From Verrucomicrobiales bacterium (lineage in GTDB: Bacteria; Verrucomicrobiota; Verrucomicrobiia; Verrucomicrobiales; V1-33): a stretch of 64,000 nucleotides of DNA. The position numbers and the translations under genes are program-made. This document shows positions 1 through 64,000 of this stretch, in pieces (the stretch's first letter is position 1; the number at the start of each line of letters is the position of its first letter). The notes under the pieces are model-generated. The model searched no databases. It saw only the letters and a list, made by a program, of their open reading frames with translations, and was not told where the DNA came from. Location: contig JAQGPJ010000105.1 in NCBI GenBank assembly GCA_028293125.1, positions 124,001-188,000 on the forward strand, given 5' to 3'.

Positions 1-1
1 T

Positions 2-1924
2 CCGCTGGCTTACACCAAGACCTTCGCCATGATCGGCTCCACCCTGCTGGCGGTGACGCTCGTGCCGGTGCTGTGCTCCGTGCTGGTGCGGGGGCCGTTC
101 CATTCCGAGGAGCGAAATGTGGTGATGAACTTCCTGCTGCGGCTCTACACCCCCACTCTCGACTGGGCGCTCCGTCACCGGAAAACGGTGATCACCGCCG
201 CGGCCGCCATGCTGGCATTGGCCATCATCGTGGCCGCAGGCCTGCCGGCGGCCTGGGTGAAGCGTTTGGATGAAAGCGGACATCCCCGGCTGGCGGATCT
301 GGTGTCAGGATTCGGGCGGGAATTCATGCCGCCGCTGAACGAGGGCAGCCTTCTTTTTATGCCGGTGCTGCTGCCGAAAACCGGCTTGGCTGAAATCCAG
401 CGGGTGATGTCCTGGCAGGACAAGGTGATTGCCGAAACTCCCGAGGTGCGGAGCGTGGCCGGAAAGCTGGGCCGCTTCGAAACCGCCACCGACCCCGCTC
501 CCACGGAGATGCTGGAGACCACCATTATGCTCAAGCCCGAGTTCATTCCCGACGGCCGCTTCCGCGTGAAGCGCAATCCCGACTGGCGCGAAGGCATGAC
601 CGTGGAGAAGCTGAAGGCCGAACTGACGGAAAAGATGAAGCAGGTGCCGGGGTACGTGCCGGCGTTTCTCCAGCCGATCGAGAACCGCATTCTTATGCTG
701 CACACCGGAATCCGTGCCCAGGTGGGGGTGAAGATCTTCGGTGCCAGCATTGACGCTATTCAGCGGAAGGCGCTGGAGGCCGAGCAGGTGATCCGGCAGA
801 TTGAGGGAGCTTCGGGCGTCTCCGCCTCCCGTATTCAAGGCAAGCCCTGGCTGAATGTGAAGGTGGACCGCCTGGCCATGGCCCGCTACGGACTCAGCGC
901 CAAGGATGTGCTGGACGCCGTGGAAGTGGCTATCGGAGGAAAAAATGTCAGCACGGTCATTGAGGGCCGGGAGCGCTATCCTATTCAGATCCGCGTAGAG
1001 CGCAGCGAGCGGGACGACCTTGAGGAACTGAGCCGCCTTCCCGTCACCGCGCGCCCCGCCATGGCGGGTGCAGGTGCGGGTGCGGCCCCCGTCCCCTCCC
1101 CCGGCGGCACGGGCTCCTCAGCGATGGGCGGTGGAGCGGCGGATGGGGTCTTCATTCCGCTCGGCATGGTGGCGAAAATTACGCGGGAGAGCGGTGCCAA
1201 TGAGATCGCCAGCGAAAATGGCCGCTTGCGGGCCTACGTTCAGGCCAATGTGCAGGGCCGTGACCTCGGTGGTTTTGTGGAGGAGGTGGAAACCCGCCTG
1301 CAGGCGCTGAACTGGGGGGGCATGACCTGGAGCCTGACCGGTGAGTATGAAAACCAGAAGCGCTTTGTGCGCACCATGCTGCTGGTGCTGCCACTGGTGC
1401 TGCTGGTGATTTTTGTCCTGCTCTTCATGGTCTATCAAAGCCTGGCGGAAGCCGCGCATGTCATGCTCGCCGTGCCCTTTGCTCTGAGCGGAGGCGTTTT
1501 TCTTCAGAAGCTGCTGGGATATCCCTTCAATGGCGCGGTCTGGGTTGGCTACATCGCCCTTTTCGGCACCGCCGTGCAGACCGGGGTGGTGATGGTCGTT
1601 TACTTGGAGGAAAGAGTCAAGGCGCTTCAGGCTCAGAAAGGGAAGGCTCTGACCAGAGAGGATCTCATGCAGGCCGTGAAGGACGGTGCCCGCCTACGCC
1701 TGCGGCCCAAAGTCATGACCGTGGCCACCATTGTCGCCAGTCTCCTGCCCATCCTGTGGAGCCACCGGCAGGGAGCCGAAGTCATGAAGCCCTTGGCCAC
1801 CCCGGTCATCGGCGGCATGATCTCCAGCCTGCTGCACATCCTCATTGTCACGCCGGTGATTTTTTTCTGGCTGCGGGGGCGGGGATTGCCAAAGGAAAAT
1901 GCTTCGGCAGCGGAGAATTTATAA
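2..1924 (+). CDS. cusA: CusA/CzcA-family heavy-metal RND efflux pump, C-terminal part (5' end outside window)
   Basis: Inner-membrane proton-driven pump that exports metal ions through a tripartite CusCBA-type channel. The frame is open to the left edge, so about 640 codons of a usual ~1040 are visible, starting in a transmembrane stretch (PLAYTKTFAM). Conserved blocks follow: MPPLNEGSLLFMP, ETATDPAPTEML and ENRILMLHTG. Each carries a methionine at the position of the Cu/Ag-binding methionines of CusA, which favours Cu(I)/Ag(I) over Zn/Co (inferred). The last ~180 residues form the C-terminal membrane helices. Odd feature: roughly 33 Gly/Ala/Pro/Ser-rich residues (about 1051-1149) are inserted in a periplasmic porter subdomain, just before the conserved IPLG segment. 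The small HMA protein at 4451-4795 may belong to the same metal response. Confidence 0.93.
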   Translation, partial: PLAYTKTFAMIGSTLLAVTLVPVLCSVLVRGPFHSEERNVVMNFLLRLYTPTLDWALRHRKTVITAAAAMLALAIIVAAGLPAAWVKRLDESGHPRLADLVSGFGREFMPPLNEGSLLFMPVLLPKTGLAEIQRVMSWQDKVIAETPEVRSVAGKLGRFETATDPAPTEMLETTIMLKPEFIPDGRFRVKRNPDWREGMTVEKLKAELTEKMKQVPGYVPAFLQPIENRILMLHTGIRAQVGVKIFGASIDAIQRKALEAEQVIRQIEGASGVSASRIQGKPWLNVKVDRLAMARYGLSAKDVLDAVEVAIGGKNVSTVIEGRERYPIQIRVERSERDDLEELSRLPVTARPAMAGAGAGAAPVPSPGGTGSSAMGGGAADGVFIPLGMVAKITRESGANEIASENGRLRAYVQANVQGRDLGGFVEEVETRLQALNWGGMTWSLTGEYENQKRFVRTMLLVLPLVLLVIFVLLFMVYQSLAEAAHVMLAVPFALSGGVFLQKLLGYPFNGAVWVGYIALFGTAVQTGVVMVVYLEERVKALQAQKGKALTREDLMQAVKDGARLRLRPKVMTVATIVASLLPILWSHRQGAEVMKPLATPVIGGMISSLLHILIVTPVIFFWLRGRGLPKENASAAENL

Positions 1925-1925
1925 T

Positions 1926-1949
1926 CCGGTCCGGCGGGCTCGGGACCGG
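1926..1949 (+). terminator. Possible hairpin terminator after the efflux pump
   Basis: Two bases after the pump stop codon, CCGGTCC pairs perfectly with GGACCGG across a 10-base loop. No T run follows directly; a T-rich stretch starts about 20 bases later. It could be a weak intrinsic terminator or a 3'-end protecting hairpin. Confidence 0.3.
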
Positions 1950-2687
1950 GTGGTGCGGCCTTTCTGTTTTCTCTGGAGCCGTCAAATTTAAATATGCTGA
2001 CTTCAACCCAATGTGCTCCCTCCGCTTTTTCGTATGCCGACCTTGTCCTGCTGGTCCAGTGTTCTACTGTTTGACAGTGCGCTGGCATTGCTTCCAGGCT
2101 GATGGCAGAGCAGTTTGGTGAGACCTGATCAGTTCTTGCCGGTGGGTCAGCTCTCGCCATCACTTTTGAAGTCAGCAGCGCCAAGGGCCTTAAAACAGTC
2201 CGGAGCTGACTTTGGATATCAATGCGGTTTGCAGTGCCTCAGCCCTTTGGCCATGCACGTGCGGACATCACGCGGGTATCACGGGAGTGCCTGAGACATT
2301 GCATGTCGGAGTTTTCGCTAAAATCAGCGGGAGGAATTCAGACAACAGGGGCGCGCGGAAATTGTTGTCGAGTTCAACGCGCATGACAGGACGAAGGCCT
2401 TCTTCACTTTTTCCAAATATGTCAGCCAAATGCGGACAAGGTGCTGATTCCTCCCCGGCAGGATAAGCTGCCCGGAGGCAGCGGAGCTCTGCCATGCATT
2501 ATTGGGGTTTTGGATTCGCTTTCCTAGTGATTCCAAAAACCGGCTATCCGGTAAAAACAGAACTGAACATCCCCGGAAATCCGCCTTCCCATTCCAAAAA
2601 CGTCACTCAGTTCAGGGTGACAATGGTGCCTCAGCTGCTGAAATGCATAGATTGCCAAAAGGTTAACGGAGTATGAATTTTTTTCAG
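1950..2687. other. Non-coding stretch, no gene supported
   Basis: About 740 bases between the pump and the MBG protein. Only short open frames lie here (for example 2494-2676 plus strand), with no recognisable protein pattern or codon bias like the neighbours. A small dyad (ACCGG-CTAT-CCGGT) sits near 2540. The stretch is less GC-rich than flanking genes and may be old decayed sequence. Confidence 0.5.
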
Positions 2688-2716
2688 TTGCCCGTAACTC
2701 CCTTAGGCATTATACC
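2688..2716 (+). promoter_or_regulatory. Candidate sigma-70 promoter for the MBG protein gene
   Basis: TTGCCC at 2688-2693 and TATACC at 2711-2716 are separated by 17 bases. They lie about 50 bases upstream of the ATG at 2768. The match is moderate and rests on consensus only. Confidence 0.35.
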
Positions 2717-2767
2717 GAGCTTCCTTGGCTCTCCCTCCTCGGAATCCGAACCGATTGAATCAGGAGC

Positions 2768-4351
2768 ATGAAAAAAGCCAGTATAAATCCACACGGCAAA
2801 GTGAAAAGGATCGCCAAGGCTGCCGCCGGCTGCTTGCTTTTCATCGGAGCCACCACCCTCCTAGCCGGGGAAATCTCCCTGACGAACCTGGAGGCGGTTT
2901 ACGACGGCGGAGCCAAACAGCCGCAGGCCGTCACTGTTCCGGCCAGCCTGCCGTTTACCTTTTATTACCGGGACAGCTCGCTTCCGGAGATACCGGGTGT
3001 GGCCCAGGTTGTTTTTCAGAACCGGTCGGACACCTTGGAGCTGTCCTATTACAGCGTGCCACTCTCCGGGGAAAAAATTGAGCAGATGGGCGATATCATC
3101 TGGCTGGGCACCGGCGCGCGGGAGTTGGAGTCCTGCCAGACCACACTGGTCAGTTACGCCAAAGCCCAAAAATATCCTGCTCTCGCCGCGGCCAATCCCG
3201 CCGGGTATCCGCACCCGGTCACGATTAATATTTACCGGGTCACTGAAACCGGTGGTCAGATTATCCCCATCACCTCCATGACCTCGACGGTGCTGGTTCC
3301 TTGGAGACCAGAGACGCTGCCGGACGGCAAACCTTATCCCTACAACGGCACTGCTTTCCGGGCCGATATTCCGTTTCCTCCTGGCACGGTCCTGCCGGAA
3401 CGCGTGCTGGTGGGGGTGGAAATTCCAAACAGCAAGGCCGGGAGGCCAAAATTGCCGGCTGTGGGGCCCTACGATGGGCTCAACCTGGCGCTTTCCAATC
3501 CCGGAGCTTCGGTCGGCGCGAACGAGGATGCCAACACCAGCTATCTCATGCGGGACAACACCTGGTATGCCTCCAACATCAGTGGCCCCATGCTGCGGTT
3601 GACCGCCAAAGCCCCTCAGGGTGAGACCACCCAGGCTCCGGTCAATGCCGGCACTTATTACGTGCGGGCCGCCATCACCAAACAGGATGAGGTGTCGCAG
3701 GCCGGCGGCCTTTTTGTGATCAGCAAAGCCCCTGCGGACATCACGCTTTCGACCGTGAATTTTCCGGAAAGTCCGGTGTCATGGGAGGTCACCATCGGCG
3801 GGCAACCCGCCGATCTGCCGGTGCGTGTGACTTACAATGGCTCGGAGGAGGTGCCGGACCAGCCAGGGGTTTATAAAGTGGTGGCCACGGTGACGGATCC
3901 CAATCACGAAGGCCGCGCCAGCGGTGTGGTGTGGATCGGCAACCTCTATGAAGCGTGGATCAGGCAGCGGACAGAGGGATCCGGCACGGCGGAGGAATTG
4001 CTATCCGCGGCATCCGATCCCGACGGTGACGGCGTGTCCAATCTGCTGGAGTACGCCTTTGCGGGCAGCCCGCTCGTGGCCGATGGCGGAGGCAGCCTGA
4101 GCCCTGTGCTTGAAGTCAGCGGCAGTGATCTTTTCCTGACCTGGCAGGAGAATCCAAACGCCGCGGACATCACTCTGACCATCGAGCGGACGGGCACAGC
4201 GGAGGAGAGCGCCTCCTGGCTTCCCGTCCAGCCGCTGGCCCGCACCGTGATCCGTGAAAGCGCCGATGTCCGTGTGGTGAAAGCCACCCTCCCCTCTCCT
4301 GATTCCGGAGCGAACCGCAGTTTCCTGCGCCTGCGCGCCAGCCGTCACTGA
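2768..4351 (+). CDS. Secreted MBG-type beta-fold protein
   Basis: Exported protein of 527 residues with no enzymatic motif. A basic start followed by a hydrophobic core (AAAGCLLFIGATTLLAG) gives a signal peptide. The mature part opens with a YDGGAKQPQAV segment and contains NAGTYYVRAAI and QPGVYKVVATV. These phrases are typical of MBG (mother-cell Ig-like) domains. Near residues 395-430 there is a DPDGDGVSNLLEYAFAG motif. In this phylum this calcium-binding-like element precedes the C-terminal region of many secreted proteins. An AGGAG ribosome site stands directly before the chosen ATG. A surface, adhesion or matrix role is inferred; the substrate is unknown. Confidence 0.75.
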   Translation: MKKASINPHGKVKRIAKAAAGCLLFIGATTLLAGEISLTNLEAVYDGGAKQPQAVTVPASLPFTFYYRDSSLPEIPGVAQVVFQNRSDTLELSYYSVPLSGEKIEQMGDIIWLGTGARELESCQTTLVSYAKAQKYPALAAANPAGYPHPVTINIYRVTETGGQIIPITSMTSTVLVPWRPETLPDGKPYPYNGTAFRADIPFPPGTVLPERVLVGVEIPNSKAGRPKLPAVGPYDGLNLALSNPGASVGANEDANTSYLMRDNTWYASNISGPMLRLTAKAPQGETTQAPVNAGTYYVRAAITKQDEVSQAGGLFVISKAPADITLSTVNFPESPVSWEVTIGGQPADLPVRVTYNGSEEVPDQPGVYKVVATVTDPNHEGRASGVVWIGNLYEAWIRQRTEGSGTAEELLSAASDPDGDGVSNLLEYAFAGSPLVADGGGSLSPVLEVSGSDLFLTWQENPNAADITLTIERTGTAEESASWLPVQPLARTVIRESADVRVVKATLPSPDSGANRSFLRLRASRH

Positions 4352-4450
4352 CAGGCGGCCCGCACCGGGCGTTTCCGGGTTCCAACCATTTGACTGAAGG
4401 ATTTCAGGACCATGGTCCATCCCTGATTGCCCGTTCGGCACGCGCCTTCC

Positions 4451-4795
4451 TCAGGGCTTGCCGGCGCGCTGAAGGGACTGGATTTGAAAGTCGTCAGCGT
4501 GTTCCCCCAAGGCTTTGACCGCATCCGCTTTGGTCAGATCGGGGGAACTGGCGGTGATCTCCAGTCTGGCGGTGCCGGCGGGCTTGCCGGGAATGACTTT
4601 GACTTTGGTCACGCCAGGCATTTTCTCAAGACTGACCTTCACGGTGCGGGAGCAGGCGGCGCAGGCCACGCCTTGGATCTCCCCGGTGTAGGTATGGATG
4701 GGAGCCGCCGGGGCAGGATCAGCGGCGCGGGCCGTCAGAGGCAGCAGGCAGAGGATCATCAGACGCAGGTATTGGAGAAGGCGGTTTGCTTTCAT
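4451..4795 (-). CDS. Exported HMA-domain metal-binding protein
   Basis: 114-residue protein with an N-terminal signal peptide (LMILCLLPLTARA) followed by one heavy-metal-associated domain. The binding motif is CAAC at residues 45-48 (GVACAACSRTVKVSLEKM), with the usual beta-alpha-beta pattern and VTKVKVIPG after it. HMA domains of this type carry Cu(I) or Hg(II)-like soft metals between partner proteins. Because it is exported, it probably acts in the periplasm. It is transcribed toward the MBG gene, and the CusA-type pump lies 2.5 kb away on the other strand, so shared copper handling is likely but not shown. Confidence 0.82.
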   Translation of the reverse strand: MKANRLLQYLRLMILCLLPLTARAADPAPAAPIHTYTGEIQGVACAACSRTVKVSLEKMPGVTKVKVIPGKPAGTARLEITASSPDLTKADAVKALGEHADDFQIQSLQRAGKP

Positions 4796-4867
4796 AAATT
4801 GGGCTTTGGTTTTGGGTTTTGCCGGTAAATTGGTCAGCGGACACCAAACAGAGCGTGCCGGGGCCGC

Positions 4868-5434
4868 TCACCGGGCAAAAACCAAAGCGCGCCCCTCAGG
4901 GTCAAGTTCAGCCCAAGTGCCAGGAGCCAGATTGCCCAGACGGAACCCGCCGATGGCCGCACGGATAAGACGCAGGGTGGGATGGCCGATGGCGGCGGTC
5001 ATGCGGCGCACCTGACGGTTGCGGCCTTCGGTGAGGATCAGTTCCAGCCAGCAGTCCTCCACGTTTTTCCGAAAGCGCACCGGTGGCACACGCGGCGGAT
5101 AACCGGGATCTGCCTCCAGCCTCATAACGGTGCAGGGCAGCGTGGGCCGGCCATCCAGCGGCACTCCCTTCGCCAGTCGATGCAGCACCGCAGCCTCCGG
5201 CACGCGCTCGACCAGCACATGATAAGTGCGGGGATGCGCCTCACACGGATTCAGCAGGCGGTCCACCAGCACGCGCTCATTGGTCAGCAGCAGCAGCCCC
5301 TCGGAGTCCCGGTCCAGCCGCCCCAGGGGATACACCTCCTTCGGCAGCCCGAACTCCGCCAGCGTCCGCTGCCCCGGCAGCTCCGGGGTGAACTGGCTGA
5401 GCACATCCCAGGGCTTATTGAGGGCGATGAGCAT
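4868..5434 (-). CDS. rluE: RsuA/RluB/E/F-family 23S rRNA pseudouridine synthase (RluE-like)
   Basis: 188-residue cytoplasmic enzyme converting a specific uridine in 23S rRNA to pseudouridine. It starts directly with the catalytic domain (LIALNKPWDVLSQF) and has no N-terminal S4 RNA-binding domain, as in RluE. The catalytic aspartate is D41 in GRLDRDSEG. GRNRQVRRM near residue 140 is the second family signature. Length fits RluE (about 200 residues). The HMA gene follows 72 bases downstream on the same strand. The exact target uridine cannot be read from sequence. Confidence 0.88.
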   Translation of the reverse strand: MLIALNKPWDVLSQFTPELPGQRTLAEFGLPKEVYPLGRLDRDSEGLLLLTNERVLVDRLLNPCEAHPRTYHVLVERVPEAAVLHRLAKGVPLDGRPTLPCTVMRLEADPGYPPRVPPVRFRKNVEDCWLELILTEGRNRQVRRMTAAIGHPTLRLIRAAIGGFRLGNLAPGTWAELDPEGRALVFAR

Positions 5435-5455
5435 GGGGGTGGGGGAAGGGGGGAG

Positions 5456-5483
5456 TTATTGGTTATTGGTTATTGGTTATTGG
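5456..5483. repeat. Four tandem copies of TTATTGG after a G-rich run
   Basis: Four exact head-to-tail copies of the 7-mer TTATTGG lie between the RluE-like gene and obg, with G-rich tracts on both sides. A related G-run plus TTATTGGTTATT element occurs at 19387-19505, so this looks like a member of a dispersed intergenic repeat family. Confidence 0.85.
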
Positions 5484-5538
5484 GGGTGGGCTGGTGTGCA
5501 AAGGGACGTGGGGGGCTGGGGAATTTCCGACAGGGATT

Positions 5539-6753
5539 TTAGGATCCACTGAGAGGCTGGTCTGAACTGCCTTTGACCAGCACGCGCTGGTAGAGCTCCT
5601 TTTTCACGGCTTCAAGGCCTTGGCCGGTTTCAGCGGAGATGGGGAGGATTTTGACGCGGGGGAAGCGCTGTTTGAAATTTTTGAGATTCTCCGCAGCTTC
5701 CGGCAGGTCCATTTTGTTGGCGATGACCAGCCAGGGACGCTTGGCCAGCACGGGGTCGTAGAGGGAGATCTCCTGACGCAGAGTGGCCACGTCCTCGGAG
5801 GGATCGCGCACCTCCGTGCCCGCCATGTCCACCACAAACAGCAGCAGATGGCAGCGCAGAATGTGCCGCAGAAACTCAAAACCGAGTCCCACGTTTTCAT
5901 GGGCTCCCTCAATCAAGCCGGGGATGTCGGCCACGGTGACCCGCTTCCAGCTCTCGTATTCGATCACGCCCACCATGGGGTGCAGGGTGGTGAACCGGTA
6001 GGGCGCGACCTTCGGCTTGGCAGCGCTCAGCTTGCCCAGCAGGGAGCTTTTGCCGGCATTGGGGAATCCGACCAGCCCCGCATCGGCGATCTGGCGGAGC
6101 TCAAAATAGAACATGCCCTCCTCACCTTTCACACCCGGCGTGAACTCCGTCGGAGCCTGATGGGTGGAGGATTTGAAATGCACATTGCCCAGCCCGCCCT
6201 TGCCTCCTTTGCACAGGACGAACTCCTCCCCAACGTTCGTGAGGTCCGCCACCATCTCCAGTTCCACGCCCTCATCCAGACGCTGTTTCAGGGTGCGCTT
6301 GCGGCTGGCGGCCTCAGCGGCGGCATCCCCTTCACTGCCGGGTTCAAAGATATCGTTCTCATCGGCCAGCCACTCCTCCTCCTCCTCCGCGGCGGCGGGC
6401 TCCGCCGATGGCGGCAATTCGGCGGCATGGCCCTCCGCCCCCTCCGGCACCCAGGTGGTGTCCCGGTAAATCAGCGTGCCGGGTGGCACCGTGATGACCA
6501 GATCCGGAGCCGATTTCCCCGAACACTGCCGACCGGTGCCGTGACCGCCATCCTTGGCCCGGACCTTGGGATTGAAGAAAAAGGCCTTCAGGTTGCTGGT
6601 ATTGGCATCGACCCGGACAATGATGTCCGCGCCCTTGCCACCATCGCCGCCGTCCGGTCCGCCGTGGGGATTGAACTTGCCGCGGTAAAAGTGCGCGGAG
6701 CCATTGCCGCCATTGCCGGCGCGGGCGTGGATGCGGATATTGTCAACAAACAT
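5539..6753 (-). CDS. obgE: Obg-family GTPase
   Basis: Essential ribosome-associated GTPase of the 50S assembly and stress pathway, 404 residues. The glycine-rich OBG fold starts at MFVDNIRIHARAGNGGNG, so this ATG was chosen over an upstream in-frame start at 6906 that adds 51 low-complexity residues. G motifs: GFPNAGKSS (229-237), DIPG (276-279), NKMD (347-350), SAET (373-376). Odd feature: about 60 residues (about 99-160), very acidic at first (AAAEEEEEWLADEND) and then basic, are inserted in the OBG fold between GTLIYRDT and VADLTNVGEE. The variable TGS/OCT C-terminal domain is absent. It diverges from the cytochrome gene at 7036. Confidence 0.95.
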   Translation of the reverse strand: MFVDNIRIHARAGNGGNGSAHFYRGKFNPHGGPDGGDGGKGADIIVRVDANTSNLKAFFFNPKVRAKDGGHGTGRQCSGKSAPDLVITVPPGTLIYRDTTWVPEGAEGHAAELPPSAEPAAAEEEEEWLADENDIFEPGSEGDAAAEAASRKRTLKQRLDEGVELEMVADLTNVGEEFVLCKGGKGGLGNVHFKSSTHQAPTEFTPGVKGEEGMFYFELRQIADAGLVGFPNAGKSSLLGKLSAAKPKVAPYRFTTLHPMVGVIEYESWKRVTVADIPGLIEGAHENVGLGFEFLRHILRCHLLLFVVDMAGTEVRDPSEDVATLRQEISLYDPVLAKRPWLVIANKMDLPEAAENLKNFKQRFPRVKILPISAETGQGLEAVKKELYQRVLVKGSSDQPLSGS

Positions 6754-7035
6754 GGTGAAAAAGAAGCGTGAGGGAGGAGCAAAAAGCGGAGAGGGCAGGC
6801 TCCGGAGGAATCCGGCGGCCTGATCAATCACCCATCCGGTCACCCGGCCGGCCACGGAGAAGGGCGGAGGCGGGATGGGAAGGAACCCGTAAAATGGCCC
6901 ATCCATCCCCGGATGCCAGCGGAAACCGCTTTTTAAAGCTCCTGTTTCAGCCTCCGGCGGCTCATTTTCTCCATCTCACCCCGGCTTTCCGCCATTTGAG
7001 GGCAAAAAACCGGGCTTGGCGGCGTATGTCTCCTG

Positions 7036-9075
7036 ATGCCCCTGTCCCGTCACCCTGCCCGCCTGCTACCCCTCCTGCTGCTGCTGGCGCTACTTTCCCC
7101 GAAGCCCGCACCGGCTGAGCCGGCTCCTGCCACATCTGTCCCCCAGACCCAGCCCGCCGCTCCGGAGGCAGCACCGCAAAACCCGCAGGCCACCGCCCCC
7201 GAAGCACCGGCACCCATCCCGCCCGCGCCGCAGCCCAAACCCGTGCGCAGCGAAGCCGCATGGCGGGAGGAGATCTTTCCGATTCTGCAGCAATACTGCA
7301 CCGACTGCCACGACCAGGAATCCCAGAAGGGCGGTGTGGATCTGGCCTCGCTGGAGAAGCTGCCGGACGCCCGCGCGGCCCTGCGCCTGTGGTGGCGGGC
7401 CAAAGATCAGATCGAGGCCGGACAGATGCCGCCGCCCAAAAAGAAGGAACAGCCTTCGGAGACCGAACGCTCGCGGCTCCTTGCTTGGATAGGGGACAAT
7501 GAATCCTTTCTGCGCGGCGGCGCGGTGCAGGATCCCGGCGAGCACCGCCTGCGCCGGCTGAACCGCACGGAATACGCCACCGCCCTGCGCGATCTCCTGG
7601 GGGTGCCTCCGGAGACGGTCACCGACTTCTTCGCGGAGGAGGGCGGCGGGGGCGAGGGTTTTGACAATGTCGCTGACACTCTTTTCATTCCGCCCGTCAT
7701 GGTCGAGCAGTATGTGGCCGCCGCCGATGCCGCTTTGAATGCGGTGTTCAGCAATCCCGAGCGCAAAGCCCGTCTTCTGCCGGCAGCGCCCGGTGAGTCC
7801 CTGAGCCCGGAGGACGCCACCAAAAACGCGCTCCGTCCCCTGCTCCGCCTGGCTTTCCGTCACTCGCCCACAGACGCGGTTTTGAACCGCTATGCCTCCG
7901 TGGCCACCGCCCGCCATCAGCGCGGAGGCTCCTGGGAGGAATCCATCCGCGTGGCGGTGAAGGCGGTGATCTGCTCGCCGGATTTTCTGCTGCTGCGGGA
8001 GGCCGGCCCCCCCTCCGGCAGTGCTCCCCTCATCTGGCCCGTTACTGGCCCGGAGCTGGCCACGCGCCTGAGCCTGTTTCTCTGGAGCAGCCTGCCGGAC
8101 GCCGATCTGCTTGATGACGCCGAGGCCGGCACCCTCACCCAGCCGGAGGTGCTGGAAAGGCAAACGCGCCGCATGCTGGCCGATCCGCGGGCCATCGCCC
8201 TGGCCAAAAACTTTTGCGGGCAATGGCTGCAGTTTGACAAGATCCTGACCACCGCGGACCCGGACCGCGGTAAATACAAGTTCAGCAACGATCTGCGTCT
8301 GGCCCTCTACCATGAGGCCGTGCAGTTCTGTGACCACCTCATCCGCGGCGGAGGCTCGCTGCTGGATGTGCTGGACAGCGACTACACCTTTCTGAACCGG
8401 CAGCTGGCCAAACACTACGATCTTCCCGACGTGGACGGCGACGAGCTCCGGCTGGTGAAGCTCAGCAATGCCACCCGCGGCGGCGCTCTTGGTCTGGGGG
8501 CTGTGCTGACCACCACCTCCCTGCCGCGCCGCACCAGCCCGGTGCTGCGGGGCAAATGGATTCTGGAGCAACTGCTCGGCTCCCCGCCCCCGGCCCCGCC
8601 GGCTAATGTGGGCACCATTCTGGAGGATGACCGCAAAACCAAAAATCCCACGATCCGCCAGGAACTGCAGGACCACCTGCGCCGCGACGACTGCCGCGCC
8701 TGCCATGCCCGCATGGATCCGCTCGGCTTTTCGCTCGAGAATTTCGATCCCGTCGGCCGCTGGCGCGACACTCTGAACAACCAGCCCCTGGACGTCACCG
8801 GCAAGCTGCCCGACGGCCGCTCCTTCAACGGCCCGGCGGAAATGAAGCGCATGCTCCTGCAAGAGCGCGGGCGCTATGGGCGTAATTTCTCCGTGAAACT
8901 GCTTTCCTACGCGCTGAACCGCGGCATCGAGGCGGCGGATATGCCGGCCATCGCCCGCATGGAGCAGTGTCTGGAGAACAACCAGTTTCAGGCCATGCCG
9001 CTGATTCTGGAGGTGGTGAAAAGCCTGCCCTTCACCCACCGCCACGCGCACCCGATCCCCATTCCCGCCGAATAA
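7036..9075 (+). CDS. DUF1592/DUF1588/DUF1585-family exported c-type cytochrome protein
   Basis: 679-residue exported protein. The signal peptide (LLPLLLLLALLSPKPAPA) is followed by a Pro/Ala/Gln-rich linker. A planctomycete-type cytochrome domain then carries CTDCH (C88-H92), and DUF1587 begins at RRLNRTEYATALRDLLG. DUF1595/DUF1592 occupy the middle. DUF1588-DUF1585 follow, with a second CxxCH at 553-557 (CRACH) just before ARMDPLGFSLENFDPVGRW. The biochemical function of this family is unknown; covalent heme binding and a periplasmic electron-transfer role are inferred from the CxxCH motifs. The Tat-exported DUF1552 partner follows 74 bases downstream, the usual pairing. Confidence 0.9.
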   Translation: MPLSRHPARLLPLLLLLALLSPKPAPAEPAPATSVPQTQPAAPEAAPQNPQATAPEAPAPIPPAPQPKPVRSEAAWREEIFPILQQYCTDCHDQESQKGGVDLASLEKLPDARAALRLWWRAKDQIEAGQMPPPKKKEQPSETERSRLLAWIGDNESFLRGGAVQDPGEHRLRRLNRTEYATALRDLLGVPPETVTDFFAEEGGGGEGFDNVADTLFIPPVMVEQYVAAADAALNAVFSNPERKARLLPAAPGESLSPEDATKNALRPLLRLAFRHSPTDAVLNRYASVATARHQRGGSWEESIRVAVKAVICSPDFLLLREAGPPSGSAPLIWPVTGPELATRLSLFLWSSLPDADLLDDAEAGTLTQPEVLERQTRRMLADPRAIALAKNFCGQWLQFDKILTTADPDRGKYKFSNDLRLALYHEAVQFCDHLIRGGGSLLDVLDSDYTFLNRQLAKHYDLPDVDGDELRLVKLSNATRGGALGLGAVLTTTSLPRRTSPVLRGKWILEQLLGSPPPAPPANVGTILEDDRKTKNPTIRQELQDHLRRDDCRACHARMDPLGFSLENFDPVGRWRDTLNNQPLDVTGKLPDGRSFNGPAEMKRMLLQERGRYGRNFSVKLLSYALNRGIEAADMPAIARMEQCLENNQFQAMPLILEVVKSLPFTHRHAHPIPIPAE

Positions 9076-9149
9076 CCTCGGTTCCGTTTTTCGGATTTTC
9101 CTCTGAAACCTGCCCGGCACCGCCTTCCCTGAGAATTTCAAAACCGCCT

Positions 9150-10550
9150 ATGAATTCCCTCCCCTCCTCCCCGCTTCCGGCCCTGCGCCGCCGTCAGGTG
9201 CTGCGTGGCATCGGTGCCACCATCGCCCTGCCCTTCATGGAGTCCCTGGCCCCGCGCGCGGCGCGCGCCGCCACGGCCTCCGGCACCCCGCCCACCCGCA
9301 TGGCCTTCCTGTTCATGCCCAATGGCGTGCATCCCGGCAAATGGACCCCGGAAGGCGGCGAAACCGACTGGAAGCTGAGCCCGCTGCTGGAGCCGCTGGC
9401 GGCGCACCGTAATGACGTCTCGGTACTGAGCCAACTTCAGAACGCCTTCGCCGACGGCGGCGACGGCCACTACGCCAAAAGCGCCTCCTGGCTCACCGGC
9501 TTCCGGGTCCGCAAAACCAATGGCCGCGATGTGGATGTCGGCGGCCCGTCCGTGGATCAGACCTATGCCGCGTATTGCGGGCACAACACCCGCCTGCCCT
9601 CCTTGGAGCTGGGCACGGAGCCCGTGCGCAAGGGCGTCGATCTTCAGGTGAACTTCACCCAGCTTTACGGCGGCCACATCGCCTGGCGGAACCGCCAGGT
9701 GCCCCTGCCCGCGGAGATCAATCCCCGCACCTCCTTTGACCGCCTCTTCCGCGAGCGTGGCGAGAACGACCGCCAGACCGCCGAGGACACCCGCAGCGTG
9801 CTGGACCTGACGCTGGAGCAGGCCCGGTCCATGCGCGGCAAAATCAGTCAGGCGGACCAGCAGCGTCTGGATGAATACCTCGAATCCGTCCGCGCCCTGG
9901 AGGTCCGCATCCAGGCGGACATCGCCCGTGTGGCCAGCGGCGAGAACCTCGATCCCACGATGAAGGAGCAGCTCGCGGTGCTGAACCGGCGCATCGATGA
10001 TTTCACCAATGCCAAAGAGGCCGGCGGCCGGATGCGGCACGACCACACCGAGCACGCCCGCCTAATGATGGATCTCATCGCCATGGCCTTCTGGAGCGAC
10101 AACACCCGCGCCGCGACCTTCATGTTCGGCGTCGATGTCAGCAGCAAGAACTTCAGCTTCCTGGAGGGAGTGCATGAGAGCCATCACGAAAGCTCCCACC
10201 ACAGCAATCAGGAGGAGAAGCTGGCCCAGTACGCCCGCATCAACCAGTGGCACGTGGAGCAGTACGCCTATCTTCTCGACCGGCTCAAATCCATGAAGGA
10301 GGGGGACGGCTCCGTGCTCGACAACAGCATGATCATGTTCGGCTCCAGTCTGCGGAACGGCAACGCCCACGAGTGGAAGGACCTCCCCCTCGTCCTCGCC
10401 GGCCGCGGCGGCGGTCTCAAGCCCGGCCGCCACATTGTCAGCCAGAAGGACACGCCGCTCTGCAATCTCTACCTCAGCCTACTCCAGCGCAGTGGGATGG
10501 ACATCAAACAGTTCGGCGACAGCACGGCACCGATGGCGGGTCTGACCTGA
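9150..10550 (+). CDS. DUF1552 Tat-exported protein, partner of the DUF1592 cytochrome
   Basis: 466 residues of unknown function, always found beside DUF1592-type cytochromes in Planctomycetes and Verrucomicrobia. The N-terminus has a twin-arginine-like signal: RRRQVLRG at residues 13-20, then a hydrophobic stretch ending in ARAAT. Family blocks include FLFMPNGVHPGKW, HNDVSVLSQL-like text, and FMFGVDVSSKNFSF. A histidine-rich run (HESHHESSHHSNQEE) around residue 345 could bind metal (inference). The ATG at 9150 was chosen because an upstream in-frame start at 8967 would overlap the cytochrome gene and precede the Tat signal. Confidence 0.88.
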   Translation: MNSLPSSPLPALRRRQVLRGIGATIALPFMESLAPRAARAATASGTPPTRMAFLFMPNGVHPGKWTPEGGETDWKLSPLLEPLAAHRNDVSVLSQLQNAFADGGDGHYAKSASWLTGFRVRKTNGRDVDVGGPSVDQTYAAYCGHNTRLPSLELGTEPVRKGVDLQVNFTQLYGGHIAWRNRQVPLPAEINPRTSFDRLFRERGENDRQTAEDTRSVLDLTLEQARSMRGKISQADQQRLDEYLESVRALEVRIQADIARVASGENLDPTMKEQLAVLNRRIDDFTNAKEAGGRMRHDHTEHARLMMDLIAMAFWSDNTRAATFMFGVDVSSKNFSFLEGVHESHHESSHHSNQEEKLAQYARINQWHVEQYAYLLDRLKSMKEGDGSVLDNSMIMFGSSLRNGNAHEWKDLPLVLAGRGGGLKPGRHIVSQKDTPLCNLYLSLLQRSGMDIKQFGDSTAPMAGLT

Positions 10551-10722
10551 GGATTGATGGGATGCGGGTCCCAATACAGTGCCAATGCCTCCAGTATTAA
10601 ATTTACCGCCGCCCAGGTAAATAACTAGATTGCCGCCGCTGCTGCCCAAAGGACCGCCGCCCGGCAAGGGATACTACTGCCTTCCCTAAGAGGGTTTATG
10701 CTTCCCGTCCCATGAAACCTTT
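10551..10722. other. Spacer after the DUF1552 gene, possible coding debris
   Basis: On the minus strand a short glycine-rich reading (GGNLVIYLGGGKFNTGG) resembles beta-strand-repeat surface proteins. It has no usable start and runs into the DUF1552 gene. Most likely a decayed fragment or chance. Confidence 0.25.
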
Positions 10723-10863
10723 TCAGTGGAGGGCTTGGCCTTGTCCTGCCCTCCAAGCGGGGTGTCCGGCGTTGGCGGAACCGGATCGAGGGTGAGTAAC
10801 AGCCCAGGATGAGGCGTTCAGGAAGGCAAGGCAGAGAGCGGACAGTAGGAAACGGAATTTCAT
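10723..10863 (-). CDS. Possible short exported peptide or remnant
   Basis: 46 codons beginning MKFRFLLSALCLAFLNASSWA, a well-formed signal peptide with an A-x-A-like cleavage site, but only about 25 residues follow. In another frame the sequence after the signal peptide reads TLDPVPPTPDTPLGGQDK and stays open for 38 codons before a TAG. A single-base frameshift in a somewhat longer exported protein is therefore possible. No ribosome site is evident. It could be a micro-secreted protein, a broken gene, or chance. Confidence 0.3.
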   Translation of the reverse strand: MKFRFLLSALCLAFLNASSWAVTHPRSGSANAGHPAWRAGQGQALH

Positions 10864-10950
10864 GGGGGACTCAACAGAGGAAAGGAGCGGAATGAAAGGA
10901 TGTTTATAGAAGTCAAAAAACAGAGGATACAATAATTTTAACAATTATAT

Positions 10951-11328
10951 CTATTTAACTTTAAATAATCCCGCACCCGCATCTTCCGAAATTATAAGAG
11001 TTTCACCGCTTATCCCTACAATTGCCCCTGAACAAACAATAGGTTCATTTAATTTTTTGCCACTGACCGGATCAATTACTTGCATCCACGGATTTACATC
11101 CAAACAGCTATATCCCATAGAATAAGATCCGTTGATTGATTTATCATAATTTAACGATTGCGCATGCATTGAAAATGTTGAATCTTTTTTAATATCCACT
11201 TCAACGATTACGCCGTCAAGAATCCCCCTGTATAAACCGCAGGCAGAGGACATGGTTAATGGCTTATCGCAAAATATTAAGAATATAAATAATATGCATA
11301 TAAATAATATTATAATATATTTTTTCAT
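10951..11328 (-). CDS. AT-rich small lipoprotein of unknown function
   Basis: 125 codons starting MKKYIIILFICILFIFLIFC. This is a basic start, a long hydrophobic core and a lipobox-like cysteine at residue 20 followed by DKP, so a lipid-anchored exported protein is likely. The mature part has patterned hydrophobic residues (GSYSMGYSCLDVNPW, IVGISGETLIISEDAG) and no family I recognise. Base use is strikingly AT-rich with AAA/ATA/AAT codons, against flanking genes near 65% GC. The stop is TAG. This composition points to recent transfer. Function unknown. Confidence 0.6.
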   Translation of the reverse strand: MKKYIIILFICILFIFLIFCDKPLTMSSACGLYRGILDGVIVEVDIKKDSTFSMHAQSLNYDKSINGSYSMGYSCLDVNPWMQVIDPVSGKKLNEPIVCSGAIVGISGETLIISEDAGAGLFKVK

Positions 11329-11909
11329 TTAATATGAAGTTTTAGATGATGGTGACAACGAGGTGATAAACAGATGGGAATTGTCGCGTGACTGTTGCGT
11401 TAATGGAAAACAGTTTTGAGCTTCAGCCCGCCAAAACCGCCGAATTCACTGTGCCATCATTTATTATGAGTCCGTAACATCCTCAACGGAGGACCGGGAT
11501 GGGAGATTTTTGAGCTCTTCCACGGGAATGACACCAATCGTGGAGGGCTGCTGCCGGTGACCGCCAAAAGTAAATTGGAACCTGCGGAACACAACCATTA
11601 AAAGCTTCCCAAGGCCCCGCCGGTTTATTAACCAATATTTCATTAACAAAACTTCCTACGCTCATGCGTACGGACACCAGGATATTTGGTGAAACCTTGG
11701 GAAGGCGCACTGTCGTCCAAGGCACCGACAACCTTCACTATCCGGAAACCCGTGAACCGGATCCGGCTTCAGTTCTGCTTCTTCAGTCACTTCATCCTTT
11801 CCCCGTTCCGCCTCCACACTCTGTCCGTTTCCCTCCGCCGCCCTTTTTTCCATTGGAATACGGGTCTAGCTCCCTTCCTCCCCCGCTCCCCGACCCCTGA
11901 AGAAAAGCC
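11329..11909. other. Intergenic stretch, no gene supported
   Basis: About 580 bases of mixed composition before the DUF1501 gene. The longest plausible minus-strand frame (11464-11649, ending ELKNLPSRSSVEDVTDS) looks like a protein C-terminus but has no convincing upstream part. No hairpin terminator or promoter stands out. Confidence 0.4.
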
Positions 11910-13418
11910 ATGAATCCAAGCCCCGAATTCCTAGCCCGGCACTTCTCGCAGTTTTCCCCGGGGAATATGATCTCCACGCGCCGCCAATTCCTTCAGCGCA
12001 GCGGCATGGGGTTGGGGATGCTGGGACTGGCCGGGCTGTTGAAACCCTTCTCCACCGCGGCGGCGGAGCCCGGTCTGGCCGCGGCAGCCGCAGCCGCACA
12101 TGAGGTGCAGCCCATGCAGTTCGCTCCCAGGGCACAGCATGTCATCCACATTTTCCTCGGGGGGGCGCCATCCCATTTGGATACGTGGGATCCCAAACCG
12201 GAGCTGAACCGCATGGACGGCCAGTCCTTGCCCTCCGGGGACGGGTTGGCGTTCGGCTCGCCCTTCTCCTTCATCCGGCAGGGGAAATCGGGAATTGAGG
12301 TCAGTGAAGTGCTGCCGGAGCTGGGCTCCATGGTGGACGACATGACGGTCATCCGCTCCATGTGGACCGATATTCCAGCCCACGAGTCAGCCATGGTTTT
12401 CATGAATACCGGGTCGCTCAGGCTGCCCCGCCCCAGCATGGGCAGCTGGGCGCTCTACGGGTTGGGCTCCCTGAATGAGAATCTGCCGGGGTTCGTCTCC
12501 CTGCGCGGCCCCGATCTGCCCAGCGGAGGCAGCTCCAACTGGCAGTCGGTGTTTCTGCCCGGACGCTTCCAAGGCACCAGCGTGAACACCAACGGCGGCA
12601 ATGTGAACCGCATCATCGAAAACCTGAACAATCCCTTCCTCAGCCTGAAAGAGCAGCGCCGCCAGCTGGACCTGGTGAGGCAGCTCGATGAAATGCACAA
12701 TCAGGCGCTGGAGCAGGACAGCCAGCTGGAGGCGGAGATCGCGTCCATGGAGATGGCTTTCCGGATGCAGACGGAGGCCACGGACGCGTTTGACATCAGC
12801 CGGGAGACGCCGGACACCCGCGCCGCCTACGGCCTCAGCTCCTCCGCGGGCGGAGGGACGGGAATCAAACGGGGCCAAGGGAAAAAAGCCCCGCCCAATC
12901 CGGCGGAAGTGGGGAAGCGTCTGCTGGTTGCCCGCCGCCTCGTGGAGCGCGGGGTGCGGTTTGTGCAGGTCTTCGCCGGCGGCTGGGACATGCACGGCAA
13001 TCTGAAGGACAGCATGGAGAACCGCGCGGGAGGCATCGATCTGCCGGTGGCCGGGCTGCTGCGGGACCTGAAGCAGCGCGGTCTGCTGGACAGCACGCTG
13101 GTCATCATCGGCGGGGAGTTCGGCCGCACCGCCGGCCGCGACCGCAATGGCCTGGGCGAAACCGCCGGGCGCGATCACAATGCCCAAGGCTTCTGCGCCT
13201 GTCTGGCCGGCGGCGGGGTGAAGGGAGGTTATGTCCACGGCGCGACCGATGAACTCGGCCAGGCCGCCGTGGTGGACAAAGTCCACGTCCACGACCTTCA
13301 TGCGACCATTCTGCGGCTGCTGGGCTTTGATCATGAAAAGCTGACATACCGCTATAATGGGCGCGACTTCCGGCTGACGGATGTCGCCGGCAAAGTGGTG
13401 TCCCCCATCCTGGCCTGA
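11910..13418 (+). CDS. DUF1501 Tat-exported protein, partner of the DUF1549 cytochrome
   Basis: 502 residues, DUF1501 family (alkaline-phosphatase/sulfatase-like fold by family knowledge; biochemical role unknown). Twin-arginine signal STRRQFLQRSGMGLGMLG (R24-R25). Family blocks follow: VIHIFLGGAPSHLDTWDPKP, VRFVQVFAGGWDMHGN, and a late GGEFGRT with DHNAQGFCACLAGGGVKGG. Conserved Asp and His residues in the WDMH and DHN blocks would suit metal binding. The DUF1549-DUF1553 cytochrome follows 36 bases downstream, the canonical two-gene unit of this phylum. It lies just after a DUF1592/DUF1552 pair. Confidence 0.9.
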   Translation: MNPSPEFLARHFSQFSPGNMISTRRQFLQRSGMGLGMLGLAGLLKPFSTAAAEPGLAAAAAAAHEVQPMQFAPRAQHVIHIFLGGAPSHLDTWDPKPELNRMDGQSLPSGDGLAFGSPFSFIRQGKSGIEVSEVLPELGSMVDDMTVIRSMWTDIPAHESAMVFMNTGSLRLPRPSMGSWALYGLGSLNENLPGFVSLRGPDLPSGGSSNWQSVFLPGRFQGTSVNTNGGNVNRIIENLNNPFLSLKEQRRQLDLVRQLDEMHNQALEQDSQLEAEIASMEMAFRMQTEATDAFDISRETPDTRAAYGLSSSAGGGTGIKRGQGKKAPPNPAEVGKRLLVARRLVERGVRFVQVFAGGWDMHGNLKDSMENRAGGIDLPVAGLLRDLKQRGLLDSTLVIIGGEFGRTAGRDRNGLGETAGRDHNAQGFCACLAGGGVKGGYVHGATDELGQAAVVDKVHVHDLHATILRLLGFDHEKLTYRYNGRDFRLTDVAGKVVSPILA

Positions 13419-13454
13419 CCGTCCGGTCCGGTCTCCCCTCTCCTCTGAACCGCC

Positions 13455-16400
13455 ATGAAACAGCTCCCCTTCCTGTTATTCATTCTTTCCCTCTCAGCTG
13501 CCACCGTGGCTGCGGGTGCGGAAATTCCGGCGGATCAGCTTCAGTTTTTTGAAAACCGTGTCCGCCCGGCGCTGGTGGAGAACTGTTACCGCTGCCATAG
13601 CGAATCCGGGGGCCAATCCAAAGGCGGTCTGACTCTGGATACCCGCCAAGGCTGGGAAAAGGGCGGGAAACACGGTCCCGCCCTCAACCCCGGCCACCCG
13701 GAGGAGAGCCTGCTGATCCAGGCCGTCCGCGGCACGGATCCCGATTTCACCATGCCGCCGAAGGACGGAAAACTGTCCGCCGCGCAGACCGCCGATCTGG
13801 AGTCCTGGGTGAAAATGGGCGCTCCCGATCCCCGCACGGCTCCTGCGGCCCCCGCGGTCGCCGCAGGCGGTCCCATGACGGAATCCATGAAGGCCAAAGC
13901 CGCCTCCCACTGGGCTTTTCAGCCGCTGGGGAAGCCTGAGGTCCCGCAGGTCAGGGATACGGCATGGCCCGCGGGGGATCTTGACCGTTTTATCCTGTCA
14001 GGCTTGGAATCCAAAAACCTGGCCCCGTCCCCGCCGGCGGACAGGCGCACCCTGATCCGCCGGGCCTCGCTGGACCTGACGGGCCTGCCGCCCACCCCGG
14101 AGGAGGCGCAGGATTTTGTCAGCGACGAATCCCCGCAGGCTTTTGGGAAGGTGGTGGACCGCCTGCTGGCCAGTCCGCGCTACGGTGAGCGCTGGGGCCG
14201 GTTCTGGCTGGATGTGGCGCGGTATGCCGACACGCTTGGACGCATGCGGCAGCTGCTGACCCCGCTGAATCCCAACGCCTGGACCTACCGCGACTACGTC
14301 ATCGGCGCCTTCAACGCGGACAAGCCGTTCGATCAGTTCATCCGCGAGCAGATCGCCGCCGATCTCCTGCCGGGCGCGGCGGAGAACCCGGCGTCGCTGG
14401 CGGCCCTCGGCTTCATCACCCAGGGCGGGCAGTTTCAGGGGAACCTTCCCGACATTATCAATGACCGGATCGATGTCGTCACCAAGGGCTTCCTGGGGCT
14501 CACCGTGACCTGCGCCCGCTGCCACGACCACAAGTTCGATCCCGTGCCGCAGGCGGATTACTACTCGCTTTACGGCGTCTTCAACTCCTGCCACGAGCCC
14601 GATGAAAAACCGGTGGCGGTGCCCGCTCAGCGCGGAGCCGGCACCGCGGTCTACGAGGCGGAGCGCGCCAGGCTCACGGCGCAGGGCCGGGACAGGCTTG
14701 TGGAGCAGATGAATCACCATGCCTCCGTGTTTAATGCGAACGCCCGCTTCTTTCTCCCCCTGGCCGGGATAAACCGGCGGTCGCCGGAGTTCCAAGCCCG
14801 TATCCGGGAGCAGAAAAAAGTGGATGCCCCCCTCGCCCAGTATCTTGTTCAAGCGATAACCCACAGCATGAATGTTCCCAGGGGCCAGAAACAAAGCCTT
14901 GTTTTCGGCCCTCTGAAACGTCTGCTGGCGATTCCGCCTGAAGCTTTCGAAAACCGCCTCCCCCAATGGCTGGCCCAAATGGGTTCGGACCGTCCGCGGA
15001 TGCCGGTCAATCCGGCGGTGCGGGCCGCCTTTGCCGGCAGGCAGCCCAAAACCAGGGACGAGGCTTTGGACATTTATGCCTCGGTCTTCGCCAATGCCGA
15101 TGCCGCTTGGCACCGGGAGGAGGAAGCGTGGAGACAATCCGGAGGGAAAGGGAATTTCCCCGGCCTGTCCGACAGGGATCTGGAGGCCGTGCGCACGGCG
15201 GTGGTCAATCCGTCGATTTTTAAAACCGGCTCCATCGACGCCGCCCTGCGCGGACTGCCCCGGGTCATCAACATTCTCGCGGCCGGCATCACCGCTGAGA
15301 TTGCAAGGCTGGATGTGAGCCACGCCGGAGCCCCCGGTCTGGCCAATGTGATTTATGATGATCCGGAGCCCCGTGATTCGCCAGTCTTCATCCGGGGCCA
15401 GATTCAAAGCCCGGGTCCGGTGGTGCCCCGGCAGTTTCTGGAATGCCTGAGCGGTCCGGACCGCAAACCCTTCACCCAGGGCAGCGGACGGCTGGAGCTG
15501 GCCCAGGCCATCGCCTCGCCTTCCAATCCACTGACCGCCCGCGTGCTGGTCAACCGCGTGTGGCAGCATCATTTCGGGGAGGGATTTGTGTCCACCCCGG
15601 ACGATCTGGGGGTCATGAGCGGCGCGCCGGCCAATCCGGCCCTCCTGGACTGGCTGGCCTCGGAGTTCATCCGCGGCGGCTGGTCGGTGAAGCGGCTGCA
15701 CCGCACGGTTCTCCTCTCCAAAACCTGGCAGCAGTCCAGCGCGCCGGACGCCGCCAAAGCGGAGGTGGATCCCTTCAACCGTCTGCTGTGGCGGCAGAAT
15801 GTCCGCCGGCTGGACTTTGAGGCCCTGCGCGACAGCATTCTGTTCATGGGCGGGAAGCTGGACACGGCCATGGGCGGGCATCCGGTGAATATCGAGTCCG
15901 AGCCCTACAGCCCCCGGCGCAGCGTTTACGGTTTCATTGACCGCAATGAAATGGCCGAGTTCATGCGCAGCTTCGACGTGGCCAATCCCGAGCTGCCCAC
16001 CGGCCGGCGCTTCACGAGCATCATCCCCCAGCAGGCGCTCTTCCGCATGAACAGCCTGCTGGTGATCGAGCAGGCCCGGAACATCATGGCGCGTCCCGAC
16101 CTCAAAGCCTGCGGCACCGATGCGGAGCGGGTGCGGAAGCTCTACGAAGTCATCTATCAGCGCGCGCCCAATGAAACGGAAATGCGGCTGGCCATGGATT
16201 ACCTGCAAAGCATCACTCCCGAGGCGGGAACTCCGGAGGCGGTGGCCGCCGCCGCCGGCGACGGGGAGGCCGGACCGCCGGACCTGAGCCGGATGAGCCG
16301 GCAGGACCGCCGCGCTTATCTTGCCGAACAGCGCCGCCGGCAGCGGCTGGAGCAGCGCGCCATGGCGAACCGGAAAAATGCCTCCACGCAGGTCAGGGAG

Positions 16401-16508
16401 GCCGTGCGCGACCCGTCCGCCGTCCAAGTCGACCGCAGCCCGCTGACCCCATGGGAGCAGTATGCCCATGCCCTGCTGATCACCAATGAAATGGCGTATG
16501 TGAACTGA
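13455..16508 (+). CDS. Planctomycete cytochrome C + DUF1549 + DUF1553 exported protein
   Basis: 1017-residue exported protein. Signal peptide residues 1-22; PSCyt1 heme motif CYRCH at 44-48 in a VRPALVENCYRCHSE context. DUF1549 spans about 165-370 and includes a second CxxCH, CARCHDHKFDP, at 353-363. DUF1553 begins near 670 (SNPLTARVLVNRVWQHHFG) and runs to about 930 (PNETEMRLAM). The C-terminal 70 residues are Arg/Gln-rich. Two heme c sites in the periplasm are inferred. It pairs with the DUF1501 gene upstream. The family has been associated with polysaccharide utilisation loci, but the reaction is undefined. Confidence 0.92.
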   Translation: MKQLPFLLFILSLSAATVAAGAEIPADQLQFFENRVRPALVENCYRCHSESGGQSKGGLTLDTRQGWEKGGKHGPALNPGHPEESLLIQAVRGTDPDFTMPPKDGKLSAAQTADLESWVKMGAPDPRTAPAAPAVAAGGPMTESMKAKAASHWAFQPLGKPEVPQVRDTAWPAGDLDRFILSGLESKNLAPSPPADRRTLIRRASLDLTGLPPTPEEAQDFVSDESPQAFGKVVDRLLASPRYGERWGRFWLDVARYADTLGRMRQLLTPLNPNAWTYRDYVIGAFNADKPFDQFIREQIAADLLPGAAENPASLAALGFITQGGQFQGNLPDIINDRIDVVTKGFLGLTVTCARCHDHKFDPVPQADYYSLYGVFNSCHEPDEKPVAVPAQRGAGTAVYEAERARLTAQGRDRLVEQMNHHASVFNANARFFLPLAGINRRSPEFQARIREQKKVDAPLAQYLVQAITHSMNVPRGQKQSLVFGPLKRLLAIPPEAFENRLPQWLAQMGSDRPRMPVNPAVRAAFAGRQPKTRDEALDIYASVFANADAAWHREEEAWRQSGGKGNFPGLSDRDLEAVRTAVVNPSIFKTGSIDAALRGLPRVINILAAGITAEIARLDVSHAGAPGLANVIYDDPEPRDSPVFIRGQIQSPGPVVPRQFLECLSGPDRKPFTQGSGRLELAQAIASPSNPLTARVLVNRVWQHHFGEGFVSTPDDLGVMSGAPANPALLDWLASEFIRGGWSVKRLHRTVLLSKTWQQSSAPDAAKAEVDPFNRLLWRQNVRRLDFEALRDSILFMGGKLDTAMGGHPVNIESEPYSPRRSVYGFIDRNEMAEFMRSFDVANPELPTGRRFTSIIPQQALFRMNSLLVIEQARNIMARPDLKACGTDAERVRKLYEVIYQRAPNETEMRLAMDYLQSITPEAGTPEAVAAAAGDGEAGPPDLSRMSRQDRRAYLAEQRRRQRLEQRAMANRKNASTQVREAVRDPSAVQVDRSPLTPWEQYAHALLITNEMAYVN

Positions 16509-16572
16509 GGCGGCGGCCCGGCGGAATAAAACCGCCTGCCCGCCGCCATTGCGGAAAGGGTCAAAGCAGCGC

Positions 16573-17415
16573 ATGAAGGGGCACCCCCTTGCCTGTTCCG
16601 CCATGAAGCTCCCCGTTTCCTCTGCTCCGTCCATCCCGGCCTGCAGCTTTTTCCGGAGACGGCCCCTTTGGGCTCCATGGCTGGCTCCCGGACTCTGTCT
16701 GCTGCTCTGCCAGTGCGCCTGCCCGCCAAAGCGGGACCGGGAATCAAAAGCGTCCCCAACCCAGGCCGGAATCAAAAGCCCGGCGGCTCCCCGGTCCGCC
16801 GCTCTGGCACGCTGGGCGCGCGTCACTCCCCGGCTGGCGGCAGTGGCCCAGCGCGACAAAAACGAGCGGCTCATTGATTGGAGATTCACCGTGATGGACG
16901 CCGATGGACGCAATGCCCACTCGTGGCCGGATGGGCGTGTGGAGGTGACCGAGGGCATGCTTTCGTTTGTCCGGACCGACGGGGAACTGGCCGCGGTGCT
17001 GGGACATGAAATGGCGCATGTGGTTCTGCGCCACGGCAGGACACGGGCCGCGGCCTCCTGGGCCGCGGTGCTGGGCGGCGTGGCGCTGGCCGTGCTGGCG
17101 CATGAGCAGGGAGGCTCCAGTGGATGGGAATCCGCGGCCATGGGCGGCGGGGCGGTGTTCTCCATTTCCCTGACCGGTCTGAAAAACTGGCACCGCTCGC
17201 AGGAGCTGGCCGCCGACGCCGCCAGCGTGCCCCTGCTGGTGAAGGCCGGCTATCCGGCCCGCAGCGCGGCGGATTTCTGGGAGCTTTATGCGCAGGCCCG
17301 GCAGGCCGAAGGCCGGACCGGCGGCGGCTGGTGGAAATCCCACCCGCCCGATGTTGACCGTGTGGCGCGTCTGAGAGCACTGGCGGAGAAATATGAAACC
17401 AGCCAGCCCTCCTGA
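16573..17415 (+). CDS. M48-family zinc metalloprotease, probable lipoprotein
   Basis: About 280 residues of the BepA/LoiP-like M48 peptidase family, which degrade misfolded outer-membrane or envelope proteins. The zinc site is HEMAHVVLRHGR (HExxH starts at codon 145 from this ATG). The downstream glutamate ligand sits in SQELAADAASVPLL. The N-terminus has an Arg run, a hydrophobic core (WLAPGLCLLLCQC) and a possible lipobox. Starts at 16549, 16573 and 16603 are all possible; none has a clear ribosome site. The gene follows the cytochrome by 64 bases and its end overlaps the next gene by 23 bases, so translational coupling is likely. Confidence 0.88.
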   Translation: MKGHPLACSAMKLPVSSAPSIPACSFFRRRPLWAPWLAPGLCLLLCQCACPPKRDRESKASPTQAGIKSPAAPRSAALARWARVTPRLAAVAQRDKNERLIDWRFTVMDADGRNAHSWPDGRVEVTEGMLSFVRTDGELAAVLGHEMAHVVLRHGRTRAAASWAAVLGGVALAVLAHEQGGSSGWESAAMGGGAVFSISLTGLKNWHRSQELAADAASVPLLVKAGYPARSAADFWELYAQARQAEGRTGGGWWKSHPPDVDRVARLRALAEKYETSQPS

Positions 17416-18241
17416 CCTTTTCCCGTTCCCAGCGGTTCGGCCGGCCATGGCCGCGCGGGCTGGAAACGATGTTCTGGACTTCACCGTCATTGACGAATCG
17501 CCGGACTGGATTGTCGTCAGCAAGCCCGCCCCGCTCCAGATCCACCCCTCCAAACCCGGCGGCCCTCCCACACTCTGGCACGGCCTGCGCGCCCTGCTGG
17601 CCTACGATCTGGCCAACGGAGCCGCGCTGTCCATCATCAACCGCCTGGACCGCGAGACCAGCGGCCTGGTGCTCATCGCCAAAAACGCCGCTGCTGCCCG
17701 CTGGTTCAACAAAGCCATGATGCGCCGCGAGGTCGGCAAGGAATACACCGCCTTGGTCCACGGCTGGCCAGAGATGGAGGAATGGACCGTGGACGCCCCC
17801 ATCCTCCGGCGCGGGGAGGTGGAGGATTCCCCGGTTTACCTGATGCAGGCGGTTCACCCGGACGGGGCTGCCTCCCGCACCCGCTTCCGTGTACTCCGGC
17901 GTGGGGAAAGGCCAGGCCCCGGCAGGCGCTTCGCGCTGGTGGCGGCGGTGCCGGAGACCGGGCGCATGCACCAGATCCGCGTGCATCTGGGACATTGCGG
18001 CCATCCGGTGGCGGGGGACAAACTTTATGGTCCAAGCCCGCAGTGGTATCTGCGCCAGATTGAAGAGGGCTGGACTCCCGCCGCCGCGGAGGCCCTGCTG
18101 CTGCCCCGTCACGCCCTGCACAGCACCCGGCTGGGCCTTGCCCTGCCCGATGGCGTATTTCAACAATGGGAATGCCCGGCTCCAGCGGCGTGGGAGGAAT
18201 TCCTCGGCCTGAAGAGCGGAGGGGATGCGGAATCCCGCTGA
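17393..18241 (+). CDS. RluA-family pseudouridine synthase
   Basis: 282-residue RNA-modifying enzyme. The catalytic block is NRLDRETSGLVLIAK, with the aspartate about 86 residues from this start. Most RluA/RluC/RluD members have HRLD; here Asn replaces His. A later signature is GRMHQIRVHLGHCGHPVAGD. There is no S4 domain, so it is closer to RluA/TruC-like members than RluC/D. A GGAG site five bases before the ATG at 17393 supports this start even though it overlaps the protease gene by 23 bases; 17447 is an alternative. The target RNA position cannot be told. Confidence 0.87.
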   Translation: MKPASPPDLFPFPAVRPAMAARAGNDVLDFTVIDESPDWIVVSKPAPLQIHPSKPGGPPTLWHGLRALLAYDLANGAALSIINRLDRETSGLVLIAKNAAAARWFNKAMMRREVGKEYTALVHGWPEMEEWTVDAPILRRGEVEDSPVYLMQAVHPDGAASRTRFRVLRRGERPGPGRRFALVAAVPETGRMHQIRVHLGHCGHPVAGDKLYGPSPQWYLRQIEEGWTPAAAEALLLPRHALHSTRLGLALPDGVFQQWECPAPAAWEEFLGLKSGGDAESR

Positions 18242-18386
18242 TTCAGGGGCAAAAATCCCGTCGCCACCGGCGCTTTTGCTGCAATGGTCACCGCACGCCG
18301 GCGGCTCCGCCGGAGTTCCGTCATCCACGAGGCCAAGCCACCGCCACGCCTGCGCCCTCCGCTCCGTCCTTCCCAATCCCCCGCCT

Positions 18387-19379
<993 letters not shown>

Positions 19380-19386
19380 CGGGCAC

Positions 19387-19505
19387 GGGGGAGGGTTAAT
19401 AGTTATTGGTTATTAGTTATTTGGAATTGGCCTTTTAAAAACCTCTTTCCAAGAACCTTCTTTCCAGCCCGCCCCCATAATCAATAACTAATAACCCCCT
19501 CCCCA
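19387..19505. repeat. Inverted repeat of the G-run/TTATTGG family between moxR and DUF58 genes
   Basis: A perfect 14-base inverted repeat (GGTTATTAGTTATT at 19408-19421, AATAACTAATAACC at 19483-19496) is embedded in a wider imperfect pairing. In that pairing a GGGGAGGG-TTAATAGTTATTGG stretch mirrors the CAATAACTAATAACC-CCCTCCCC stretch on the right. The loop is about 60 bases. It lies wholly in the 131-base gap between two genes that normally form one operon. It resembles a miniature element rather than a classical terminator, since neither strand has a T run after the stem. Confidence 0.8.
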
Positions 19506-19510
19506 TCCCC

Positions 19511-20392
19511 ATGCCCGACCGTCTCACCGCCATTCTCAAGAAGGTGCGCAAAATCGAACTGGCCACGCGCGGCATTGTGCGGGCTGCGGTGGGCGGGGAA
19601 TATCACAGCGTGTTCAAGGGCCAGGGGATTGATTTCGATGACTTCCGGGAATACCAGCCGGGGGATGAGGTGCGGTCCATCGACTGGAACGTCACCGCGC
19701 GGATGGGCATGCCCTTCATCAAGAAATTCGTGGAGGAGCGGGAGCTCACGGTGTTTCTGGCGGTGGATGTCAGCGCCTCCAAGAACTTCGGCGGGCAGGA
19801 CCAGTCCAAGCGCGAGCTGGCGGCGGAGATCGCGGCCACCTTCGCCTTCAGCGCCATCCACAATCAGGATAAAGTCGGCCTGCTGCTGTTTGCGGAGGAG
19901 CCCGAGCTTTTCCTGGCTCCCCGCAAGGGCAGCACCCACTGCCTGCGCCTCATCCGGGAGATCCTTTACGCCCAGCCCAAAAGCAGCGGCACCAACATCT
20001 CCGCCGCTCTGGACCGGCTGACGCGGCATCTGCCCCGGCGCTGTCTGGTGCTGCTGATTTCAGATTTCATCGCGTCGGGATTCGAGCGCGCCCTGGGTGT
20101 GGCGGCGGTCCGGCACGATGTGGTCGCGGTGCAGATCACCGATCCCTCCGAGGAGGTGCTGCCGGAGGTGGGGTGGATGCGCTTCGAGGATCCCGAAACC
20201 GGAGAGCTGATGCAGATTCAAACCAGCAACCGCCGGGTGCGCGCCCTTTACCACCAGCGCCGCGCCGCTTGGCAGGCGCAGCTGGACCAGACTTTTAAAA
20301 ACGCCGCCGTGGATAAAATCGACCTCCGCACCGATTCCAACTACGTGCCCGCCCTTCACGCCTTTTTCAAGCGCCGCGCCGCCCGCCGGTGA
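19511..20392 (+). CDS. DUF58 domain protein (MoxR partner)
   Basis: 293 residues. The N-terminal half holds the DUF58 signature YQPGDEVRSIDWNVTARMG. A VWA-like domain follows with FLAVDVSASKNFG, a MIDAS-like DxSxS motif (predicted metal-ion adhesion site). No membrane segment is visible in this copy, unlike many DUF58 proteins. It is expected to work with the MoxR ATPase encoded just upstream. The 131-base gap filled by an inverted repeat may decouple expression of the two. Function in this lineage is not established. Confidence 0.9.
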   Translation: MPDRLTAILKKVRKIELATRGIVRAAVGGEYHSVFKGQGIDFDDFREYQPGDEVRSIDWNVTARMGMPFIKKFVEERELTVFLAVDVSASKNFGGQDQSKRELAAEIAATFAFSAIHNQDKVGLLLFAEEPELFLAPRKGSTHCLRLIREILYAQPKSSGTNISAALDRLTRHLPRRCLVLLISDFIASGFERALGVAAVRHDVVAVQITDPSEEVLPEVGWMRFEDPETGELMQIQTSNRRVRALYHQRRAAWQAQLDQTFKNAAVDKIDLRTDSNYVPALHAFFKRRAARR

Positions 20393-20422
20393 GCGGAACC
20401 CTTTTCCCAAGCCAGCCAAGCC

Positions 20423-21010
20423 ATGCCTGAATTCCCCGAGATCAAGGACATCGCCGCCCCCGTGGAGCCCGCCGCGCAGCTGATCACTCCCTGGGGATGG
20501 TGGATCGCCGCCACCGTGCTGGGGCTGGTGCTGCTGACCATTCTTTTCTTCTGGCTGCGGGCTCTCAGCCGGCGGGTGAACCTGCCGGGACTGCCGTCAC
20601 GCCCGGAAAAGGCAGCTCTGCGGGAGCTGGAGGTCCTGCGCAGTCAGGTGGAAACCCTGAGCCCGCAGGAAATGGCCACCCGGCTTTCCGGGGTGGTGCG
20701 CACCTTTCTCCAAAGACAGACCGGAGTGCTGGCGCTCTATGCCACCTCACCGGAAATCCTCGGGGACCGTCCCCGGGCCGGGGAGCCGCCGCCGCCCCCG
20801 GTGGTGGGTGCCTTCCGCGAAGTGCTTCAGGCCAGCGATGCTCTGAAATACGGATCCCCCCGCAATCCGGGTCCACAGGCCAGGGAACTGATCGATGCCG
20901 CCGTGCAGGCTGTCCGCCTGGCCGCCCTGCCGCTCGGCACGCCGCCTCCCATGCCCCCACCGGCAGCTCCCTCCAGCGGCAAACCACAGCCGCTTTACGA
21001 AGTCACCTGA
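20423..21010 (+). CDS. Single-pass membrane protein of the MoxR cluster (DUF4381-like)
   Basis: 195 residues: a short periplasmic or cytoplasmic N-terminus, one membrane helix (WWIAATVLGLVLLTILFFW, about 28-46), then an Arg-rich soluble domain (MATRLSGVVRTFLQRQTG) and a Pro-rich tail. Position right after DUF58, 30 bases away, and the overall layout match the DUF4381-type proteins of MoxR operons. Sequence similarity by eye is modest, so the family label is tentative. Confidence 0.65.
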   Translation: MPEFPEIKDIAAPVEPAAQLITPWGWWIAATVLGLVLLTILFFWLRALSRRVNLPGLPSRPEKAALRELEVLRSQVETLSPQEMATRLSGVVRTFLQRQTGVLALYATSPEILGDRPRAGEPPPPPVVGAFREVLQASDALKYGSPRNPGPQARELIDAAVQAVRLAALPLGTPPPMPPPAAPSSGKPQPLYEVT

Positions 21011-21046
21011 TTTTCCGGACTTCCCACCGCCGGATTTTGCCCGGCT

Positions 21047-21532
21047 TCATGGAGTTGCCGCTTCCGCCATCGCTGGAGCCGCGGCACCCACCTTCCGCAG
21101 CTCCATCACGCCGTAATCCATTTTGGCGGAGTAGGTGGCGCGCATGCGGTGGCCGCTGACCCGCGCCTCATGGGTGAACACCCCGCCAAAGACCGGGCCG
21201 AGATCCTTTTCCCCATGCACTTTCCACCGTCCCGGCCCGTCCGGCACGGCGTTGCAGCGGACAGTGAAGCCCGCGCACAAAAATCCCGCCCACGTGGCCC
21301 GGTAACGGTACTCCCACTGACCGTTTTTTGAGGGAACCACCGCGCAGCGCAGCTTGCCATGATGCCCATTGCGCCCGCTTTCCCAGGTTCCCAGCCAAGC
21401 CCCGGAAAGCCCGTCGGTGGGGGCGTTGCTCCGCGCCTTCATCCAGCCGCGCGGCCAGCCGGTGCAGGACGGCAGCATGACCGCCAGCAGGCAGGCGCAG
21501 AGTGGACGGAGAGGACGGCAAGTTCCCGGCAT
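21047..21532 (-). CDS. Small lipoprotein of unknown function
   Basis: 161 residues from the ATG at 21532 (a TTG at 21557-21559 would add nine residues). A signal peptide with lipobox LLAVMLPSC gives lipid attachment at Cys23. The mature domain reads GAWLGTWESGRNGHHGKLRC, then WEYRYRATWAGFLCAGFTV and FGGVFTHEARVSGHRM. This pattern of alternating strands would suit a small beta-barrel or lipocalin-like fold (inference). It is convergent with the MoxR-cluster membrane gene, 36 bases away. No functional residue can be named. Confidence 0.68.
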   Translation of the reverse strand: MPGTCRPLRPLCACLLAVMLPSCTGWPRGWMKARSNAPTDGLSGAWLGTWESGRNGHHGKLRCAVVPSKNGQWEYRYRATWAGFLCAGFTVRCNAVPDGPGRWKVHGEKDLGPVFGGVFTHEARVSGHRMRATYSAKMDYGVMELRKVGAAAPAMAEAATP

Positions 21533-21687
21533 AAGGTTTTTTACGTGGCTGGAGGGCAATCCCTTGCGGACCGGCGGATTCCGGATGATGATATTTTTAA
21601 GGCGTTTTTTACACCAAATTTAAACCCGGTCCCGGCCTTGGCGGATGCCGGTTTCCAAACTCCGGCACTACCCAATCAAACTTCATT

Positions 21688-23544
21688 ATGTGCGGAATCA
21701 TTGCCTATATTGGACCCCGTGATGTGCGCCCGGTGCTGCTGGATGGCCTCAGCCGGCTGGAATACCGGGGTTACGACTCCGCTGGACTGGCGACTCTGGA
21801 CGGGGACCGGGGCAGCCTGAGCATTGTGAAAAAAGCCGGCCGCATCGCGGAGCTGGCGCGGGTGGTCCATGAAAGCACTCTTCCCCCCGCCCATCAGGGC
21901 ATCAGCCATACCCGCTGGGCCACCCATGGCGAACCCACGGACGTGAATGCCCACCCGCACGCCGACGGCAGCGGCGATCTGGCGATTGTCCACAATGGCG
22001 TGATCGAGAACTTTCAAACCCTCAAAAAACAACTGGAGGCCGAGGGGCATGTGTTCGCTTCCGCCACGGACACGGAGGTCCTGTCCCACCTCATCGGCCG
22101 CGCCTACAGCGAAAGCACGGAAACCGGCAGCCAGCGGCTGTCCGGCGCCGTGAAGCAGGCGCTGCGGGGCATCAAGGGCACCTATGGCATCGCCGTCATG
22201 CACCGGGATCATCATGGGCTGATTGTGGGCGCACGCCGAGGCAGTCCTTTGGTGCTGGGCATCGGAGAGGGTGAAATGTTCCTTTCCAGCGATGCCGCCG
22301 CCCTCCTGCCCTACACAAACAAAGTGGTCTATCTGAAGGATTTTGATCTTGTGGAGCTGCGGGCCGGGCAGTTCGACATCCAGTCCCTGACAAGCGGGCG
22401 GTCCGCTTTTGAAATCGAGGAACTGGGCTTCGCGCCGGACGCCGCGGAGCGCGGGGGCTTCCCTCACTACATGCTCAAGGAAATTCACGAGCAGCCGCAG
22501 ACCATCGAAAACGCCATCCGAGGCCGGCTGAACGCCGAGGAGTCCAGTGCTCTGCTGGGCGGCCTGAATCTTTCGCCCGCCGCTCTGCGGGATGTGGAGC
22601 GGGTGGTCGTCCTCGGCTGCGGCACCGCCTTGCATGCGGGCATGATCGGAGCCCACATGCTCGAGGATATGGCCTTTGTGGCGGCGGAAAGTGAATGCGC
22701 CGGGGAGTTCCGGTTTAAAAACCGTCCCCTGCCCCGCAATACGCTTTTCTTCGCGGTCAGCCAAAGCGGCGAGACTGCCGACACTTTGGGGGCGCTTCGC
22801 GAGGCCCGCCGTCGGGGACACATCGGCCTGGGCATCTGCAACAACGTGGCCAGCACCATCGCCCGCGAAAGCGACGGCGGCACCTACATGCACGCCGGAC
22901 CGGAGATCGGCGTGGCGGCCACCAAATCCTTTGTCAGCCAAGTCGCCATTTTCGGCCTGCTGACCCTGTTGCTGGGCCGCATGCGGCACATGTCCGCCGG
23001 CACCGGGACGGGGATTATCCAAGCCTATGCCCAGCTGCCGGACCAGATCACCCGCATTCTGGAGCATCAGGCGCAGATTGAGTCCATCGCCCGCAAGTAC
23101 GCCCAAGCCCGCAGCATGCTCTTCCTGGGACGGCAGTATCATTACCCGGTGGCCTTGGAGGCCGCGCTGAAGATGAAGGAAATCTCCTACATCCACGCCG
23201 CCGGTTTTGCCTCCAGCGAACTCAAGCACGGCATCATCGCCCTCATCGACCCCGAGACTCCCACCGTGATCCTCTGCCCGCAGGACAGCCTTTACGAGAA
23301 GAACATCAGTACCATCCAGGAGGTCAAGGCCCGGCGCGGTCCGGTCATCGCGATGGCCACGGAGGGCGACACCGGGATCAAGGACCACGCCGATGACGTG
23401 ATTTACGTGCCCCGCACTCTGGACATGCTGCAGCCGATCCTGAGCATCATCCCGCTCCAGCTCCTATCCTATTACACGGCGGTCGCCCTGGGCCGGGATG
23501 TGGACAAGCCCCGCAATCTCGCCAAGAGCGTGACGGTGGAGTAA
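21688..23544 (+). CDS. glmS: Glutamine--fructose-6-phosphate aminotransferase (isomerizing)
   Basis: Makes glucosamine-6-phosphate from fructose-6-phosphate and glutamine, the entry step to peptidoglycan and LPS amino sugars. 618 residues, normal length. The N-terminal Ntn amidotransferase domain begins MCGIIAYIG with the nucleophilic Cys2, followed by RLEYRGYDSAGLA and SHTRWATHG. Two SIS domains follow (VLGCGTALHAG; AVSQSGETADTLGALREA; LGRQYHYPVALEAALKMKEISY). It ends with AKSVTVE. The 120-base AT-rich leader shows no glmS ribozyme core that I can recognise. Confidence 0.97.
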   Translation: MCGIIAYIGPRDVRPVLLDGLSRLEYRGYDSAGLATLDGDRGSLSIVKKAGRIAELARVVHESTLPPAHQGISHTRWATHGEPTDVNAHPHADGSGDLAIVHNGVIENFQTLKKQLEAEGHVFASATDTEVLSHLIGRAYSESTETGSQRLSGAVKQALRGIKGTYGIAVMHRDHHGLIVGARRGSPLVLGIGEGEMFLSSDAAALLPYTNKVVYLKDFDLVELRAGQFDIQSLTSGRSAFEIEELGFAPDAAERGGFPHYMLKEIHEQPQTIENAIRGRLNAEESSALLGGLNLSPAALRDVERVVVLGCGTALHAGMIGAHMLEDMAFVAAESECAGEFRFKNRPLPRNTLFFAVSQSGETADTLGALREARRRGHIGLGICNNVASTIARESDGGTYMHAGPEIGVAATKSFVSQVAIFGLLTLLLGRMRHMSAGTGTGIIQAYAQLPDQITRILEHQAQIESIARKYAQARSMLFLGRQYHYPVALEAALKMKEISYIHAAGFASSELKHGIIALIDPETPTVILCPQDSLYEKNISTIQEVKARRGPVIAMATEGDTGIKDHADDVIYVPRTLDMLQPILSIIPLQLLSYYTAVALGRDVDKPRNLAKSVTVE

Positions 23545-23682
23545 GCGGCATCCGCACCCGCAGCATCAGCCATCCGGCCCGGACCCACAGCGGATTCCCC
23601 GATTTTTCCTCTGTTCAAACGCTGTCCCGTTTCCCACACTGCGGCTGAGACCCGTGGCATAAAGCCTGCTCAAATTTTTCCC

Positions 23683-24063
23683 ATGATTTTCCGGTCCTCT
23701 GTTTTCCGCGCAATGCTTTTTCTGTCCTGCACGGCCTTGGCGCAGGCGCATCCCGGTCATCCCGGGCATGAGGACGATCCCTACCGGATGGAGGGTCTGA
23801 CCCTGCCGCTGCCGGAACTGTGCTTTTTCCTGCCGCTGCTGGCTCTGGGAGCCTGTCTGGCCCTGCTTCAGGGACGGCAGCGCGCCGCGCTGGGCGGCAT
23901 CACGGCTCTGTTGATGGGATTCACCGCCTTCATACACCGCGCCGAGCCCGGGACTCTGGCCGGACTGCTGGGCAGCGCCGCGTGCGCTCTGGCGGTCGGA
24001 GCCATTCTGGCGCGGGCTGTAAAAGCCACCCGCCAGGCGGTCCGCGCGGCCGGCCGCCGGTGA
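23683..24063 (+). CDS. Small membrane protein with HPGHPGHE motif
   Basis: 126 residues. A signal peptide ends near AQA, then HPGHPGHEDD forms a His-rich exported N-terminus. Two or three hydrophobic helices follow (LCFFLPLLALGACLALLQG, LGGITALLMGFTAFI, LLGSAACALAVGAILA) before an Arg-rich tail. The histidine cluster after signal cleavage recalls HupE/UreJ and other metal-related membrane proteins, but the protein is too short for those families. Function is unknown; metal binding is only inferred from the histidines. Confidence 0.6.
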   Translation: MIFRSSVFRAMLFLSCTALAQAHPGHPGHEDDPYRMEGLTLPLPELCFFLPLLALGACLALLQGRQRAALGGITALLMGFTAFIHRAEPGTLAGLLGSAACALAVGAILARAVKATRQAVRAAGRR

Positions 24064-24096
24064 GCCCGGCCCGTGGCGGCCTGACATCCGGCAGCC

Positions 24097-25188
24097 TCAC
24101 TGCAGCCTGACAGCACCGGGGGACGACAGCATCCACACCGCAAAACTGGCCAGCCAGTGCTCACCCGCGTAGTCACCGCTGGCCACATGCGGCAGGGAGG
24201 AGGCAGCGTGTTTGGCGGCGGTCTCTGAAAGCTGGATCCGCCGTGCGTCCCCTTCCGGAAAGACGGTGGACAGCTCCCACAGGCAGGCCGCACGGGAGAG
24301 ATTGAGCCCGTCCAGATGCACGATTTTGGGATCGCTGCGGTCGGACACCACGGCGGGTGTGAGCAAGGCCAGAGGCAGGGTCGGCAGGAATTTTTCCCAC
24401 CAGGCCATGAACTCCGCAGGCTCCAGCACCCGCCGCATCAGGTCCGCCTCCATCAGCGCCGGCGAGAAAAAATCCTCTCCCCCCGGCTCCCATGAGGCTG
24501 GATAGTTGACGTCGTGGCCAAAATACTCCTTCGCCCGTGACACAATGAGCGCCTCCAGTTCCCGGTGCCCCGCCACGCGGGCATAATCGAGGGCGAAGGA
24601 CAGACCGAACGCGGTATTGGCGTGAACCCCGGTCCGGATGGGATAGGTCTGGCGCGGCAGGAAATTCAGATAGCGCCCCACAAAAGCGTCCGCCAGCGGA
24701 GCCAGATGGGACGCCCACTGCCGGCCGTCGGCATCCTCCCAACCATGCAGCTCCGCCGCCAGCTTCAGCAGCCACGCCCAGCCGTAGGTGCGCTCGAAGC
24801 TGCCGGTGCCCGGCTTTTTCAGGTAGGCGGTCTCCACCGCGAGATTCTCTCGGGTCAGATTGGCACGCAGCGCTTCGCGAATGGCCGGGGCGTCCGGCAG
24901 GCCGGGATGCAGCCGCAGCAGGCGCACCAGCATCCAGTGGCCATGCACCGAGGAGTGCCAGTCAAAACAGCCGTAAAAAGCCGGATGCAGTTCGCGTGGG
25001 CTCCTCACATCCGCCGCGCTGTTCATCATGTGATCCATCTTGTTGGGGAACTCCTTTCCAATTCCCTTCAGCGCCAGGCCAGCAAAATGCGAAGCCTCGG
25101 CAACCGTGATTTCAGCGGCGGACAGGGAGAGGATCATAAACGGAAAGGCGGACAGGGCGCGGATCAGAGCAGCGGGGAACCGTGGCAT
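24097..25188 (-). CDS. DUF2891 family exported protein
   Basis: 363 residues from the ATG at 25188, giving a signal peptide (ALSAFPFMILSLSAAE). The rest matches DUF2891: HPAFYGCFDWHSSVHGHWMLVR, TYGWAWLLKLAAELHGWED, YPIRTGVHANTAFGLSFALDYA, and ASGDYAGEHWLASFAVWMLS near the end. The family has an alpha/alpha-toroid glycosidase-like appearance (conserved Trp, His and Asp), but no reaction is established. The start at 25245 would precede the signal peptide and is less likely. It stands alone before the accessory island. Confidence 0.85.
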   Translation of the reverse strand: MPRFPAALIRALSAFPFMILSLSAAEITVAEASHFAGLALKGIGKEFPNKMDHMMNSAADVRSPRELHPAFYGCFDWHSSVHGHWMLVRLLRLHPGLPDAPAIREALRANLTRENLAVETAYLKKPGTGSFERTYGWAWLLKLAAELHGWEDADGRQWASHLAPLADAFVGRYLNFLPRQTYPIRTGVHANTAFGLSFALDYARVAGHRELEALIVSRAKEYFGHDVNYPASWEPGGEDFFSPALMEADLMRRVLEPAEFMAWWEKFLPTLPLALLTPAVVSDRSDPKIVHLDGLNLSRAACLWELSTVFPEGDARRIQLSETAAKHAASSLPHVASGDYAGEHWLASFAVWMLSSPGAVRLQ

Positions 25189-25296
25189 GCGGCACCCTAC
25201 TCCCCGCCCTCCGCAGGTCAAATCCGCCACGGGCTGCGATACCATTCAAAAGGTTTGGGGAGCAATGGAACCGTGAGCGCGCTTAATTCTACTGTG

Positions 25297-25903
25297 TTAC
25301 AAATAGTCCTTCATCCGGCTGTTGATGAGGCCGAGCTTCATGAGGGCTTCGAGCTTTTCCGCGACAGCAGTCTCCGGAGCATAGCACCGCAGAACGGCTC
25401 TGGGATAATCTCAGCAGCCTGGGATAGGTCTCCTCCCGGGGAGGGGGAATGATGGAATCCCCATATCCCACATCCACCTGCAGGGGAATGCGGGCGAATT
25501 CAAGATACACCAGCATGGTCACCCGCGCTCTCACATACTCGTCCTGGGATTTGATCACCACCGCCTCCACACTCGCGGAATCGAAAACCACGCCATCCTC
25601 CTCATCCACAGTCTGAAGGATGATTTCCCGAAAAACCTCCGAGGCGGATTCAGGACGGGGATCACCAAATCCGAGCAGATCCAAATCACGTGTGCGGCGG
25701 TGAGGGAACCCGTGCCAGAGCGTGAAAAGTGACGCACTCTTGAGCACAAAGTGATCCCTGTGCGGCGAGATGGACAGTCGGTAAAGGAAAAGCTCCAAGC
25801 AGAACCGCACCAGCAGCTCGTTATAGTCGTCTCTGGTGTCCATGCGGATTTTCAACAAGCGGGCTTTTACAGAGGCCGCGACGTTTTTGAGGGGCTTTTT
25901 CAT
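25297..25903 (-). pseudogene. AbiEii-type nucleotidyltransferase toxin, frameshifted and truncated
   Basis: Toxin half of a type IV AbiE system; the intact toxin is a nucleotidyltransferase. The N-terminal frame shows HFVLKSASLFTLWHGFPHRRTRDLDLLGFG, the GS-x-D-x-D-like nucleotidyltransferase core. After YPRLL the frame is lost. Removing one base at about 25411 restores DYPRAVLRCYAPETAVAEK and then LEALMKLGLINSRMKDYL, the canonical AbiEii continuation, which ends at a TAA at 25297. The usual ~100 further residues are missing. So there is one frameshift plus loss of the 3' third. Without the shift the frame runs to 25289. It overlaps the antitoxin gene by four bases (ATGA). Confidence 0.85.
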
Positions 25904-26508
25904 GCGAGCGTCTCAAAATACGGGCGCATCACATTGAAAACCCGGCAGAGCTTGGCAAAATGAACCAGTTCATCGGCACTGGCCCTACGCTGAACCCACG
26001 CGTTTCTCAGGGCCTCGTAGGCCACGGAAACACCAACCTGACTGCGGAACTTGAAGCAGTCCGCCACCGTTCTCGCCGGGGAGTAAATCCTCACCGGCAC
26101 ACCTTCAATCAGATGCGTGCCGATGCCCTCGGAGAAAGTTTCCGCCGACACTTGGACAATGCGGGGACGCAGGTCTTTGGCCCGTGGAGTAAACCCGCGC
26201 GGCACCGCGATCCAGACTTCCGCCGGCAGCTCCAGAGTCAGTTCATGAAACTGCAGCGCGGAGAGCAGGCAGATTACAGCCTGCGGCCACCGTTTGGAAA
26301 CCTCCGCCAGTGAGTGGTGCGCGGAAAGCTCAAGGGCTGGAGCCATGTAAAGACCCCGGCCAGTACGCAGCAGTTCGCCGCTCCGCACCAGATCCGTCAG
26401 CGCCCGGCGTGGAGCCTTCATTTCACGGAGATCGCGCGGCCGCAGAATCCTCGACCGCGCCATTTCAAGAATTTCCGCTAGGTGGTCCGCTATGAGGCGA
26501 TGATACAT
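25900..26508 (-). CDS. AbiEi-type antitoxin / transcriptional repressor
   Basis: 202 residues. An N-terminal winged-helix AbiEi_4-type region (ILRPRDLREMKAPRRALTDLVRSGEL, then RTGRGLYM) is followed by the AbiEi C-terminal domain (PQAVICLLSALQFHELT, VWIAVPRGFTPR, VRIYSPARTVADCFKFR). In characterised systems the antitoxin represses its own operon and counters the AbiEii nucleotidyltransferase. This copy is full length and intact although its toxin is broken. An 8-base inverted repeat stands six bases before its start codon and could be its operator or an RNA hairpin. Confidence 0.88.
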   Translation of the reverse strand: MYHRLIADHLAEILEMARSRILRPRDLREMKAPRRALTDLVRSGELLRTGRGLYMAPALELSAHHSLAEVSKRWPQAVICLLSALQFHELTLELPAEVWIAVPRGFTPRAKDLRPRIVQVSAETFSEGIGTHLIEGVPVRIYSPARTVADCFKFRSQVGVSVAYEALRNAWVQRRASADELVHFAKLCRVFNVMRPYFETLA

Positions 26509-26513
26509 TAAAC

Positions 26514-26535
26514 CACCACTTCATTGCAAGTGGTG
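26514..26535 (-). promoter_or_regulatory. Perfect inverted repeat in front of the AbiEi gene, candidate operator
   Basis: CACCACTT (26514-26521) and AAGTGGTG (26528-26535) are perfect mirror arms around a 6-base spacer. They start six bases upstream of the antitoxin ATG. AbiEi proteins bind inverted repeats in their own promoter, so an operator is plausible. The closeness to the start codon would also let it act as an RNA hairpin over the initiation region. Confidence 0.55.
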
Positions 26536-26564
26536 TTGAATTGCGGAAATCTGTCTTTCGGGCT

Positions 26565-26592
26565 CTACGTGATAATCCGGTTTATCATGTAG
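26565..26592. other. 28-base dif-like palindrome (11-6-11), candidate tyrosine recombinase core site
   Basis: CTACGTGATAA (26565-26575), spacer TCCGGT, and TTATCATGTAG (26582-26592). The two arms match at 10 of 11 positions. The geometry of two 11-base arms around a 6-base centre, with inner ends ATAA and TTAT, is that of XerCD dif and related sites. It is in the promoter region 32 bases before the ATG of a tyrosine recombinase and between two divergent genes. No second copy was found by eye in the window. Confidence 0.55.
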
Positions 26593-26624
26593 GCGAAATC
26601 TACAAATTTTGTTAAAATCCGGTC

Positions 26625-27647
26625 ATGGCCGGAGAACGGAGGATTCATATTTCCAAAACCAACGGAGGCACGGCCGCCGGCACCCACCCACTGGCTTCGG
26701 ATGCGCAACCCTCCCGCTCACCGATTCTAGAACGGCTGGCGGAAATTCCGGAAGAAGCCGTCTGGCTGGCCTCCCAGAAATCCGAGCGCACCCGCCACCC
26801 CTACAGGACCGACGTTCACGCCTTCATGCGGCTGCTGGGCATGAGCTCCTCCGACCAGCTGCGCGGCACCACGCACCGCGAAATCGTTTTCTGGGAAAAC
26901 CACATGCGCGAAATCAAAGGCTTGGAGAATTCCACCGTCCGACGGCGGCTAGCCGCTCTGTCCAGCCTGTTCCGACACTTGGTCCGGCACCGACATATGG
27001 AGAAAAACCCTGCCGCCGAAGTCCGGCGGCCCTCGGTCAACCGCCGGGAAGGCTCCACTCCGGCGTTCTCCAAAGAGGAAGCCCGGAAAATTCTGGATGC
27101 TCCCGATGCGGGCACCTTTGTTGGACTGCGCAACCGCGCCCTGCTCGCCATCGGATTTCAGGCGGGATTGCGGCGCTCCGAAATCGCACACCTTTGCGTG
27201 GGTGATTTTTACACTGACCGTGGGTTTGCGAGTCTCAGAATTATGCGCAAGGGCGGCAAAAAGGGTGCTTTGGCCATTCATCCCAACTGCGCCTAGCGTA
27301 TTCAGGAGTATCTGGCGACTGCGGAACACGCGACCGACACCGATGCTCCCATGTTCCTGCCGGAGAGCAACAACCGGCATGCGCGGGAAAAGCTGCGCCA
27401 TATGGACCCAGACACCGTGGACCGGATTCTGAAACGCCATGTGGAGGCGCTTGGCATCGGTGATGGGACCACCCGTTACTCGGCGCATTCCATGCGGGCC
27501 ACCTTCATCACCACCGCTTTGGATTCAGGCTCGCCGTTGGAGCATGTGCAGCGGGCCGCCGGACACGCGGACCCCGCCACCACCAAGCTGTACGACCGGC
27601 GCGGATATTCGCCGGAAAAAAGCGCCAGTTTCTTCGCCAATTACTAA
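26625..27647 (+). pseudogene. XerC/D-like tyrosine recombinase interrupted by one in-frame TAG
   Basis: 340 codons in a single frame with one internal stop, TAG at 27294-27296, in the sequence IHPNCA-stop-RIQEYL. The N-terminal SAM-like DNA-binding domain covers about 30-130. The catalytic domain has all expected residues: Arg in AGLRRSEIAHL, Lys in KGGKKGAL, HxxR in HSMRATFIT, His in AGHADPATT and Tyr in KLYDRR. The stop separates Arg/Lys from the rest. A CAG-to-TAG change would explain it. Either a recently inactivated gene or, less likely, one needing suppression. A dif-like palindrome is immediately upstream. Confidence 0.9.
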
Positions 27648-27772
27648 AAGCTAAGTGGCGCGCGCCGTTCCCGTGCTTTTGATGGCGCCATGCCCCGCCG
27701 TAGCACACCGCCGTTGCCTCTCCCGTCTTACCGGACGATTATCCGTCAAAGGCTTACCAATCAATTCCAGTT

Positions 27773-27887
27773 TTGACGTCTTCAAAGTCACGACTGGTGG
27801 AAAAGTGCAAAAGGGTTCCCTTTCGCCCTCATTTTTCTGGTTTCGTAACCCGTTGATCTTTAACGCCTTGACGTCACGCAAAAGGGT
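27773..27887. repeat. Interleaved direct repeats upstream of the serine recombinase remnant
   Basis: TTGACGTC occurs at 27773-27780 and 27868-27875. GCAAAAGGGT occurs at 27807-27816 and 27878-27887. The second pair ends 16 bases before the ATG of the resolvase remnant. Repeated, partly symmetrical boxes just upstream of a resolvase gene resemble subsites of a res recombination site, though the exact architecture does not match a known one. Confidence 0.4.
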
Positions 27888-27903
27888 CGTGCAAAATTAT
27901 CGG

Positions 27904-28210
27904 ATGAAAATCGGGTATGCGCGAGTCTCAACAGACAATCAAAATTTGGATCTTCAGCGCCATGCGCTGCAGGCGGCTGGGTGTGTTGGCAGAGTTTGAA
28001 AGGGCGTTAATTGCGGAACGTACCTGCGCGGGTATGGCCGCCGCGAAGCGGCGCGGTATTTACGTTGGCAGACCGAAAAAACTCACCTCTTACCAGCTTG
28101 CGCATGCCCACGATTTGATAATGGCAGGAGGCAGGTGGGCGGATGCGGCCGCTCTGGTAGGCGTCAATGTTTCCACCCTCCGGCGAGCCTTAAAATCCAT
28201 TGGATCGTAG
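27904..28210 (+). pseudogene. Serine recombinase (resolvase/invertase family) with internal deletion
   Basis: Starts as an intact resolvase, MKIGYARVSTDNQNLDLQR, including the nucleophilic serine in ARVST. After AAGC (about 27984) it jumps to another frame reading LAEFERALIAERT, then AKRRGIYVGRPKKL and an HTH (WADAAALVGVNVSTLRRAL). About 90 codons that should lie between, the rest of the catalytic domain, are missing. The junction therefore marks an internal deletion with a frame change. No active recombinase can be made. The stop is TAG. Confidence 0.88.
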
Positions 28211-28490
28211 AGTTAAGAACCCGCTCCACGAAGAGGGGATGCACGGGTGGTCCTTTCTTCCGGGTGATCATAGAAAAAGGAAAAAGCGTACGCTAAGGGG
28301 CTGCAAGACAGCCGCGTAGGATTTCACGCGTTTGGTAGTAAACTTCCCCGTAGTTTTCGAGTTTTTGGCCATTCGGAGCGTGTTCCTTCCACCATTTCCG
28401 GAAATGCGGCAGGAGCCGGGAATAGCCCGTTGCTCCCGACCCCTGCCTGTTCGGTTTCTTTGGTGAAGAAGAATTAACCAGCCGAAATTT
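28211..28490. other. Spacer with an unexplained open frame after the PEP-CTERM gene
   Basis: On the minus strand, directly after the PEP-CTERM stop and in the same frame, about 65 codons stay open. They include RLLPHFRKWWKEHAPNG and YGEVYYQTREILRGCLAAP before a stop near 28298. There is no ATG. It reads like a protein C-terminus but I do not recognise it; it may be a gene fragment left by rearrangement. Confidence 0.3.
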
Positions 28491-29105
28491 TCAAATCCGC
28501 CGTCGGCGCAAAAAGCCACCGGCAAGGCCCGCAGCGGCCAGCACGAAGCTTGATGACTCTGGAATCACACCTGCTACTATCGGGACGCGGGGTTCACTCT
28601 CGTAGGCAAACGACAGAATACTGCCCGTTGAAGTGTTGCCAAAAACAAACACTTCAACCCATCCATAGTGAATTCCGACCGCACTGGAAAACTGCACTCC
28701 CAAATAGGCCGTTTTATCTTCCCACAAGCCCAAACATCCGGCATCCCGGCAGGACAACAGTCCCGAATATCCCTCATTCCACCGATACAGGCTTTCTGTC
28801 GGAAATGAGATTCCTAGTATTTCCCCGGACAAGAAGGCGGCCGCAAAATGGTTCTGATTGGGCGGCACTGTCGGGATTCCGGCAATACCGCCACTTACAG
28901 TCGAGAAGCAAACCAAATCACTCCTTCCGGTTTGAAACGTCAGGTCTGCTATGCCGTCCGAATTCAAGTCGAGGTCTCTGTAAACATACTCAGTGGGATT
29001 TCCCAGCGTGATGTTTTCAATGTCCACGAAGACGACGGCTGCACTCAAGCGCTTCACTGCCCCGGCGAGTGTCAGAAATAAAGCAATGATGGAAATCGGT
29101 TTCAT
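28491..29105 (-). CDS. PEP-CTERM sorting-signal exported protein
   Basis: 204 residues. The signal peptide covers about 1-22 (IIALFLTLAGAV). A beta-rich middle contains DLDLNSDGIADLTFQTG, an FG-GAP-like calcium-loop motif, and YGWVEVFVFG. The C-terminus has a PEP-CTERM tripartite tail: IPESSSF (a PES variant of PEP), a hydrophobic segment (VLAAAGLAGGFL) and RRRR. Such proteins are processed by exosortase and often become part of extracellular matrix. No exosortase is in this window. It follows the broken subtilase on the same strand, separated by 156 AT-rich bases with a 13-base inverted repeat. Confidence 0.85.
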   Translation of the reverse strand: MKPISIIALFLTLAGAVKRLSAAVVFVDIENITLGNPTEYVYRDLDLNSDGIADLTFQTGRSDLVCFSTVSGGIAGIPTVPPNQNHFAAAFLSGEILGISFPTESLYRWNEGYSGLLSCRDAGCLGLWEDKTAYLGVQFSSAVGIHYGWVEVFVFGNTSTGSILSFAYESEPRVPIVAGVIPESSSFVLAAAGLAGGFLRRRRI

Positions 29106-29165
29106 GCCTCACCTGTAGCACGCATTAGTTCTAATTTATTACATTTTAAAGTCAACTCATTGATA

Positions 29166-29224
29166 ATAAAACGAGTTACGCGAATTACGCAGGAGTCGTT
29201 CAGGAAAGTCATAACTCGTTTTAT
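29166..29224. repeat. Perfect 13-base inverted repeat between subtilase and PEP-CTERM genes
   Basis: ATAAAACGAGTTA (29166-29178) and TAACTCGTTTTAT (29212-29224) mirror each other exactly around 33 bases. On the minus strand the downstream arm ends in a T-rich run, so it could terminate the subtilase transcript. The long loop also fits an operator pair or element ends. Confidence 0.6.
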
Positions 29225-29261
29225 ATTGAATGATTTATGGATTCGATGTAGTAAAGTATAA

Positions 29262-31889
29262 TTAGGGCAGTCGCTTAGCTCTCCAAAAACGTCTTCCTTC
29301 GCCTGTAGTATTGGACACATTCCCGATGGTTGTTGTTTTGGTGGCAACAAAATCACCGGTCAGGTCGGACCATGTTGTCAAATTGATGGAGGATTGCAGG
29401 CGATAAGTAGCCCCAACCACCGAGTTCCATGACACGCTATAGGTGTTGACCCCTGTTCTGGAGATGTCAGTGCAACGGAACTCCGGTTCCGCAGTGGTTT
29501 GAATTCCACTGATGATGATGGATACTGGCTGCGGAGCAGTTGCACCGGCGGCGTTTTTCAGAGTGCCCTTGTGAGTCACGCGCACCGTGAAGCTTTGTCC
29601 GGCAGTTGGCGAGGCTACATAGACTTGTTCCACGTTGTCCCGGTCATTGTCGCCGGAATTAGTGGCGCTGCTCGCCGGTGAAGCCGGATTCAGCTTCCAA
29701 GGGAAATGCGTTGTGCCGCCGGTGATGAGTCGCAAATCCAAATCGTTTACGAGAGCCGCCGTGTTCGCATCCACCGCCTTAGCCGGGACGGTTCCTGCTG
29801 GATCCGTCCAACAAATTGTCACCTTGAGCGGCCCTCCCCCCGCAGCACGCACCGGAAACTCGATGAAGTCGCTGTTGCTCAGAACTGTTTGTTTAATGTT
29901 GCAAAGTGCGGTTCCACTCGCGCCGTGAAGAGTAATTAGCGCTTCGGCGCTTTTCGTGTTCATCAGGCCCCAGCCGTATCCCTAATCAGGCCCGGCAGCG
30001 GGGCCAGCTTCATCCGCCGTGTGAGTCGCAAGACCCTTAAGCGTCGCGGCTCGAAATGGTGCAGTTGCTCCGACAACATTTTTGTAATGCTGCACCAACA
30101 AGTCGAGTGAACCGGTCACCGATGGAGCGGCCATGCTCGTTCCTGAAATGCTCGTGTATCGATAACCACCGATGGTATCGATGGTCGTGCCGGGGTTGGC
30201 TGATGTGTTGTCCCACGCTGAGTAAAGCCCAACCCCATTGGCCGCAATGTCGGGTTTGACTCGGCCGTCATCGGGTGGCCCGAAGCTGCTGAAATCCGCC
30301 GCAGCTACTCCAAGTGCTGAAGTCCATCCGCCTACGATGTCGCCCACGGCAGCCACCGTCATCGTGTTTTTTGCCACGCCCTGATGCTTTAGCAAATCGT
30401 AACCAACTCCCGCCCCATCAACCGGACGTGTTACGCCGGTAGTCCAGATGTAGGACGTCCCGTTGTAGGCATAATGGTTCACCGGTTGCGCGGCAGGGCC
30501 GTTTTCAACACTTGCCGCTTTTCGCTCATTGCCCGCCGCCCAGACCATCAGATAATTGGGTGCGTTATAGGCAAGGATGTCCGAACTTTTGCTCTCATTG
30601 CTGTAGAAGGCAAACAGATAGTCTTCTGTTCCACTGATTGTTGTGTCGCCATACCACGCCCAGTAGGTTATCCCGCCAGCAGTAATCGTATCCCACCCTT
30701 GCTTGAATCCGTAACTGTGATTGGACAGCCGCAGGCTGTCCGTGCTGGCCGCCGTCGTCATCTCTGACAGGTCATTCGTCCAATCGTAGGCATTGAGCAG
30801 TGCTGCGCTGGCCATCCCTTTGGCGGAGGCCACAATGCCTTTGGCCATCATGGTTCCCGAAACGTGTGTTGGGTGAAACTGAACCCCGAGCGCGCTTGTG
30901 CCGTCTTTGTCGGTGATGCGCTGGCCACCATTTGCGAACTCGTTGTGGGGCATCAGCACGTCGCCGCCGTCCCACACCCCAATAGTTGTCCCGGAACCAT
31001 CAAGGCTCAGCCCGATTGAGCCTCCGGAGCGAACCTCATCCGTGGAAATCGTGTCGGCGGAAACAGTGTTGTTGGTGCTGTAAAATCTAGGGATTCCGTC
31101 CACTACATCCACTAAAGATGAAACACGGCCATCAGCTTCCAGCACGTGCTTGTCGATGTTGGTGCGCTGCGCGAACGCATCCGCCCGCTGTGTCTTGGCT
31201 GCATCGATGGCCACGTTATCCACGGCCAGAGTTGCAAGCTTTTGCTGCCCCTCCCCTTCCACGGTTTCCAACGTTGCCGGAGTTCCATGCTCCGTCGTGA
31301 GCGGCGGAATGATGAGCGGGGCCAGTTCCTCCCGCCGCTTGAAAGCCAATACCACCGCTTCCTTTTCCGCCGCGATGGCCTGCCGCCTCCCTTCCCTGAC
31401 CTGCGCGATTTGCTGCTCCTCGGTGAGAAACGGCTCCGCGAACGTGGCGTCGCGATTTACTAACATTTCATCATAATCGCTCATACCGTCGCCGTCCGTG
31501 TCCTTCGTTTTGTCATTCGGGTCGAACTTGTAATTTTGGTCGCGGGATTTCCAAATGGAAACCTCCAGATCATCCCAGCCGTCCGGGTCGCGCTGGAGTA
31601 ATTGGAGCTTCGATTCCCTCATGTTTTTGATATACGCCTCCATTTCGGCATCCGTAGGGAGCACCACTGGATCCTCCGGCTTCGGAAGATGCGCCACAGC
31701 GGCTTCTGCCAGCTTGGCAGATTCCAGCGGGGATTGAGCGGAGGCCTTGGACACGAACGCTGCCAATCCGGTGAGGGCCAGAATGAGGATGGGGTGCTTT
31801 TTAAGAAAACAACCCACTTTGCCGGAAACAGCGGGAAATGCTCGGGAAATGCGGCCTGTTTGTGGTAGCTGGGGATGCGGCAGGTTCAT
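29262..31889 (-). pseudogene. Subtilisin-like (S8) secreted protease interrupted by one in-frame TAG
   Basis: 876 codons read in one frame with one internal TAG at 29982-29984, in GPD-stop-GYGWGLMN. Related subtilases read Tyr at this place, so TAT/TAC to TAG explains it. The 635 residues before the stop hold a membrane or signal segment (ILILALTGLAAFVSKASA), a DTDGDGMSDYDE calcium motif, and the S8 triad: Asp in GVWDGGD, His in HPTHVSGTM, Ser in GTSMAAPSV. After the stop come the rest of the catalytic edge and a jelly-roll C-terminal part. If termination occurs, the triad remains but the fold lacks its last strand and tail. Confidence 0.88.
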
Positions 31890-32549
31890 GGGGTGGCGTT
31901 GCTGGGGTGGCGTTGCTGGGTTGTCCGCTGGAAGGCGGAGGATTTTCTCGTGAAACGGAAAATATTTTTACTTCAAGACTGACGGTTCAGCCCTTCCCCA
32001 GCCTCCCCACATCGCCCTCCACCAGCCAATTTCCCAGCCCTGTCTTTGGAAACATCAGCACCGGTCGCGGACAGATCTCCGCTCTGGCCGACGAAGCCAA
32101 TCCCTCTTGCTGCCATAAGTCGTTTATCGTAAGGAACATACCAAAAGCACATCGAAACGCCTAGTTTCAGCGAGGAAAAACCACGGCGGAAAGAGGAACA
32201 GGCGAACTCCATGAAGCTGTGCCTCTGTATGATAGCGCAACTCAAAAAGCGAGAGGAAAATCACATCCCCGAACGAATTCCGTTATTCCGAGGCCAGAAG
32301 AAAGCGATAATCCGTCCGCCGATAAAATGGCCGCAGTGGGAATAAGGGACCGACACAATAATCATTATTGTGCTGGCTGAGATAGGTGGGGCGAGGCCGA
32401 GCACCGCTCTTGGCGTGCGATTTATTCCGTCTTCTGTGATCCCTCATGTAACCGCCCGAATATGCTAAATTTTCAGCAACTCAAAACTTGCGGGCCGGGC
32501 CTCCTGCGGCCACATTGAGTCCCTTCCGCTTCCATTCCGTTCCCCATTT
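31890..32549. other. Intergenic stretch, no gene supported
   Basis: About 660 bases between divergent genes. A 44-codon plus-strand frame from the ATG near 32210 (starting MKLCLCMIAQLKKREENHIP) is the only one with a protein-like look, and it has no ribosome site. The stretch also holds the palindrome at 32354-32372. The right-hand end of the decaying island probably lies here. Confidence 0.4.
32354..32372. repeat. 19-base palindrome CACAATAATCATTATTGTG
   Basis: Nine-base arms CACAATAAT and ATTATTGTG mirror exactly around a single central C. It lies about 180 bases before the ATG at 32550. Its size and symmetry suit a dimeric repressor operator such as a Fur-family site, but no regulator can be assigned. 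Confidence 0.5.
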
Positions 32550-34187
32550 ATGGCTGTGAAACAAATCTACTGGCTTGTCCCCGCTCTGGGCATCACCTAC
32601 GCCGCAGGATGGTTTTCCCACTGGCCACCGGCTGTGGAGACCGTGAGGAATCAGAAACTCACCATGGTGACGGCCACGCCACCGGGCGGCGGCATGACCG
32701 CCGGAGCCGCCTCCGCCGCAGGCCCGGCGTATCCGGATCAGCCGCGCGAAATCCTTCCCCTCACCTCCCTGGCGGAGATTCTGGAACTGCTGGGGGGGCT
32801 CAAGGACGGACCTGATGAGCTGGCCATGATCGACGCGGCGGACCTGCTGCCCCGGCTGATGGTCACCGATGGAGCCACCATCCGGCGACTGCTGGGGGAA
32901 GCGGTCAGCAGTCCGGAGCTGGCGGGGGATTCCGAATTGCACTCCCTGGTGGCGGGAGGACTGCTGTTCCGCGGGATGATGCTCCATCCCGAGGAGACCG
33001 CCGCCTTTGTCCTGTCAAATACGGACAAGTTGAAAGGCATGGAGGATGCGACCCCCTTTATCGTGGCCTGGGCGGCAAAATCCAATGCCGGCGCCGCCGA
33101 ACGGCTCCTGGCCATGATGCCGGAGGAAAGCCGGGATGAGACAGGGGAACTTCTTCAGAAACTGAAAATGAACGCGGATCCCGCCGCCGCTCTCCGCGCT
33201 CCATCGGCCTTTGAGAACCTCGATTCCTCCGAAATCCACAAACTGGCCATCCGGTGGATGCGGAGCGATGCCCCCGCTCTGCTGGCATGGCGGGCGGCCC
33301 TGCCGGAAGGGGACGGGCGCAACGCCGTGGACAGCGCCATTGTGGATTCAGTGCTCAGGCAGAACCTCGACCCCGCCGCAGCGGAATCCCGTCTGGGTGT
33401 GCTGCCGGCGGAGCTGGCGGCCCAGGGACGGCTGAGACTTTTATCACAGGATATCTCCGCAGCCATCGCCAAAAAGGAAGGCGATCCGGACTCCGCGGCG
33501 CTGAATCCGGCGGAGTACGCCCCCCGGCTGACCCAGCTGCTGGCTCAGGCCTCCGGCAGCCAGGGCCCAGCCTCCTCCGAGGCCCAGGCCGCGGCCCAGT
33601 CGTTAAGCAATGCTTACCGGCAGGAGGGGAAATTCGCTGAAGGAGCCGCCTGGAGTGCCACTCTGCCCGAGGGGGAAATGCGTGAAAGAGCGGTCGGAGG
33701 ACTGATTGGCCCATGGGTGGACAAAGATTCCGCAGCGGCATCCGCGTGGATTGACAGCCTGCCGGCCGGGAGCCTGCGGGATATGGCGGCCGGGAAGCTG
33801 ATTGAGAGAATCCAGACGGATGATCCCGTGAACGCCCTCGTCTGGGCGCGGGCCTTGTCGGATGAATCAAAACGCCGGGACAGTGTCAGCGAAATCTACC
33901 GGTCTTGGTTCGCCTTTGATCCCATCGCCGCCAGTCAGGCGGTGCAGAGCCTGCCAGCCGCCGATCAGCAGTTGCTGCATGTCAAAAAGGCGGAGGATGA
34001 ACAACCTCAGCGGACAGTTGTCGTTGAGGAAAGGACGGCGGTGAGGGAGACAGGTGGAGCGCCTCCGGCCAGCGATACAAAAAAGGAGCAGCATCCAATA
34101 CCAGCACAGCCAGTTCCTGTTGAGGAGAATGGGTCAGTGGAGGAACCGGATCCGTCACCCCCGGCCGAGGAACCGAAGGAGGAGTGA
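32550..34187 (+). CDS. Membrane-anchored protein with degenerate W/LP repeats
   Basis: 545 residues. An N-terminal membrane segment ([17 protein letters not shown]) would tether a large soluble part. That part contains imperfect ~35-residue alpha-helical repeats with the consensus A..W...LP.G..R..A ([56 protein letters not shown]). The pattern resembles HEAT- or Sel1-like helical scaffolds that are frequent in Verrucomicrobia. The last 80 residues are Pro/Glu-rich and probably disordered. A scaffold or protein-interaction role is inferred; no enzyme motif is present. Its 3' end comes within 100 bases of the sulfatase remnant. Confidence 0.7.
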
Positions 34188-34285
34188 CCGGCTTTTGTCT
34201 CAATGACAGGGGGCGGCCATGCATCCCTGATCGGGAGCACTGCTTTTTTCATGTGGCCCATTGCTATAAACCTGATTTTTGAGGG

Positions 34286-34555
34286 ACAGGAGCGGGAGGG
34301 GGCGCACACCGTGCAACCGGCGTAGAATTGGGTGAACCGCGTGCCCTCCGCCGCCAGCCGGTCCAGATGCGGAGTCCGGATTTTCCTCTGACCATAGGAG
34401 CCCAGCTCCCGGTAACCCGGATCATCCGCCGGAATCAGGATGATATTGGGACGGTCTCCGGCCCGGACCGTGCCAATAGAGACAGGAGAAAAAAACGCCG
34501 CTGCCAAGGCAGCCAGCAGCAGCATGATCCGGCTCAGGAGGACACGGGATTTCAT
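34286..34555 (-). pseudogene. Sulfatase N-terminal fragment
   Basis: About 90 codons of a secreted sulfatase: signal peptide ([15 protein letters not shown]), [41 protein letters not shown], and the active-site motif CAPSR (the cysteine is normally converted to formylglycine). The text then breaks off; intact family members continue for 350 or more residues. The open frame runs on to 34007 with unrelated sequence antisense to the neighbouring gene. A truncated gene, probably a deletion endpoint. DDPGY replaces the usual DDLGY, in line with decay. Confidence 0.82.
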
Positions 34556-34807
34556 CCCGTTTGTTCCACCGCCGCCGATGGGGCAATGGGCACCGGCCCC
34601 GTGTTCCCGGCGGCTTGCCGGACGCTGTTTTCCCCCGTCCGGAAATCCACGGCCACCGTTCCACTCTCCGCTCCCTGTGTCCTGCCGCCGGTTCCCGATT
34701 TGGATATTGAATTTTCCTTTTCCCGCCCGCGTGGCATTGGTTAATAGCCGGGATCCGCAGCCGCCGGCCCGCAGCCCCACCGCCTTTTTTTCGGAACTTT
34801 CAAAGCC

Positions 34808-37441
34808 ATGCCCCTCCCGGAAACTCCCCCACCCGCTGATGACAGCCGGAATCCAGCGTCGAAAGTTTCGGACCGCGCCGCTTTGGAGGCGGCTCTCGCC
34901 GGAGCGGCGGGCCTGCTGGCGGGAAGACTGCTGCTGGGCAAGGGAGCCGGCTTGGCGGCGGGAGGAGCCGTGATCGCCGCCCGGCTGATCATGGACTGGC
35001 AAAAGAGCAAACGCGCCAGCCGGGAGACTTCCCCGACGGGAGACCAGGAGGCCGCAAAGGAGACGGACAAGATGCAAACCCCGCCGGCTGTCCCTGTGCC
35101 CGCTGAGCAATCCTCCACCAGGGAAACCGCAGCGCCGGAGGTTCCCGCAATCACTACGGAGTCCGGGGTCACCGAAAAGCCCGTGGAAAGTGCGCACTCC
35201 GGGGATTCCTATGTGCCTGTCCCCGGGGAAGCGGACTTCCGGGACACGGAACCCTCCGAGGATGAGCCCTTCGTTCTCCTGGAGGATTCCAGCAGCGGGA
35301 CCAAGGGGGATAATGACAAGGAAAAAGAGATGGAGAGGGAGATGGACACGGCGGAAATGGAACCGGCTCCGCCCTCCCCTGCGCCGTGGATTGATGGAAT
35401 CATTCCCGAGGCTCCGCAGGACAAGCCCAGTCCGCTTTTTGAGGAAAACACCGCTGGTGAAAACCCCGTTTTTGCTGACATTTTCCAGGAAACCGCCGGT
35501 CCGCCCGGGGAATGGAAACCGGAACCGGAATCCGCGCTGCCTGCCGCCACACCGGATGGATACACGGCATCCACACCGCTGCCACCTTTCCCGGTCACAA
35601 GTCTGGAATTGGAATCGGAACCGGAACCTGAGACGCTGCTCTCCGCCCCTCCCCGGCCGGCGGACAGCTTCAGCGGCATCGCCGAATTTCCTCTGCTGCC
35701 CAACCCTGAATCCTTCAATGGGGAGGAAGCCACTGCTGACGAAAAACCCGCCCGCCCTCCGGAACCTGTCATTACGGGATTTCCCGTCCTCAGCGAAGAC
35801 AGTGAGTCCGCAGCACCGGAAGCGACTTCGGCACCTGCCCCGGTCACGCCTTCAGCATCCCCTGCCCCATCCCTGCCTGCCTTCCCGGAAGTGGCATCGC
35901 CGGCTGAATGCACGGAAACCGGCGATTCCATCACGCCCCTGTCGGAGTCCGTCAAAACAGAGCCCCAGGACCCTCCGGCATCGGAAATCCATGCCAGTCC
36001 AGACGCCGGGACAGTGGCGGGAATAATGTCTTTTCCGGAAACCTCCCCGGCAGTGGATAAGGTTCCTGATTCCGCCGCGCCGGCTTCGGCATCCTCATCC
36101 TCATCCGCGCCGGCACCGGAGGAAAAAGGGCCCGGGGAAAATACTCCAACCGGATTATCCATCGGGAAGCCGGAGGGCGGGGACAAGGATGAGGAGAATT
36201 CCGCTCCAGCTGAAGAGAATTTCCTGACAGAATCCAGCGAACCAGGCCCGTCTGAGCCGACTGCGGATTCACTGCCTGAACCTTCCAATGCTCCAGCTTC
36301 GGCCAGCGGATTCGACACTCCGGATCCGCTTTCCGTTTTTGAGGACGAATTGCCTGAACCGGCACCAGCCTCTATCTCCGGGCCTCTGCTTTCATCCACG
36401 CCGCTTCCCTCTCCCATCTCCATCACCGCCGCCCCATCGCCGGTTTCTGAAAACACTGAAGCTGAAGGGGCTGCTCCGGAGACTCCGGACACCGCTCCGG
36501 CGTCCCCCTCACCCCTGCCCGCCCCGGAGACTCGCACCCGTTTTATCAGGCGGGAGGACGTGGAGGAATTCCAAGCGAAAACCGAATTCAGTCCCGCAGC
36601 CCAGGGCCAAAGTGAAGCGGATGAGGATCAGCCCCCGCCTCAACCACTGGCACTGCCGGCAGAGTCGGTGACTCCTGGGCGCTCAAGCATTCCGGCACCA
36701 ACTCCTGAAACTTTCCCCTCCTCAGCAACTCCGATCACAGCGGTCACGGGCATCCTTTCCCATCCTCCGCAGCCCGCTGCGGATGAACCAGCGATCGGGT
36801 TTGCACGGCCCTCCGTCATTGCCAACGCCCCGGCAATCGCCCCCCACCCGTTTCCATGCCGGCCACGCCCGGAAAAGCCAGGACCATTGCCGGGCCCGTC
36901 CGGCAGTCATACACCGCTCCGGCCGTTGTCCCTTCCAAGACAGCCTGCCGAGGGGAATCCCCTGGCTGCCGCGTCCGCATCCGCATCCGCACCCACATCC
37001 AGTGCCAGTGTCAAAACCCCGGTGCAGCCCGCCCCAGCTCCTCAGGCTGCCGGTCCCGGGCCGGGCATGGCGGTCAGGGAGCCACAGCAAAACCCGAGCC
37101 TTCCTGCCCAAGAGGAGAAGGAGAAGGAAACCTTTATTGCCTCCTGCATCACCACGCTGTGCTCCACGCCCGCCGGGCGTTTCACCATTATCCTGATCGT
37201 GGCGGCTGTGGCGGCTCTCGCGGTGCTGGTCGTGAAGCAGATTCAGAAGTCCACCACTCCGGCACGGGCGGGAATGGGCTATGCCGACTCCCTCAGCGTC
37301 AGGGTGGCGGCCAGCAGAATATCGCGCGCGGGCATATGGGGATGGGCCAGCCGCTCCAGCATGGCGTGCATGGCGGTGACCCCGATTTCCCGGCAGGGCT
37401 GGCGGACGGTTGTCAGCGGCACCGGCAGCAGCTCGGCGTAG
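34808..37441 (+). CDS. 877-residue Pro/Glu/Ala/Ser-rich protein with terminal membrane segments
   Basis: Near the N-terminus (residues 25-62) is a glycine-zipper-like hydrophobic pair of segments ([33 protein letters not shown]). Then follow about 720 residues of acidic, Pro/Ser/Ala-rich low-complexity text with no domain I recognise. A single membrane helix comes near residue 800 ([19 protein letters not shown]). The last ~55 residues run antisense over the 3' end of the convergent regulator gene (163-base overlap) and look unlike protein; the true end may have been lost by rearrangement. The protein could span the periplasm or bridge two membranes, like Pro-rich TonB or spacer proteins (inference). 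Confidence 0.65.
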
Positions 37442-38361
37442 CCGGCGTCATCCATGCCCACCACCCGGATGCGGCGGGGAACATCAAAACCCAGCGCCTT
37501 CAGCGAGTGCATCAGGCCGCCGGCGGTGCGGTCATTGGCGCAGACCACCGCGTCCGGAGCGTGCTGCTCCAGCATGGCTTTCACCGCTGTCTGATCCGCC
37601 TCATCGATCCGCACTACCACTGAAACCTCCGCCGGACGGGAAAACAGCGTCTCCCGGAATCCCGCAATGCGCGCCTCCACGGTCGGCACCGCCTTATGAC
37701 GGGCGAGAAAGACCAGACGTTTCGAACCGCAGTTCAGCAGATGCTCGGTGGCCAGGGAGGCCGCGCGGCGGTTGTCGATGCCGACCAAGTCGCAGCTGCT
37801 GCGCAGGGGATGCGGCAGATAGCACCGGTCCAGCAGGATGATGGGAATCCGGGCCGCCGACAGGGCGGCAATGATCTGGCGGTTCATGGCGTCGCCATCG
37901 GAGTTCAGATCCAGCGGCGCGAAAAACACCCCGGACACCTGCCGCTCAATGGACTGCATGGTCAGCTGCCAGGCCTGCTGGCACCGGTCCGGGGTTTCCG
38001 GCGCATGCCCCCCCCACAGCGCGTGGCGCCCATGCTGCGCGGCGTCCGCCATCCCCTGGCAGATGAGGCTGAAGATATCATCCATGCCGCTGTGGGGGAT
38101 CACCAGCCCAAAGGTCAGGCCGGCATTCCGTGAGGGCCGCACGTAGGTGCCCGATCCCGCCCGCCGCTCCACCATGCCCTGGCGGCCCAACTCGCGCAGC
38201 GCCCGGCCGATGGTGATGCGGGAGGTCCCGAACCGCTTCACCATCTCGATCTCGCTGGCGATTTTTTCCCCGATCTGGTAGCGCCCGGAGAGGATCTCCT
38301 GCTTCAGGATTTCCAACACCTGCTGGTATTTGGGGGAAGTTCTAAAAAGGGATGAATTCAT
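37279..38361 (-). CDS. GntR-HTH / LacI-type sensor transcriptional regulator
   Basis: 360 residues from the ATG at 38361 (an upstream ATG at 38412 is possible). The N-terminal GntR winged helix reads YQQVLEILKQEILSGRY, then FGTSRITIGRALRELGRQG and RRAGSGTYV. A periplasmic-binding-protein-like sensor domain follows ([70 protein letters not shown]). This AraR-like architecture typically responds to sugars and represses carbohydrate genes. Its target is not evident. The stop is TAG. Its 3' end is overlapped by the convergent Pro/Glu-rich gene. Confidence 0.88.
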   Translation of the reverse strand: MNSSLFRTSPKYQQVLEILKQEILSGRYQIGEKIASEIEMVKRFGTSRITIGRALRELGRQGMVERRAGSGTYVRPSRNAGLTFGLVIPHSGMDDIFSLICQGMADAAQHGRHALWGGHAPETPDRCQQAWQLTMQSIERQVSGVFFAPLDLNSDGDAMNRQIIAALSAARIPIILLDRCYLPHPLRSSCDLVGIDNRRAASLATEHLLNCGSKRLVFLARHKAVPTVEARIAGFRETLFSRPAEVSVVVRIDEADQTAVKAMLEQHAPDAVVCANDRTAGGLMHSLKALGFDVPRRIRVVGMDDAGYAELLPVPLTTVRQPCREIGVTAMHAMLERLAHPHMPARDILLAATLTLRESA

Positions 38362-39129
38362 GTCAAAGTTGATATCACTGTTTGTATCCCGAAGGTGGCC
38401 AGGAAAAGACAATTGATGGAGACTGAAAGGACCTATAGCGTTTCCAGTCTTTGTTTTGCCTGATTACAGGTCACGAAAAAGTCAGGCTCGCTTAATTTGC
38501 AATGACAGCCTGGCCCAAAACAGGCATGCCTGCTTTTTCGAAAAATCATCCCGCTTTTGGGTGCCGCGGAAAGGATCCGCCAAGAACCGGCAGGCGGATG
38601 GAGGGGCAAAAAAAGGAGGGATTGCCAGCGCAGCGGGCGGCCCGGTCGGAGAGGAGTGTGAGTTTTCAATTTTTCGAGGATGCCGCCAATACCTTGCAAA
38701 GAGATGGCCTCCGTATCCGCAGGCATCGTGCCGCCCGGGTTCATAATTGCCCGCAATTTTGAATATGATTCCGGCATCGCCATGCCGCTCAGACCGGTCC
38801 CGGATAAGCCGGCGGGCTCTGTCCTTTCCCTTGCCCCCATTCCAAAAACCCTCTCATGGAAGCTGCTTTTGATTCCTTTCTCAGCCCTCCTGGCAAATCC
38901 TGTCAAACTCTTGCTTCATTTGAGGAAGGTGGGACCCTCGCCGCCGTGTCAGAGAACCGTGCCCGATGGCGGTCAGGCGGGGGGGCGGCGCTGTTTTTTA
39001 TAAATGGTCCCTGTTCACCACTTGGGTTTTGCAGCTGCCGGCCACGAAAGCGGGCGCAGGCTGAGCCATGTCCAACGGTGCAGCCGCGTCCGGCGCGGCG
39101 CTGCCGTGCAGCGCCCCTGGCAGCTTATA
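38362..39129. other. Intergenic stretch, no gene supported
   Basis: About 770 bases. Open frames on either strand (for example 38433-38906 minus, 38680-39003 plus) lack family patterns and show Pro/Cys/Arg-rich shadow composition. No clear promoter, hairpin or RNA gene was seen. It probably includes the regulator leader and old debris. Confidence 0.4.
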
Positions 39130-40767
39130 TTATCCAGTCACAGCGGCAGCCTGCTCCTGTTTCCTCACCGGAGTGCGGAAGCACAGCGCTACCGCGGCCG
39201 TCACCAGCGTGCCCAGCATGATGCGCCATGAGAATTCAACTTTTGGCAGCCAGTCGGGCTTCAAGCCGGGGAGCAGACCGCTCATCACCGCCACCACCAG
39301 AAATCCGGAAACCATGGCGATCAGATTGCCGGTTTCGCTACCCCGTGTTTTGGTGAAGAGAGCCACCAGAAAAATCCCCAGCAGCGATCCGTAGGTATAA
39401 CCGAAACTGCCCAGGATAATGCCAATGATGCTGAGCCCGGGATTGTGCGCTTTGACAAACGCCGTGGCCAGCCCCACCACGATGAGCACGCCGGCAAAGC
39501 CCACAGTGGCCTTTTTAATCACCCGCACTCTGGCATGATCATCCTCGGGGGTTTTGAACCAGCGGAAGTGGAAATCGCGGCTGTAACTGGTGGCCAGGGA
39601 GTTCAGCGCCGTGCCCAGCGATCCCATGGTGGTGGCCAGCACCCCGGCAATGACCAGCCCGCGCAGGCCGCCGGGCATGAGATCGACCACAAAATACGGA
39701 AATACCTTGGCGCTGTCAGGCATGCCGGGCTTGGCCATTGGCAGATGCGGATCCGCGGCCCCCACCCCGTGGGTGTAAAACACATACAGCAGAATGCCGA
39801 TGGCCAGCACTGCCAGGGTGATGGGAATGTCCGCCAGACCGGAAAGCAGGGTCGCCGCCGCACTCTGCTTTTTGTTTTTGGCGGTGAGCATGCGCTGCAC
39901 CATGTCCTGATCCGTGCCGTGGGTGGCCAGGGTGATGAAGGTCGAGCCCAGGAACGCCGCCCAGACGGTGAATTCCGTTTCGAGAATGTTGGAGATCCTC
40001 GCCCACAGCCCCATGGTTTCCCAGGTCTGACCCGCCGGCAGCTCCCCGTGGAAGGTCCACAGCTTCAGGTCCAATGGCCGGGTGAGATGGATTTTGGCAC
40101 CCTCCCAGCCGCCGGGAATGTGCCCCAGCAGAAACCACAGCGAAAAGCCCAGCGCCCCGAAGAGCACCAGAATCTGCAGCACGTCCGTCCAGATGACGGC
40201 CTTGATCCCGCCCACGGCGGTGTAGGCCGCCGTCATCAGGGAAATGAGGACCAGCGCTGCCCCGGTGAACCAGAACTGCTGCCAGGCATCCAGCGGATTC
40301 TGAGGGTGCAGGCGGTCCCAAATGACAACCAGCAGCACCGTCGGCACCCAAAGCCGGGACCCACTGGCCAAGGAGCGGGTCACCAGAAACACCCCGCTGG
40401 CCAGCCGTCTGGTGACAGGCCCGAACCGGGTTTCCAGGAACTCGTAAATACTGACCACATTGTGCCGGTAATAGGCTGGGATGAACACAAAGCTGACGAT
40501 GATCCGGGCCAGAAGATAGCCGGCCATCATCTGGGCATAGGTGAAATTCCGCGAACGGAATCCCTCCCCCGGTGCCCCGAAAAAGGTGCCGGCGCTGATT
40601 TCCGCCGCCAGAATGGAGGCCAGCACCGCCCACCAGGGAATGGACCGCCCGCCGAGCGCGAACTCCGAGACCCCGCTGTTCCGGCGGCTGAAATAAACGC
40701 CGATTCCGATAATGGCGGCGAAGTAGGCCGCGATGACCAGTAAATCAAAAGCCAGATGCCAACTCAT
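39130..40767 (-). CDS. Sodium:solute symporter (SSS family)
   Basis: 545-residue inner-membrane Na+-coupled importer with about 13 hydrophobic helices. SSS features are FALGGRSIPWWAVLASILAAEISAGTFF at the first helices (Na+-site region), then YLLARIIVSFVFIPAYY, YTAVGGIKAVIWTD and GTDQDMVQRMLTAK. Substrate cannot be told; Verrucomicrobia SSS members often take up sugars, sialic acid or organic acids. It is last in a minus-strand row ScpA-ScpB-LysM-symporter, with 24 bases to the LysM gene, so it may be co-transcribed. Confidence 0.92.
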   Translation of the reverse strand: MSWHLAFDLLVIAAYFAAIIGIGVYFSRRNSGVSEFALGGRSIPWWAVLASILAAEISAGTFFGAPGEGFRSRNFTYAQMMAGYLLARIIVSFVFIPAYYRHNVVSIYEFLETRFGPVTRRLASGVFLVTRSLASGSRLWVPTVLLVVIWDRLHPQNPLDAWQQFWFTGAALVLISLMTAAYTAVGGIKAVIWTDVLQILVLFGALGFSLWFLLGHIPGGWEGAKIHLTRPLDLKLWTFHGELPAGQTWETMGLWARISNILETEFTVWAAFLGSTFITLATHGTDQDMVQRMLTAKNKKQSAAATLLSGLADIPITLAVLAIGILLYVFYTHGVGAADPHLPMAKPGMPDSAKVFPYFVVDLMPGGLRGLVIAGVLATTMGSLGTALNSLATSYSRDFHFRWFKTPEDDHARVRVIKKATVGFAGVLIVVGLATAFVKAHNPGLSIIGIILGSFGYTYGSLLGIFLVALFTKTRGSETGNLIAMVSGFLVVAVMSGLLPGLKPDWLPKVEFSWRIMLGTLVTAAVALCFRTPVRKQEQAAAVTG

Positions 40768-40791
40768 GCAGGGGGGACCTCGGTCGGGCCG

Positions 40792-41586
40792 TTATTGGCG
40801 GGGAATCCGGAGTGTGCGTCCGTTCACCAAGGTATTGGAGCTCATGCCGTTCGCTTTTTTGATGGCGCTGACGGTAGTGTTGTAGCGGCCGGCCAGACTG
40901 TAGAGGGTGTCCTTGTTCTTCACCTTGTGGGAAGCGTAGGAGAGGCCTTTGGGTTTCGCCGGTGCCGCTTTGGCCTTGGACTTGGAGGAGGAGGCCGTTT
41001 TAGAGTTGGAACTGCTTTTGGACTTTGTGGAGGCGCTGGCGGTGGCGGTGCTCTTTGGCTTCGCTTTGGCCGAGGTGGAGGAGGCCGTGGCTTTGGGCCG
41101 GCTGGAGGATGAATTCCCGCTGCTGCTTCCGGAGGAGGATGAGGACGGGGGCGTGTCCGGCTCGGGAACGCGCTCGTAGATCGAATTCGGTCTTCCGGGC
41201 GGAGTGTCCACCGCCGTGATCACCGGCTTCTCGTAGGTCTCAAGGTTCGATTTCTCAGGCGGAGTGTCCACCGGTTTGATCACCGGCTTCTCGTAAGTCT
41301 CAAGGTATGGGTTCGGAGCAGGCTCCGGTTTGGAGTAGGAAGAATAGGAGGCGGCGGCGGGCTTGCCTTTCTTTTTGCCGGACACGACATCGGCCAAGTA
41401 ATTGCCATCCTTGTCAAAGGGGTACTCCTCCTGGGACAGGTTGGTGTGCGGGGTGGTGTAGTCCACCACATCGCTGTAGCCGGATTTGGGGGGCTTGGTG
41501 CCACTGCTGCTGCATGAGGCTATCAAAAGAGACAGCAGACCTGCCATGGACGGCAGGAGGCAACGGCGGAGGGTGAACGCAGTCAT
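40792..41586 (-). CDS. LysM-domain lipoprotein
   Basis: 264 residues from the ATG at 41586; an upstream start at 41643 is less likely because the lipobox follows this one. Lipobox SLLIASC gives a lipid-anchored N-terminus. A spacer holds two near-identical repeats (ETYEKPVI followed by a VDTPP-type segment) and a Ser/Lys/Ala-rich linker. One LysM domain ends the protein (YASHKVKNKDTLYSLAGRYN, AIKKANGMSSNTLVNGRTL). LysM binds the glycan of peptidoglycan, so it probably ties membrane and wall. It lies between scpB and the symporter on the same strand. Confidence 0.88.
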   Translation of the reverse strand: MTAFTLRRCLLPSMAGLLSLLIASCSSSGTKPPKSGYSDVVDYTTPHTNLSQEEYPFDKDGNYLADVVSGKKKGKPAAASYSSYSKPEPAPNPYLETYEKPVIKPVDTPPEKSNLETYEKPVITAVDTPPGRPNSIYERVPEPDTPPSSSSSGSSSGNSSSSRPKATASSTSAKAKPKSTATASASTKSKSSSNSKTASSSKSKAKAAPAKPKGLSYASHKVKNKDTLYSLAGRYNTTVSAIKKANGMSSNTLVNGRTLRIPRQ

Positions 41587-41651
41587 GGGCGCAATCGTAG
41601 GATTGGAATGCCGGATGTCCAGAGAACGAATGGTTAAACTCAAAGAGGAGT

Positions 41652-42653
41652 TTAATTCCTGCTCCCCTCATCCTCATCTTCCCCGGGGCCGGACTCATCC
41701 TCATCCTCATCCTCATCCTCCGGCTCATCGTCGTCCTCCGGGGGACTCCACTCCGCCACGGGAGCCACCGCGACCGGACGCGGCACCGGAAGGGCGGTTT
41801 CCGGCACCTCCTCATCGGGGCTTTCCACGATCGCGGCCGCCGGGGCAGCCGGAGCCTCCGCGACCGCGGTTTCATCAGGCACGGCAGCGGTCAGCTTCTC
41901 TTTTTTCGCTTTGGCCTTCCGTTTCGGCTTGGGCTCTCCATCGGAAGGCGGCGTGCCCTCCACGGCCTCCGCCGGGGAATCCGCGGTCGGAGCGGAACCT
42001 GCCTCAGGCCCCGGAGCCGGGGCCGGGGATGCCGGCGGGGCAACGGCCTCGGGTTCGGGCAGCTTCACGTTCCGCAGCTCGGAGGCATTGGGCAGCTCAT
42101 CCACATTCCGGATGCCGAAGTGGTCCAGAAAGGTGTCCGTGGTTTCGTAAAGCAAAGGCCGGCCCGGCAGCTCCGCCCGGCCCGCAATGCGCACCACATT
42201 CCGGTCCAGCAGCGCCTGCAGGGGACCGTCCACGCTCACCCCGCGCACAGCCTCAATGCTCCCCTTGGTCACCGGCTGGCGGTAGGCGATGATGGCCAGG
42301 GTCTCCAAGGCGCTGGGAGTGAGGCGGGAGGGCTTCTTTTCCGGGAAAAGCTCCCGCACCCATGGCGAGAAATCCGCGCGGCTCATGATCCGCCAGCCCG
42401 CCGGGCGCTCCACCAGCATGAAGGCCCGGCCCGTCTCCTCATACACCGTGTTCAGCCTGGCGATGGCCTCCCGAACTTGGTTCTCGTCCACCTTGGCGAA
42501 GCGCGTGATCCACTCCGGGGCCAGCTCCCCGTCCTTCGTGCGCGCCGTGGCCACCGCCGTCCGCACGCAGCGGGTGATCTCCGTGGTCCCCGACCCGTCG
42601 GGGGAGGCGAAGATGATGGACTCGACAATGTTTTCCAATTCCCGGTTTATCAT
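41652..42653 (-). CDS. scpB: Segregation and condensation protein B
   Basis: 333 residues, longer than usual (about 190-220). The winged-helix ScpB core is residues 1-190: LENIVESIIFASPDG, the block LTPSALETLAIIAYRQPVT, and GRPLLYETTDTFLDHFGI. It bridges ScpA and SMC in chromosome condensation. An extra ~140-residue tail follows. It is Ala/Pro-rich, has a basic KPKRKAKAKKEK patch, and ends in a highly acidic DEDEDEDE run. The tail is probably disordered and unknown in the core family. The start overlaps the scpA stop by four bases (ATGA). Confidence 0.93.
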   Translation of the reverse strand: MINRELENIVESIIFASPDGSGTTEITRCVRTAVATARTKDGELAPEWITRFAKVDENQVREAIARLNTVYEETGRAFMLVERPAGWRIMSRADFSPWVRELFPEKKPSRLTPSALETLAIIAYRQPVTKGSIEAVRGVSVDGPLQALLDRNVVRIAGRAELPGRPLLYETTDTFLDHFGIRNVDELPNASELRNVKLPEPEAVAPPASPAPAPGPEAGSAPTADSPAEAVEGTPPSDGEPKPKRKAKAKKEKLTAAVPDETAVAEAPAAPAAAIVESPDEEVPETALPVPRPVAVAPVAEWSPPEDDDEPEDEDEDEDESGPGEDEDEGSRN

Positions 42654-43426
42654 GCGTCTGCGCGGCGTGTCGTGGCATCGTTGCCGGGGGTTTCATTGCG
42701 GAAAAGGGTGATTTCACCCAGCAGATGCGTCTGGATCACCCGGAACTGCCGCAGCTTCATCAGCTCCAGCAGGGCCACAAAGGTCACAATCACCTCCTCC
42801 CGCGTGCTGGCGTCCTGAAACAAGCTCATGAAGGTCACGCTTTCCCCCGGCAGCACGGTCTGGAGCAGGACGTCGATTTTGTCCGTCACCGTGAACCGGT
42901 CATCGGTGATCTCATGGACGGCGGGGTCCGTCTCTTCGTCAAGGCGCGCCATCACCCGCTGAAAGGCGCGGATCAGATCGAAGACCCCCATTTCCGGCAG
43001 GCCGGAGGGCGTGGAGGACTGGGCATTGAGCGGCACCTCGGGCACGGCGGGAAACACGTTCTCCATCGCCAGCTGCCGCCGGGCCAGAAAACCCGCCGCC
43101 TCCTTGAATTTTTTGTATTCGATCAGCTGCCGGATCAGCTCCCAGCGCGGATCCTCCTCCTCGGTGGTGTCCTCCTCCGGCGGCTGCACGGGCCGGGGCA
43201 GCAGGAGCCGGCTTTTCAGATACATCAGGTTCGCGGCCATGACGATGAACTCGCCGGCCAGATCGATGTTCAGGAGCTTGAAGGCGTCGATGAATTCAAG
43301 GTACTGTTTGGTGATCCGCTCGACGCTCACGTCCAGCACGTCCACCTCGTCCTTCCTGATCAGGTAGAGCAGGAGGTCGAGAGGTCCTTCAAAAATATCC
43401 AGTCTGACTTTGTAAGTGTCGTCCAC
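42650..43426 (-). CDS. scpA: Segregation and condensation protein A
   Basis: Kleisin subunit that joins SMC and ScpB for chromosome organisation. The family start is a few residues before YKVRLDIFEGPLDLLLYLI. A GTG at 43426 gives exactly this and was chosen, making 258 residues; the frame is also open to an ATG at 43603 that would add 59 unlike residues. Other family text is VDVLDVSVERITKQYLEF, YLKSRLLLP, and the C-terminal winged helix FVALLELMKLRQFRVIQ. It lies upstream of scpB with a 4-base overlap, the normal operon order. Confidence 0.92.
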   Translation of the reverse strand: MDDTYKVRLDIFEGPLDLLLYLIRKDEVDVLDVSVERITKQYLEFIDAFKLLNIDLAGEFIVMAANLMYLKSRLLLPRPVQPPEEDTTEEEDPRWELIRQLIEYKKFKEAAGFLARRQLAMENVFPAVPEVPLNAQSSTPSGLPEMGVFDLIRAFQRVMARLDEETDPAVHEITDDRFTVTDKIDVLLQTVLPGESVTFMSLFQDASTREEVIVTFVALLELMKLRQFRVIQTHLLGEITLFRNETPGNDATTRRADA

Positions 43427-43605
43427 AGTGGCGGAGGCGGGAAGCGGGGCGGGAACAGGGGCGCGGAGGTAAACCGACGCTTCCCGGCGCGCCAGGGATA
43501 AAATCCCGCCAGCGGCATTCCCTGCGTCGGGAAAGGGAATACACCGGAAAAGCCGGAACAGACAAGCCGTTCCCGGCATGGAAAGCCCCCCACGCCGGCG
43601 CACGG

Positions 43606-43963
43606 TTAAGGCGTGGGCTTCCGCACTGCGGCTGCCGGTTTCAGCAGGAGGTCGTGAAAGTCGTAGCTGAAATCCACCGCCGGGGAGATGGCGCGCATCT
43701 TCGCCTGATCGATGGAGCCGTCGGGTTCAGGGCGAAGGTGACAAAGGCGTCCGCCCGCAGGTCCCGGTCCCGCCAGCGGACGGCGAAAGTGTCGTGCGCC
43801 CAGTGCTCCAGATCCCAATCATGGACGGCGTGTGGGTGAAGCGCATGACCAGCCGGCCATTCTCCTCCGTCAGGGAGATATCGCCATGCAGGTTACCCCT
43901 CCCCGGCCTGAAGGTTGATGGATTGAATCGAATGGAATTAAAGGCCTGCCGCGGGTTTTTCAC
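43606..43963 (-). pseudogene. DUF3471 C-terminal fragment of a serine hydrolase, two frameshifts
   Basis: Read through all three minus-strand frames, the region gives the DUF3471 domain that ends many beta-lactamase-like serine hydrolases. The segments are LHGDISLTEENGRLVMRF, then DLEHWAHDTFAVRWRDRDL with ADAFVTFALN, then PDGSIDQAKMRAISPAVDF and YDFHDLLLKPA. The frame changes after TPSMIG and again at ALN-P/D. No catalytic N-terminal domain precedes it. An old gene fragment; single-base losses explain both shifts. Confidence 0.8.
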
Positions 43964-43990
43964 TTCAGCCCGCCAGCCCGCAGCATCACC

Positions 43991-45010
43991 TCACGCGTGG
44001 TCATTGACCAGCACCACGCGGTAGCGGGCATTGCCGGAGCGCAGATGGTCTAGGGCGTCGTTCACTTTGGACATGGGGAAGGTTTCAATAATCGGCGCGA
44101 TGCGGTGGCGGGCGCTGAAGTCCAGCATGGTGCTGATGGCCGTGGGGCTGCCGGTCGGGGAGCCGGAAATTTCCTTGGCTCCCGAGATCAGGCCGAACGC
44201 CGGCACCGGCATCGGCTTCAGAACCGCTCCCACCACGTGCAGCCGCCCCTTGGGCGACAGGGTGCCCAGCAGGCCGGGGATGTCGAGGGGAACATTAATG
44301 GTGGAGATGATCAGATCCAGACTGCCCGCCAGCTTTTTCAGCACGCCGTCCTGTTTGGTGTTGTGCACGAAGTGCGCGCCCAGCCGCCGGGCCTCGGCCT
44401 CCTTGCTGTCGCTGGTGGTGAAGGCGTGAACCTCGCAGCCCCACTTGCTGGCAAATTGGAGCGCCATGTGGCCCAGACCGCCGATGCCGATGATGCCCAC
44501 GCGGGAGGACGGCAGAATGCTGTGCATCAGCAGCGGGGCGAACACCGTGATGCCGCCGCACAGCAGCGGGCCGGCGGAGACAGGATCCAGGGCATCCGGC
44601 AAAGGGCGCACCCACGGCCACTGAGCCCGCAGGCGGTCGGCGAATCCCCCGTGGCGGCCCACGATGGTGCCCTGAGCCTGGGCGCACAGGTGGTGATTTC
44701 CGGAAAGGCACTCATGGCAGGAAAGGCAGCTGAATGCGGACCAGCCCACCCCGACGCGCTGGCCGATGGTAAGCCCCTTGGCCTGCGGTCCCAGCGCGGT
44801 CACGGTGCCGGTCACCTCATGGCCCGGCACAAAAGGATAGGCGGACATGCCCCACTCATTGTCGAGCATGGAGAGATCGGAGTGGCAGATGCCGCAGTGG
44901 CTGACCTTGATCTCCACATCCTCCGCCCCCAGCTCACCAAGGTCGAATTCAAAGGGCTCCAGAGTTCCTTTGGAGATGGAGGCGGCGTAACCGTGGGTGA
45001 TGGTGCTCAT
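43991..45010 (-). CDS. Zinc-dependent alcohol/aldehyde dehydrogenase (YahK/CAD type)
   Basis: 339 residues, MDR superfamily. Catalytic zinc ligands are in HCGICHSDL and PGHEVTGTV. The structural zinc cysteines are in SCLSCHECLSGNHHLC. The Rossmann motif is GIGGLGHMALQFASKWG. These patterns match the cinnamyl-alcohol dehydrogenase-like group, including E. coli YahK, which uses NADPH to reduce broad-range aldehydes. It is probably a cytoplasmic detoxifying aldehyde reductase, though cofactor and substrate are inferred. The upstream 900 bases hold GTGAC-type repeats. Confidence 0.93.
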   Translation of the reverse strand: MSTITHGYAASISKGTLEPFEFDLGELGAEDVEIKVSHCGICHSDLSMLDNEWGMSAYPFVPGHEVTGTVTALGPQAKGLTIGQRVGVGWSAFSCLSCHECLSGNHHLCAQAQGTIVGRHGGFADRLRAQWPWVRPLPDALDPVSAGPLLCGGITVFAPLLMHSILPSSRVGIIGIGGLGHMALQFASKWGCEVHAFTTSDSKEAEARRLGAHFVHNTKQDGVLKKLAGSLDLIISTINVPLDIPGLLGTLSPKGRLHVVGAVLKPMPVPAFGLISGAKEISGSPTGSPTAISTMLDFSARHRIAPIIETFPMSKVNDALDHLRSGNARYRVVLVNDHA

Positions 45011-45178
45011 GTGCGTGTAATAAAGGTGATGAATGGTCCGGCAACCGGAGGGCGGAAGGCGGCGGGGCCGGCACCGTCAACCGTAATGACAATCCTTCGC
45101 CGCGCAAATGCCGGCCCGCCCCCGGCAGGCCGTCCCCCTGAGGGCGGTTGCCTAATGGAGGGTTCAGTCGGCATGGGC
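45011..45178. other. Leader region of the dehydrogenase gene, no gene supported
   Basis: GC-rich spacer before the repeat cluster at 45179. No open frame with family resemblance. Confidence 0.35.
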
Positions 45179-45314
45179 GCCACTCCCCCGGTGACGCCGG
45201 TGTCACCCCCGGGTGACCTCCACGCCACTCCCCCGGTGACACCGGCGTCACCCCGACGGCGGGAATCCCATAAAAAACGTGAATGTCACCGGTGACATGG
45301 GCGTCACCGGTCAG
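45179..45314. repeat. Cluster of palindromic GGTGAC-N-CCGG-type repeats
   Basis: Two 31-base direct copies beginning GCCACTCCCCCGGTGAC lie at 45179-45209 and 45224-45254. Each copy is itself an imperfect palindrome (GGTGACGCCGGTGTCACC in the first). Next comes a perfect 14-base palindrome TGTCACCGGTGACA at 45284-45297 and a further GGCGTCACCGG. The array may be a nucleoid-type or regulator-binding cluster, or transcribed hairpins. It is upstream of the dehydrogenase gene. Confidence 0.75.
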
Positions 45315-45937
45315 GCCGGCACCGCTGGAGGGAGCCTCCGGATTCAGCCGGTGTCCGATCCATTTGAATCCCCCGTCGGGCCGCGTCCTGACCAGTCCGA
45401 CACCGGTCGTCAGTCCGACCGGAATCCGTTTTCCAAGCCGTGCGGCGACCCGCGCCCTCCTGGCCAGGGTGGACAGGGAGGGGAATCCGATTTCCGGCAG
45501 CGGACGGCGGGAGGAGACGCCGCAGGTGAAAATAGCATAATTAGATAACATAAAATCAATTAAGCTAAACACCTATGCGGCCAGCGATTCGCAATAAAGC
45601 GCCAAACCTCGTTCAAGGCAAGAAATTTCAACGAAAATTCAGCCTTTCACCCCCATGGAAACATCCCTCGGAGGAGGCCGTCGGAAGGTTGGGAAATCTA
45701 AATTTAAAAAGTGCTATAATTGATAGATCCCGCCTTTGAAGCCGGGGTGATTGAAGACCGGCGCCGGAACTGCGGATGCGCCGGCCATAGTGGACAAGGG
45801 CAAACCAGCAGTTCGCCCGCCACTTCAGGACTGCACGGACTTTTCAGAAAGCATTCCTCCCGCCAAACGGCCCTCAACCAGCATGGAGGAATCTCCGCCA
45901 CCCTGTCTGTCGGCCTGCCGGCCCAGGAAAAACGGCG
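45315..45937. other. Intergenic stretch before mfd, no gene supported
   Basis: Changes from GC-rich to distinctly AT-rich near 45530-45720. A minus-strand frame (to 45572) reads LARRARVAARLGKRIPVGL but continues through the repeat cluster and has no family look. No clear promoter or RNA gene seen. Confidence 0.35.
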
Positions 45938-45961
45938 TTGCCTGCAACGGGAGCCGGGGGC

Positions 45962-48900
45962 ATGGGACCTTTGAACGCGATGGGAGTGCTCACGCCGGAA
46001 TATCGACAACCGTCCAACCCGCAGGAGACTGCCGGAGCCGCGGCGGGCCGGGAGTGGTGCGCCCAGGCGGCGAAGGCTTCGGCCTTTCAGAAGAAATTCA
46101 AAACCCTGAAACCGCGCCCGGCGGGGAAAAAAGCCAAGCCCTTGGCCGGACCGGCGGGCCGCATCGTGCTGGAGCAGGTGTCGGAGGCCGCGCAGGGCTT
46201 TGCGGTGGGCATGGTGCTGCATCATCTGGAGTCCACCGGCGCGGCGCGGCGGGTGTGGGTGCTGGCGCGGGACCTGAAGGCGCAGGAGGTGCTGTCGCAG
46301 GATATCGCGGTCTGGTGGGGACCGGCGCTGTTTTTCCCGGAGGCGGAGGAGCTGCGGACGGAGGACTCATTGCCGGATCTGGAGGCCCAGGCGGAGCGGC
46401 TGGCGCTGCTGCAGGGGCTGGCGTCGCCGCCGGACAAGCTGGAACTGCTGCTGCTGAACGTGGCTTCGCTGTCGGAGATGGTGCCGCCGCCGTCCGCTCT
46501 GGCCGCCTCGCGGCTGGTGCTGCGGACCGGTCAGACCGCCTCGCTGGAGGCTTTGGTCAGCCAGTTGACGGATGCCGGCTATGACCGCCAGCCACAGGTG
46601 GGCGAGCGCGGGCAGTTCGCGGTGCGCGGCGGCATTCTGGATGTTTACTCGTGGCAGAGCGAACTGCCGCTGCGCGCGGAGTTTTTCGACACGGAGGTGG
46701 AGAGCCTGCGGTCCTTTGACCCCGACAGCCAGGTGTCCGTGGGGAGGCTGGAGGAGGGAAGTATCCTGCTGAGTGTGGACGGTGCCCCCGACCCGGCCAA
46801 CGCCAACAGCGGCGGTGCGGCGGACAGCGGCCTGGTGCTGCTGGAGGAATGCATCGGCCCCGATGACGTGGTGATCGCCGTGGATCCGGAGGAGGACCGT
46901 CCGCGGGTATCGGTCTGGATCGGGGCCGGCGCCGATCCGGCGGCGGTGGAGGTGGAGGACGCGGCCACGGCCTGCGATGAGCTGCCGATGGGTGAATTTG
47001 AAGCGGGTGACTTCGTGGTGCAGCAGGCGCGGCGCTCGGAGTTTGTGTCCCAGCTCCAGCGCTGGCACGCGGACGGGTGGCGGGCGGTGATGTTCTTCAA
47101 CAACGAGGGGGAGATCGAGCGTTTCCGCGAACTCATGGAGCCGGAGGCCATGGAATCCGCCGTGCTGGAGACGCACCTGGGCCGGGTGAACCGGGGCTTC
47201 TCCGTGCCCTCCGCCAAACTGGCGGTGCTCAGCGATGCGGAGATCTTTGGCCGCTACCAGCACAACCGCGCCCGCCGGCTGATCAGCGGCGCGCGGCGGC
47301 AGCGGTCGCGGAAAGCCCCGCTGGATTTGTCGGACATCGCGGACGGCGATTTTGTGGTGCATCAGGAGTATGGCATCGGCCGCTACCGGGGACTCATCCA
47401 GCGCGCCGCGCCCAATGGTCTGGAGGAGGATGTGGTGGTGCTGGAATATGCGGCCGACAGCCGGCTCTATGTTCCCCTGCCCCAGGCGTGGCTCATCAGC
47501 CGCTACATCGGTGTCGGGAAAAAGACGCCGGACCTGAACACCCTTGGCGACGGTAAGTGGGGCAAAACCAAAAAAGCCGCCGAGCGCTCGATTTTTGAAT
47601 ACGCCGAAAAGCTTCTGGGCATGCAGGCCCAGCGCCAGTCCGGCCATGGATTCGCCTTTCCGCCGGACACCCGCTGGCAGGTGGAGTTCGAGGGATCGTT
47701 TCTTTACAAGGAGACCACCGACCAGCTCCGGGCCATCGAGGACACCAAGCACGACATGGAGCAGGAGCGGCCCATGGACCGGCTGATCTGCGGGGATGTG
47801 GGATTCGGCAAGACGGAGGTCGCCATCCGCGCCGCCTTCAAAGCCGTGATGGGGGGCCGCCAGGTGGCCATGCTGGCCCCGACCACGGTGCTCAGCCAGC
47901 AGCACTATCATAATCTGCGCGAGCGCTTTTCGGATTACCCCATCCGCGTGGAGGTGCTGAACCGCTTCCGCAGCCCGGCGGAATCCCGGAAAGTGGTCGC
48001 GGACCTGATCGCCGGAGAGGTGGACGTGCTGGTGGGCACGCACCGGCTGATCTCCAAGGACGTGGTATTTAAAAACCTGGGACTGGCGATCGTCGATGAG
48101 GAGCAGCGCTTCGGCGTGAAGCACAAGGAGAAGTTCAAGGAGCTGTTCCAGCTGGTGGACGTGCTGACCCTTTCCGCCACCCCCATTCCGCGCACGCTTT
48201 ACATGGCTCTGATGGGGGTGCGGGACATGAGCACCATCGACACCCCGCCCGCCAACCGCACGCCGGTGGAGACCACCATCTGCGCCTACGACGAGCGGGT
48301 GATCAAACGCGCCCTGGAGCGCGAGCTGAAGCGCAAGGGGCAGGTGTATTTCCTGCACAACCGCGTGGCCACCATCGAGCGCACCGCCGCCAGGATCCGC
48401 GCCCTGTGCCCGCCCAGCACCCGGGTGGACGTGGGCCACGGCCAGATGGAGGAGGGCATGCTGGAGGACGTGATGGACCGGTTTGTGAATGGCCGGACGG
48501 ATGTGCTGGTGAGCACCACCATCATCGAGAGCGGCATCGACATCCCCAACGCCAACACCATCATCATCGACCGGGCCGATCTCTTCGGCCTCGCGGATCT
48601 CTATCAACTGCGGGGCCGCGTGGGCCGCGCCGGACACAAGGCCTATGCCTTCCTGATGATCCCGCGCTCCCAGATGACCACCGGCGACGCCCGCAAGCGC
48701 ATCAACGCCATGAAGCAGTACACGGCGCTCGGCTCCGGCTTCAAAATCGCCATGCGCGACCTCGAAATCCGCGGCGCGGGCAACCTGCTCGGCACCCAGC
48801 AGAGCGGCCACATCATCGCCGTGGGGTTCGAGATGTACTGCCAGATGCTGAAGTCCGCCGTCAACAAACATCAGGGCAAGCGCAGCATTGGCCGCGTGGA

Positions 48901-49318
48901 CACCGTCATGGCCATCGACTTCATGGCCTTCAACGAGGCCGCCTGGCTGGAGTCGCGGGACCAAAAGATGCCCGCCTTCATCCCCGCCAGCTACATCACC
49001 GAGCCCAACCAGCGCATCCCCGCCTACCGCCAGATCGCCGAGGTCACCACCCTCCAGGAGCTCGGCGACCTCACCCGCCAATGGCGCGACCGCTACGGCC
49101 GTCCCCCGCACTCCGTGGAGAACCTCCTGCGCTGCACGGAGATGAAAATCATCGCCCATCAGAAAGGCATCACCGCCCTTGAGATCAAGGACCACAAGCT
49201 CATGCTCTCCAAAAACGGCGACTTCATCCTCATCGGCGGCAAGTTCCCCCGGCTGCGTGAGAAAAGCGCGCCGGTCCACCGGCTGGAGGAGGCGGTGACG
49301 CTGCTGAAACAGCTGTGA
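45962..49318 (+). CDS. mfd: Transcription-repair coupling factor
   Basis: DNA translocase that removes stalled RNA polymerase and recruits UvrA. 1118 residues from the ATG at 45962, preceded by a GGGAG site; a TTG at 45938 or the ATG at 45980 are alternatives. Order of domains: UvrB-like N-terminal region (GRIVLEQVSEAAQGFA), polymerase-interacting CarD-like domain near 460-475 (DFVVHQEYGIGRYRG), RecG-like helicase with Walker A GDVGFGKTE near 610 and DEEQ near 712, helicase C (QLRGRVGRAGHKAYAF), and the TRCF C-terminal domain (YRQIAEVTTLQELGDL). Full family length, no defects. Confidence 0.97.
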   Translation: MGPLNAMGVLTPEYRQPSNPQETAGAAAGREWCAQAAKASAFQKKFKTLKPRPAGKKAKPLAGPAGRIVLEQVSEAAQGFAVGMVLHHLESTGAARRVWVLARDLKAQEVLSQDIAVWWGPALFFPEAEELRTEDSLPDLEAQAERLALLQGLASPPDKLELLLLNVASLSEMVPPPSALAASRLVLRTGQTASLEALVSQLTDAGYDRQPQVGERGQFAVRGGILDVYSWQSELPLRAEFFDTEVESLRSFDPDSQVSVGRLEEGSILLSVDGAPDPANANSGGAADSGLVLLEECIGPDDVVIAVDPEEDRPRVSVWIGAGADPAAVEVEDAATACDELPMGEFEAGDFVVQQARRSEFVSQLQRWHADGWRAVMFFNNEGEIERFRELMEPEAMESAVLETHLGRVNRGFSVPSAKLAVLSDAEIFGRYQHNRARRLISGARRQRSRKAPLDLSDIADGDFVVHQEYGIGRYRGLIQRAAPNGLEEDVVVLEYAADSRLYVPLPQAWLISRYIGVGKKTPDLNTLGDGKWGKTKKAAERSIFEYAEKLLGMQAQRQSGHGFAFPPDTRWQVEFEGSFLYKETTDQLRAIEDTKHDMEQERPMDRLICGDVGFGKTEVAIRAAFKAVMGGRQVAMLAPTTVLSQQHYHNLRERFSDYPIRVEVLNRFRSPAESRKVVADLIAGEVDVLVGTHRLISKDVVFKNLGLAIVDEEQRFGVKHKEKFKELFQLVDVLTLSATPIPRTLYMALMGVRDMSTIDTPPANRTPVETTICAYDERVIKRALERELKRKGQVYFLHNRVATIERTAARIRALCPPSTRVDVGHGQMEEGMLEDVMDRFVNGRTDVLVSTTIIESGIDIPNANTIIIDRADLFGLADLYQLRGRVGRAGHKAYAFLMIPRSQMTTGDARKRINAMKQYTALGSGFKIAMRDLEIRGAGNLLGTQQSGHIIAVGFEMYCQMLKSAVNKHQGKRSIGRVDTVMAIDFMAFNEAAWLESRDQKMPAFIPASYITEPNQRIPAYRQIAEVTTLQELGDLTRQWRDRYGRPPHSVENLLRCTEMKIIAHQKGITALEIKDHKLMLSKNGDFILIGGKFPRLREKSAPVHRLEEAVTLLKQL

Positions 49319-49564
49319 AATTTATTTGACTGGCGGATTTCGAGGCGCAGATCTTGATGATCTGCACGGTCGGCTGACAGCGCACGCCTGAACTGCACTT
49401 TTGTCAATTCCAAAATTAGTTATATTAAGTAATATATTTTCGGAAAATTTCAAATTGCTTTTGCTTCAAGTTCCTTTAATTTTAATGATAAATTTAGAAT
49501 TAACATGCCATGATAAAAGTATTAGCGCGCATGCGGGACTCGAACGGGATTCTCCAGCGAGTAT
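49319..49564. other. AT-rich gap after mfd with one hairpin
   Basis: A perfect 7-base stem GCAGATC-TTGAT-GATCTGC lies at 49347-49365 without a following T run. The rest drops to very AT-rich sequence (49400-49510). A T-loop-like string on the minus strand near 49530 does not fold into a tRNA. Confidence 0.4.
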
Positions 49565-50059
49565 TTGAAGCTGCGGTTTCAGGTCCGACAAAAAAATCCG
49601 TTGCTCAGAGGGTCGAAAAGTCGAAAAGTCGAAAAGGAGCTACGTGGAAAATTGGGCGCTGAATGGAAGTGGAACACGCTGATCATCGAGTGCTTCGACA
49701 AAGAAGACAGAAAGACTTATCAAGACGCGCAGAAAATTGTGGAAAGACAAATATTGAACGGTCTCCACGCTTCATTTCCTTGTGGTGGACGAACTTCATA
49801 TCTATCACATGATCAAGTAGGTGGCAGCGCCCTTGATTCCAAGCGTCCAGCATTGCGTGATTGCGCAAAAGACTTAAATCTACTTTATAAAATTTTTGAA
49901 GAGACAATAGGATTTCGGCCATCAATAGAAGGAAATTCCAAAATTAATATTAGTCCTGAGCAGATGACAGCACTTCAAACACGCACTGGCTTTGATGAAT
50001 GGTTTCTGAAGCAATGGTTGCGCAGACCAAAAGATAAATATGGAGTAATAAAAGGATAG
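49565..50059 (+). CDS. AT-rich hypothetical protein, start uncertain
   Basis: 164 codons from a TTG. It is basic at the start (KSRKVEKELRGKLGAEWKWN), followed by ECFDKEDRKTYQDAQKIVER and a protein-like second half (LRDCAKDLNLLYKIFEETIG, FDEWFLKQWLRRPKDKYG). No family recognised. Base use is far more AT-rich than the flanks, suggesting recent transfer; the stop is TAG. The 8-base tandem repeat GTCGAAAA x3 lies near the start, where a copy-number change would alter the frame. It may be a 3' part of a once longer gene. Confidence 0.45.
   Translation: MKLRFQVRQKNPLLRGSKSRKVEKELRGKLGAEWKWNTLIIECFDKEDRKTYQDAQKIVERQILNGLHASFPCGGRTSYLSHDQVGGSALDSKRPALRDCAKDLNLLYKIFEETIGFRPSIEGNSKINISPEQMTALQTRTGFDEWFLKQWLRRPKDKYGVIKG
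49612..49635 (+). repeat. Three tandem copies of GTCGAAAA
   Basis: Exact 8-base units in tandem inside the beginning of the AT-rich frame at 49565. Because 8 is not a multiple of 3, gain or loss of a copy would shift the frame. Confidence 0.85.
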
Positions 50060-50317
50060 ACCCAGTATTTTATCGAACGGACCGTAATTGATTAGCGGGC
50101 CACAGCCTGCGGCATAGAGCGACCGCTGATCATGTCGGCAAGGGCGCTGGACACCTGATGACCGCGCAGGGCCATGGTGGCGGTGATGCTTTTCATGACC
50201 CCATAGGTCCGCGCCCCGCGTTTGTTTTTTGAGCATTGCGGCACTTTGCGGCCGATCACGGCTCCGGAAGTCCACAATGCCCGACTGCAGCACCGAGATC
50301 TCCGCATCGACATGATC
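50060..50317. other. Gap with possible continuation of the ATP-grasp remnant
   Basis: Minus-strand reading after the TAG at 50318-50320 continues DHVDAEISVLQSGIVDF, which suits an ATP-grasp continuation, then loses meaning. A different minus frame reads MKSITATMALRGHQVSSALA and on to a stop at 50092. Both look like scrambled coding sequence. Confidence 0.35.
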
Positions 50318-50791
50318 CTACGTGGGCAGGTCAGCTCCGCAGGCGTATGCTTTTGGTTCAAAAATCTTGCCATCTGCCGGATTTACAAATGCCTCCGTCA
50401 GGCGTTCGCGGACTTCCCCCAGTGTCATGAGCTCAATGTCACGGTGCAGAAAAGCGCGGAGAACGGTTGTCAGCCAGTCGATGGACGGCTCCAGCAGCAC
50501 GAGCCCCATCTGGTCAGCCACCGCCTCGGCAAACAGCGGCTCCCCGTAAATCACGACAGGCCGCTCCACGGACACAAGATGATCGGGAACCCGCCACCCC
50601 TGAACACGCTCCGGCGACCATCCCCGATCAAGGCAGGTTTTCCAGACCGCCTTGGAGTCGTCGGTCATCCGGGGTGCGAGCAGAACGAGAGGTATGTCAG
50701 AATTCATTTGTTGGCCGAATTCAAAATAAGCTTCCCATGACCACGGCTCAATCAACTGGACACCACTCAAATCAATCCCAATCATCCCCAT
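50318..50791 (-). pseudogene. ATP-grasp-like protein N-terminal part ended by an in-frame TAG
   Basis: 157 codons with normal protein texture: GIDLSGVQLIEPWSWEAYFE, RPVVIYGEPLFAEAVADQMG, and FVNPADGKIFEPKAYACGADLPT. The last block resembles the ATP-grasp segment where a Lys/Pro-Ala-Asp loop binds nucleotide. There the frame meets TAG, and the codons behind it still read DHVDAEISVLQSGIVDF before degenerating. Full members are about 250-300 residues, so this is a truncated gene. The family call rests on motif resemblance only. Confidence 0.55.
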
Positions 50792-50904
50792 CTCTGAGGG
50801 GAGAATGCTGCCATGGGAGAGATTTCAGCAATTCCTCCTGGGACAATGCCGTTAAGGGTTCAGCCGATGTTTGAAAGGGAGCCAGCTTTTGAGGAGGCGG
50901 GATT

Positions 50905-52044
50905 TCATGCGGATGGGTTCTTTCCGGCAGGTTGAATGGCCGCGCGGGCCGCTTCTATTTCACGGGCGAGTTGCCTTTCATCCGGCAGGGCCAGTTTGTA
51001 TTCGCGGGCCAGCACTTTGCTGGGGAGCGTGTCCAGCGTGTAGCGCACGAGGCTGCTGCCCACGCTGGAGCACAGGATGAGGCCCACGGGCGGGTTTTCG
51101 CCGGGGTGGGTCCAGTGCTCGGCGGCGTAGCTGAGGTAGAGATGCATCTGGCCCGCGTCGGCATGGGTGAACTTGCCCAGTTTCAGGTCTACGATCACGA
51201 GGCAGCGGAGCCTGCGGTGGAAAAAGACAAGGTCCACGCGATACCACTCGTCATCGATCCGCAGGCGGCGCTGGCGGCCCACGAAAGCGAAGTCGCCTCC
51301 GAGTTCGAGCAGGAAGGTCTCCAGACGGCGGATGAGGGCGTCCTCCAGATCGCTCTCGGAGTATTCATCCCGGAGATTGAGGAACTCCAGCACTAGCGGG
51401 TCACGGATGGCTTCGTCCGCAGTCAACTCCTCAGCGGCGCCCGGGCCTTTCCCGAGGAGGGCGGTCTTGTTTTTGGAAAGGGCGGTCCGCTCGTAAAAAA
51501 GCGTGCTCATCTGCCGGTCAAGCTGTCGCACGCTCCAGCCGCCGCGCAGGGCCTCCGTGCCATAAAACTCCAGTGCCTCCGGGCTGCGGGCCTGCAGAAG
51601 CCGCACATAGTGCGACCACGAAAGAGGAAAGGCCAGGGTTGCATCCGCCAGCGCAAGGGCTGACGGCAGTCCGTTCGACACTGTCGCTCGCTTCTCCAAA
51701 ACGGCGGATTTGAGCGACAGCGTCGCTCGAATTCGCTCCGGGGGGAACGCTAGATAGAACTGGCGGAAACGACCAAGGTTGAAACGTGAGAATCCACGTC
51801 CGAACCGGGCCGTCAGGTCCCCGGCCAGCCGCGTCAATAGCTCGTCCCCGTAGCTGGCCCGCTTGTCTCCACCTTGCTCGAATTCCACGATGCGCCGTCC
51901 CACTTCCCAATAAGTCGCGGTCATGAGCGAGTTCACGGTCCGCGCCGCCGCGTGCCGCGAGGACTGGATCAAGTCCCCGATGCCACCCACCAGACCGGGG
52001 TAGGCGGAGACTGGGCGCTTCCGGGCTGACTTGGCCTTTTTCAT
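50905..52044 (-). CDS. DUF1016 / PDDEXK nuclease domain protein (YhcG-like)
   Basis: 379 residues from the ATG at 52044. The N-terminal DUF1016 domain has TATYWEVGRRIVEFEQGG, YGDELLTRLAGDL, FGRGFSRFNLGRFRQFYL and LSWSHYVRLLQ. The C-terminal PD-(D/E)XK nuclease fold shows FAFVGRQRRLRIDDEWYRVD followed by LVFFHRRLRCLVIVDLKLGKF, giving the Asp and Asp-x-Lys catalytic set. YhcG-type proteins are linked to DNA damage and defence, but their substrate is not settled. Its start overlaps the stop of the dicarboxylate symporter gene by four bases, an unexpected operon partner. Confidence 0.88.
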   Translation of the reverse strand: MKKAKSARKRPVSAYPGLVGGIGDLIQSSRHAAARTVNSLMTATYWEVGRRIVEFEQGGDKRASYGDELLTRLAGDLTARFGRGFSRFNLGRFRQFYLAFPPERIRATLSLKSAVLEKRATVSNGLPSALALADATLAFPLSWSHYVRLLQARSPEALEFYGTEALRGGWSVRQLDRQMSTLFYERTALSKNKTALLGKGPGAAEELTADEAIRDPLVLEFLNLRDEYSESDLEDALIRRLETFLLELGGDFAFVGRQRRLRIDDEWYRVDLVFFHRRLRCLVIVDLKLGKFTHADAGQMHLYLSYAAEHWTHPGENPPVGLILCSSVGSSLVRYTLDTLPSKVLAREYKLALPDERQLAREIEAARAAIQPAGKNPSA

Positions 52045-53348
52045 ACCTTTCCCTCCTCGGGCACCTCCAGCTCCGGCTCCGGCTCCGCAGGCGGGGGACG
52101 CCGCAGAAGCATCTGCCCTTGGGCGGGATAGAATTCCCCCTCCCACTTGGCGACCACGAGCATCCCCACCGTGTTGCCAATGAGATTCGTGACCGCGCGG
52201 GCTTCGGACATGAAGCGGTCCACGCCGATCACCAGCGCCAAGCCCTCCACGGGAATGGTGTGAGTGGCGGAGAGGGTGGCCGCCAAGGTGACAAAGCCGG
52301 CTCCGGTGACTCCCGCTGCCCCCTTGGAGGTCAGCAGCAAAATGCCCAGCACGCCCAGCTGCTGCTCCATGGAGAGGGGGGTGTGGGTGGCCTGGGCGAT
52401 GAACAGGGCGGCCAAGGTCAGGTAGATGCAGGTGCCGTCCAGGTTGAAGGAATAACCGGCGGGCAGCACGATGCCCACCACGGGCCTGCCGCAGCCGGCG
52501 CGCTCCATCTTCTCCATCAGCCCCGGCAGCGCGGGTTCGGAGGAGGAGGTGCCGACCACGAGCAGCAGCTCCTCCCGGATGTAACGCAGCACCTTCCAGA
52601 GACTGAATCCGTGCAGCCGGGCCACCAGCCCCAGCAGGCCGAAAATAAACACCGCGCAGGTCAGGTAAACGCAGGCCATCAGCTTGCCCAGGGAGACCAT
52701 GCTTCCGAACCCGAACTTGCCGATGGTGTAGGCCATGGCTCCGAAGGCGGCGGCGGGGGCGGCTTTGGTGACCATGTGGACAATGCCGAAAAACAGCTTC
52801 GAAATCCGCCCCAGCAGGTCCATCACCGGCTGGCCGGCTTCCCCCATCCGCGCCAGGGCCAGCCCCGCCAGCAGGGCGACAAACAGGACCTGCAGCAGAT
52901 CGCCGCTGGTGAACGCGCTGACAAAGGTGTCCGGGATGATGTTTTTGAGAAAGCCCACCGTGCTCAGCGCCTCCGCCTTTTTGGCGATATCCGCCGTGCC
53001 GGCGGCCGCTGCCGCCACGGCGGAACCCGGCGGATGCAGGCCCGCTCCCGGCTGGAAGACATTGGCCACCACCATGCCGATCACCAGCGCCACAGTGGTG
53101 GCCAGTTCAAAATACAGCAGCGCCTTCCATCCCACACGTCCAATCTTTTTCAGGTCCCCCATGCCCGCGATGCCGCTGACCACGGTGCAGAAGATGATGG
53201 GGCCGATCAGCATCTTCACCGCCTTGATGAAAATCTCCGCCAAGGGGAACAACGCTTCCCCCAGCGGGGGATTGTAATACCCCAGCAGCGTGCCCGCAAC
53301 CATGGCCACGATCACCTGCACATACAGATTTTTCCCCCATTTGATCAT
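52041..53348 (-). CDS. Dicarboxylate/amino acid:cation symporter (DAACS, GltP/DctA family)
   Basis: 435 residues from the ATG at 53348 (the frame extends upstream to 53471 with unlike sequence). It imports C4-dicarboxylates or Glu/Asp with protons or Na+. Family blocks: YNPPLGEALFPLAEIFIKAVKMLIGP, the helical-hairpin serine segment VVGTSSSEPALPGLM (family SSS-rich HP1), and the helix PAGYSFNLDGTCIYLTLAALF with the NxDGT cation site. HP2 is GAAGVTGAGFVTLAATL. Which substrate is used cannot be decided. It is followed by the DUF1016 nuclease gene with a 4-base overlap. Confidence 0.93.
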   Translation of the reverse strand: MIKWGKNLYVQVIVAMVAGTLLGYYNPPLGEALFPLAEIFIKAVKMLIGPIIFCTVVSGIAGMGDLKKIGRVGWKALLYFELATTVALVIGMVVANVFQPGAGLHPPGSAVAAAAAGTADIAKKAEALSTVGFLKNIIPDTFVSAFTSGDLLQVLFVALLAGLALARMGEAGQPVMDLLGRISKLFFGIVHMVTKAAPAAAFGAMAYTIGKFGFGSMVSLGKLMACVYLTCAVFIFGLLGLVARLHGFSLWKVLRYIREELLLVVGTSSSEPALPGLMEKMERAGCGRPVVGIVLPAGYSFNLDGTCIYLTLAALFIAQATHTPLSMEQQLGVLGILLLTSKGAAGVTGAGFVTLAATLSATHTIPVEGLALVIGVDRFMSEARAVTNLIGNTVGMLVVAKWEGEFYPAQGQMLLRRPPPAEPEPELEVPEEGKV

Positions 53349-53536
53349 ATATGGGCGGCATCCATGCCGGAATCCGGCTCCACCGGCAATCTGAATCCTT
53401 AACGCAGTCCCGTTGGTGACGGCCAGCGGCCCCGGATCCGCTTCAGCACGGCAATCCGCCACCGCTTTCAAAGGGAAAACCCACCCCGCATTCCCGGCTT
53501 TGCACGGGCGGTGTTTTGCAGTATAGCCTGCAGGTG

Positions 53537-56425
53537 ATGAAACCGGTTCTTTCCGCAGGTCCTCTGTCGCTGGCGGCGCTGCTGCTGCTGCTGCCTCCCT
53601 CCCTGCCAGCCGGCGCGGGACAGAAGCCGCTTACGGCGGAGGACCGCGCCTGGTGGTCCTTTCAGCCGGTGGCCGATCCCGCTCCTCCGGAGGTGGGGAA
53701 CGCCGCATGGGCGCAGTCCCCGGTGGACCGGTTTATCTTTGCCGCGCTGGACCAAGCCGGGCTCACCCCGGCCATGGAGGCTCCCAAAGCCACGCTGATC
53801 CGGCGGCTGTCGTTTGACCTGCTGGGCCTGCCGCCCTCGCGGCAGGAGGTGGAGGACTTCGTATCCGACACCTCCCCCGATGCCTGGCCAAAGCTGGTGG
53901 ACCGCCTGTTGGACAGCCCGCATTATGGCGAGCGGCAGGCCCGCCTCTGGCTGGATCTGGTGCGTTATGCGGAAAGCGACGGCTACAAGGCCGACGCCTA
54001 CCGGCCCGACGCCTGGCGCTACCGGGATTATGTCATTGAAGCCTTCAATGCGGACAAGCCTTACGACCGGTTCATCCGCGAGCAACTGGCGGGGGACGAG
54101 CTTTTCCCGGACGATCCGCAGGCGCTGGTGGCCACCGGTTATCTGCGGCACTGGATCTACGAATACAACAACCGTGACGCCGTCGGCCAGTGGTCCGTGA
54201 TTCTGAACGACATCACCGACACCACGGCGGATGTCTTCATGGGTCTGGGCCTCCAGTGCGCCCGGTGCCACGATCACAAATTCGACCCCCTGCTTCAAAA
54301 GGACTACTACCGCCTCCAAGCGTATTTCGCCGCTGTCGAGCCCAGGGGCGGCACCGTCATCCTGCCCGCGTCGGAACGCGCCGCGCGTCAGGCGAAACAA
54401 GCGGCGTGGGAGGCCGCCACGGCGGAGGTCCGGCAGCGCATTGAGGAGCTGCGCGCGCCGGCTCTGGCCAAAGCCCGGAAGACCGCCATGGATCTTTTCC
54501 CGCCGGAGATCCAGTCGCTCCTCGATTCGCCGGAGGAGTCCCGCACGCCTTGGCAAAGGCAGATCGCGGGGCTGGCCGGGGAGCAGGTGCTCTACGAATA
54601 CGGGCAGGCCGATTCCAAAATCAAAGGGGAGGACCGCCAGAAGCTGGTGACCCTGCGCAAGGAGCTGGCGGCCTTCGATTCTTTGAAGCCGGAGCCCTGG
54701 CCCACCGCCTCCACCATGGGGGATGTGGGACCGGTGGCGCCGGAATTGAAAATCCCGCGCCGAGAGGCGGACGGCGATATCGCGCCCGGACCGCCCACCC
54801 TTCTGAGCCCGGCCCCCTCGGAGGTGAAACCGCTGCCCCGAAGCACGGGACGCCGCAGCGCCCTTGCCGCCTGGCTGACGGAGCCGTCCAATCCCCTGAC
54901 CGCGCGCGTGATGGTGAACCGGGTGTGGCAGCAGCACTTCGGCCAGGGACTCTGCGCCACCACCAGCGACTTCGGCCGGCTGGGCGGCGCGCCGTCCCAC
55001 CCCGCCCTGCTGGACTGGCTGGCGCACCGGTTTGTGGCCGAGGGCTGGAGCCTGAAGAAGCTGCACCGCGTGATCCTGACCAGCCGCGCCTGGCGGCAGA
55101 GCCATGTGTCCCCCTGCGCGGAAAAGGCGAAACTGATCGATCCCGGCAACCGCCTGCTCTGGCGCTGGACCACGCGCCGGCTGGAGGCCGAACAGATCCG
55201 CGACACTGTGCTCTCCGCCACGGGCGAACTGGACATGGCCGCCGGCGGCCCCTCCGTGGACAGCGGCAAGCCGCGCCGCGCTATCTACACGAAGGTGCTG
55301 CGCAACACCCGCGACCCGCTGCTGGATGTCTTTGACGCCCCGCAGAATATCACGAGCATCGCCGGCCGCGACACCACCACCACGGCCACGCAGTCCCTCT
55401 TCCTGGCCAACAGCCGCTTCATGAGCGACCGGGCGCAGGCCATGGCCGGCGATCTGATGGCGAAGCTGAAGGACGACGGAGACCGCGTCGATGCCGCCTG
55501 GTGGCGCACGGCGGGCCGCGCTCCCACCACGGATGAGCGTGAGGAGTCACTGGCTTTCCTCTCGTCCCAAACCAGCGGCGGTCCGGAGCAGCCAAGTTCC
55601 GACAGTGAAACCCTGGTCACGGAATCCATGCCCCAGCGGAACGGCAAAGCCGTGGTGCTGGCTCCCGGCAGCGCCCAGGAGCGCCTGACCGCGGAGATGC
55701 CGGCCCTGCCCGCCGGGGACTTCACGGTGGAATCCGTGGTGCTGCTGAAATCCGTGCAGGAAAACGACAGCCTGCGTGGCATTGCCGGCCAGTGGTCCGG
55801 GGACAAATCGCAGCCCGGCTGGGTGCTCGGCATCACCGGCAGGCAATCCCAGCGCAAAGCGCAGATGCCAGCTCTGCTGCTCTGCGGCCCCGGCGTGGAC
55901 GGTGCGATGGTTTACGAACCGGTTTTCAGCGATTTCCAGATGGAGCTGGACCGCAGCTACAGTCTGGCCGCCGCCGTGCATCCCGCCAGCGCCGCGGGCG
56001 CGGGAGCGGTGACGTTTTATATGAAGGATCTGGCCAATGAGGACCTGCCGGTGCAGGTCTCGACCGTGCCGCATCCGGTCGCCCATTTTTCCTCTGCCGG
56101 GGATGGGGCGCTGATGATCGGGGCCGGCGCGGATTCCAGTCAGGACCTCTGGGACGGCCTTATTGATGAGGTGCGCGTTTCGCGGGGTATTTTAGGGGGA
56201 ACGGATCTGATCCATCAGCATCCTGAAGCCACGGACCGCACGATGGCGTGGTGGAGTTTTGAGCCGGCTTCCGGCCCGCTGGCGGACTCCATCAGCGGTC
56301 ATACTTCCCTGCGGCTGCTATCGGCCGCCGCCGCCGGGGCAGCGCCCGGCGTGCCGAAGGAGCAGGCGCTGGCCGACTTCTGCCAAGCCATGCTCAGTTT
56401 CAGCGCCCTGCTGTACGTGGACTGA
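53537..56425 (+). CDS. DUF1549-DUF1553 exported protein with C-terminal LamG domain
   Basis: 962 residues from the ATG at 53537. Signal peptide (LSLAALLLLLPPSLPAGAG). Unlike the 13.5 kb paralogue it lacks the N-terminal cytochrome domain. DUF1549 starts at ADPAPP, near residue 45, and carries a single CxxCH, CARCHDHKFDP. DUF1553 begins at SNPLTARVMVNRVWQQHFG. A LamG/concanavalin-like module near the C-terminus (ESVVLLKSVQEND, RSYSLAAAVHP, LWDGLIDEVRVSRG) could bind carbohydrate. There is no DUF1501 partner next to it. One heme c is expected; substrate and reaction unknown. Confidence 0.9.
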   Translation: MKPVLSAGPLSLAALLLLLPPSLPAGAGQKPLTAEDRAWWSFQPVADPAPPEVGNAAWAQSPVDRFIFAALDQAGLTPAMEAPKATLIRRLSFDLLGLPPSRQEVEDFVSDTSPDAWPKLVDRLLDSPHYGERQARLWLDLVRYAESDGYKADAYRPDAWRYRDYVIEAFNADKPYDRFIREQLAGDELFPDDPQALVATGYLRHWIYEYNNRDAVGQWSVILNDITDTTADVFMGLGLQCARCHDHKFDPLLQKDYYRLQAYFAAVEPRGGTVILPASERAARQAKQAAWEAATAEVRQRIEELRAPALAKARKTAMDLFPPEIQSLLDSPEESRTPWQRQIAGLAGEQVLYEYGQADSKIKGEDRQKLVTLRKELAAFDSLKPEPWPTASTMGDVGPVAPELKIPRREADGDIAPGPPTLLSPAPSEVKPLPRSTGRRSALAAWLTEPSNPLTARVMVNRVWQQHFGQGLCATTSDFGRLGGAPSHPALLDWLAHRFVAEGWSLKKLHRVILTSRAWRQSHVSPCAEKAKLIDPGNRLLWRWTTRRLEAEQIRDTVLSATGELDMAAGGPSVDSGKPRRAIYTKVLRNTRDPLLDVFDAPQNITSIAGRDTTTTATQSLFLANSRFMSDRAQAMAGDLMAKLKDDGDRVDAAWWRTAGRAPTTDEREESLAFLSSQTSGGPEQPSSDSETLVTESMPQRNGKAVVLAPGSAQERLTAEMPALPAGDFTVESVVLLKSVQENDSLRGIAGQWSGDKSQPGWVLGITGRQSQRKAQMPALLLCGPGVDGAMVYEPVFSDFQMELDRSYSLAAAVHPASAAGAGAVTFYMKDLANEDLPVQVSTVPHPVAHFSSAGDGALMIGAGADSSQDLWDGLIDEVRVSRGILGGTDLIHQHPEATDRTMAWWSFEPASGPLADSISGHTSLRLLSAAAAGAAPGVPKEQALADFCQAMLSFSALLYVD

Positions 56426-56507
56426 TTCCGGGAACAGGTGCTGTCTCCTGGAGGAGTGCATAGCTCATCCGGTTGCCAAGGCCGCGCGGACTGTCAGAAT
56501 CGTGGGC

Positions 56508-57467
56508 ATGGGCAAGGTCAAACGCATCGAGCATCTGCTGGTAAAGGATTTTTACAGCCGGCATCAGGAGCACCTCCAGCTGGAGCTGCTGAGCGATGAA
56601 TCCGGCCTGAGCCGCAGGATTTCCGAGCCCTCCACCAACCGGCCCGGCCTGGCTCTGGCAGGGTTTTACCTGTATTTCGCGTACAAGCGCATCCAAGTGA
56701 TGGGCAATTCCGAGTTCGCCTACCTGGTCAGCCTGACGGAGCGGGAGCAGATTAAGCGCTTCAAGGAGATGTGCGGCTGCGAAATCCCCTGCATCGTGGT
56801 CTGCCGGAACCGCCGCATGCCCAAAGGCCTGCTGGAGATCGCCAATGCTGCCGGGGTCGCGGTTTTCCGCACCACCATGGACACCATGCGGTTCATCAAC
56901 AACTGCACGCTGTGGATGGACTGGGAATTCGCCTCCACCACCACCGAGCACGGCTGCATGGTGGACGTGAAGGGCATCGGGGTGCTGATCAAGGGCGAGA
57001 GCGGCTCCGGCAAGAGCGAGGCTGTGCTGGGCCTGCTGGAGCGCGGAGCCGCCCTGGTGGCGGATGATGTGGTGCATTTCCGGGCTCCCGAAGGCCGGGA
57101 TCTGGAGGGCACCTCCTCGGAGCTGGGGCGGTTCCACATGGAGGTGCGGGGAATCGGCATCGTGAATGTGCCCCTGCTTTTCGGCGCGGCCTCCATGCGG
57201 GTGACGAAGAAGCTGGACCTGGTGGTGGTGCTGAAGCCGCTGAAGGAACTGAACAATGTGGACCGGCTGGGGGTGGAGGAGCAATTTTACACCGTGCTCG
57301 GCAAGGAGGTGCCGCTGATCGACATCCCGGTGGGGCCGGGACGGGACACGGCGCGGCTGGTGGAGGTGGCCGCCCTGGAGCAGAAACTGCGCACTTTCGG
57401 CCACCACAGCGCGGTGGAGTTCAGCCGGAATCTGATGCTCAAACTGCAAAGCCAGCTGCCGGTCTGA
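56508..57467 (+). CDS. hprK: HPr kinase/phosphorylase
   Basis: Bifunctional enzyme that phosphorylates and dephosphorylates HPr at Ser46 in response to carbon metabolites. 319 residues, normal length. N-terminal HprK domain (VKDFYSRHQEHLQLEL), Walker A GESGSGKSE at 163-171, then ALVADDVVHF and the HprK signature GIGIVNVPLLFG. The C-terminal block IPVGPGRDTARLVEVAALEQ is also present. The upstream frame to 56259 overlaps the cytochrome gene, so the ATG at 56508 was chosen. HPr follows 59 bases downstream; no EI or EII gene is in the window, as in many incomplete PTS systems. Confidence 0.95.
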   Translation: MGKVKRIEHLLVKDFYSRHQEHLQLELLSDESGLSRRISEPSTNRPGLALAGFYLYFAYKRIQVMGNSEFAYLVSLTEREQIKRFKEMCGCEIPCIVVCRNRRMPKGLLEIANAAGVAVFRTTMDTMRFINNCTLWMDWEFASTTTEHGCMVDVKGIGVLIKGESGSGKSEAVLGLLERGAALVADDVVHFRAPEGRDLEGTSSELGRFHMEVRGIGIVNVPLLFGAASMRVTKKLDLVVVLKPLKELNNVDRLGVEEQFYTVLGKEVPLIDIPVGPGRDTARLVEVAALEQKLRTFGHHSAVEFSRNLMLKLQSQLPV

Positions 57468-57498
57468 GCCTTCACAGGATTTTATCCGCCCTTGCCTT

Positions 57499-57520
57499 CC
57501 GCCCAGGGGCGGTTTTTTTT
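57499..57520 (+). terminator. Hairpin with eight T immediately before the HPr gene (terminator or attenuator)
   Basis: Stem CCGCC-CAGG-GGCGG (57499-57512) is followed directly by eight T (57513-57520). This is a textbook intrinsic terminator. It sits between hprK and HPr and ends six bases before the HPr ATG, with no Shine-Dalgarno sequence in between. Confidence 0.85.
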
Positions 57521-57526
57521 GCAGCC

Positions 57527-57796
57527 ATGCTGACCAAGGAATTCACTATCACCAACAAGCTTGGCCTACATGCCCGCCCTGCCGCCATGTTTGTGAAGGT
57601 CAGCAGCGCCCATGACGCGGAGATCTGGGTGGAGAAGGATGACGAGCAGGTCAACGGCAAGAGCATCATGGGCCTGATGATGCTCGCCGCCGGCTACGGA
57701 GCCAAAATCAAAGTGTCCGCCGAGGGCAAGGACGCCAATGCCGCCATGGACCAGCTGGAGGCGCTTATTGCCAGCGGTTTTTCGGAAAACCGCTAG
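57527..57796 (+). CDS. ptsH: HPr phosphocarrier protein
   Basis: 89-residue phosphocarrier. The EI phosphorylation site is His15 in KLGLHARPAAM. The HprK regulatory site is Ser46 in NGKSIMGLMML. Both are intact, so regulation by the upstream HprK is expected. In genomes with few PTS permeases HPr mainly serves signalling. It is unusual that an intrinsic-terminator-like hairpin ends six bases before its start codon and that no ribosome site is visible. The stop is TAG, evidence that TAG works as a stop in this genome. Confidence 0.95.
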   Translation: MLTKEFTITNKLGLHARPAAMFVKVSSAHDAEIWVEKDDEQVNGKSIMGLMMLAAGYGAKIKVSAEGKDANAAMDQLEALIASGFSENR

Positions 57797-57927
57797 GGGT
57801 TTTCACCGCTGGAAATATTCCGGCGGCGGCGAAAGCCGGCTGCATAACCGGGTGGAACAGCCATGTTGGCTGTCCCACGCCCATGCATTCAAAACGCCCC
57901 GCGGCACCCGCGTCTAAATTGCCAATT

Positions 57928-57943
57928 TTTTGCAATTGCAAAA
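57928..57943 (+). promoter_or_regulatory. Perfect 16-base palindrome before the TonB receptor, candidate operator
   Basis: TTTTGCAATTGCAAAA is an exact palindrome 27 bases upstream of the chosen ATG at 57971, in an otherwise GC-rich region. ZnuD-type receptors are often controlled by Fur/Zur-family repressors that bind AT-rich palindromes. No consensus for this lineage is known to me, so the regulator is inferred only. Confidence 0.5.
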
Positions 57944-57970
57944 TTTATGCATTGGTTTCCGGTGGAACGC

Positions 57971-60217
57971 ATGAACCCGTTTCCGCACGCCATTGTCTCC
58001 ACCCTCCCCCTTCCGCTGTTCCTGCTGGCGGTGGCTGTCAGCCAGGCGCAGCAGGCGGATCCCGGTCCCGGCGGTGGATCCCCCGCGGCGGTGACGGTCC
58101 TTGGCTCTCCAAGCAGCGCCGGGGGAACGGCAGGCTCGGCCAACAACGAACCGGAAGCCCTGGCACCGGTGGTGATCACCGCCTCACCGCTGGGCCGCAC
58201 GCTGTTCGATCAGGTGCAGCCGGTGTCGGTGCTCAGCGGGGAGGAGCTTCGGGAGTCCCAGCAGTCCACTTTGGGCGACACTCTGTCCCGCCTGCCGGGA
58301 GTGTCCTCCACGGGTTTCGCGCCTGGCGCGGAGCGGCCGATCATCCGGGGTATGGGGGATGACCGCATCCGCATTCTGAGCAATGGGGTGGGCACGGTGG
58401 ATGTCGCCAACGTCAGTCCGGACCATGCCGTGACCATTGATCCCCTGATCATGGACAGCGTGGAGGTGGTGCGCGGCCCGGCGGCGCTGCTTTACGGCCC
58501 CAACGGCGTCGGCGGAGTGGTGAACGTGCTGGACAGCCGCATTCCCGCGGAGCGGATTGAATCCGGTCCGGGCGGACTGCCCATCAGCGGAAAAATGGAA
58601 ACCCGGCACGACACCGGGGCCGATCTCTGGTCCGGCGGCGGCAGTATCAATCTGGGTCTGGGCCCGGTGGTGATCCATGTGGACGGCTTCCGCCGCCGCT
58701 CCGATGACATGGTCATCCCCGGCAAGGCCCGCTCCGAACGCCTGCGCCGGCAGGAGCCCCTGCCCCCCGGAGAGAGGGAGGACAGCGGCCGCCTGCCCAA
58801 CAGCGCCACGGACACCAAAGGCGGCGCGGTCGGAGCGTCCTGGATCTGGGACAACGGCTACTTCGGAGCCAGCTACGCCCTCTTCGAAAGCAACTACGGC
58901 ACGGTCGCGGAGAAGGAGGTCACCATTGATCTGGACCAGACCCGCTGGGACACCCGCGGCGCTTTTTACCACCCCTTCGCCGGCATCCGGGAGATCAATC
59001 ACCGTTTCGGTTATTCCGACTACACCCACACGGAATTCGAGGGCCGGGAGACCGGAACCGTTTTCAACATCACCGGCTACGATGCCCGGGTGGAGGTGAA
59101 GCATGAGAAGCTCGGACCGTTTGAGGGTGCCTTCGGCGTGCAGACCACCCACAGTCAGTTTTCGGCGCTGGGTGAGGAGGCTTTCCTGCCGCCGGTGGAG
59201 TCGGAATCGTGGTCCGCCTTTTTGTTTGAGGAGGCGGTCACCGGCCCCCTGCGCTGGCAGTGGGGTCTGCGTTATGACCACAGCACCGTGGACAGTGAAT
59301 CCCAAGAGGGTTTCGGTCCCGGTCGGAGCTTCGGATTTGATGCTCTGAGCGCCTCCGCCGGCCTGGTGTGGGAGTTTGCGGACGACTGGAATCTCGCCTT
59401 CAGCACCGCTTGGACCCAGCGGGCCCCCACTTACGTCGAACTGCTGGCGGACGGCCCTCACCTGGCCACTGCTGCTTACGAGCAGGGCGACAGCGGGCTG
59501 GATTTGGAGAAATCCCTCGGTTTCGACCTCACCCTGCGCAGGCAGGGCGGCTTTGTCACCGGCAGCGCGGGCCTGTTTTACCAGCACTTCCGGAATTACA
59601 TTGCCCTGCGGCCCACAGGACAGGATTTCCTTTTCGGGGAGGATGGCGAGTGGGAAACCCTGCCCATTCAGGCCTATGAGGCCACCGAGGCCGATTTCAT
59701 GGGTGGCGAGCTGGAGGCCACCTTCCATCTGCTGGCTCCCGCCGAAAACACCGTCCCGGCCGCCGCCGCCGGTCCCTTGGCAGGCAAGTCCCCCGTCAGC
59801 CTCTCCGCATCCCCCACCGAAACCACCAGCCAGCCGACCGGCAGCCTGGATCTGGAGCTCCGCGCCGATTATGTTTTCACCCGCGACCGGGACCACGGCG
59901 GCTCCCTGCCCCGCATTCCCCCGTTCCGCGCCTCCGCCGCTTTGATTTACCGCTATGACCGCCTGACCGCCCGGCTGGAGGGACAGTATGCGGCGGCCCA
60001 GTTCCGCACCGCGGAGGACGAGCTCCCCACCGATTCCTATTTCCTCCTCAACGCCGGACTGAGCTGCCGGGTGGCCGAGGGACCGGTGAATGTGGATGTC
60101 TTCCTGCGCGGCACCAACCTGACCGATGAGGAGGCGCGCCTGAGCACCTCCTTTCTGAAGGACATCGCCCCCCTTCAGGGGCGCGCCCTGCTCGTCGGCA
60201 TGCAGGCCAGTTTCTGA
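57971..60217 (+). CDS. ZnuD-like TonB-dependent outer-membrane receptor
   Basis: 748 residues from the ATG at 57971, giving a signal peptide ending near SQA. A plug domain follows (PVSVLSGEELRESQQSTLGD, then GAERPIIRGMGDDRIRILSNG). SPDHAVTIDPLIMDSVEVV and RGPAALLYGPNGVGGVVNVL match the ZnuD and related zinc-receptor branch, and the C-terminus ends in a beta-barrel strand (LLVGMQASF). Earlier in-frame starts to 57863 would add 36 residues with no signal. It imports a scarce metal, probably zinc, using TonB energy (inferred). After the stop, GGCGGGCGG at 60239 pairs with CCGCCCGCC at 60283, a possible terminator stem. Confidence 0.9.
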   Translation: MNPFPHAIVSTLPLPLFLLAVAVSQAQQADPGPGGGSPAAVTVLGSPSSAGGTAGSANNEPEALAPVVITASPLGRTLFDQVQPVSVLSGEELRESQQSTLGDTLSRLPGVSSTGFAPGAERPIIRGMGDDRIRILSNGVGTVDVANVSPDHAVTIDPLIMDSVEVVRGPAALLYGPNGVGGVVNVLDSRIPAERIESGPGGLPISGKMETRHDTGADLWSGGGSINLGLGPVVIHVDGFRRRSDDMVIPGKARSERLRRQEPLPPGEREDSGRLPNSATDTKGGAVGASWIWDNGYFGASYALFESNYGTVAEKEVTIDLDQTRWDTRGAFYHPFAGIREINHRFGYSDYTHTEFEGRETGTVFNITGYDARVEVKHEKLGPFEGAFGVQTTHSQFSALGEEAFLPPVESESWSAFLFEEAVTGPLRWQWGLRYDHSTVDSESQEGFGPGRSFGFDALSASAGLVWEFADDWNLAFSTAWTQRAPTYVELLADGPHLATAAYEQGDSGLDLEKSLGFDLTLRRQGGFVTGSAGLFYQHFRNYIALRPTGQDFLFGEDGEWETLPIQAYEATEADFMGGELEATFHLLAPAENTVPAAAAGPLAGKSPVSLSASPTETTSQPTGSLDLELRADYVFTRDRDHGGSLPRIPPFRASAALIYRYDRLTARLEGQYAAAQFRTAEDELPTDSYFLLNAGLSCRVAEGPVNVDVFLRGTNLTDEEARLSTSFLKDIAPLQGRALLVGMQASF

Positions 60218-60323
60218 CCCGCCACAGGGCGGCGGGGAGGCGGGCGGGAAACACCGGACTCCAAGGATTCAGGCGCCTCCCTCCGCCCGCCGGTCCCGGC
60301 TTTTCACTGGCAATGCGGGGCGG

Positions 60324-61046
60324 ATGCGTGCAGAACTGAGGATGACAGCCGAAAAACCCCAGCTCCGCGCTCTGATCTTTGATTTTGACGGCCTCGTGGT
60401 GGACACGGAATCCGCCATCTATGAAGCCTGGCGGGAACTCTACCTTTCCCAAGGCCACGACCTGCCGCTGCCGACCTACGTGCAGTGCGTGGGCTCCGTC
60501 TTCGGCCACTACGATCCCATGGCGGCCCTGGAGGCCCTGACAGGCGCGCCGGTGGACTGGCCGGTGCTGCTGCCCATCAAGGACCAGCGCATCAAATTCG
60601 GCCAGGTGGATCTCGACACCCTGCCCGGCGTCCGGGAACTGCTGCTGGAGGCCCGTGGCCAGGGGCTGCCCTGCGTCATCGCCTCCAGCAGCGAGCGCCG
60701 CCACCTCAGCGGCTGGATGGAGCGCACCGGCATCGCCCATCACTTCGATTTCATCCACACCCGCGACGATGTGGAGCGCGCCAAGCCCTTCCCCGACCTC
60801 TTCCTGACCGCCGCCGCCAGCCTGGGGGTGCTGCCGGAGGAAACCCTGGTGCTGGAGGACTCCCTCAACGGTCTCCGCGCCGCCGCCGCCGCCGGCGCTC
60901 CCTGCGTGATTGTGCCCTCCCCGGTCACCACCGGACTGGACTTCACCGGAGCCACCGCCATCCTGCCGACGCTGGCGGGGGTCACGGTTGAGCAATTGCG
61001 GCAGCTTCACGCGCGGCACGTTCCCGCGGAGCGGGCCGTTTCCTGA
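60324..61046 (+). CDS. HAD-superfamily phosphatase, beta-phosphoglucomutase-like
   Basis: 240 residues (from an ATG at 60324; the ATG at 60342 is possible). The HAD motif I is DFDGLVVDTE (20-29) with nucleophile Asp20 and acid Asp22. Motif II is in VIASSSERR, motif III Lys in DDVERAKPFPDLF and motif IV in LVLEDSLNGLRAA. The cap is small and alpha-helical. These features fit the beta-PGM/gph-like subfamily acting on sugar phosphates or related small molecules. Substrate unknown. It is convergent with the acetyltransferase gene. Confidence 0.9.
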   Translation: MRAELRMTAEKPQLRALIFDFDGLVVDTESAIYEAWRELYLSQGHDLPLPTYVQCVGSVFGHYDPMAALEALTGAPVDWPVLLPIKDQRIKFGQVDLDTLPGVRELLLEARGQGLPCVIASSSERRHLSGWMERTGIAHHFDFIHTRDDVERAKPFPDLFLTAAASLGVLPEETLVLEDSLNGLRAAAAAGAPCVIVPSPVTTGLDFTGATAILPTLAGVTVEQLRQLHARHVPAERAVS

Positions 61047-61105
61047 CAAGGCCGGGATTCCGGGGGAGCCATGGAACTGTTGGTGCTCTTCCCGATTTGG
61101 ACAGG

Positions 61106-61612
61106 CTATGATGTGGCTGCGGCAATATCCTTCAGCAGAAGGTAGAGGTGCAGGGGGGTGATAGGCGAGGGCACAAAGCCACATTTTTCGTAAAATGATT
61201 TCGCCTCCTGGTCCTTGGCATGGACGACAACCGCCCGGCATCCGAAATCCTCGGAGGCTTTCAGGATGCGCTGCAGAGCGTCCTTCATGAGTGCCTTGCC
61301 GAGACCACGTCCTTTTTCTGTTTGGTCCACCGCCAGCCGGGCGATGAGCATGAGCGGAACCGGATGCCGCGCGAGCCCTTTGATCACGCGGGCAGGCGGT
61401 TCCTCAGGGGATGCTGATGCGGCTGCCAGTGTATAATAGCCGGCAATGGTTTCACCACGAAGAGCGATGAATGTTTTGGCGGAAAGATTCGAGTGATTCT
61501 GGAGAGCGAATTTCCGCAGGTAATCGTTCAGCGCAGGTATACCGCAGTCGAACGCCGCAGCACTGAATTCCTTGCTGATGGGAAATGTTCCCGGTCTCAG
61601 ATCACTGCTCAT
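61106..61612 (-). CDS. TacT-like GNAT acetyltransferase toxin
   Basis: 168 residues. N-terminal FDCGIPALNDYLRKFALQNH is typical of GNAT toxins of the TacT/AtaT type. The acetyl-CoA P-loop is in KGRGLGKALM (100-109). The general tyrosine is Y141 in SFYEKCGF. Such toxins acetylate the amino group of charged tRNAs and block translation. It overlaps the gene of its DUF1778-like/ribbon-helix-helix partner by 11 bases and appears intact. Confidence 0.85.
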   Translation of the reverse strand: MSSDLRPGTFPISKEFSAAAFDCGIPALNDYLRKFALQNHSNLSAKTFIALRGETIAGYYTLAAASASPEEPPARVIKGLARHPVPLMLIARLAVDQTEKGRGLGKALMKDALQRILKASEDFGCRAVVVHAKDQEAKSFYEKCGFVPSPITPLHLYLLLKDIAAATS

Positions 61613-61904
61613 CCAGCACGCCTTTGGTGGTCATCAACCTGGCCAGTGCCGCGTTGCGGACTGGAGGAGCTTCGAGAGCGGCGTTGAGACTGTTCCAGCT
61701 CTCAGGGGACAACTGAAAACTGGATTCGGGCGAGAACAACAAATTGTCCAATCGTTCAGCATCGTGGGAGTCCGAAGTGCGGCTTTCGACCGAAGGAAGA
61801 GCCCGGCTGATAAGAAAATCCTTCATGCTCATGCCGAAGTAGGCTGCGAGCGTCTTCAGCTTGCGGTGCGTATCATCGGGAATGTCGAGGGTCAGTCGGG
61901 CCAT
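61602..61904 (-). CDS. Ribbon-helix-helix antitoxin of the TacA type
   Basis: 100 residues from the ATG at 61904, with an AGGA site eight bases upstream. The N-terminal DNA-binding ribbon-helix-helix reads MARLTLDIPDDTHRKLKTLA. The C-terminal tail that should wrap the toxin includes LSPESWNSLNAALEAPPV, a pattern common to TacA antitoxins. It overlaps the acetyltransferase start by 11 bases. An inverted repeat lies in its promoter, in line with autorepression. Confidence 0.85.
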   Translation of the reverse strand: MARLTLDIPDDTHRKLKTLAAYFGMSMKDFLISRALPSVESRTSDSHDAERLDNLLFSPESSFQLSPESWNSLNAALEAPPVRNAALARLMTTKGVLDEQ

Positions 61905-61922
61905 GGGAGTGTCCTGCGTTTG

Positions 61923-61958
61923 AGTATAACACGCATTGACGCAAAAATGCAAATGCGT
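61923..61958 (-). promoter_or_regulatory. Promoter with overlapping inverted repeat for the toxin-antitoxin operon
   Basis: On the minus strand TTGCAT (61947-61952) and TATACT (61923-61928) are 18 bases apart. ACGCATT (61931-61937) and AATGCGT (61952-61958) mirror each other around 14 bases and cover the spacer and -35 element, an ideal place for antitoxin autorepression. Confidence 0.65.
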
Positions 61959-61983
61959 ACGGCGCGGGAATTCGAAAGAATCC

Positions 61984-63999
61984 TCACTTCAAGGCGGCGA
62001 TCTCCCCATTACTCAACGCACGGGGCCAGAGGGCGAATCCGCTGAAAACCGCGTCGAGATTCTCCGGCGCGCCGGTGTAGAGGGGATTGCCTCCCAGCGC
62101 GCCCAGCCGCGACGCCGATTTCACCGACGCCGGCGCGGCGGCCGTGACTGCGGGCTCGCCGTCGAGGTAGAGCATGAGCAGCGTGCCCTCCTTCACCACC
62201 GAAACCCGGTGCGTGAGGTTTTTGGTCAGGACGACGCCACTGGTGCCCGCTCCGCCGCCGCTGTTTTCCATCCGCGCGTGCAGCCGGCCATTTTCAATCA
62301 CCAGCCGCAGGGGATCATCCCCTCCCGCGCACCAGGCGCTGAAAACCTGAGCCAGGCGTTTCTCCGGGAAGGAGCGGGCGTTCACCTTCACGGACAGCGT
62401 GAAATCCCCCGCCGCCCAGCCTTCCGGCAGCGGGATGGGGATCATCTGATCATGGCCATTCACCGACGTCTCCTCCGGCACCGCGGTCACGGACGGCGGC
62501 TCGCCAGCGCGCACCGGTTTGGCGGAGGGGCCGGGCAGCCAGGAGCGGAAACGCGTGCCGTTCATGCCCGCCGTGGCGAAATCGCGCAGCCTGACCGCGC
62601 GGCCCGAGCCCGCGGAGGCGACCGGGAGCTCCACCAGCACCCAGGGCGCGCACTCCCCATAACCCGCGGGTGGCACCTCCACACGGCCGGCGGAGAGCAG
62701 CAGGTCCGGACTCAGCCGCGGCAGGCGGAATTCATTTCCCGTATTGTCATGCTGATCCCACGCCAGCAGCAGCGGTCCCCGGTAAATGCTGATCTTCCCC
62801 TCCTGCTCCCGCTGCCCCTCCACGCTGCGCAGCGGCATGGGGAAATCGAACTGCACCATATCCCCCTCCGCCCATTGGCGCTCCACGGTGAGGAACGTGC
62901 CCGGCGTCACCTCCAGCGGCTCGCCATTCAGAGTGCCCGCCGCCCGTTCCGCCCAAGGCGGGATACGGAAGCGCACGGCCTGCTTCCCTTGGGAGACGAT
63001 ATGCCAGGTGATCTGCCCGTCCATGGGATAGCGGGATTCACAACGCAGTTTCACCGCTTCGTCAGCGGTGGCAAAAGTCAGGGGCGCGTGGGTGTTGATC
63101 ACCAGCGCCTCCCCGTCGCGCATCACCGCCCAGTCGGCCATCATGCCCGGCGTGCGGGGTCCATTGACGGAGCAGCAGTTCAGCTCCGGCGTGCCGGCGC
63201 GGGCTTGGAAGACGATGTCATGCGCGCTCGCTTTCCGGTCCCCGTCCATGGGGGTGTTGTAGGTCCACCAGCGGCCTCCCGGATGCTGCGCGCCCAGGGC
63301 TCCATTGAAAAAAGCGGTCTCCAGGGCATCGGCGGCCTCCGGGATGCCGGTCAGCCGCAGCATGTCCACACTCATGGCCATCCAGGCGACCGTGCAGCAA
63401 GTTTCGATGGCGGTGGGGGACCAGGGATTCCCCGTGGCCTGCTCCCCGCCGCTGAAGGCCCCGCTGTTCCGGATATCAAAATCCCGGATGGTCCGCCAGT
63501 GACTGACAAAGGCGTCCCGGTAGCGGGATTCCCCCGTGATGCGCCACAGCTCCACCAGCCCTTGGAGATCATGCAGGCTTTCCCAGCGGGGAAGCGGCGT
63601 TTTGTAAAAAGGCACTCCGGCCTCCCCGGTGCGCAGATAATCCCCCGTCCCCTCCCAGTCCTTCTCAATGCGCCGCACCAGCTCCAGGTAACGCGCCTCC
63701 CCGGTGCGGCGGTGAAGCTCCGCCATCACATGGATCACGGCCATGTTCATCTCCGGCGATCCCGCCTCCGCCACCCGCCGCCCGCCTTCCGGGTAAGTGC
63801 GGCAGATCAGATCCCCCGCCTTCCGCACCGCCGCCATGGAGGCGCTGTCACCGGTCAGGTCATGCCATTCCAGCAGACCGCGCATAATGTGATAGTGTCC
63901 CCACAGATCCCACTCCCCCAGCAGCCGGCGGTCCTCCGGAAACGGTCCCAGATAACCCTCCTCCGACTGGGTGCCGAGCAGCGCCTGCACAAACGAGGA
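61984..63999 (-). CDS. GH127 (beta-L-arabinofuranosidase-type) glycoside hydrolase with LamG-like tail, 5' part outside window
   Basis: Over 670 residues visible; the frame is open at the right edge, so the start is missing. GH127/DUF1680 text includes GTQSEEGYLGPF, GHYHIMRGLLEWHD and WWTYNTPMDGDRK. The metal/nucleophile cysteines are in AIETCCTVAWMAM and PELNCCSVNGPRTPG, matching the zinc-bound cysteine-nucleophile site known for this family. A C-terminal LamG-like module (SVKVNARSFPEK, FSGFALWPRALSNGEI) is added. It removes beta-L-arabinofuranose or related sugars from plant glycans (inferred), outside the cytoplasm. It ends 79 bases before the toxin-antitoxin operon. Confidence 0.9.
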   Translation of the reverse strand, partial: SSFVQALLGTQSEEGYLGPFPEDRRLLGEWDLWGHYHIMRGLLEWHDLTGDSASMAAVRKAGDLICRTYPEGGRRVAEAGSPEMNMAVIHVMAELHRRTGEARYLELVRRIEKDWEGTGDYLRTGEAGVPFYKTPLPRWESLHDLQGLVELWRITGESRYRDAFVSHWRTIRDFDIRNSGAFSGGEQATGNPWSPTAIETCCTVAWMAMSVDMLRLTGIPEAADALETAFFNGALGAQHPGGRWWTYNTPMDGDRKASAHDIVFQARAGTPELNCCSVNGPRTPGMMADWAVMRDGEALVINTHAPLTFATADEAVKLRCESRYPMDGQITWHIVSQGKQAVRFRIPPWAERAAGTLNGEPLEVTPGTFLTVERQWAEGDMVQFDFPMPLRSVEGQREQEGKISIYRGPLLLAWDQHDNTGNEFRLPRLSPDLLLSAGRVEVPPAGYGECAPWVLVELPVASAGSGRAVRLRDFATAGMNGTRFRSWLPGPSAKPVRAGEPPSVTAVPEETSVNGHDQMIPIPLPEGWAAGDFTLSVKVNARSFPEKRLAQVFSAWCAGGDDPLRLVIENGRLHARMENSGGGAGTSGVVLTKNLTHRVSVVKEGTLLMLYLDGEPAVTAAAPASVKSASRLGALGGNPLYTGAPENLDAVFSGFALWPRALSNGEIAALK

Positions 64000-64000
64000 C

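Follow-up and report, generated by a model that had tools for sequence, protein, structure and literature searches.

The inverted repeat that separates a moxR-like gene from a DUF58 gene in this Verrucomicrobiales genome probably consists of two convergent arrays from a lineage-specific family of heptameric simple-sequence repeats, one anchored at each of the two gene borders. By sequence comparison, we could establish the anatomy of the element, its dispersal, its confinement to intergenic DNA, its proximity to gene borders, the inward polarity of its arrays and its presence or absence among congeners. The arrays look like a published, unexplained class of bacterial heptad repeats rather than a transposon. 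All positions below refer to the window, the whole stretch of 64,000 nucleotides that was analysed; the genome it belongs to (6.48 Mb) is denoted G000.

Between the TGA of moxR (19377-19379), for which an alternative in-frame start is possible at 18225, and the ATG of DUF58 lies a gap of 131 bp, whose parts are listed in Table 1. The initial annotation had described a 14-base perfect and a roughly 24-base imperfect inverted repeat at this place, and both were found: positions 19387-19503 form an imperfect inverted repeat with arms of 27 nt (19387-19413 and 19477-19503, 85% complementary) around a perfect core of 14 nt (19408-19421 and 19483-19496, 100%). The gap at 5440-5485, for which the same motif had been claimed in tandem together with a G-run, indeed contains such an array. 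It is situated between the minus-strand genes of a pseudouridine synthase (PF00849) and of a GTP1/OBG-type GTPase (5539-6906), and possesses one arm only, behind the G-run. Another gap of the window harbours an AT-rich imperfect tandem repeat with a period of about 15 (11272-11318).

Table 1. Features of the two array sites, in window coordinates
Feature	Start	End	Strand	Basis
Single-arm G-rich leader	5435	5454	+	Sequence, gene call, PF00849; abuts start of minus-strand pseudouridine synthase gene 4868-5434
Single heptad array (GTTATTG)4.1	5455	5483	+	Sequence, tandem repeat finder, gene call, profile matches
moxR-like AAA ATPase gene	18387	19379	+	ORF list, home-made gene caller, PF07726 (E 5.8e-62)
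Left-arm G-rich leader	19380	19394	+	Sequence; adjoins moxR stop codon directly
Left heptad array GTTAATA GTTATTG GTTATTA GTTATTT	19395	19422	+	Sequence, tandem repeat finder
Spacer (~52 bp)	19423	19474	.	BLAST of whole element against own genome, shuffle test
Right heptad array, minus strand GTTATTA GTTATTG ATTATGG	19475	19495	-	Sequence, inverted repeat
Right-arm leader, C-rich on plus strand	19496	19510	-	Sequence; directly before DUF58 ATG
DUF58 / VWA gene	19511	20392	+	PF01882 (E 2.2e-81)

Both sites are members of a family that is scattered over the genome. Allowing up to one mismatch, TTATTDGTTATT has seven matches in the window, compared to 0.02 expected, and none of 100 shuffles reached seven. 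As an exact 12-mer, it has 74 matches in the 6.48-Mb genome, which form 43 clusters, none of them in a called gene; the reversed pattern, which yielded 51 matches, is not an independent control for this count, because TTATTGGTTATT is identical when read backwards. A stricter 20-mer produced 19 matches. With 43 clusters and both window sites among them, it is therefore ruled out that no further copies exist and that the resemblance arose by chance, and the repeat family suggested in the initial annotation is borne out. Extension of the matches gave 53 arrays of 2-5 heptads each, in which the repeating unit is the arm, that is, a G-rich leader followed by 2-5 GTTATTR heptads, and not the pair of arms. 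The 30 nt on the outer, gene-facing side of the arrays consist of G to 57% and contain GGGG or GGGAGGG in 47 of 53 cases; the inner 30 nt reach 40% and 13 of 53. According to a motif scan, 17 of the 53 arms carry a G4 motif (G3), compared to 0.6% of 2400 control pieces from intergenic regions. The idea that G and C tracts are a general feature of gaps was rejected: among gaps between 80 and 600 bp long, taken from the window and a further 400 kb, a left G-run and a right C-run occur together in only 3 of 165, and the tracts therefore belong to the arrays. Independently of arrays, the 25 nt preceding start codons are generally C-rich and G-poor (C 0.36-0.40, G 0.19-0.22; window, C88 and C118). 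As regards carriage by phages, an exact 22-mer is found in 71 stretches of a viral collection of 2.9 million contigs and is rare there.

The placement of the arrays follows the borders of genes. None of the 53 arrays in G000, and none of 24 in the congener G004, lies within a called gene. In G000, the outer border is at most 45 nt away for 39 of 53 arrays, the inner border for 5 of 50, and the outer border is the nearer one in 39 of 50 arrays (p = 9e-5), with all borders taken from a home-made gene caller whose starts are probably wrong in some cases, in either direction. The borders used by the 50 arrays comprise 27 starts and 23 stops, and at both kinds alike the G-strand runs 5' to 3' away from the gene. 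Polarity is weaker for single-arm arrays alone, where the outer border is nearer in 21 of 30 (p = 0.043), or in 16 of 23 if contig C38 is left out (p = 0.093). An independent repeat of the analysis in G004, with 24 arrays derived from the loci of 30 of its 42 matches and from three more loci, gave an outer border within 45 nt for 19 of 22 arrays and an inner border for 6 of 22, the outer one being nearer in 17 of 22 (p = 0.017); GGGG is present within the outer 20 nt in 19 of the 24. In two genomes of other families (G056 and G020, five arrays each), a G-run was found in 0 of 10 arrays, and the outer border is nearer in four of four cases in G056, with G020 offering one usable case.

Facing arrays obey the same rule. 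When the best array per strand was taken in 43 regions of G000 and 21 of G004, all 19 facing pairs (13 and 6, respectively) pointed inward. By the strict 12-mer, arrays occupy both strands in 10 of 43 clusters and one strand only in the other 33. Pairs are far too frequent for independently placed arrays, an excess that is not accounted for by slippage alone. Arms from one locus resemble each other no more closely than arms from different loci do, both for the ten strict pairs (permutation p = 0.87) and for the relaxed set (p = 0.52, n = 19; G000 0.83; G004 0.12, six pairs). A matched hairpin kept by selection was rejected on these grounds, and the most fitting description of the inverted repeat is therefore a pair of facing arrays.

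A second heptad family in the same genome, GGGTTCA, shows a similar tendency. It has 41 matches in G000 (loci L149-L178), often behind a leader like AGAGGTTAAA. For 20 arrays obtained from 30 of the 41 matches, the outer border is within 45 nt in 11 and the inner one in 2 of 20; the outer border is nearer in 14 of 20, which is not significant by itself (p = 0.12). One of these arrays resides inside a called gene. Five facing pairs are visible among the loci listed, all of them inward, with the same strand polarity as in GTTATTR. The two families meet on contig C38, which makes up about 1.3% of the genome (82,230 bases), holds 8 of the 43 GTTATTR clusters and is also crowded with several GGGTTCA and GGACTGAGT-type repeats.

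Among relatives, the arrays are patchily distributed. Whole-genome searches returned 42 matches in the congener G004 and 13 in the congener G002 for the 20-mer, and no match in the congeners G003 and G001 and the family member G005, whose genomes are 89, 86 and 93% complete; more broadly, matches occur in 5 of 57 relatives and in 14 genomes of a phylum-level sample of 288, with the own genome counted in both. The moxR-DUF58 gap itself is 126 bp long in G004, where it contains facing arrays whose heptads differ in part and include GTTACTG; in G003, the stop of the orthologous moxR and the DUF58 start are separated by 5 bp. The G003 and G004 loci coincide in contig number and position with the public MAG contigs CANHIJ010000052.1 and CAMDJM010000067.1, respectively. 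A wider comparison of orthologous gaps over 400 kb each of G003 and G004 offered few usable pairs. With lengths of 131, 126 and 5 bp, the phrase of the initial annotation that the element splits a MoxR operon is fair. We examined nine moxR-DUF58 gaps in five genomes and found arrays in four, namely at the present locus (A) in G000 and G004, at C111 in G000 and at paralogue B in G004; the five array-free gaps are A in G003, C54 in G000, and B in G003, G001 and G005. In the moxR tree, G003 and G004 group together (support 90/92), and their relation is left unresolved by the DUF58 tree; for gap A, the arrays could thus have disappeared from G003 or arisen twice, in G000 and in G004. The array of paralogue B is more simply explained as gained in G004, with G001 covering 37% of the alignment columns.

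The initial annotation had proposed that the family might be a MITE or a REP-like sequence. A MITE would here be a non-autonomous transposon whose terminal inverted repeats are G-rich and which integrated between moxR and DUF58 and at other sites. Such an origin would be in keeping with the inverted arms, with the occupied and short versions of the orthologous gap (131 bp in G000, 126 bp in G004, 5 bp in G003) and with the patchy distribution among genomes. Some loci, moreover, have more than an arm in common. Besides the element itself, one match in G000 spans the spacer, that of C111 (72% over query positions 8-116, 108 nt), which is likewise located between a moxR and a DUF58 gene, both paralogous; a part at least as similar as the one shared by the spacers of C13 and C111 arose in 1 of 2000 shuffles. 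Arm and spacer are also common to L067 and L068 (75-77% over 80-95 nt) and to L059 and L072 (87% over 60-62 nt), so larger pieces were sometimes copied, and spacers are shared within subfamilies. A conserved full-length unit was, however, not encountered, as 62 of the 64 BLAST matches of the whole element to its own genome cover an arm only. Against a MITE we also count that 33 of 43 clusters have arrays on a single strand in the strict scan, that number and order of heptads differ between arms, with no matching within a locus, and that arms adjoin gene borders instead of random places in the gap. A target-site duplication, a feature to which the initial annotation had pointed, was not seen by eye in comparison with the 5-bp gap of G003, a single pair of sites from divergent genomes. 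We therefore regard a MITE as improbable. A spacer core common to the family was considered separately and rejected, since what the 53 arrays had in common by k-mers within their inner 70 nt was chiefly the facing array and a motif of the GGACTGAGT type.

Most improbable of all is an element of the REP/REPIN kind spread by a RAYT transposase. The arrays do share with REP/REPIN sequences and bacterial MITEs, as described in PMC3733652, that they are dispersed, extragenic and capable of forming hairpins, and they are short, palindromic and present in tens of copies. They differ, however, in being composed of tandem heptads, with no RAYT match, conserved full unit or visible target duplication. 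A search of G000 for transposases, confined to the Y1_Tnp/RAYT family (PF01797), returned no match at E <= 0.001, the control being positive in 5 of 14 known genomes. The GTAG/CGTC tags by which, according to the same paper, large REP families are defined (PMC3733652) are not visible in the arms either. The MITE or REP-like reading is thus not supported.

A different explanation is offered by function. The element could be an RNA under selection, either a hairpin or a leader with stops in three frames, that sets the translation of moxR-DUF58 or the decay of its mRNA. The predicted RNA fold of 19380-19512 is stable in this respect (z = -3.92; 1 of 200 shuffles folds as well), stops in all three frames are found in 40 of 53 C-strand arrays, and the four occupied moxR-DUF58 gaps among the nine are divided evenly, with two loci each in G000 and G004. 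In addition, the same ORF start has an array in G000 (L079) and in G004 (L302), with the rest of the gap differing. On the other hand, we found no site resembling an intrinsic terminator, that is, a GC-rich stem followed by a T run, on either strand of 19200-19700, no sigma-70-like site in this interval and no Rfam match anywhere in the window; nor do the arms of a locus match beyond the family consensus (p = 0.52). Polarity does not change from start to stop borders, so the two do not share an RNA sequence. No match is present in G003 and G001, and the border that has an array at L071 in G000 has none in G004. On balance, a selected RNA seems unlikely to us.

Several kinds of heptad repeats with comparable habits are known from other bacteria. 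The STRR sequences of heterocystous cyanobacteria are short tandem heptanucleotide repeats that are dispersed in intergenic DNA. The arrays described here resemble them in being dispersed, intergenic heptanucleotide tandems; their unit, GTTATTR, is a different one. In a literature search covering papers outside subscription, the matches listed contained nothing relevant on a GTTATTR unit or on heptamers in Verrucomicrobia. Close to our arrays are the heptameric repeats GGGAATC and GGGGA(C/T)T that Rehm et al. 2015 (PMC4692102) reported from Xanthomonas and Nostoc. As stated in that paper, the GGGAATC repeats are mostly intergenic, with the G-strand close to the ORF on its 5' side whatever the direction of that ORF, and they form convergent inverted pairs in Xanthomonas (70 cases in Xcc, 75 in Xac); G4 formation of GGGAATC-type heptads was demonstrated in vitro, and their function is left without explanation there (PMC4692102). 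With this type our arrays have in common a tandem 7-base unit in few copies that is dispersed (2-5 units, 53 arrays, 43 clusters), the intergenic placement (0 of 53 arrays in G000 and 0 of 24 in G004 within called genes), the border polarity (39 of 50 in G000, 17 of 22 in G004, 21 of 30 single arms) and the convergent pairs (19 of 19 inward). For the GTTATTR arms, a G4 potential is predicted from motifs (17 of 53 versus 0.6% of controls). On the basis of the position rule, the convergent pairs and the G4 motif, we therefore assign the arrays to this known kind of heptameric repeat. Compared with what that paper describes (PMC4692102), they differ in their GTTATTR unit with a separate, non-repeated G-rich leader, and in their occurrence in Verrucomicrobiota, at tens rather than hundreds of sites and absent from two congeners. 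Another comparable sequence, the TAACTGA direct repeat that MacGregor 2015 (PMC4679880) described from Beggiatoaceae and from some Cyanobacteria and Bacteroidetes, is closely similar in its heptad to the C-strand TAACYAA found here. In the BOGUAY genome, according to that study (PMC4679880), most TAACTGA sets face a nearby start codon, with one inverted repeat in 170 sets. The repeat is patchily distributed, and relatives have shorter versions of some gaps that lack it (PMC4679880). The patchiness and the shorter repeat-free gaps are shared with our arrays, which differ from TAACTGA as described there in using both starts and stops, in their common facing pairs and in their G-rich leader (PMC4679880).

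For the origin of convergent heptad arrays, which we favour as explanation, we envisage that arrays are seeded and then change in length as in other heptameric repeats, through slippage or local copying. Slippage alone does not account for the orientation of such arrays, away from the borders of genes, in unrelated bacteria. They would be tolerated outside genes only, and wherever both borders of a gap acquired one, an inverted repeat would result. In the moxR-DUF58 transcript, the pair would be expected from its sequence to form a hairpin, or else each arm would provide one G-quadruplex-prone strand. Relative to the 5 bp of G003, the array pair sets stop and start 131 bp apart, and the translational coupling between moxR and DUF58 should be weaker as a result. 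The element is likely to be inert or mildly regulatory.

A more speculative origin, to which we give little credence, is that arrays are scars of 3'-end extension by a telomerase-like, templated enzyme. An intergenic break would be followed by G-rich tailing, by the addition of heptads to both 3' ends and by rejoining, sometimes around captured DNA. If true, this would give arrays that begin G-rich, with the G-strand running away from both genes, that face each other within a gap and are not matched to one another, together with mostly unrelated spacers and switch-like presence among congeners. That a single genome has two unrelated heptads, GTTATTR and GGGTTCA, of equal polarity would likewise follow, as would the geometry of GGGAATC in Xanthomonas.

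Whatever their origin, heptads of different unit and equal polarity at gene borders occur in distant bacteria, as published for GGGAATC in Xanthomonas and as seen for GTTATTR here. In this genus, some species have dozens of copies and in others none were found, which should make it well suited to distinguish slippage, copying and enzymatic origin, and the junction seen with and without arrays (131 versus 5 bp) is a good place to examine effects on MoxR-DUF58 expression.

Between moxR and DUF58 paralogues, the gap L143 of G005, from another genus, contains a different inverted repeat, of the GGGCGTCTTGCCC / GGGCAAGATGCCC type. In the paralogue gap L144 of G004, a run of the related heptads CAAGAAC and CTAAGAA adjoins heptads of the form CAATAAC; even the unit thus differs from one array to another.

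Follow-up and report, generated by a model that had tools for sequence, protein, structure and literature searches.

A 28-bp dyad as the predicted core site of a decayed, probably plasmid-derived Xer-like recombinase module

The 28-mer CTACGTGATAATCCGGTTTATCATGTAG at positions 26565-26592 of the window (the whole 64,000-nucleotide stretch analyzed) is likely the core site of the Xer-like tyrosine recombinase encoded next to it, the two forming a single-enzyme module of probable plasmid derivation that is thereby expected to have served multimer resolution and has decayed at this location. We infer that the adjacent enzyme is the catalyst and that multimer resolution is the main role. The predicted 11-6-11 site lies on the plus strand and reads CTACGTGATAA-TCCGGT-TTATCATGTAG. 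All elements of the palindrome described in the original prediction are present: the arms agree at 10 of their 11 positions, the center is six bases long, the inner ends are ATAA and TTAT, and the end of the 28-mer is separated by 32 bases from the recombinase ATG at 26625. The site sits between divergent genes, with an AbiEi-type gene starting at 26508 on the minus strand and the recombinase gene on the plus strand. The center TCCGGT is asymmetric and the site therefore has a direction. Palindromicity alone is weak evidence: 11-6-11 dyads whose arms agree at 10 or more of the 11 positions occur four times in the window, and of these only the 28-mer has ATAA/TTAT inner ends. The palindrome by itself does not exceed chance, but its conservation beside homologous recombinases, 22 of which are preceded by the same site, does. 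A proposed overlap with the recombinase promoter found no support, as a search of the recombinase strand yielded no sigma-70-like site.

The recombinase gene (26625-27647, plus strand, 340 codons) encodes an N-terminal SAM-like domain (Phage_int_SAM_1) and a C-terminal Phage_integrase domain. Both domains are present and the active-site residues are readable in the motifs GLRRSEI, KGGKKG, HSMR, GHAD and LYDR. An in-frame TAG at 27294-27296, which splits the frame, had been overlooked in the original prediction. A relative, L011, carries glutamine at the position of this TAG and has an intact frame. The split gene could represent a pseudogene, a recent mutation or an assembly error, and, the genome being a draft, the amber codon may stem from faulty sequencing. 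The solved structure closest to L011 is XerD, with a phmmer E-value of 1e-18 compared to 1e-4 for Cre, and XerD is also closer than IntI4. By sequence, the window-type recombinase is accordingly classed as Xer-like and not Cre-like. Two other Xer-like proteins of the usual XerC/XerD type (L003 and L004) are encoded in the genome and are 28-29% identical to the window recombinase.

The site accompanies homologous recombinases across phyla. We identified 29 recombinase homologues with 49-62% identity in genome contigs from several phyla, and nearly all of those with enough upstream sequence carry one site, located 60-170 bp upstream of the gene or 430-900 bp upstream when another gene intervenes, for example one encoding a PIN-domain (VapC-like) toxin. 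The site is not recognizable at a few homologues (e.g. L027, L165 and L167). A motif scan of 19 recombinase-carrying genomes, using a 24-base version with up to 3 mismatches, was controlled with the reversed motif, which gave 0 matches. We retrieved 22 site loci, and in 20 of them the neighbor is a complete or partial recombinase. The other two had at first appeared to lack one but carry traces of it, a 55-residue stub in L146 and only weak traces in L148. Alignment of 23 sites (the 22 clade loci and the window), oriented by their centers, shows nearly invariant inner arms and outer arms that are variable yet mostly symmetric, with arm symmetry dropping to background a few bases beyond the 28-mer. 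Positions T12, C13, G16 and T17 are invariant in all 23. With respect to the gene the center occurs either way round, and its orientation, having switched more than once on the recombinase tree, is no useful family marker. The original prediction had named as damaging a site both unique in its genome and unconserved next to homologous recombinases; the 28-mer is unique and it is conserved.

Similar modules are found on plasmids. The closest plasmid relative, the intact recombinase WP_171837335, is 73% identical to L011 and encoded on a complete circular 28.8 kb plasmid of Lichenicola cladoniae. This plasmid carries a single copy of the site, the perfect GCACGTGATAATCCAGTTTATCACGTGC, located 51 bp upstream of the recombinase. 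Plasmid recombinases with about 40% identity, found in Pseudomonas, Nitrosospira, Sulfuricella, Methylotuvimicrobium, Massilia, Paraburkholderia and Methylomonas, are preceded by 11-6-11 TGATAA-N6-TTATCA dyads with other outer arms and another center, for example ACTATTGATAA-AATACG-TTATCAATAGT. In the order to which the window belongs, relatives that are about 40% identical possess the same architecture (AGTATTGATAATGTATTTTATCAATACT). One version of the site of this more distant branch occurs at 96 places in 94 plasmids, as a single copy in nearly every plasmid. Six plasmids were examined whole: four contain exactly one ATAA/TTAT dyad and two contain none that is recognizable, no clear dyad being seen at the recombinase of pPT14-32 and of an Azotobacter plasmid. 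Toxin-antitoxin and defense genes often lie beside the module, which fits a plasmid-stability region.

This copy number favors multimer resolution over the use of the 28-mer as an attachment site, at which the recombinase would integrate, excise or invert a DNA segment. Such a role had been suggested originally and would agree with a tyrosine recombinase adjoining a core-type site, with the two or three sites present on different contigs of several genomes, and with the mobile defense and restriction genes in the neighborhoods of relatives. One copy per plasmid fits multimer resolution, while integration, excision and inversion would need a partner site. The anticipated second copy did not appear anywhere in the whole 6.48-Mb genome at up to 3 mismatches, including searches in which the center was left free, and there is consequently no excision or inversion partner at that threshold. 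Complete plasmids likewise carry one copy each, and the extra sites of other genomes mostly have their own recombinase. We therefore regard an attachment site as improbable.

Homology among related plasmids breaks at the site. We searched 72,556 plasmids with queries of about 2 kb centered on the site and recorded pairwise coordinates in which the site spans 0 to 28. Many partial matches start or stop at the site, and in many plasmid pairs the end of homology falls inside the site or no more than about 4 bp from its edges. Shared homology extends from -834 to +31 for pUSA011-2 and pTagA, from -819 to +26 for pUSA011-2 and PP3, and from -836 to +31 for pS7-1M and pGRT1, leaving the left flank in common. 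Breaks are seen in both directions, as homology runs from -1 to +868 for pS7-1M and pCFR-1cb6, from -2 to +856 for pGRT1 and pPHE69, and from -2 to +868 for PP3 and pPsy0479a. In plasmid pS7-1M the left flank is pGRT1-like and the right flank pCFR-1cb6-like, and in many further pairs the common sequence is the site alone. Footprints are strongest in the 40%-identity branch. The window's own clade contributes only two pairs: two contigs of one genome are alike on one flank as far as the site and differ beyond it, and two loci of another genome have the other side in common. Three further queries returned no near matches spanning the site. Other breakpoints exist, mainly where the recombinase gene begins, which is explained by the variable gene between site and recombinase (a GNAT acetyltransferase, a toxin-antitoxin pair or a hypothetical gene). 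Junctions restricted to 28 bp are unlikely to result from homologous recombination. The homology breakpoints of related plasmids, as opposed to the window's own copy, thus indirectly indicate that recombination takes place at the site. The proposal that the 28-mer is the recombinase's own core site gains support because the site is conserved with homologous recombinases and because plasmid homology breaks exactly there.

In the favored mechanism, two recombinase protomers would bind the two near-identical 11-bp arms, and synapsis would bring together two directly repeated sites such as those of a plasmid dimer. Strand exchange across the six-base asymmetric center, on the model of Cre/loxP and Xer systems, would then split the dimer into monomers. 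With a single site on each plasmid, the resolution of dimers and multimers would be the principal outcome, and occasional recombination between different plasmids with compatible sites would exchange flanks, which could explain the mosaics. A broader proposal, which we offer tentatively and lean somewhat against, is that the site family serves as a general joint for plasmid module exchange, the resolution site doubling as a cross-phylum gene-trading hub. If this were the case, compatible 28-bp sites would let plasmids swap whole flanks carrying toxin-antitoxin, defense and accessory genes, while single genes or toxin-antitoxin pairs would enter the slot that separates site and recombinase.

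The location of the 28-mer between divergent genes also raises the question of an operator, a palindrome bound by AbiEi or by the recombinase to regulate divergent promoters. The AbiEi-type antitoxin/regulator gene (25900-26508, minus strand; PF13338, E-value 8.9e-10) is intact and divergent from the recombinase, and AbiEi proteins are known to bind inverted repeats in their own promoters (PMC7319586). Regulation of its own gene by the recombinase would be compatible with recombination, TnpI at irs being an example (PMC7157771), and a single copy per plasmid would suit an operator as well. However, none of the other clustered loci shares the AbiEi gene, yet the site is kept, and a different 8-6-8 inverted repeat, CACCACTT-N6-AAGTGGTG, lies directly upstream of abiEi at 26514-26535 and represents a better candidate for the AbiEi operator. 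A tyrosine recombinase needs an asymmetric center for site direction while a simple dimer operator does not, and the center is asymmetric in 23 of 23 sites. Regulation would also leave the exchange of flanks at the site unexplained, making an operator very unlikely as the explanation of the 28-mer.

A further reading, to which we give almost no weight, is a chromosomal dif or dif-derived sequence used by the host XerC and XerD. The 28-bp 11-6-11 architecture with conserved inner ATAA/TTAT is shared with XerCD/dif, and the genome does encode the separate XerC/D-like proteins L003 and L004. XerCD/dif systems rely on two recombinases and two different arms, whereas one enzyme and near-identical arms are found here, and it is this likeness of the arms (10 of 11 positions in the window, highly symmetric in the 23 sites) that argues against a XerCD dif. 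In addition, the site follows its own gene, a third recombinase, instead of the chromosome, and occurs on plasmids; most of the 387 phylum genomes searched with the core of the site lack it. A search for the chromosomal dif itself in this genome, using a proteobacterial-type consensus, gave 3 matches and 3 control matches, which is chance level. An integron was rated low, as there is one site per locus and no cassette-site array at the clade loci.

The preferred core-site module resembles several characterized systems. Cre/loxP of the plasmid-phage P1 consists of one tyrosine recombinase and an adjacent dyad site with an asymmetric spacer, present once per plasmid. The modules described here share these features and probably also multimer resolution, as Cre resolves P1 dimers (PMC8138268). 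They differ in the dimensions of the site, which is 13-8-13 in loxP compared to 11-6-11 with ATAA/TTAT here, and in the Xer-like nature of the protein. XerS/difSL and XerH/difH are likewise based on a single Xer-type recombinase, and the XerS site is immediately next to its gene (PMC5357621); in contrast, these systems carry out chromosomal dimer resolution while the present modules are plasmid-borne and possess near-perfect dyads. XerS is found on streptococcal chromosomes, and difSL has an 11-bp center and imperfect, unequal arms (PMC5357621). TnpI/irs of Tn4430 and Tn5401 also combines a tyrosine resolvase, a site just upstream and toxin-antitoxin genes near the site, but irs contains the additional direct repeats DR1 and DR2 and is associated with a transposase (PMC7157771); among the neighbors examined here, no transposase was recognized. 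Integrons resemble the modules in having an integrase, an upstream site (attI) and genes on the other side; the modules differ in possessing one double-stranded dyad, no secondary-site array and a protein closer to XerD than to IntI4. Overall, both the architecture and the probable function correspond to those of known single-recombinase resolution modules.

The window copy appears to be a remnant. The AbiEii-type toxin gene (25289-25903, minus strand) is frameshifted and truncated; its match to PF08843 covers only positions 2-125 of 238. A six-frame reading shows that the protein ends out of frame and that YAPETAVAEKLEALMKLGLINSRMKDYL, the C-terminal sequence expected, runs on in another frame before an early stop. 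Downstream of the tyrosine recombinase stands a serine resolvase remnant (27904-28210, plus strand) that matches only the tail of PF00239; by frame reading, the N-terminus MKIGYARVSTDNQNLDLQ and the C-terminal part are in different frames and the middle is deleted. Because two XerC/XerD-type proteins exist and the module genes are broken, the module represents an extra, decaying recombinase set. It is located on a 214-kb contig that carries glmS nearby and is apparently chromosomal. In the source genome it is therefore most likely not an active plasmid module, the recombinase being interrupted and the contig apparently chromosomal. Given the interrupted enzyme and decayed neighbors, the site is most likely what remains of a plasmid or of a segment derived from one, and we infer a plasmid origin for the window module. 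As a stop codon splits its recombinase, the site is probably no longer in use here. To look for an unoccupied site in relatives, we used the neighboring DUF2891 gene, which is present only in one family member (G012), the rest of the neighborhood being unaligned.

A 2012 survey of tyrosine recombinases tied a large share of the plasmid-borne enzymes to no process and could not recognize the families resolving plasmid dimers (PMC3414803). A large group of plasmid recombinases would now gain a cognate site that can be read from sequence together with natural recombination footprints, making a previously unassigned group directly testable. The family supplies compact single-enzyme recombination systems drawn from several phyla, and it identifies one point at which plasmid mosaics are joined. 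The literature searched, which included few subscription journals, contained no description of the plasmid site family, and this is weak evidence of novelty. The interest lies more in this plasmid-wide family than in the window copy, a fossil that changes little about the source organism.

Sequences resembling the site also occur apart from recombinases. A scan of viral contigs with an 18-base core gave 46 matches, mostly in a few repeated contexts and with unrelated outer arms, and the stretches fetched contain no recombinase; TATTCTGATAATCC(T/A)GTTTATCAATTAT is common in these contigs (L039-L084) and is possibly coding sequence. In the 387 genomes of the phylum, the core with one mismatch yielded 25 sites, including that of the window's genome, compared to 1 control match. 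Apart from the window's own, these have no recombinase within the fetched 3 kb and were taken as other similar-core sequences. Several phylum genomes contain AAGCATGATAATCCTGTTCATCAAA-like sequences with no recombinase nearby (L085-L107 and L109, e.g. L102-L104 and L106). On plasmid pPs7B44 (L178, around position 2500), only the center and right half of the site are present, the left half being replaced, and the sequence adjoins an unannotated recombinase region.

Relatives of the recombinase are often found near ParB-domain and restriction or defense genes (L010, L011, L014, L034, L038 (left side); L015, L021, L024, L026, L034), the latter including a PLD protein with a Snf2 helicase, a type I methylase, a MmeI/Eco57I-like enzyme and an AAA ATPase. 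The gap between site and recombinase represents a variable slot for a single gene or toxin-antitoxin pair (L012, L016 and L028, and plasmid loci L150, L151, L153, L155 and L156), its contents comprising a PIN toxin, a GNAT acetyltransferase and a RelE/ParE pair.
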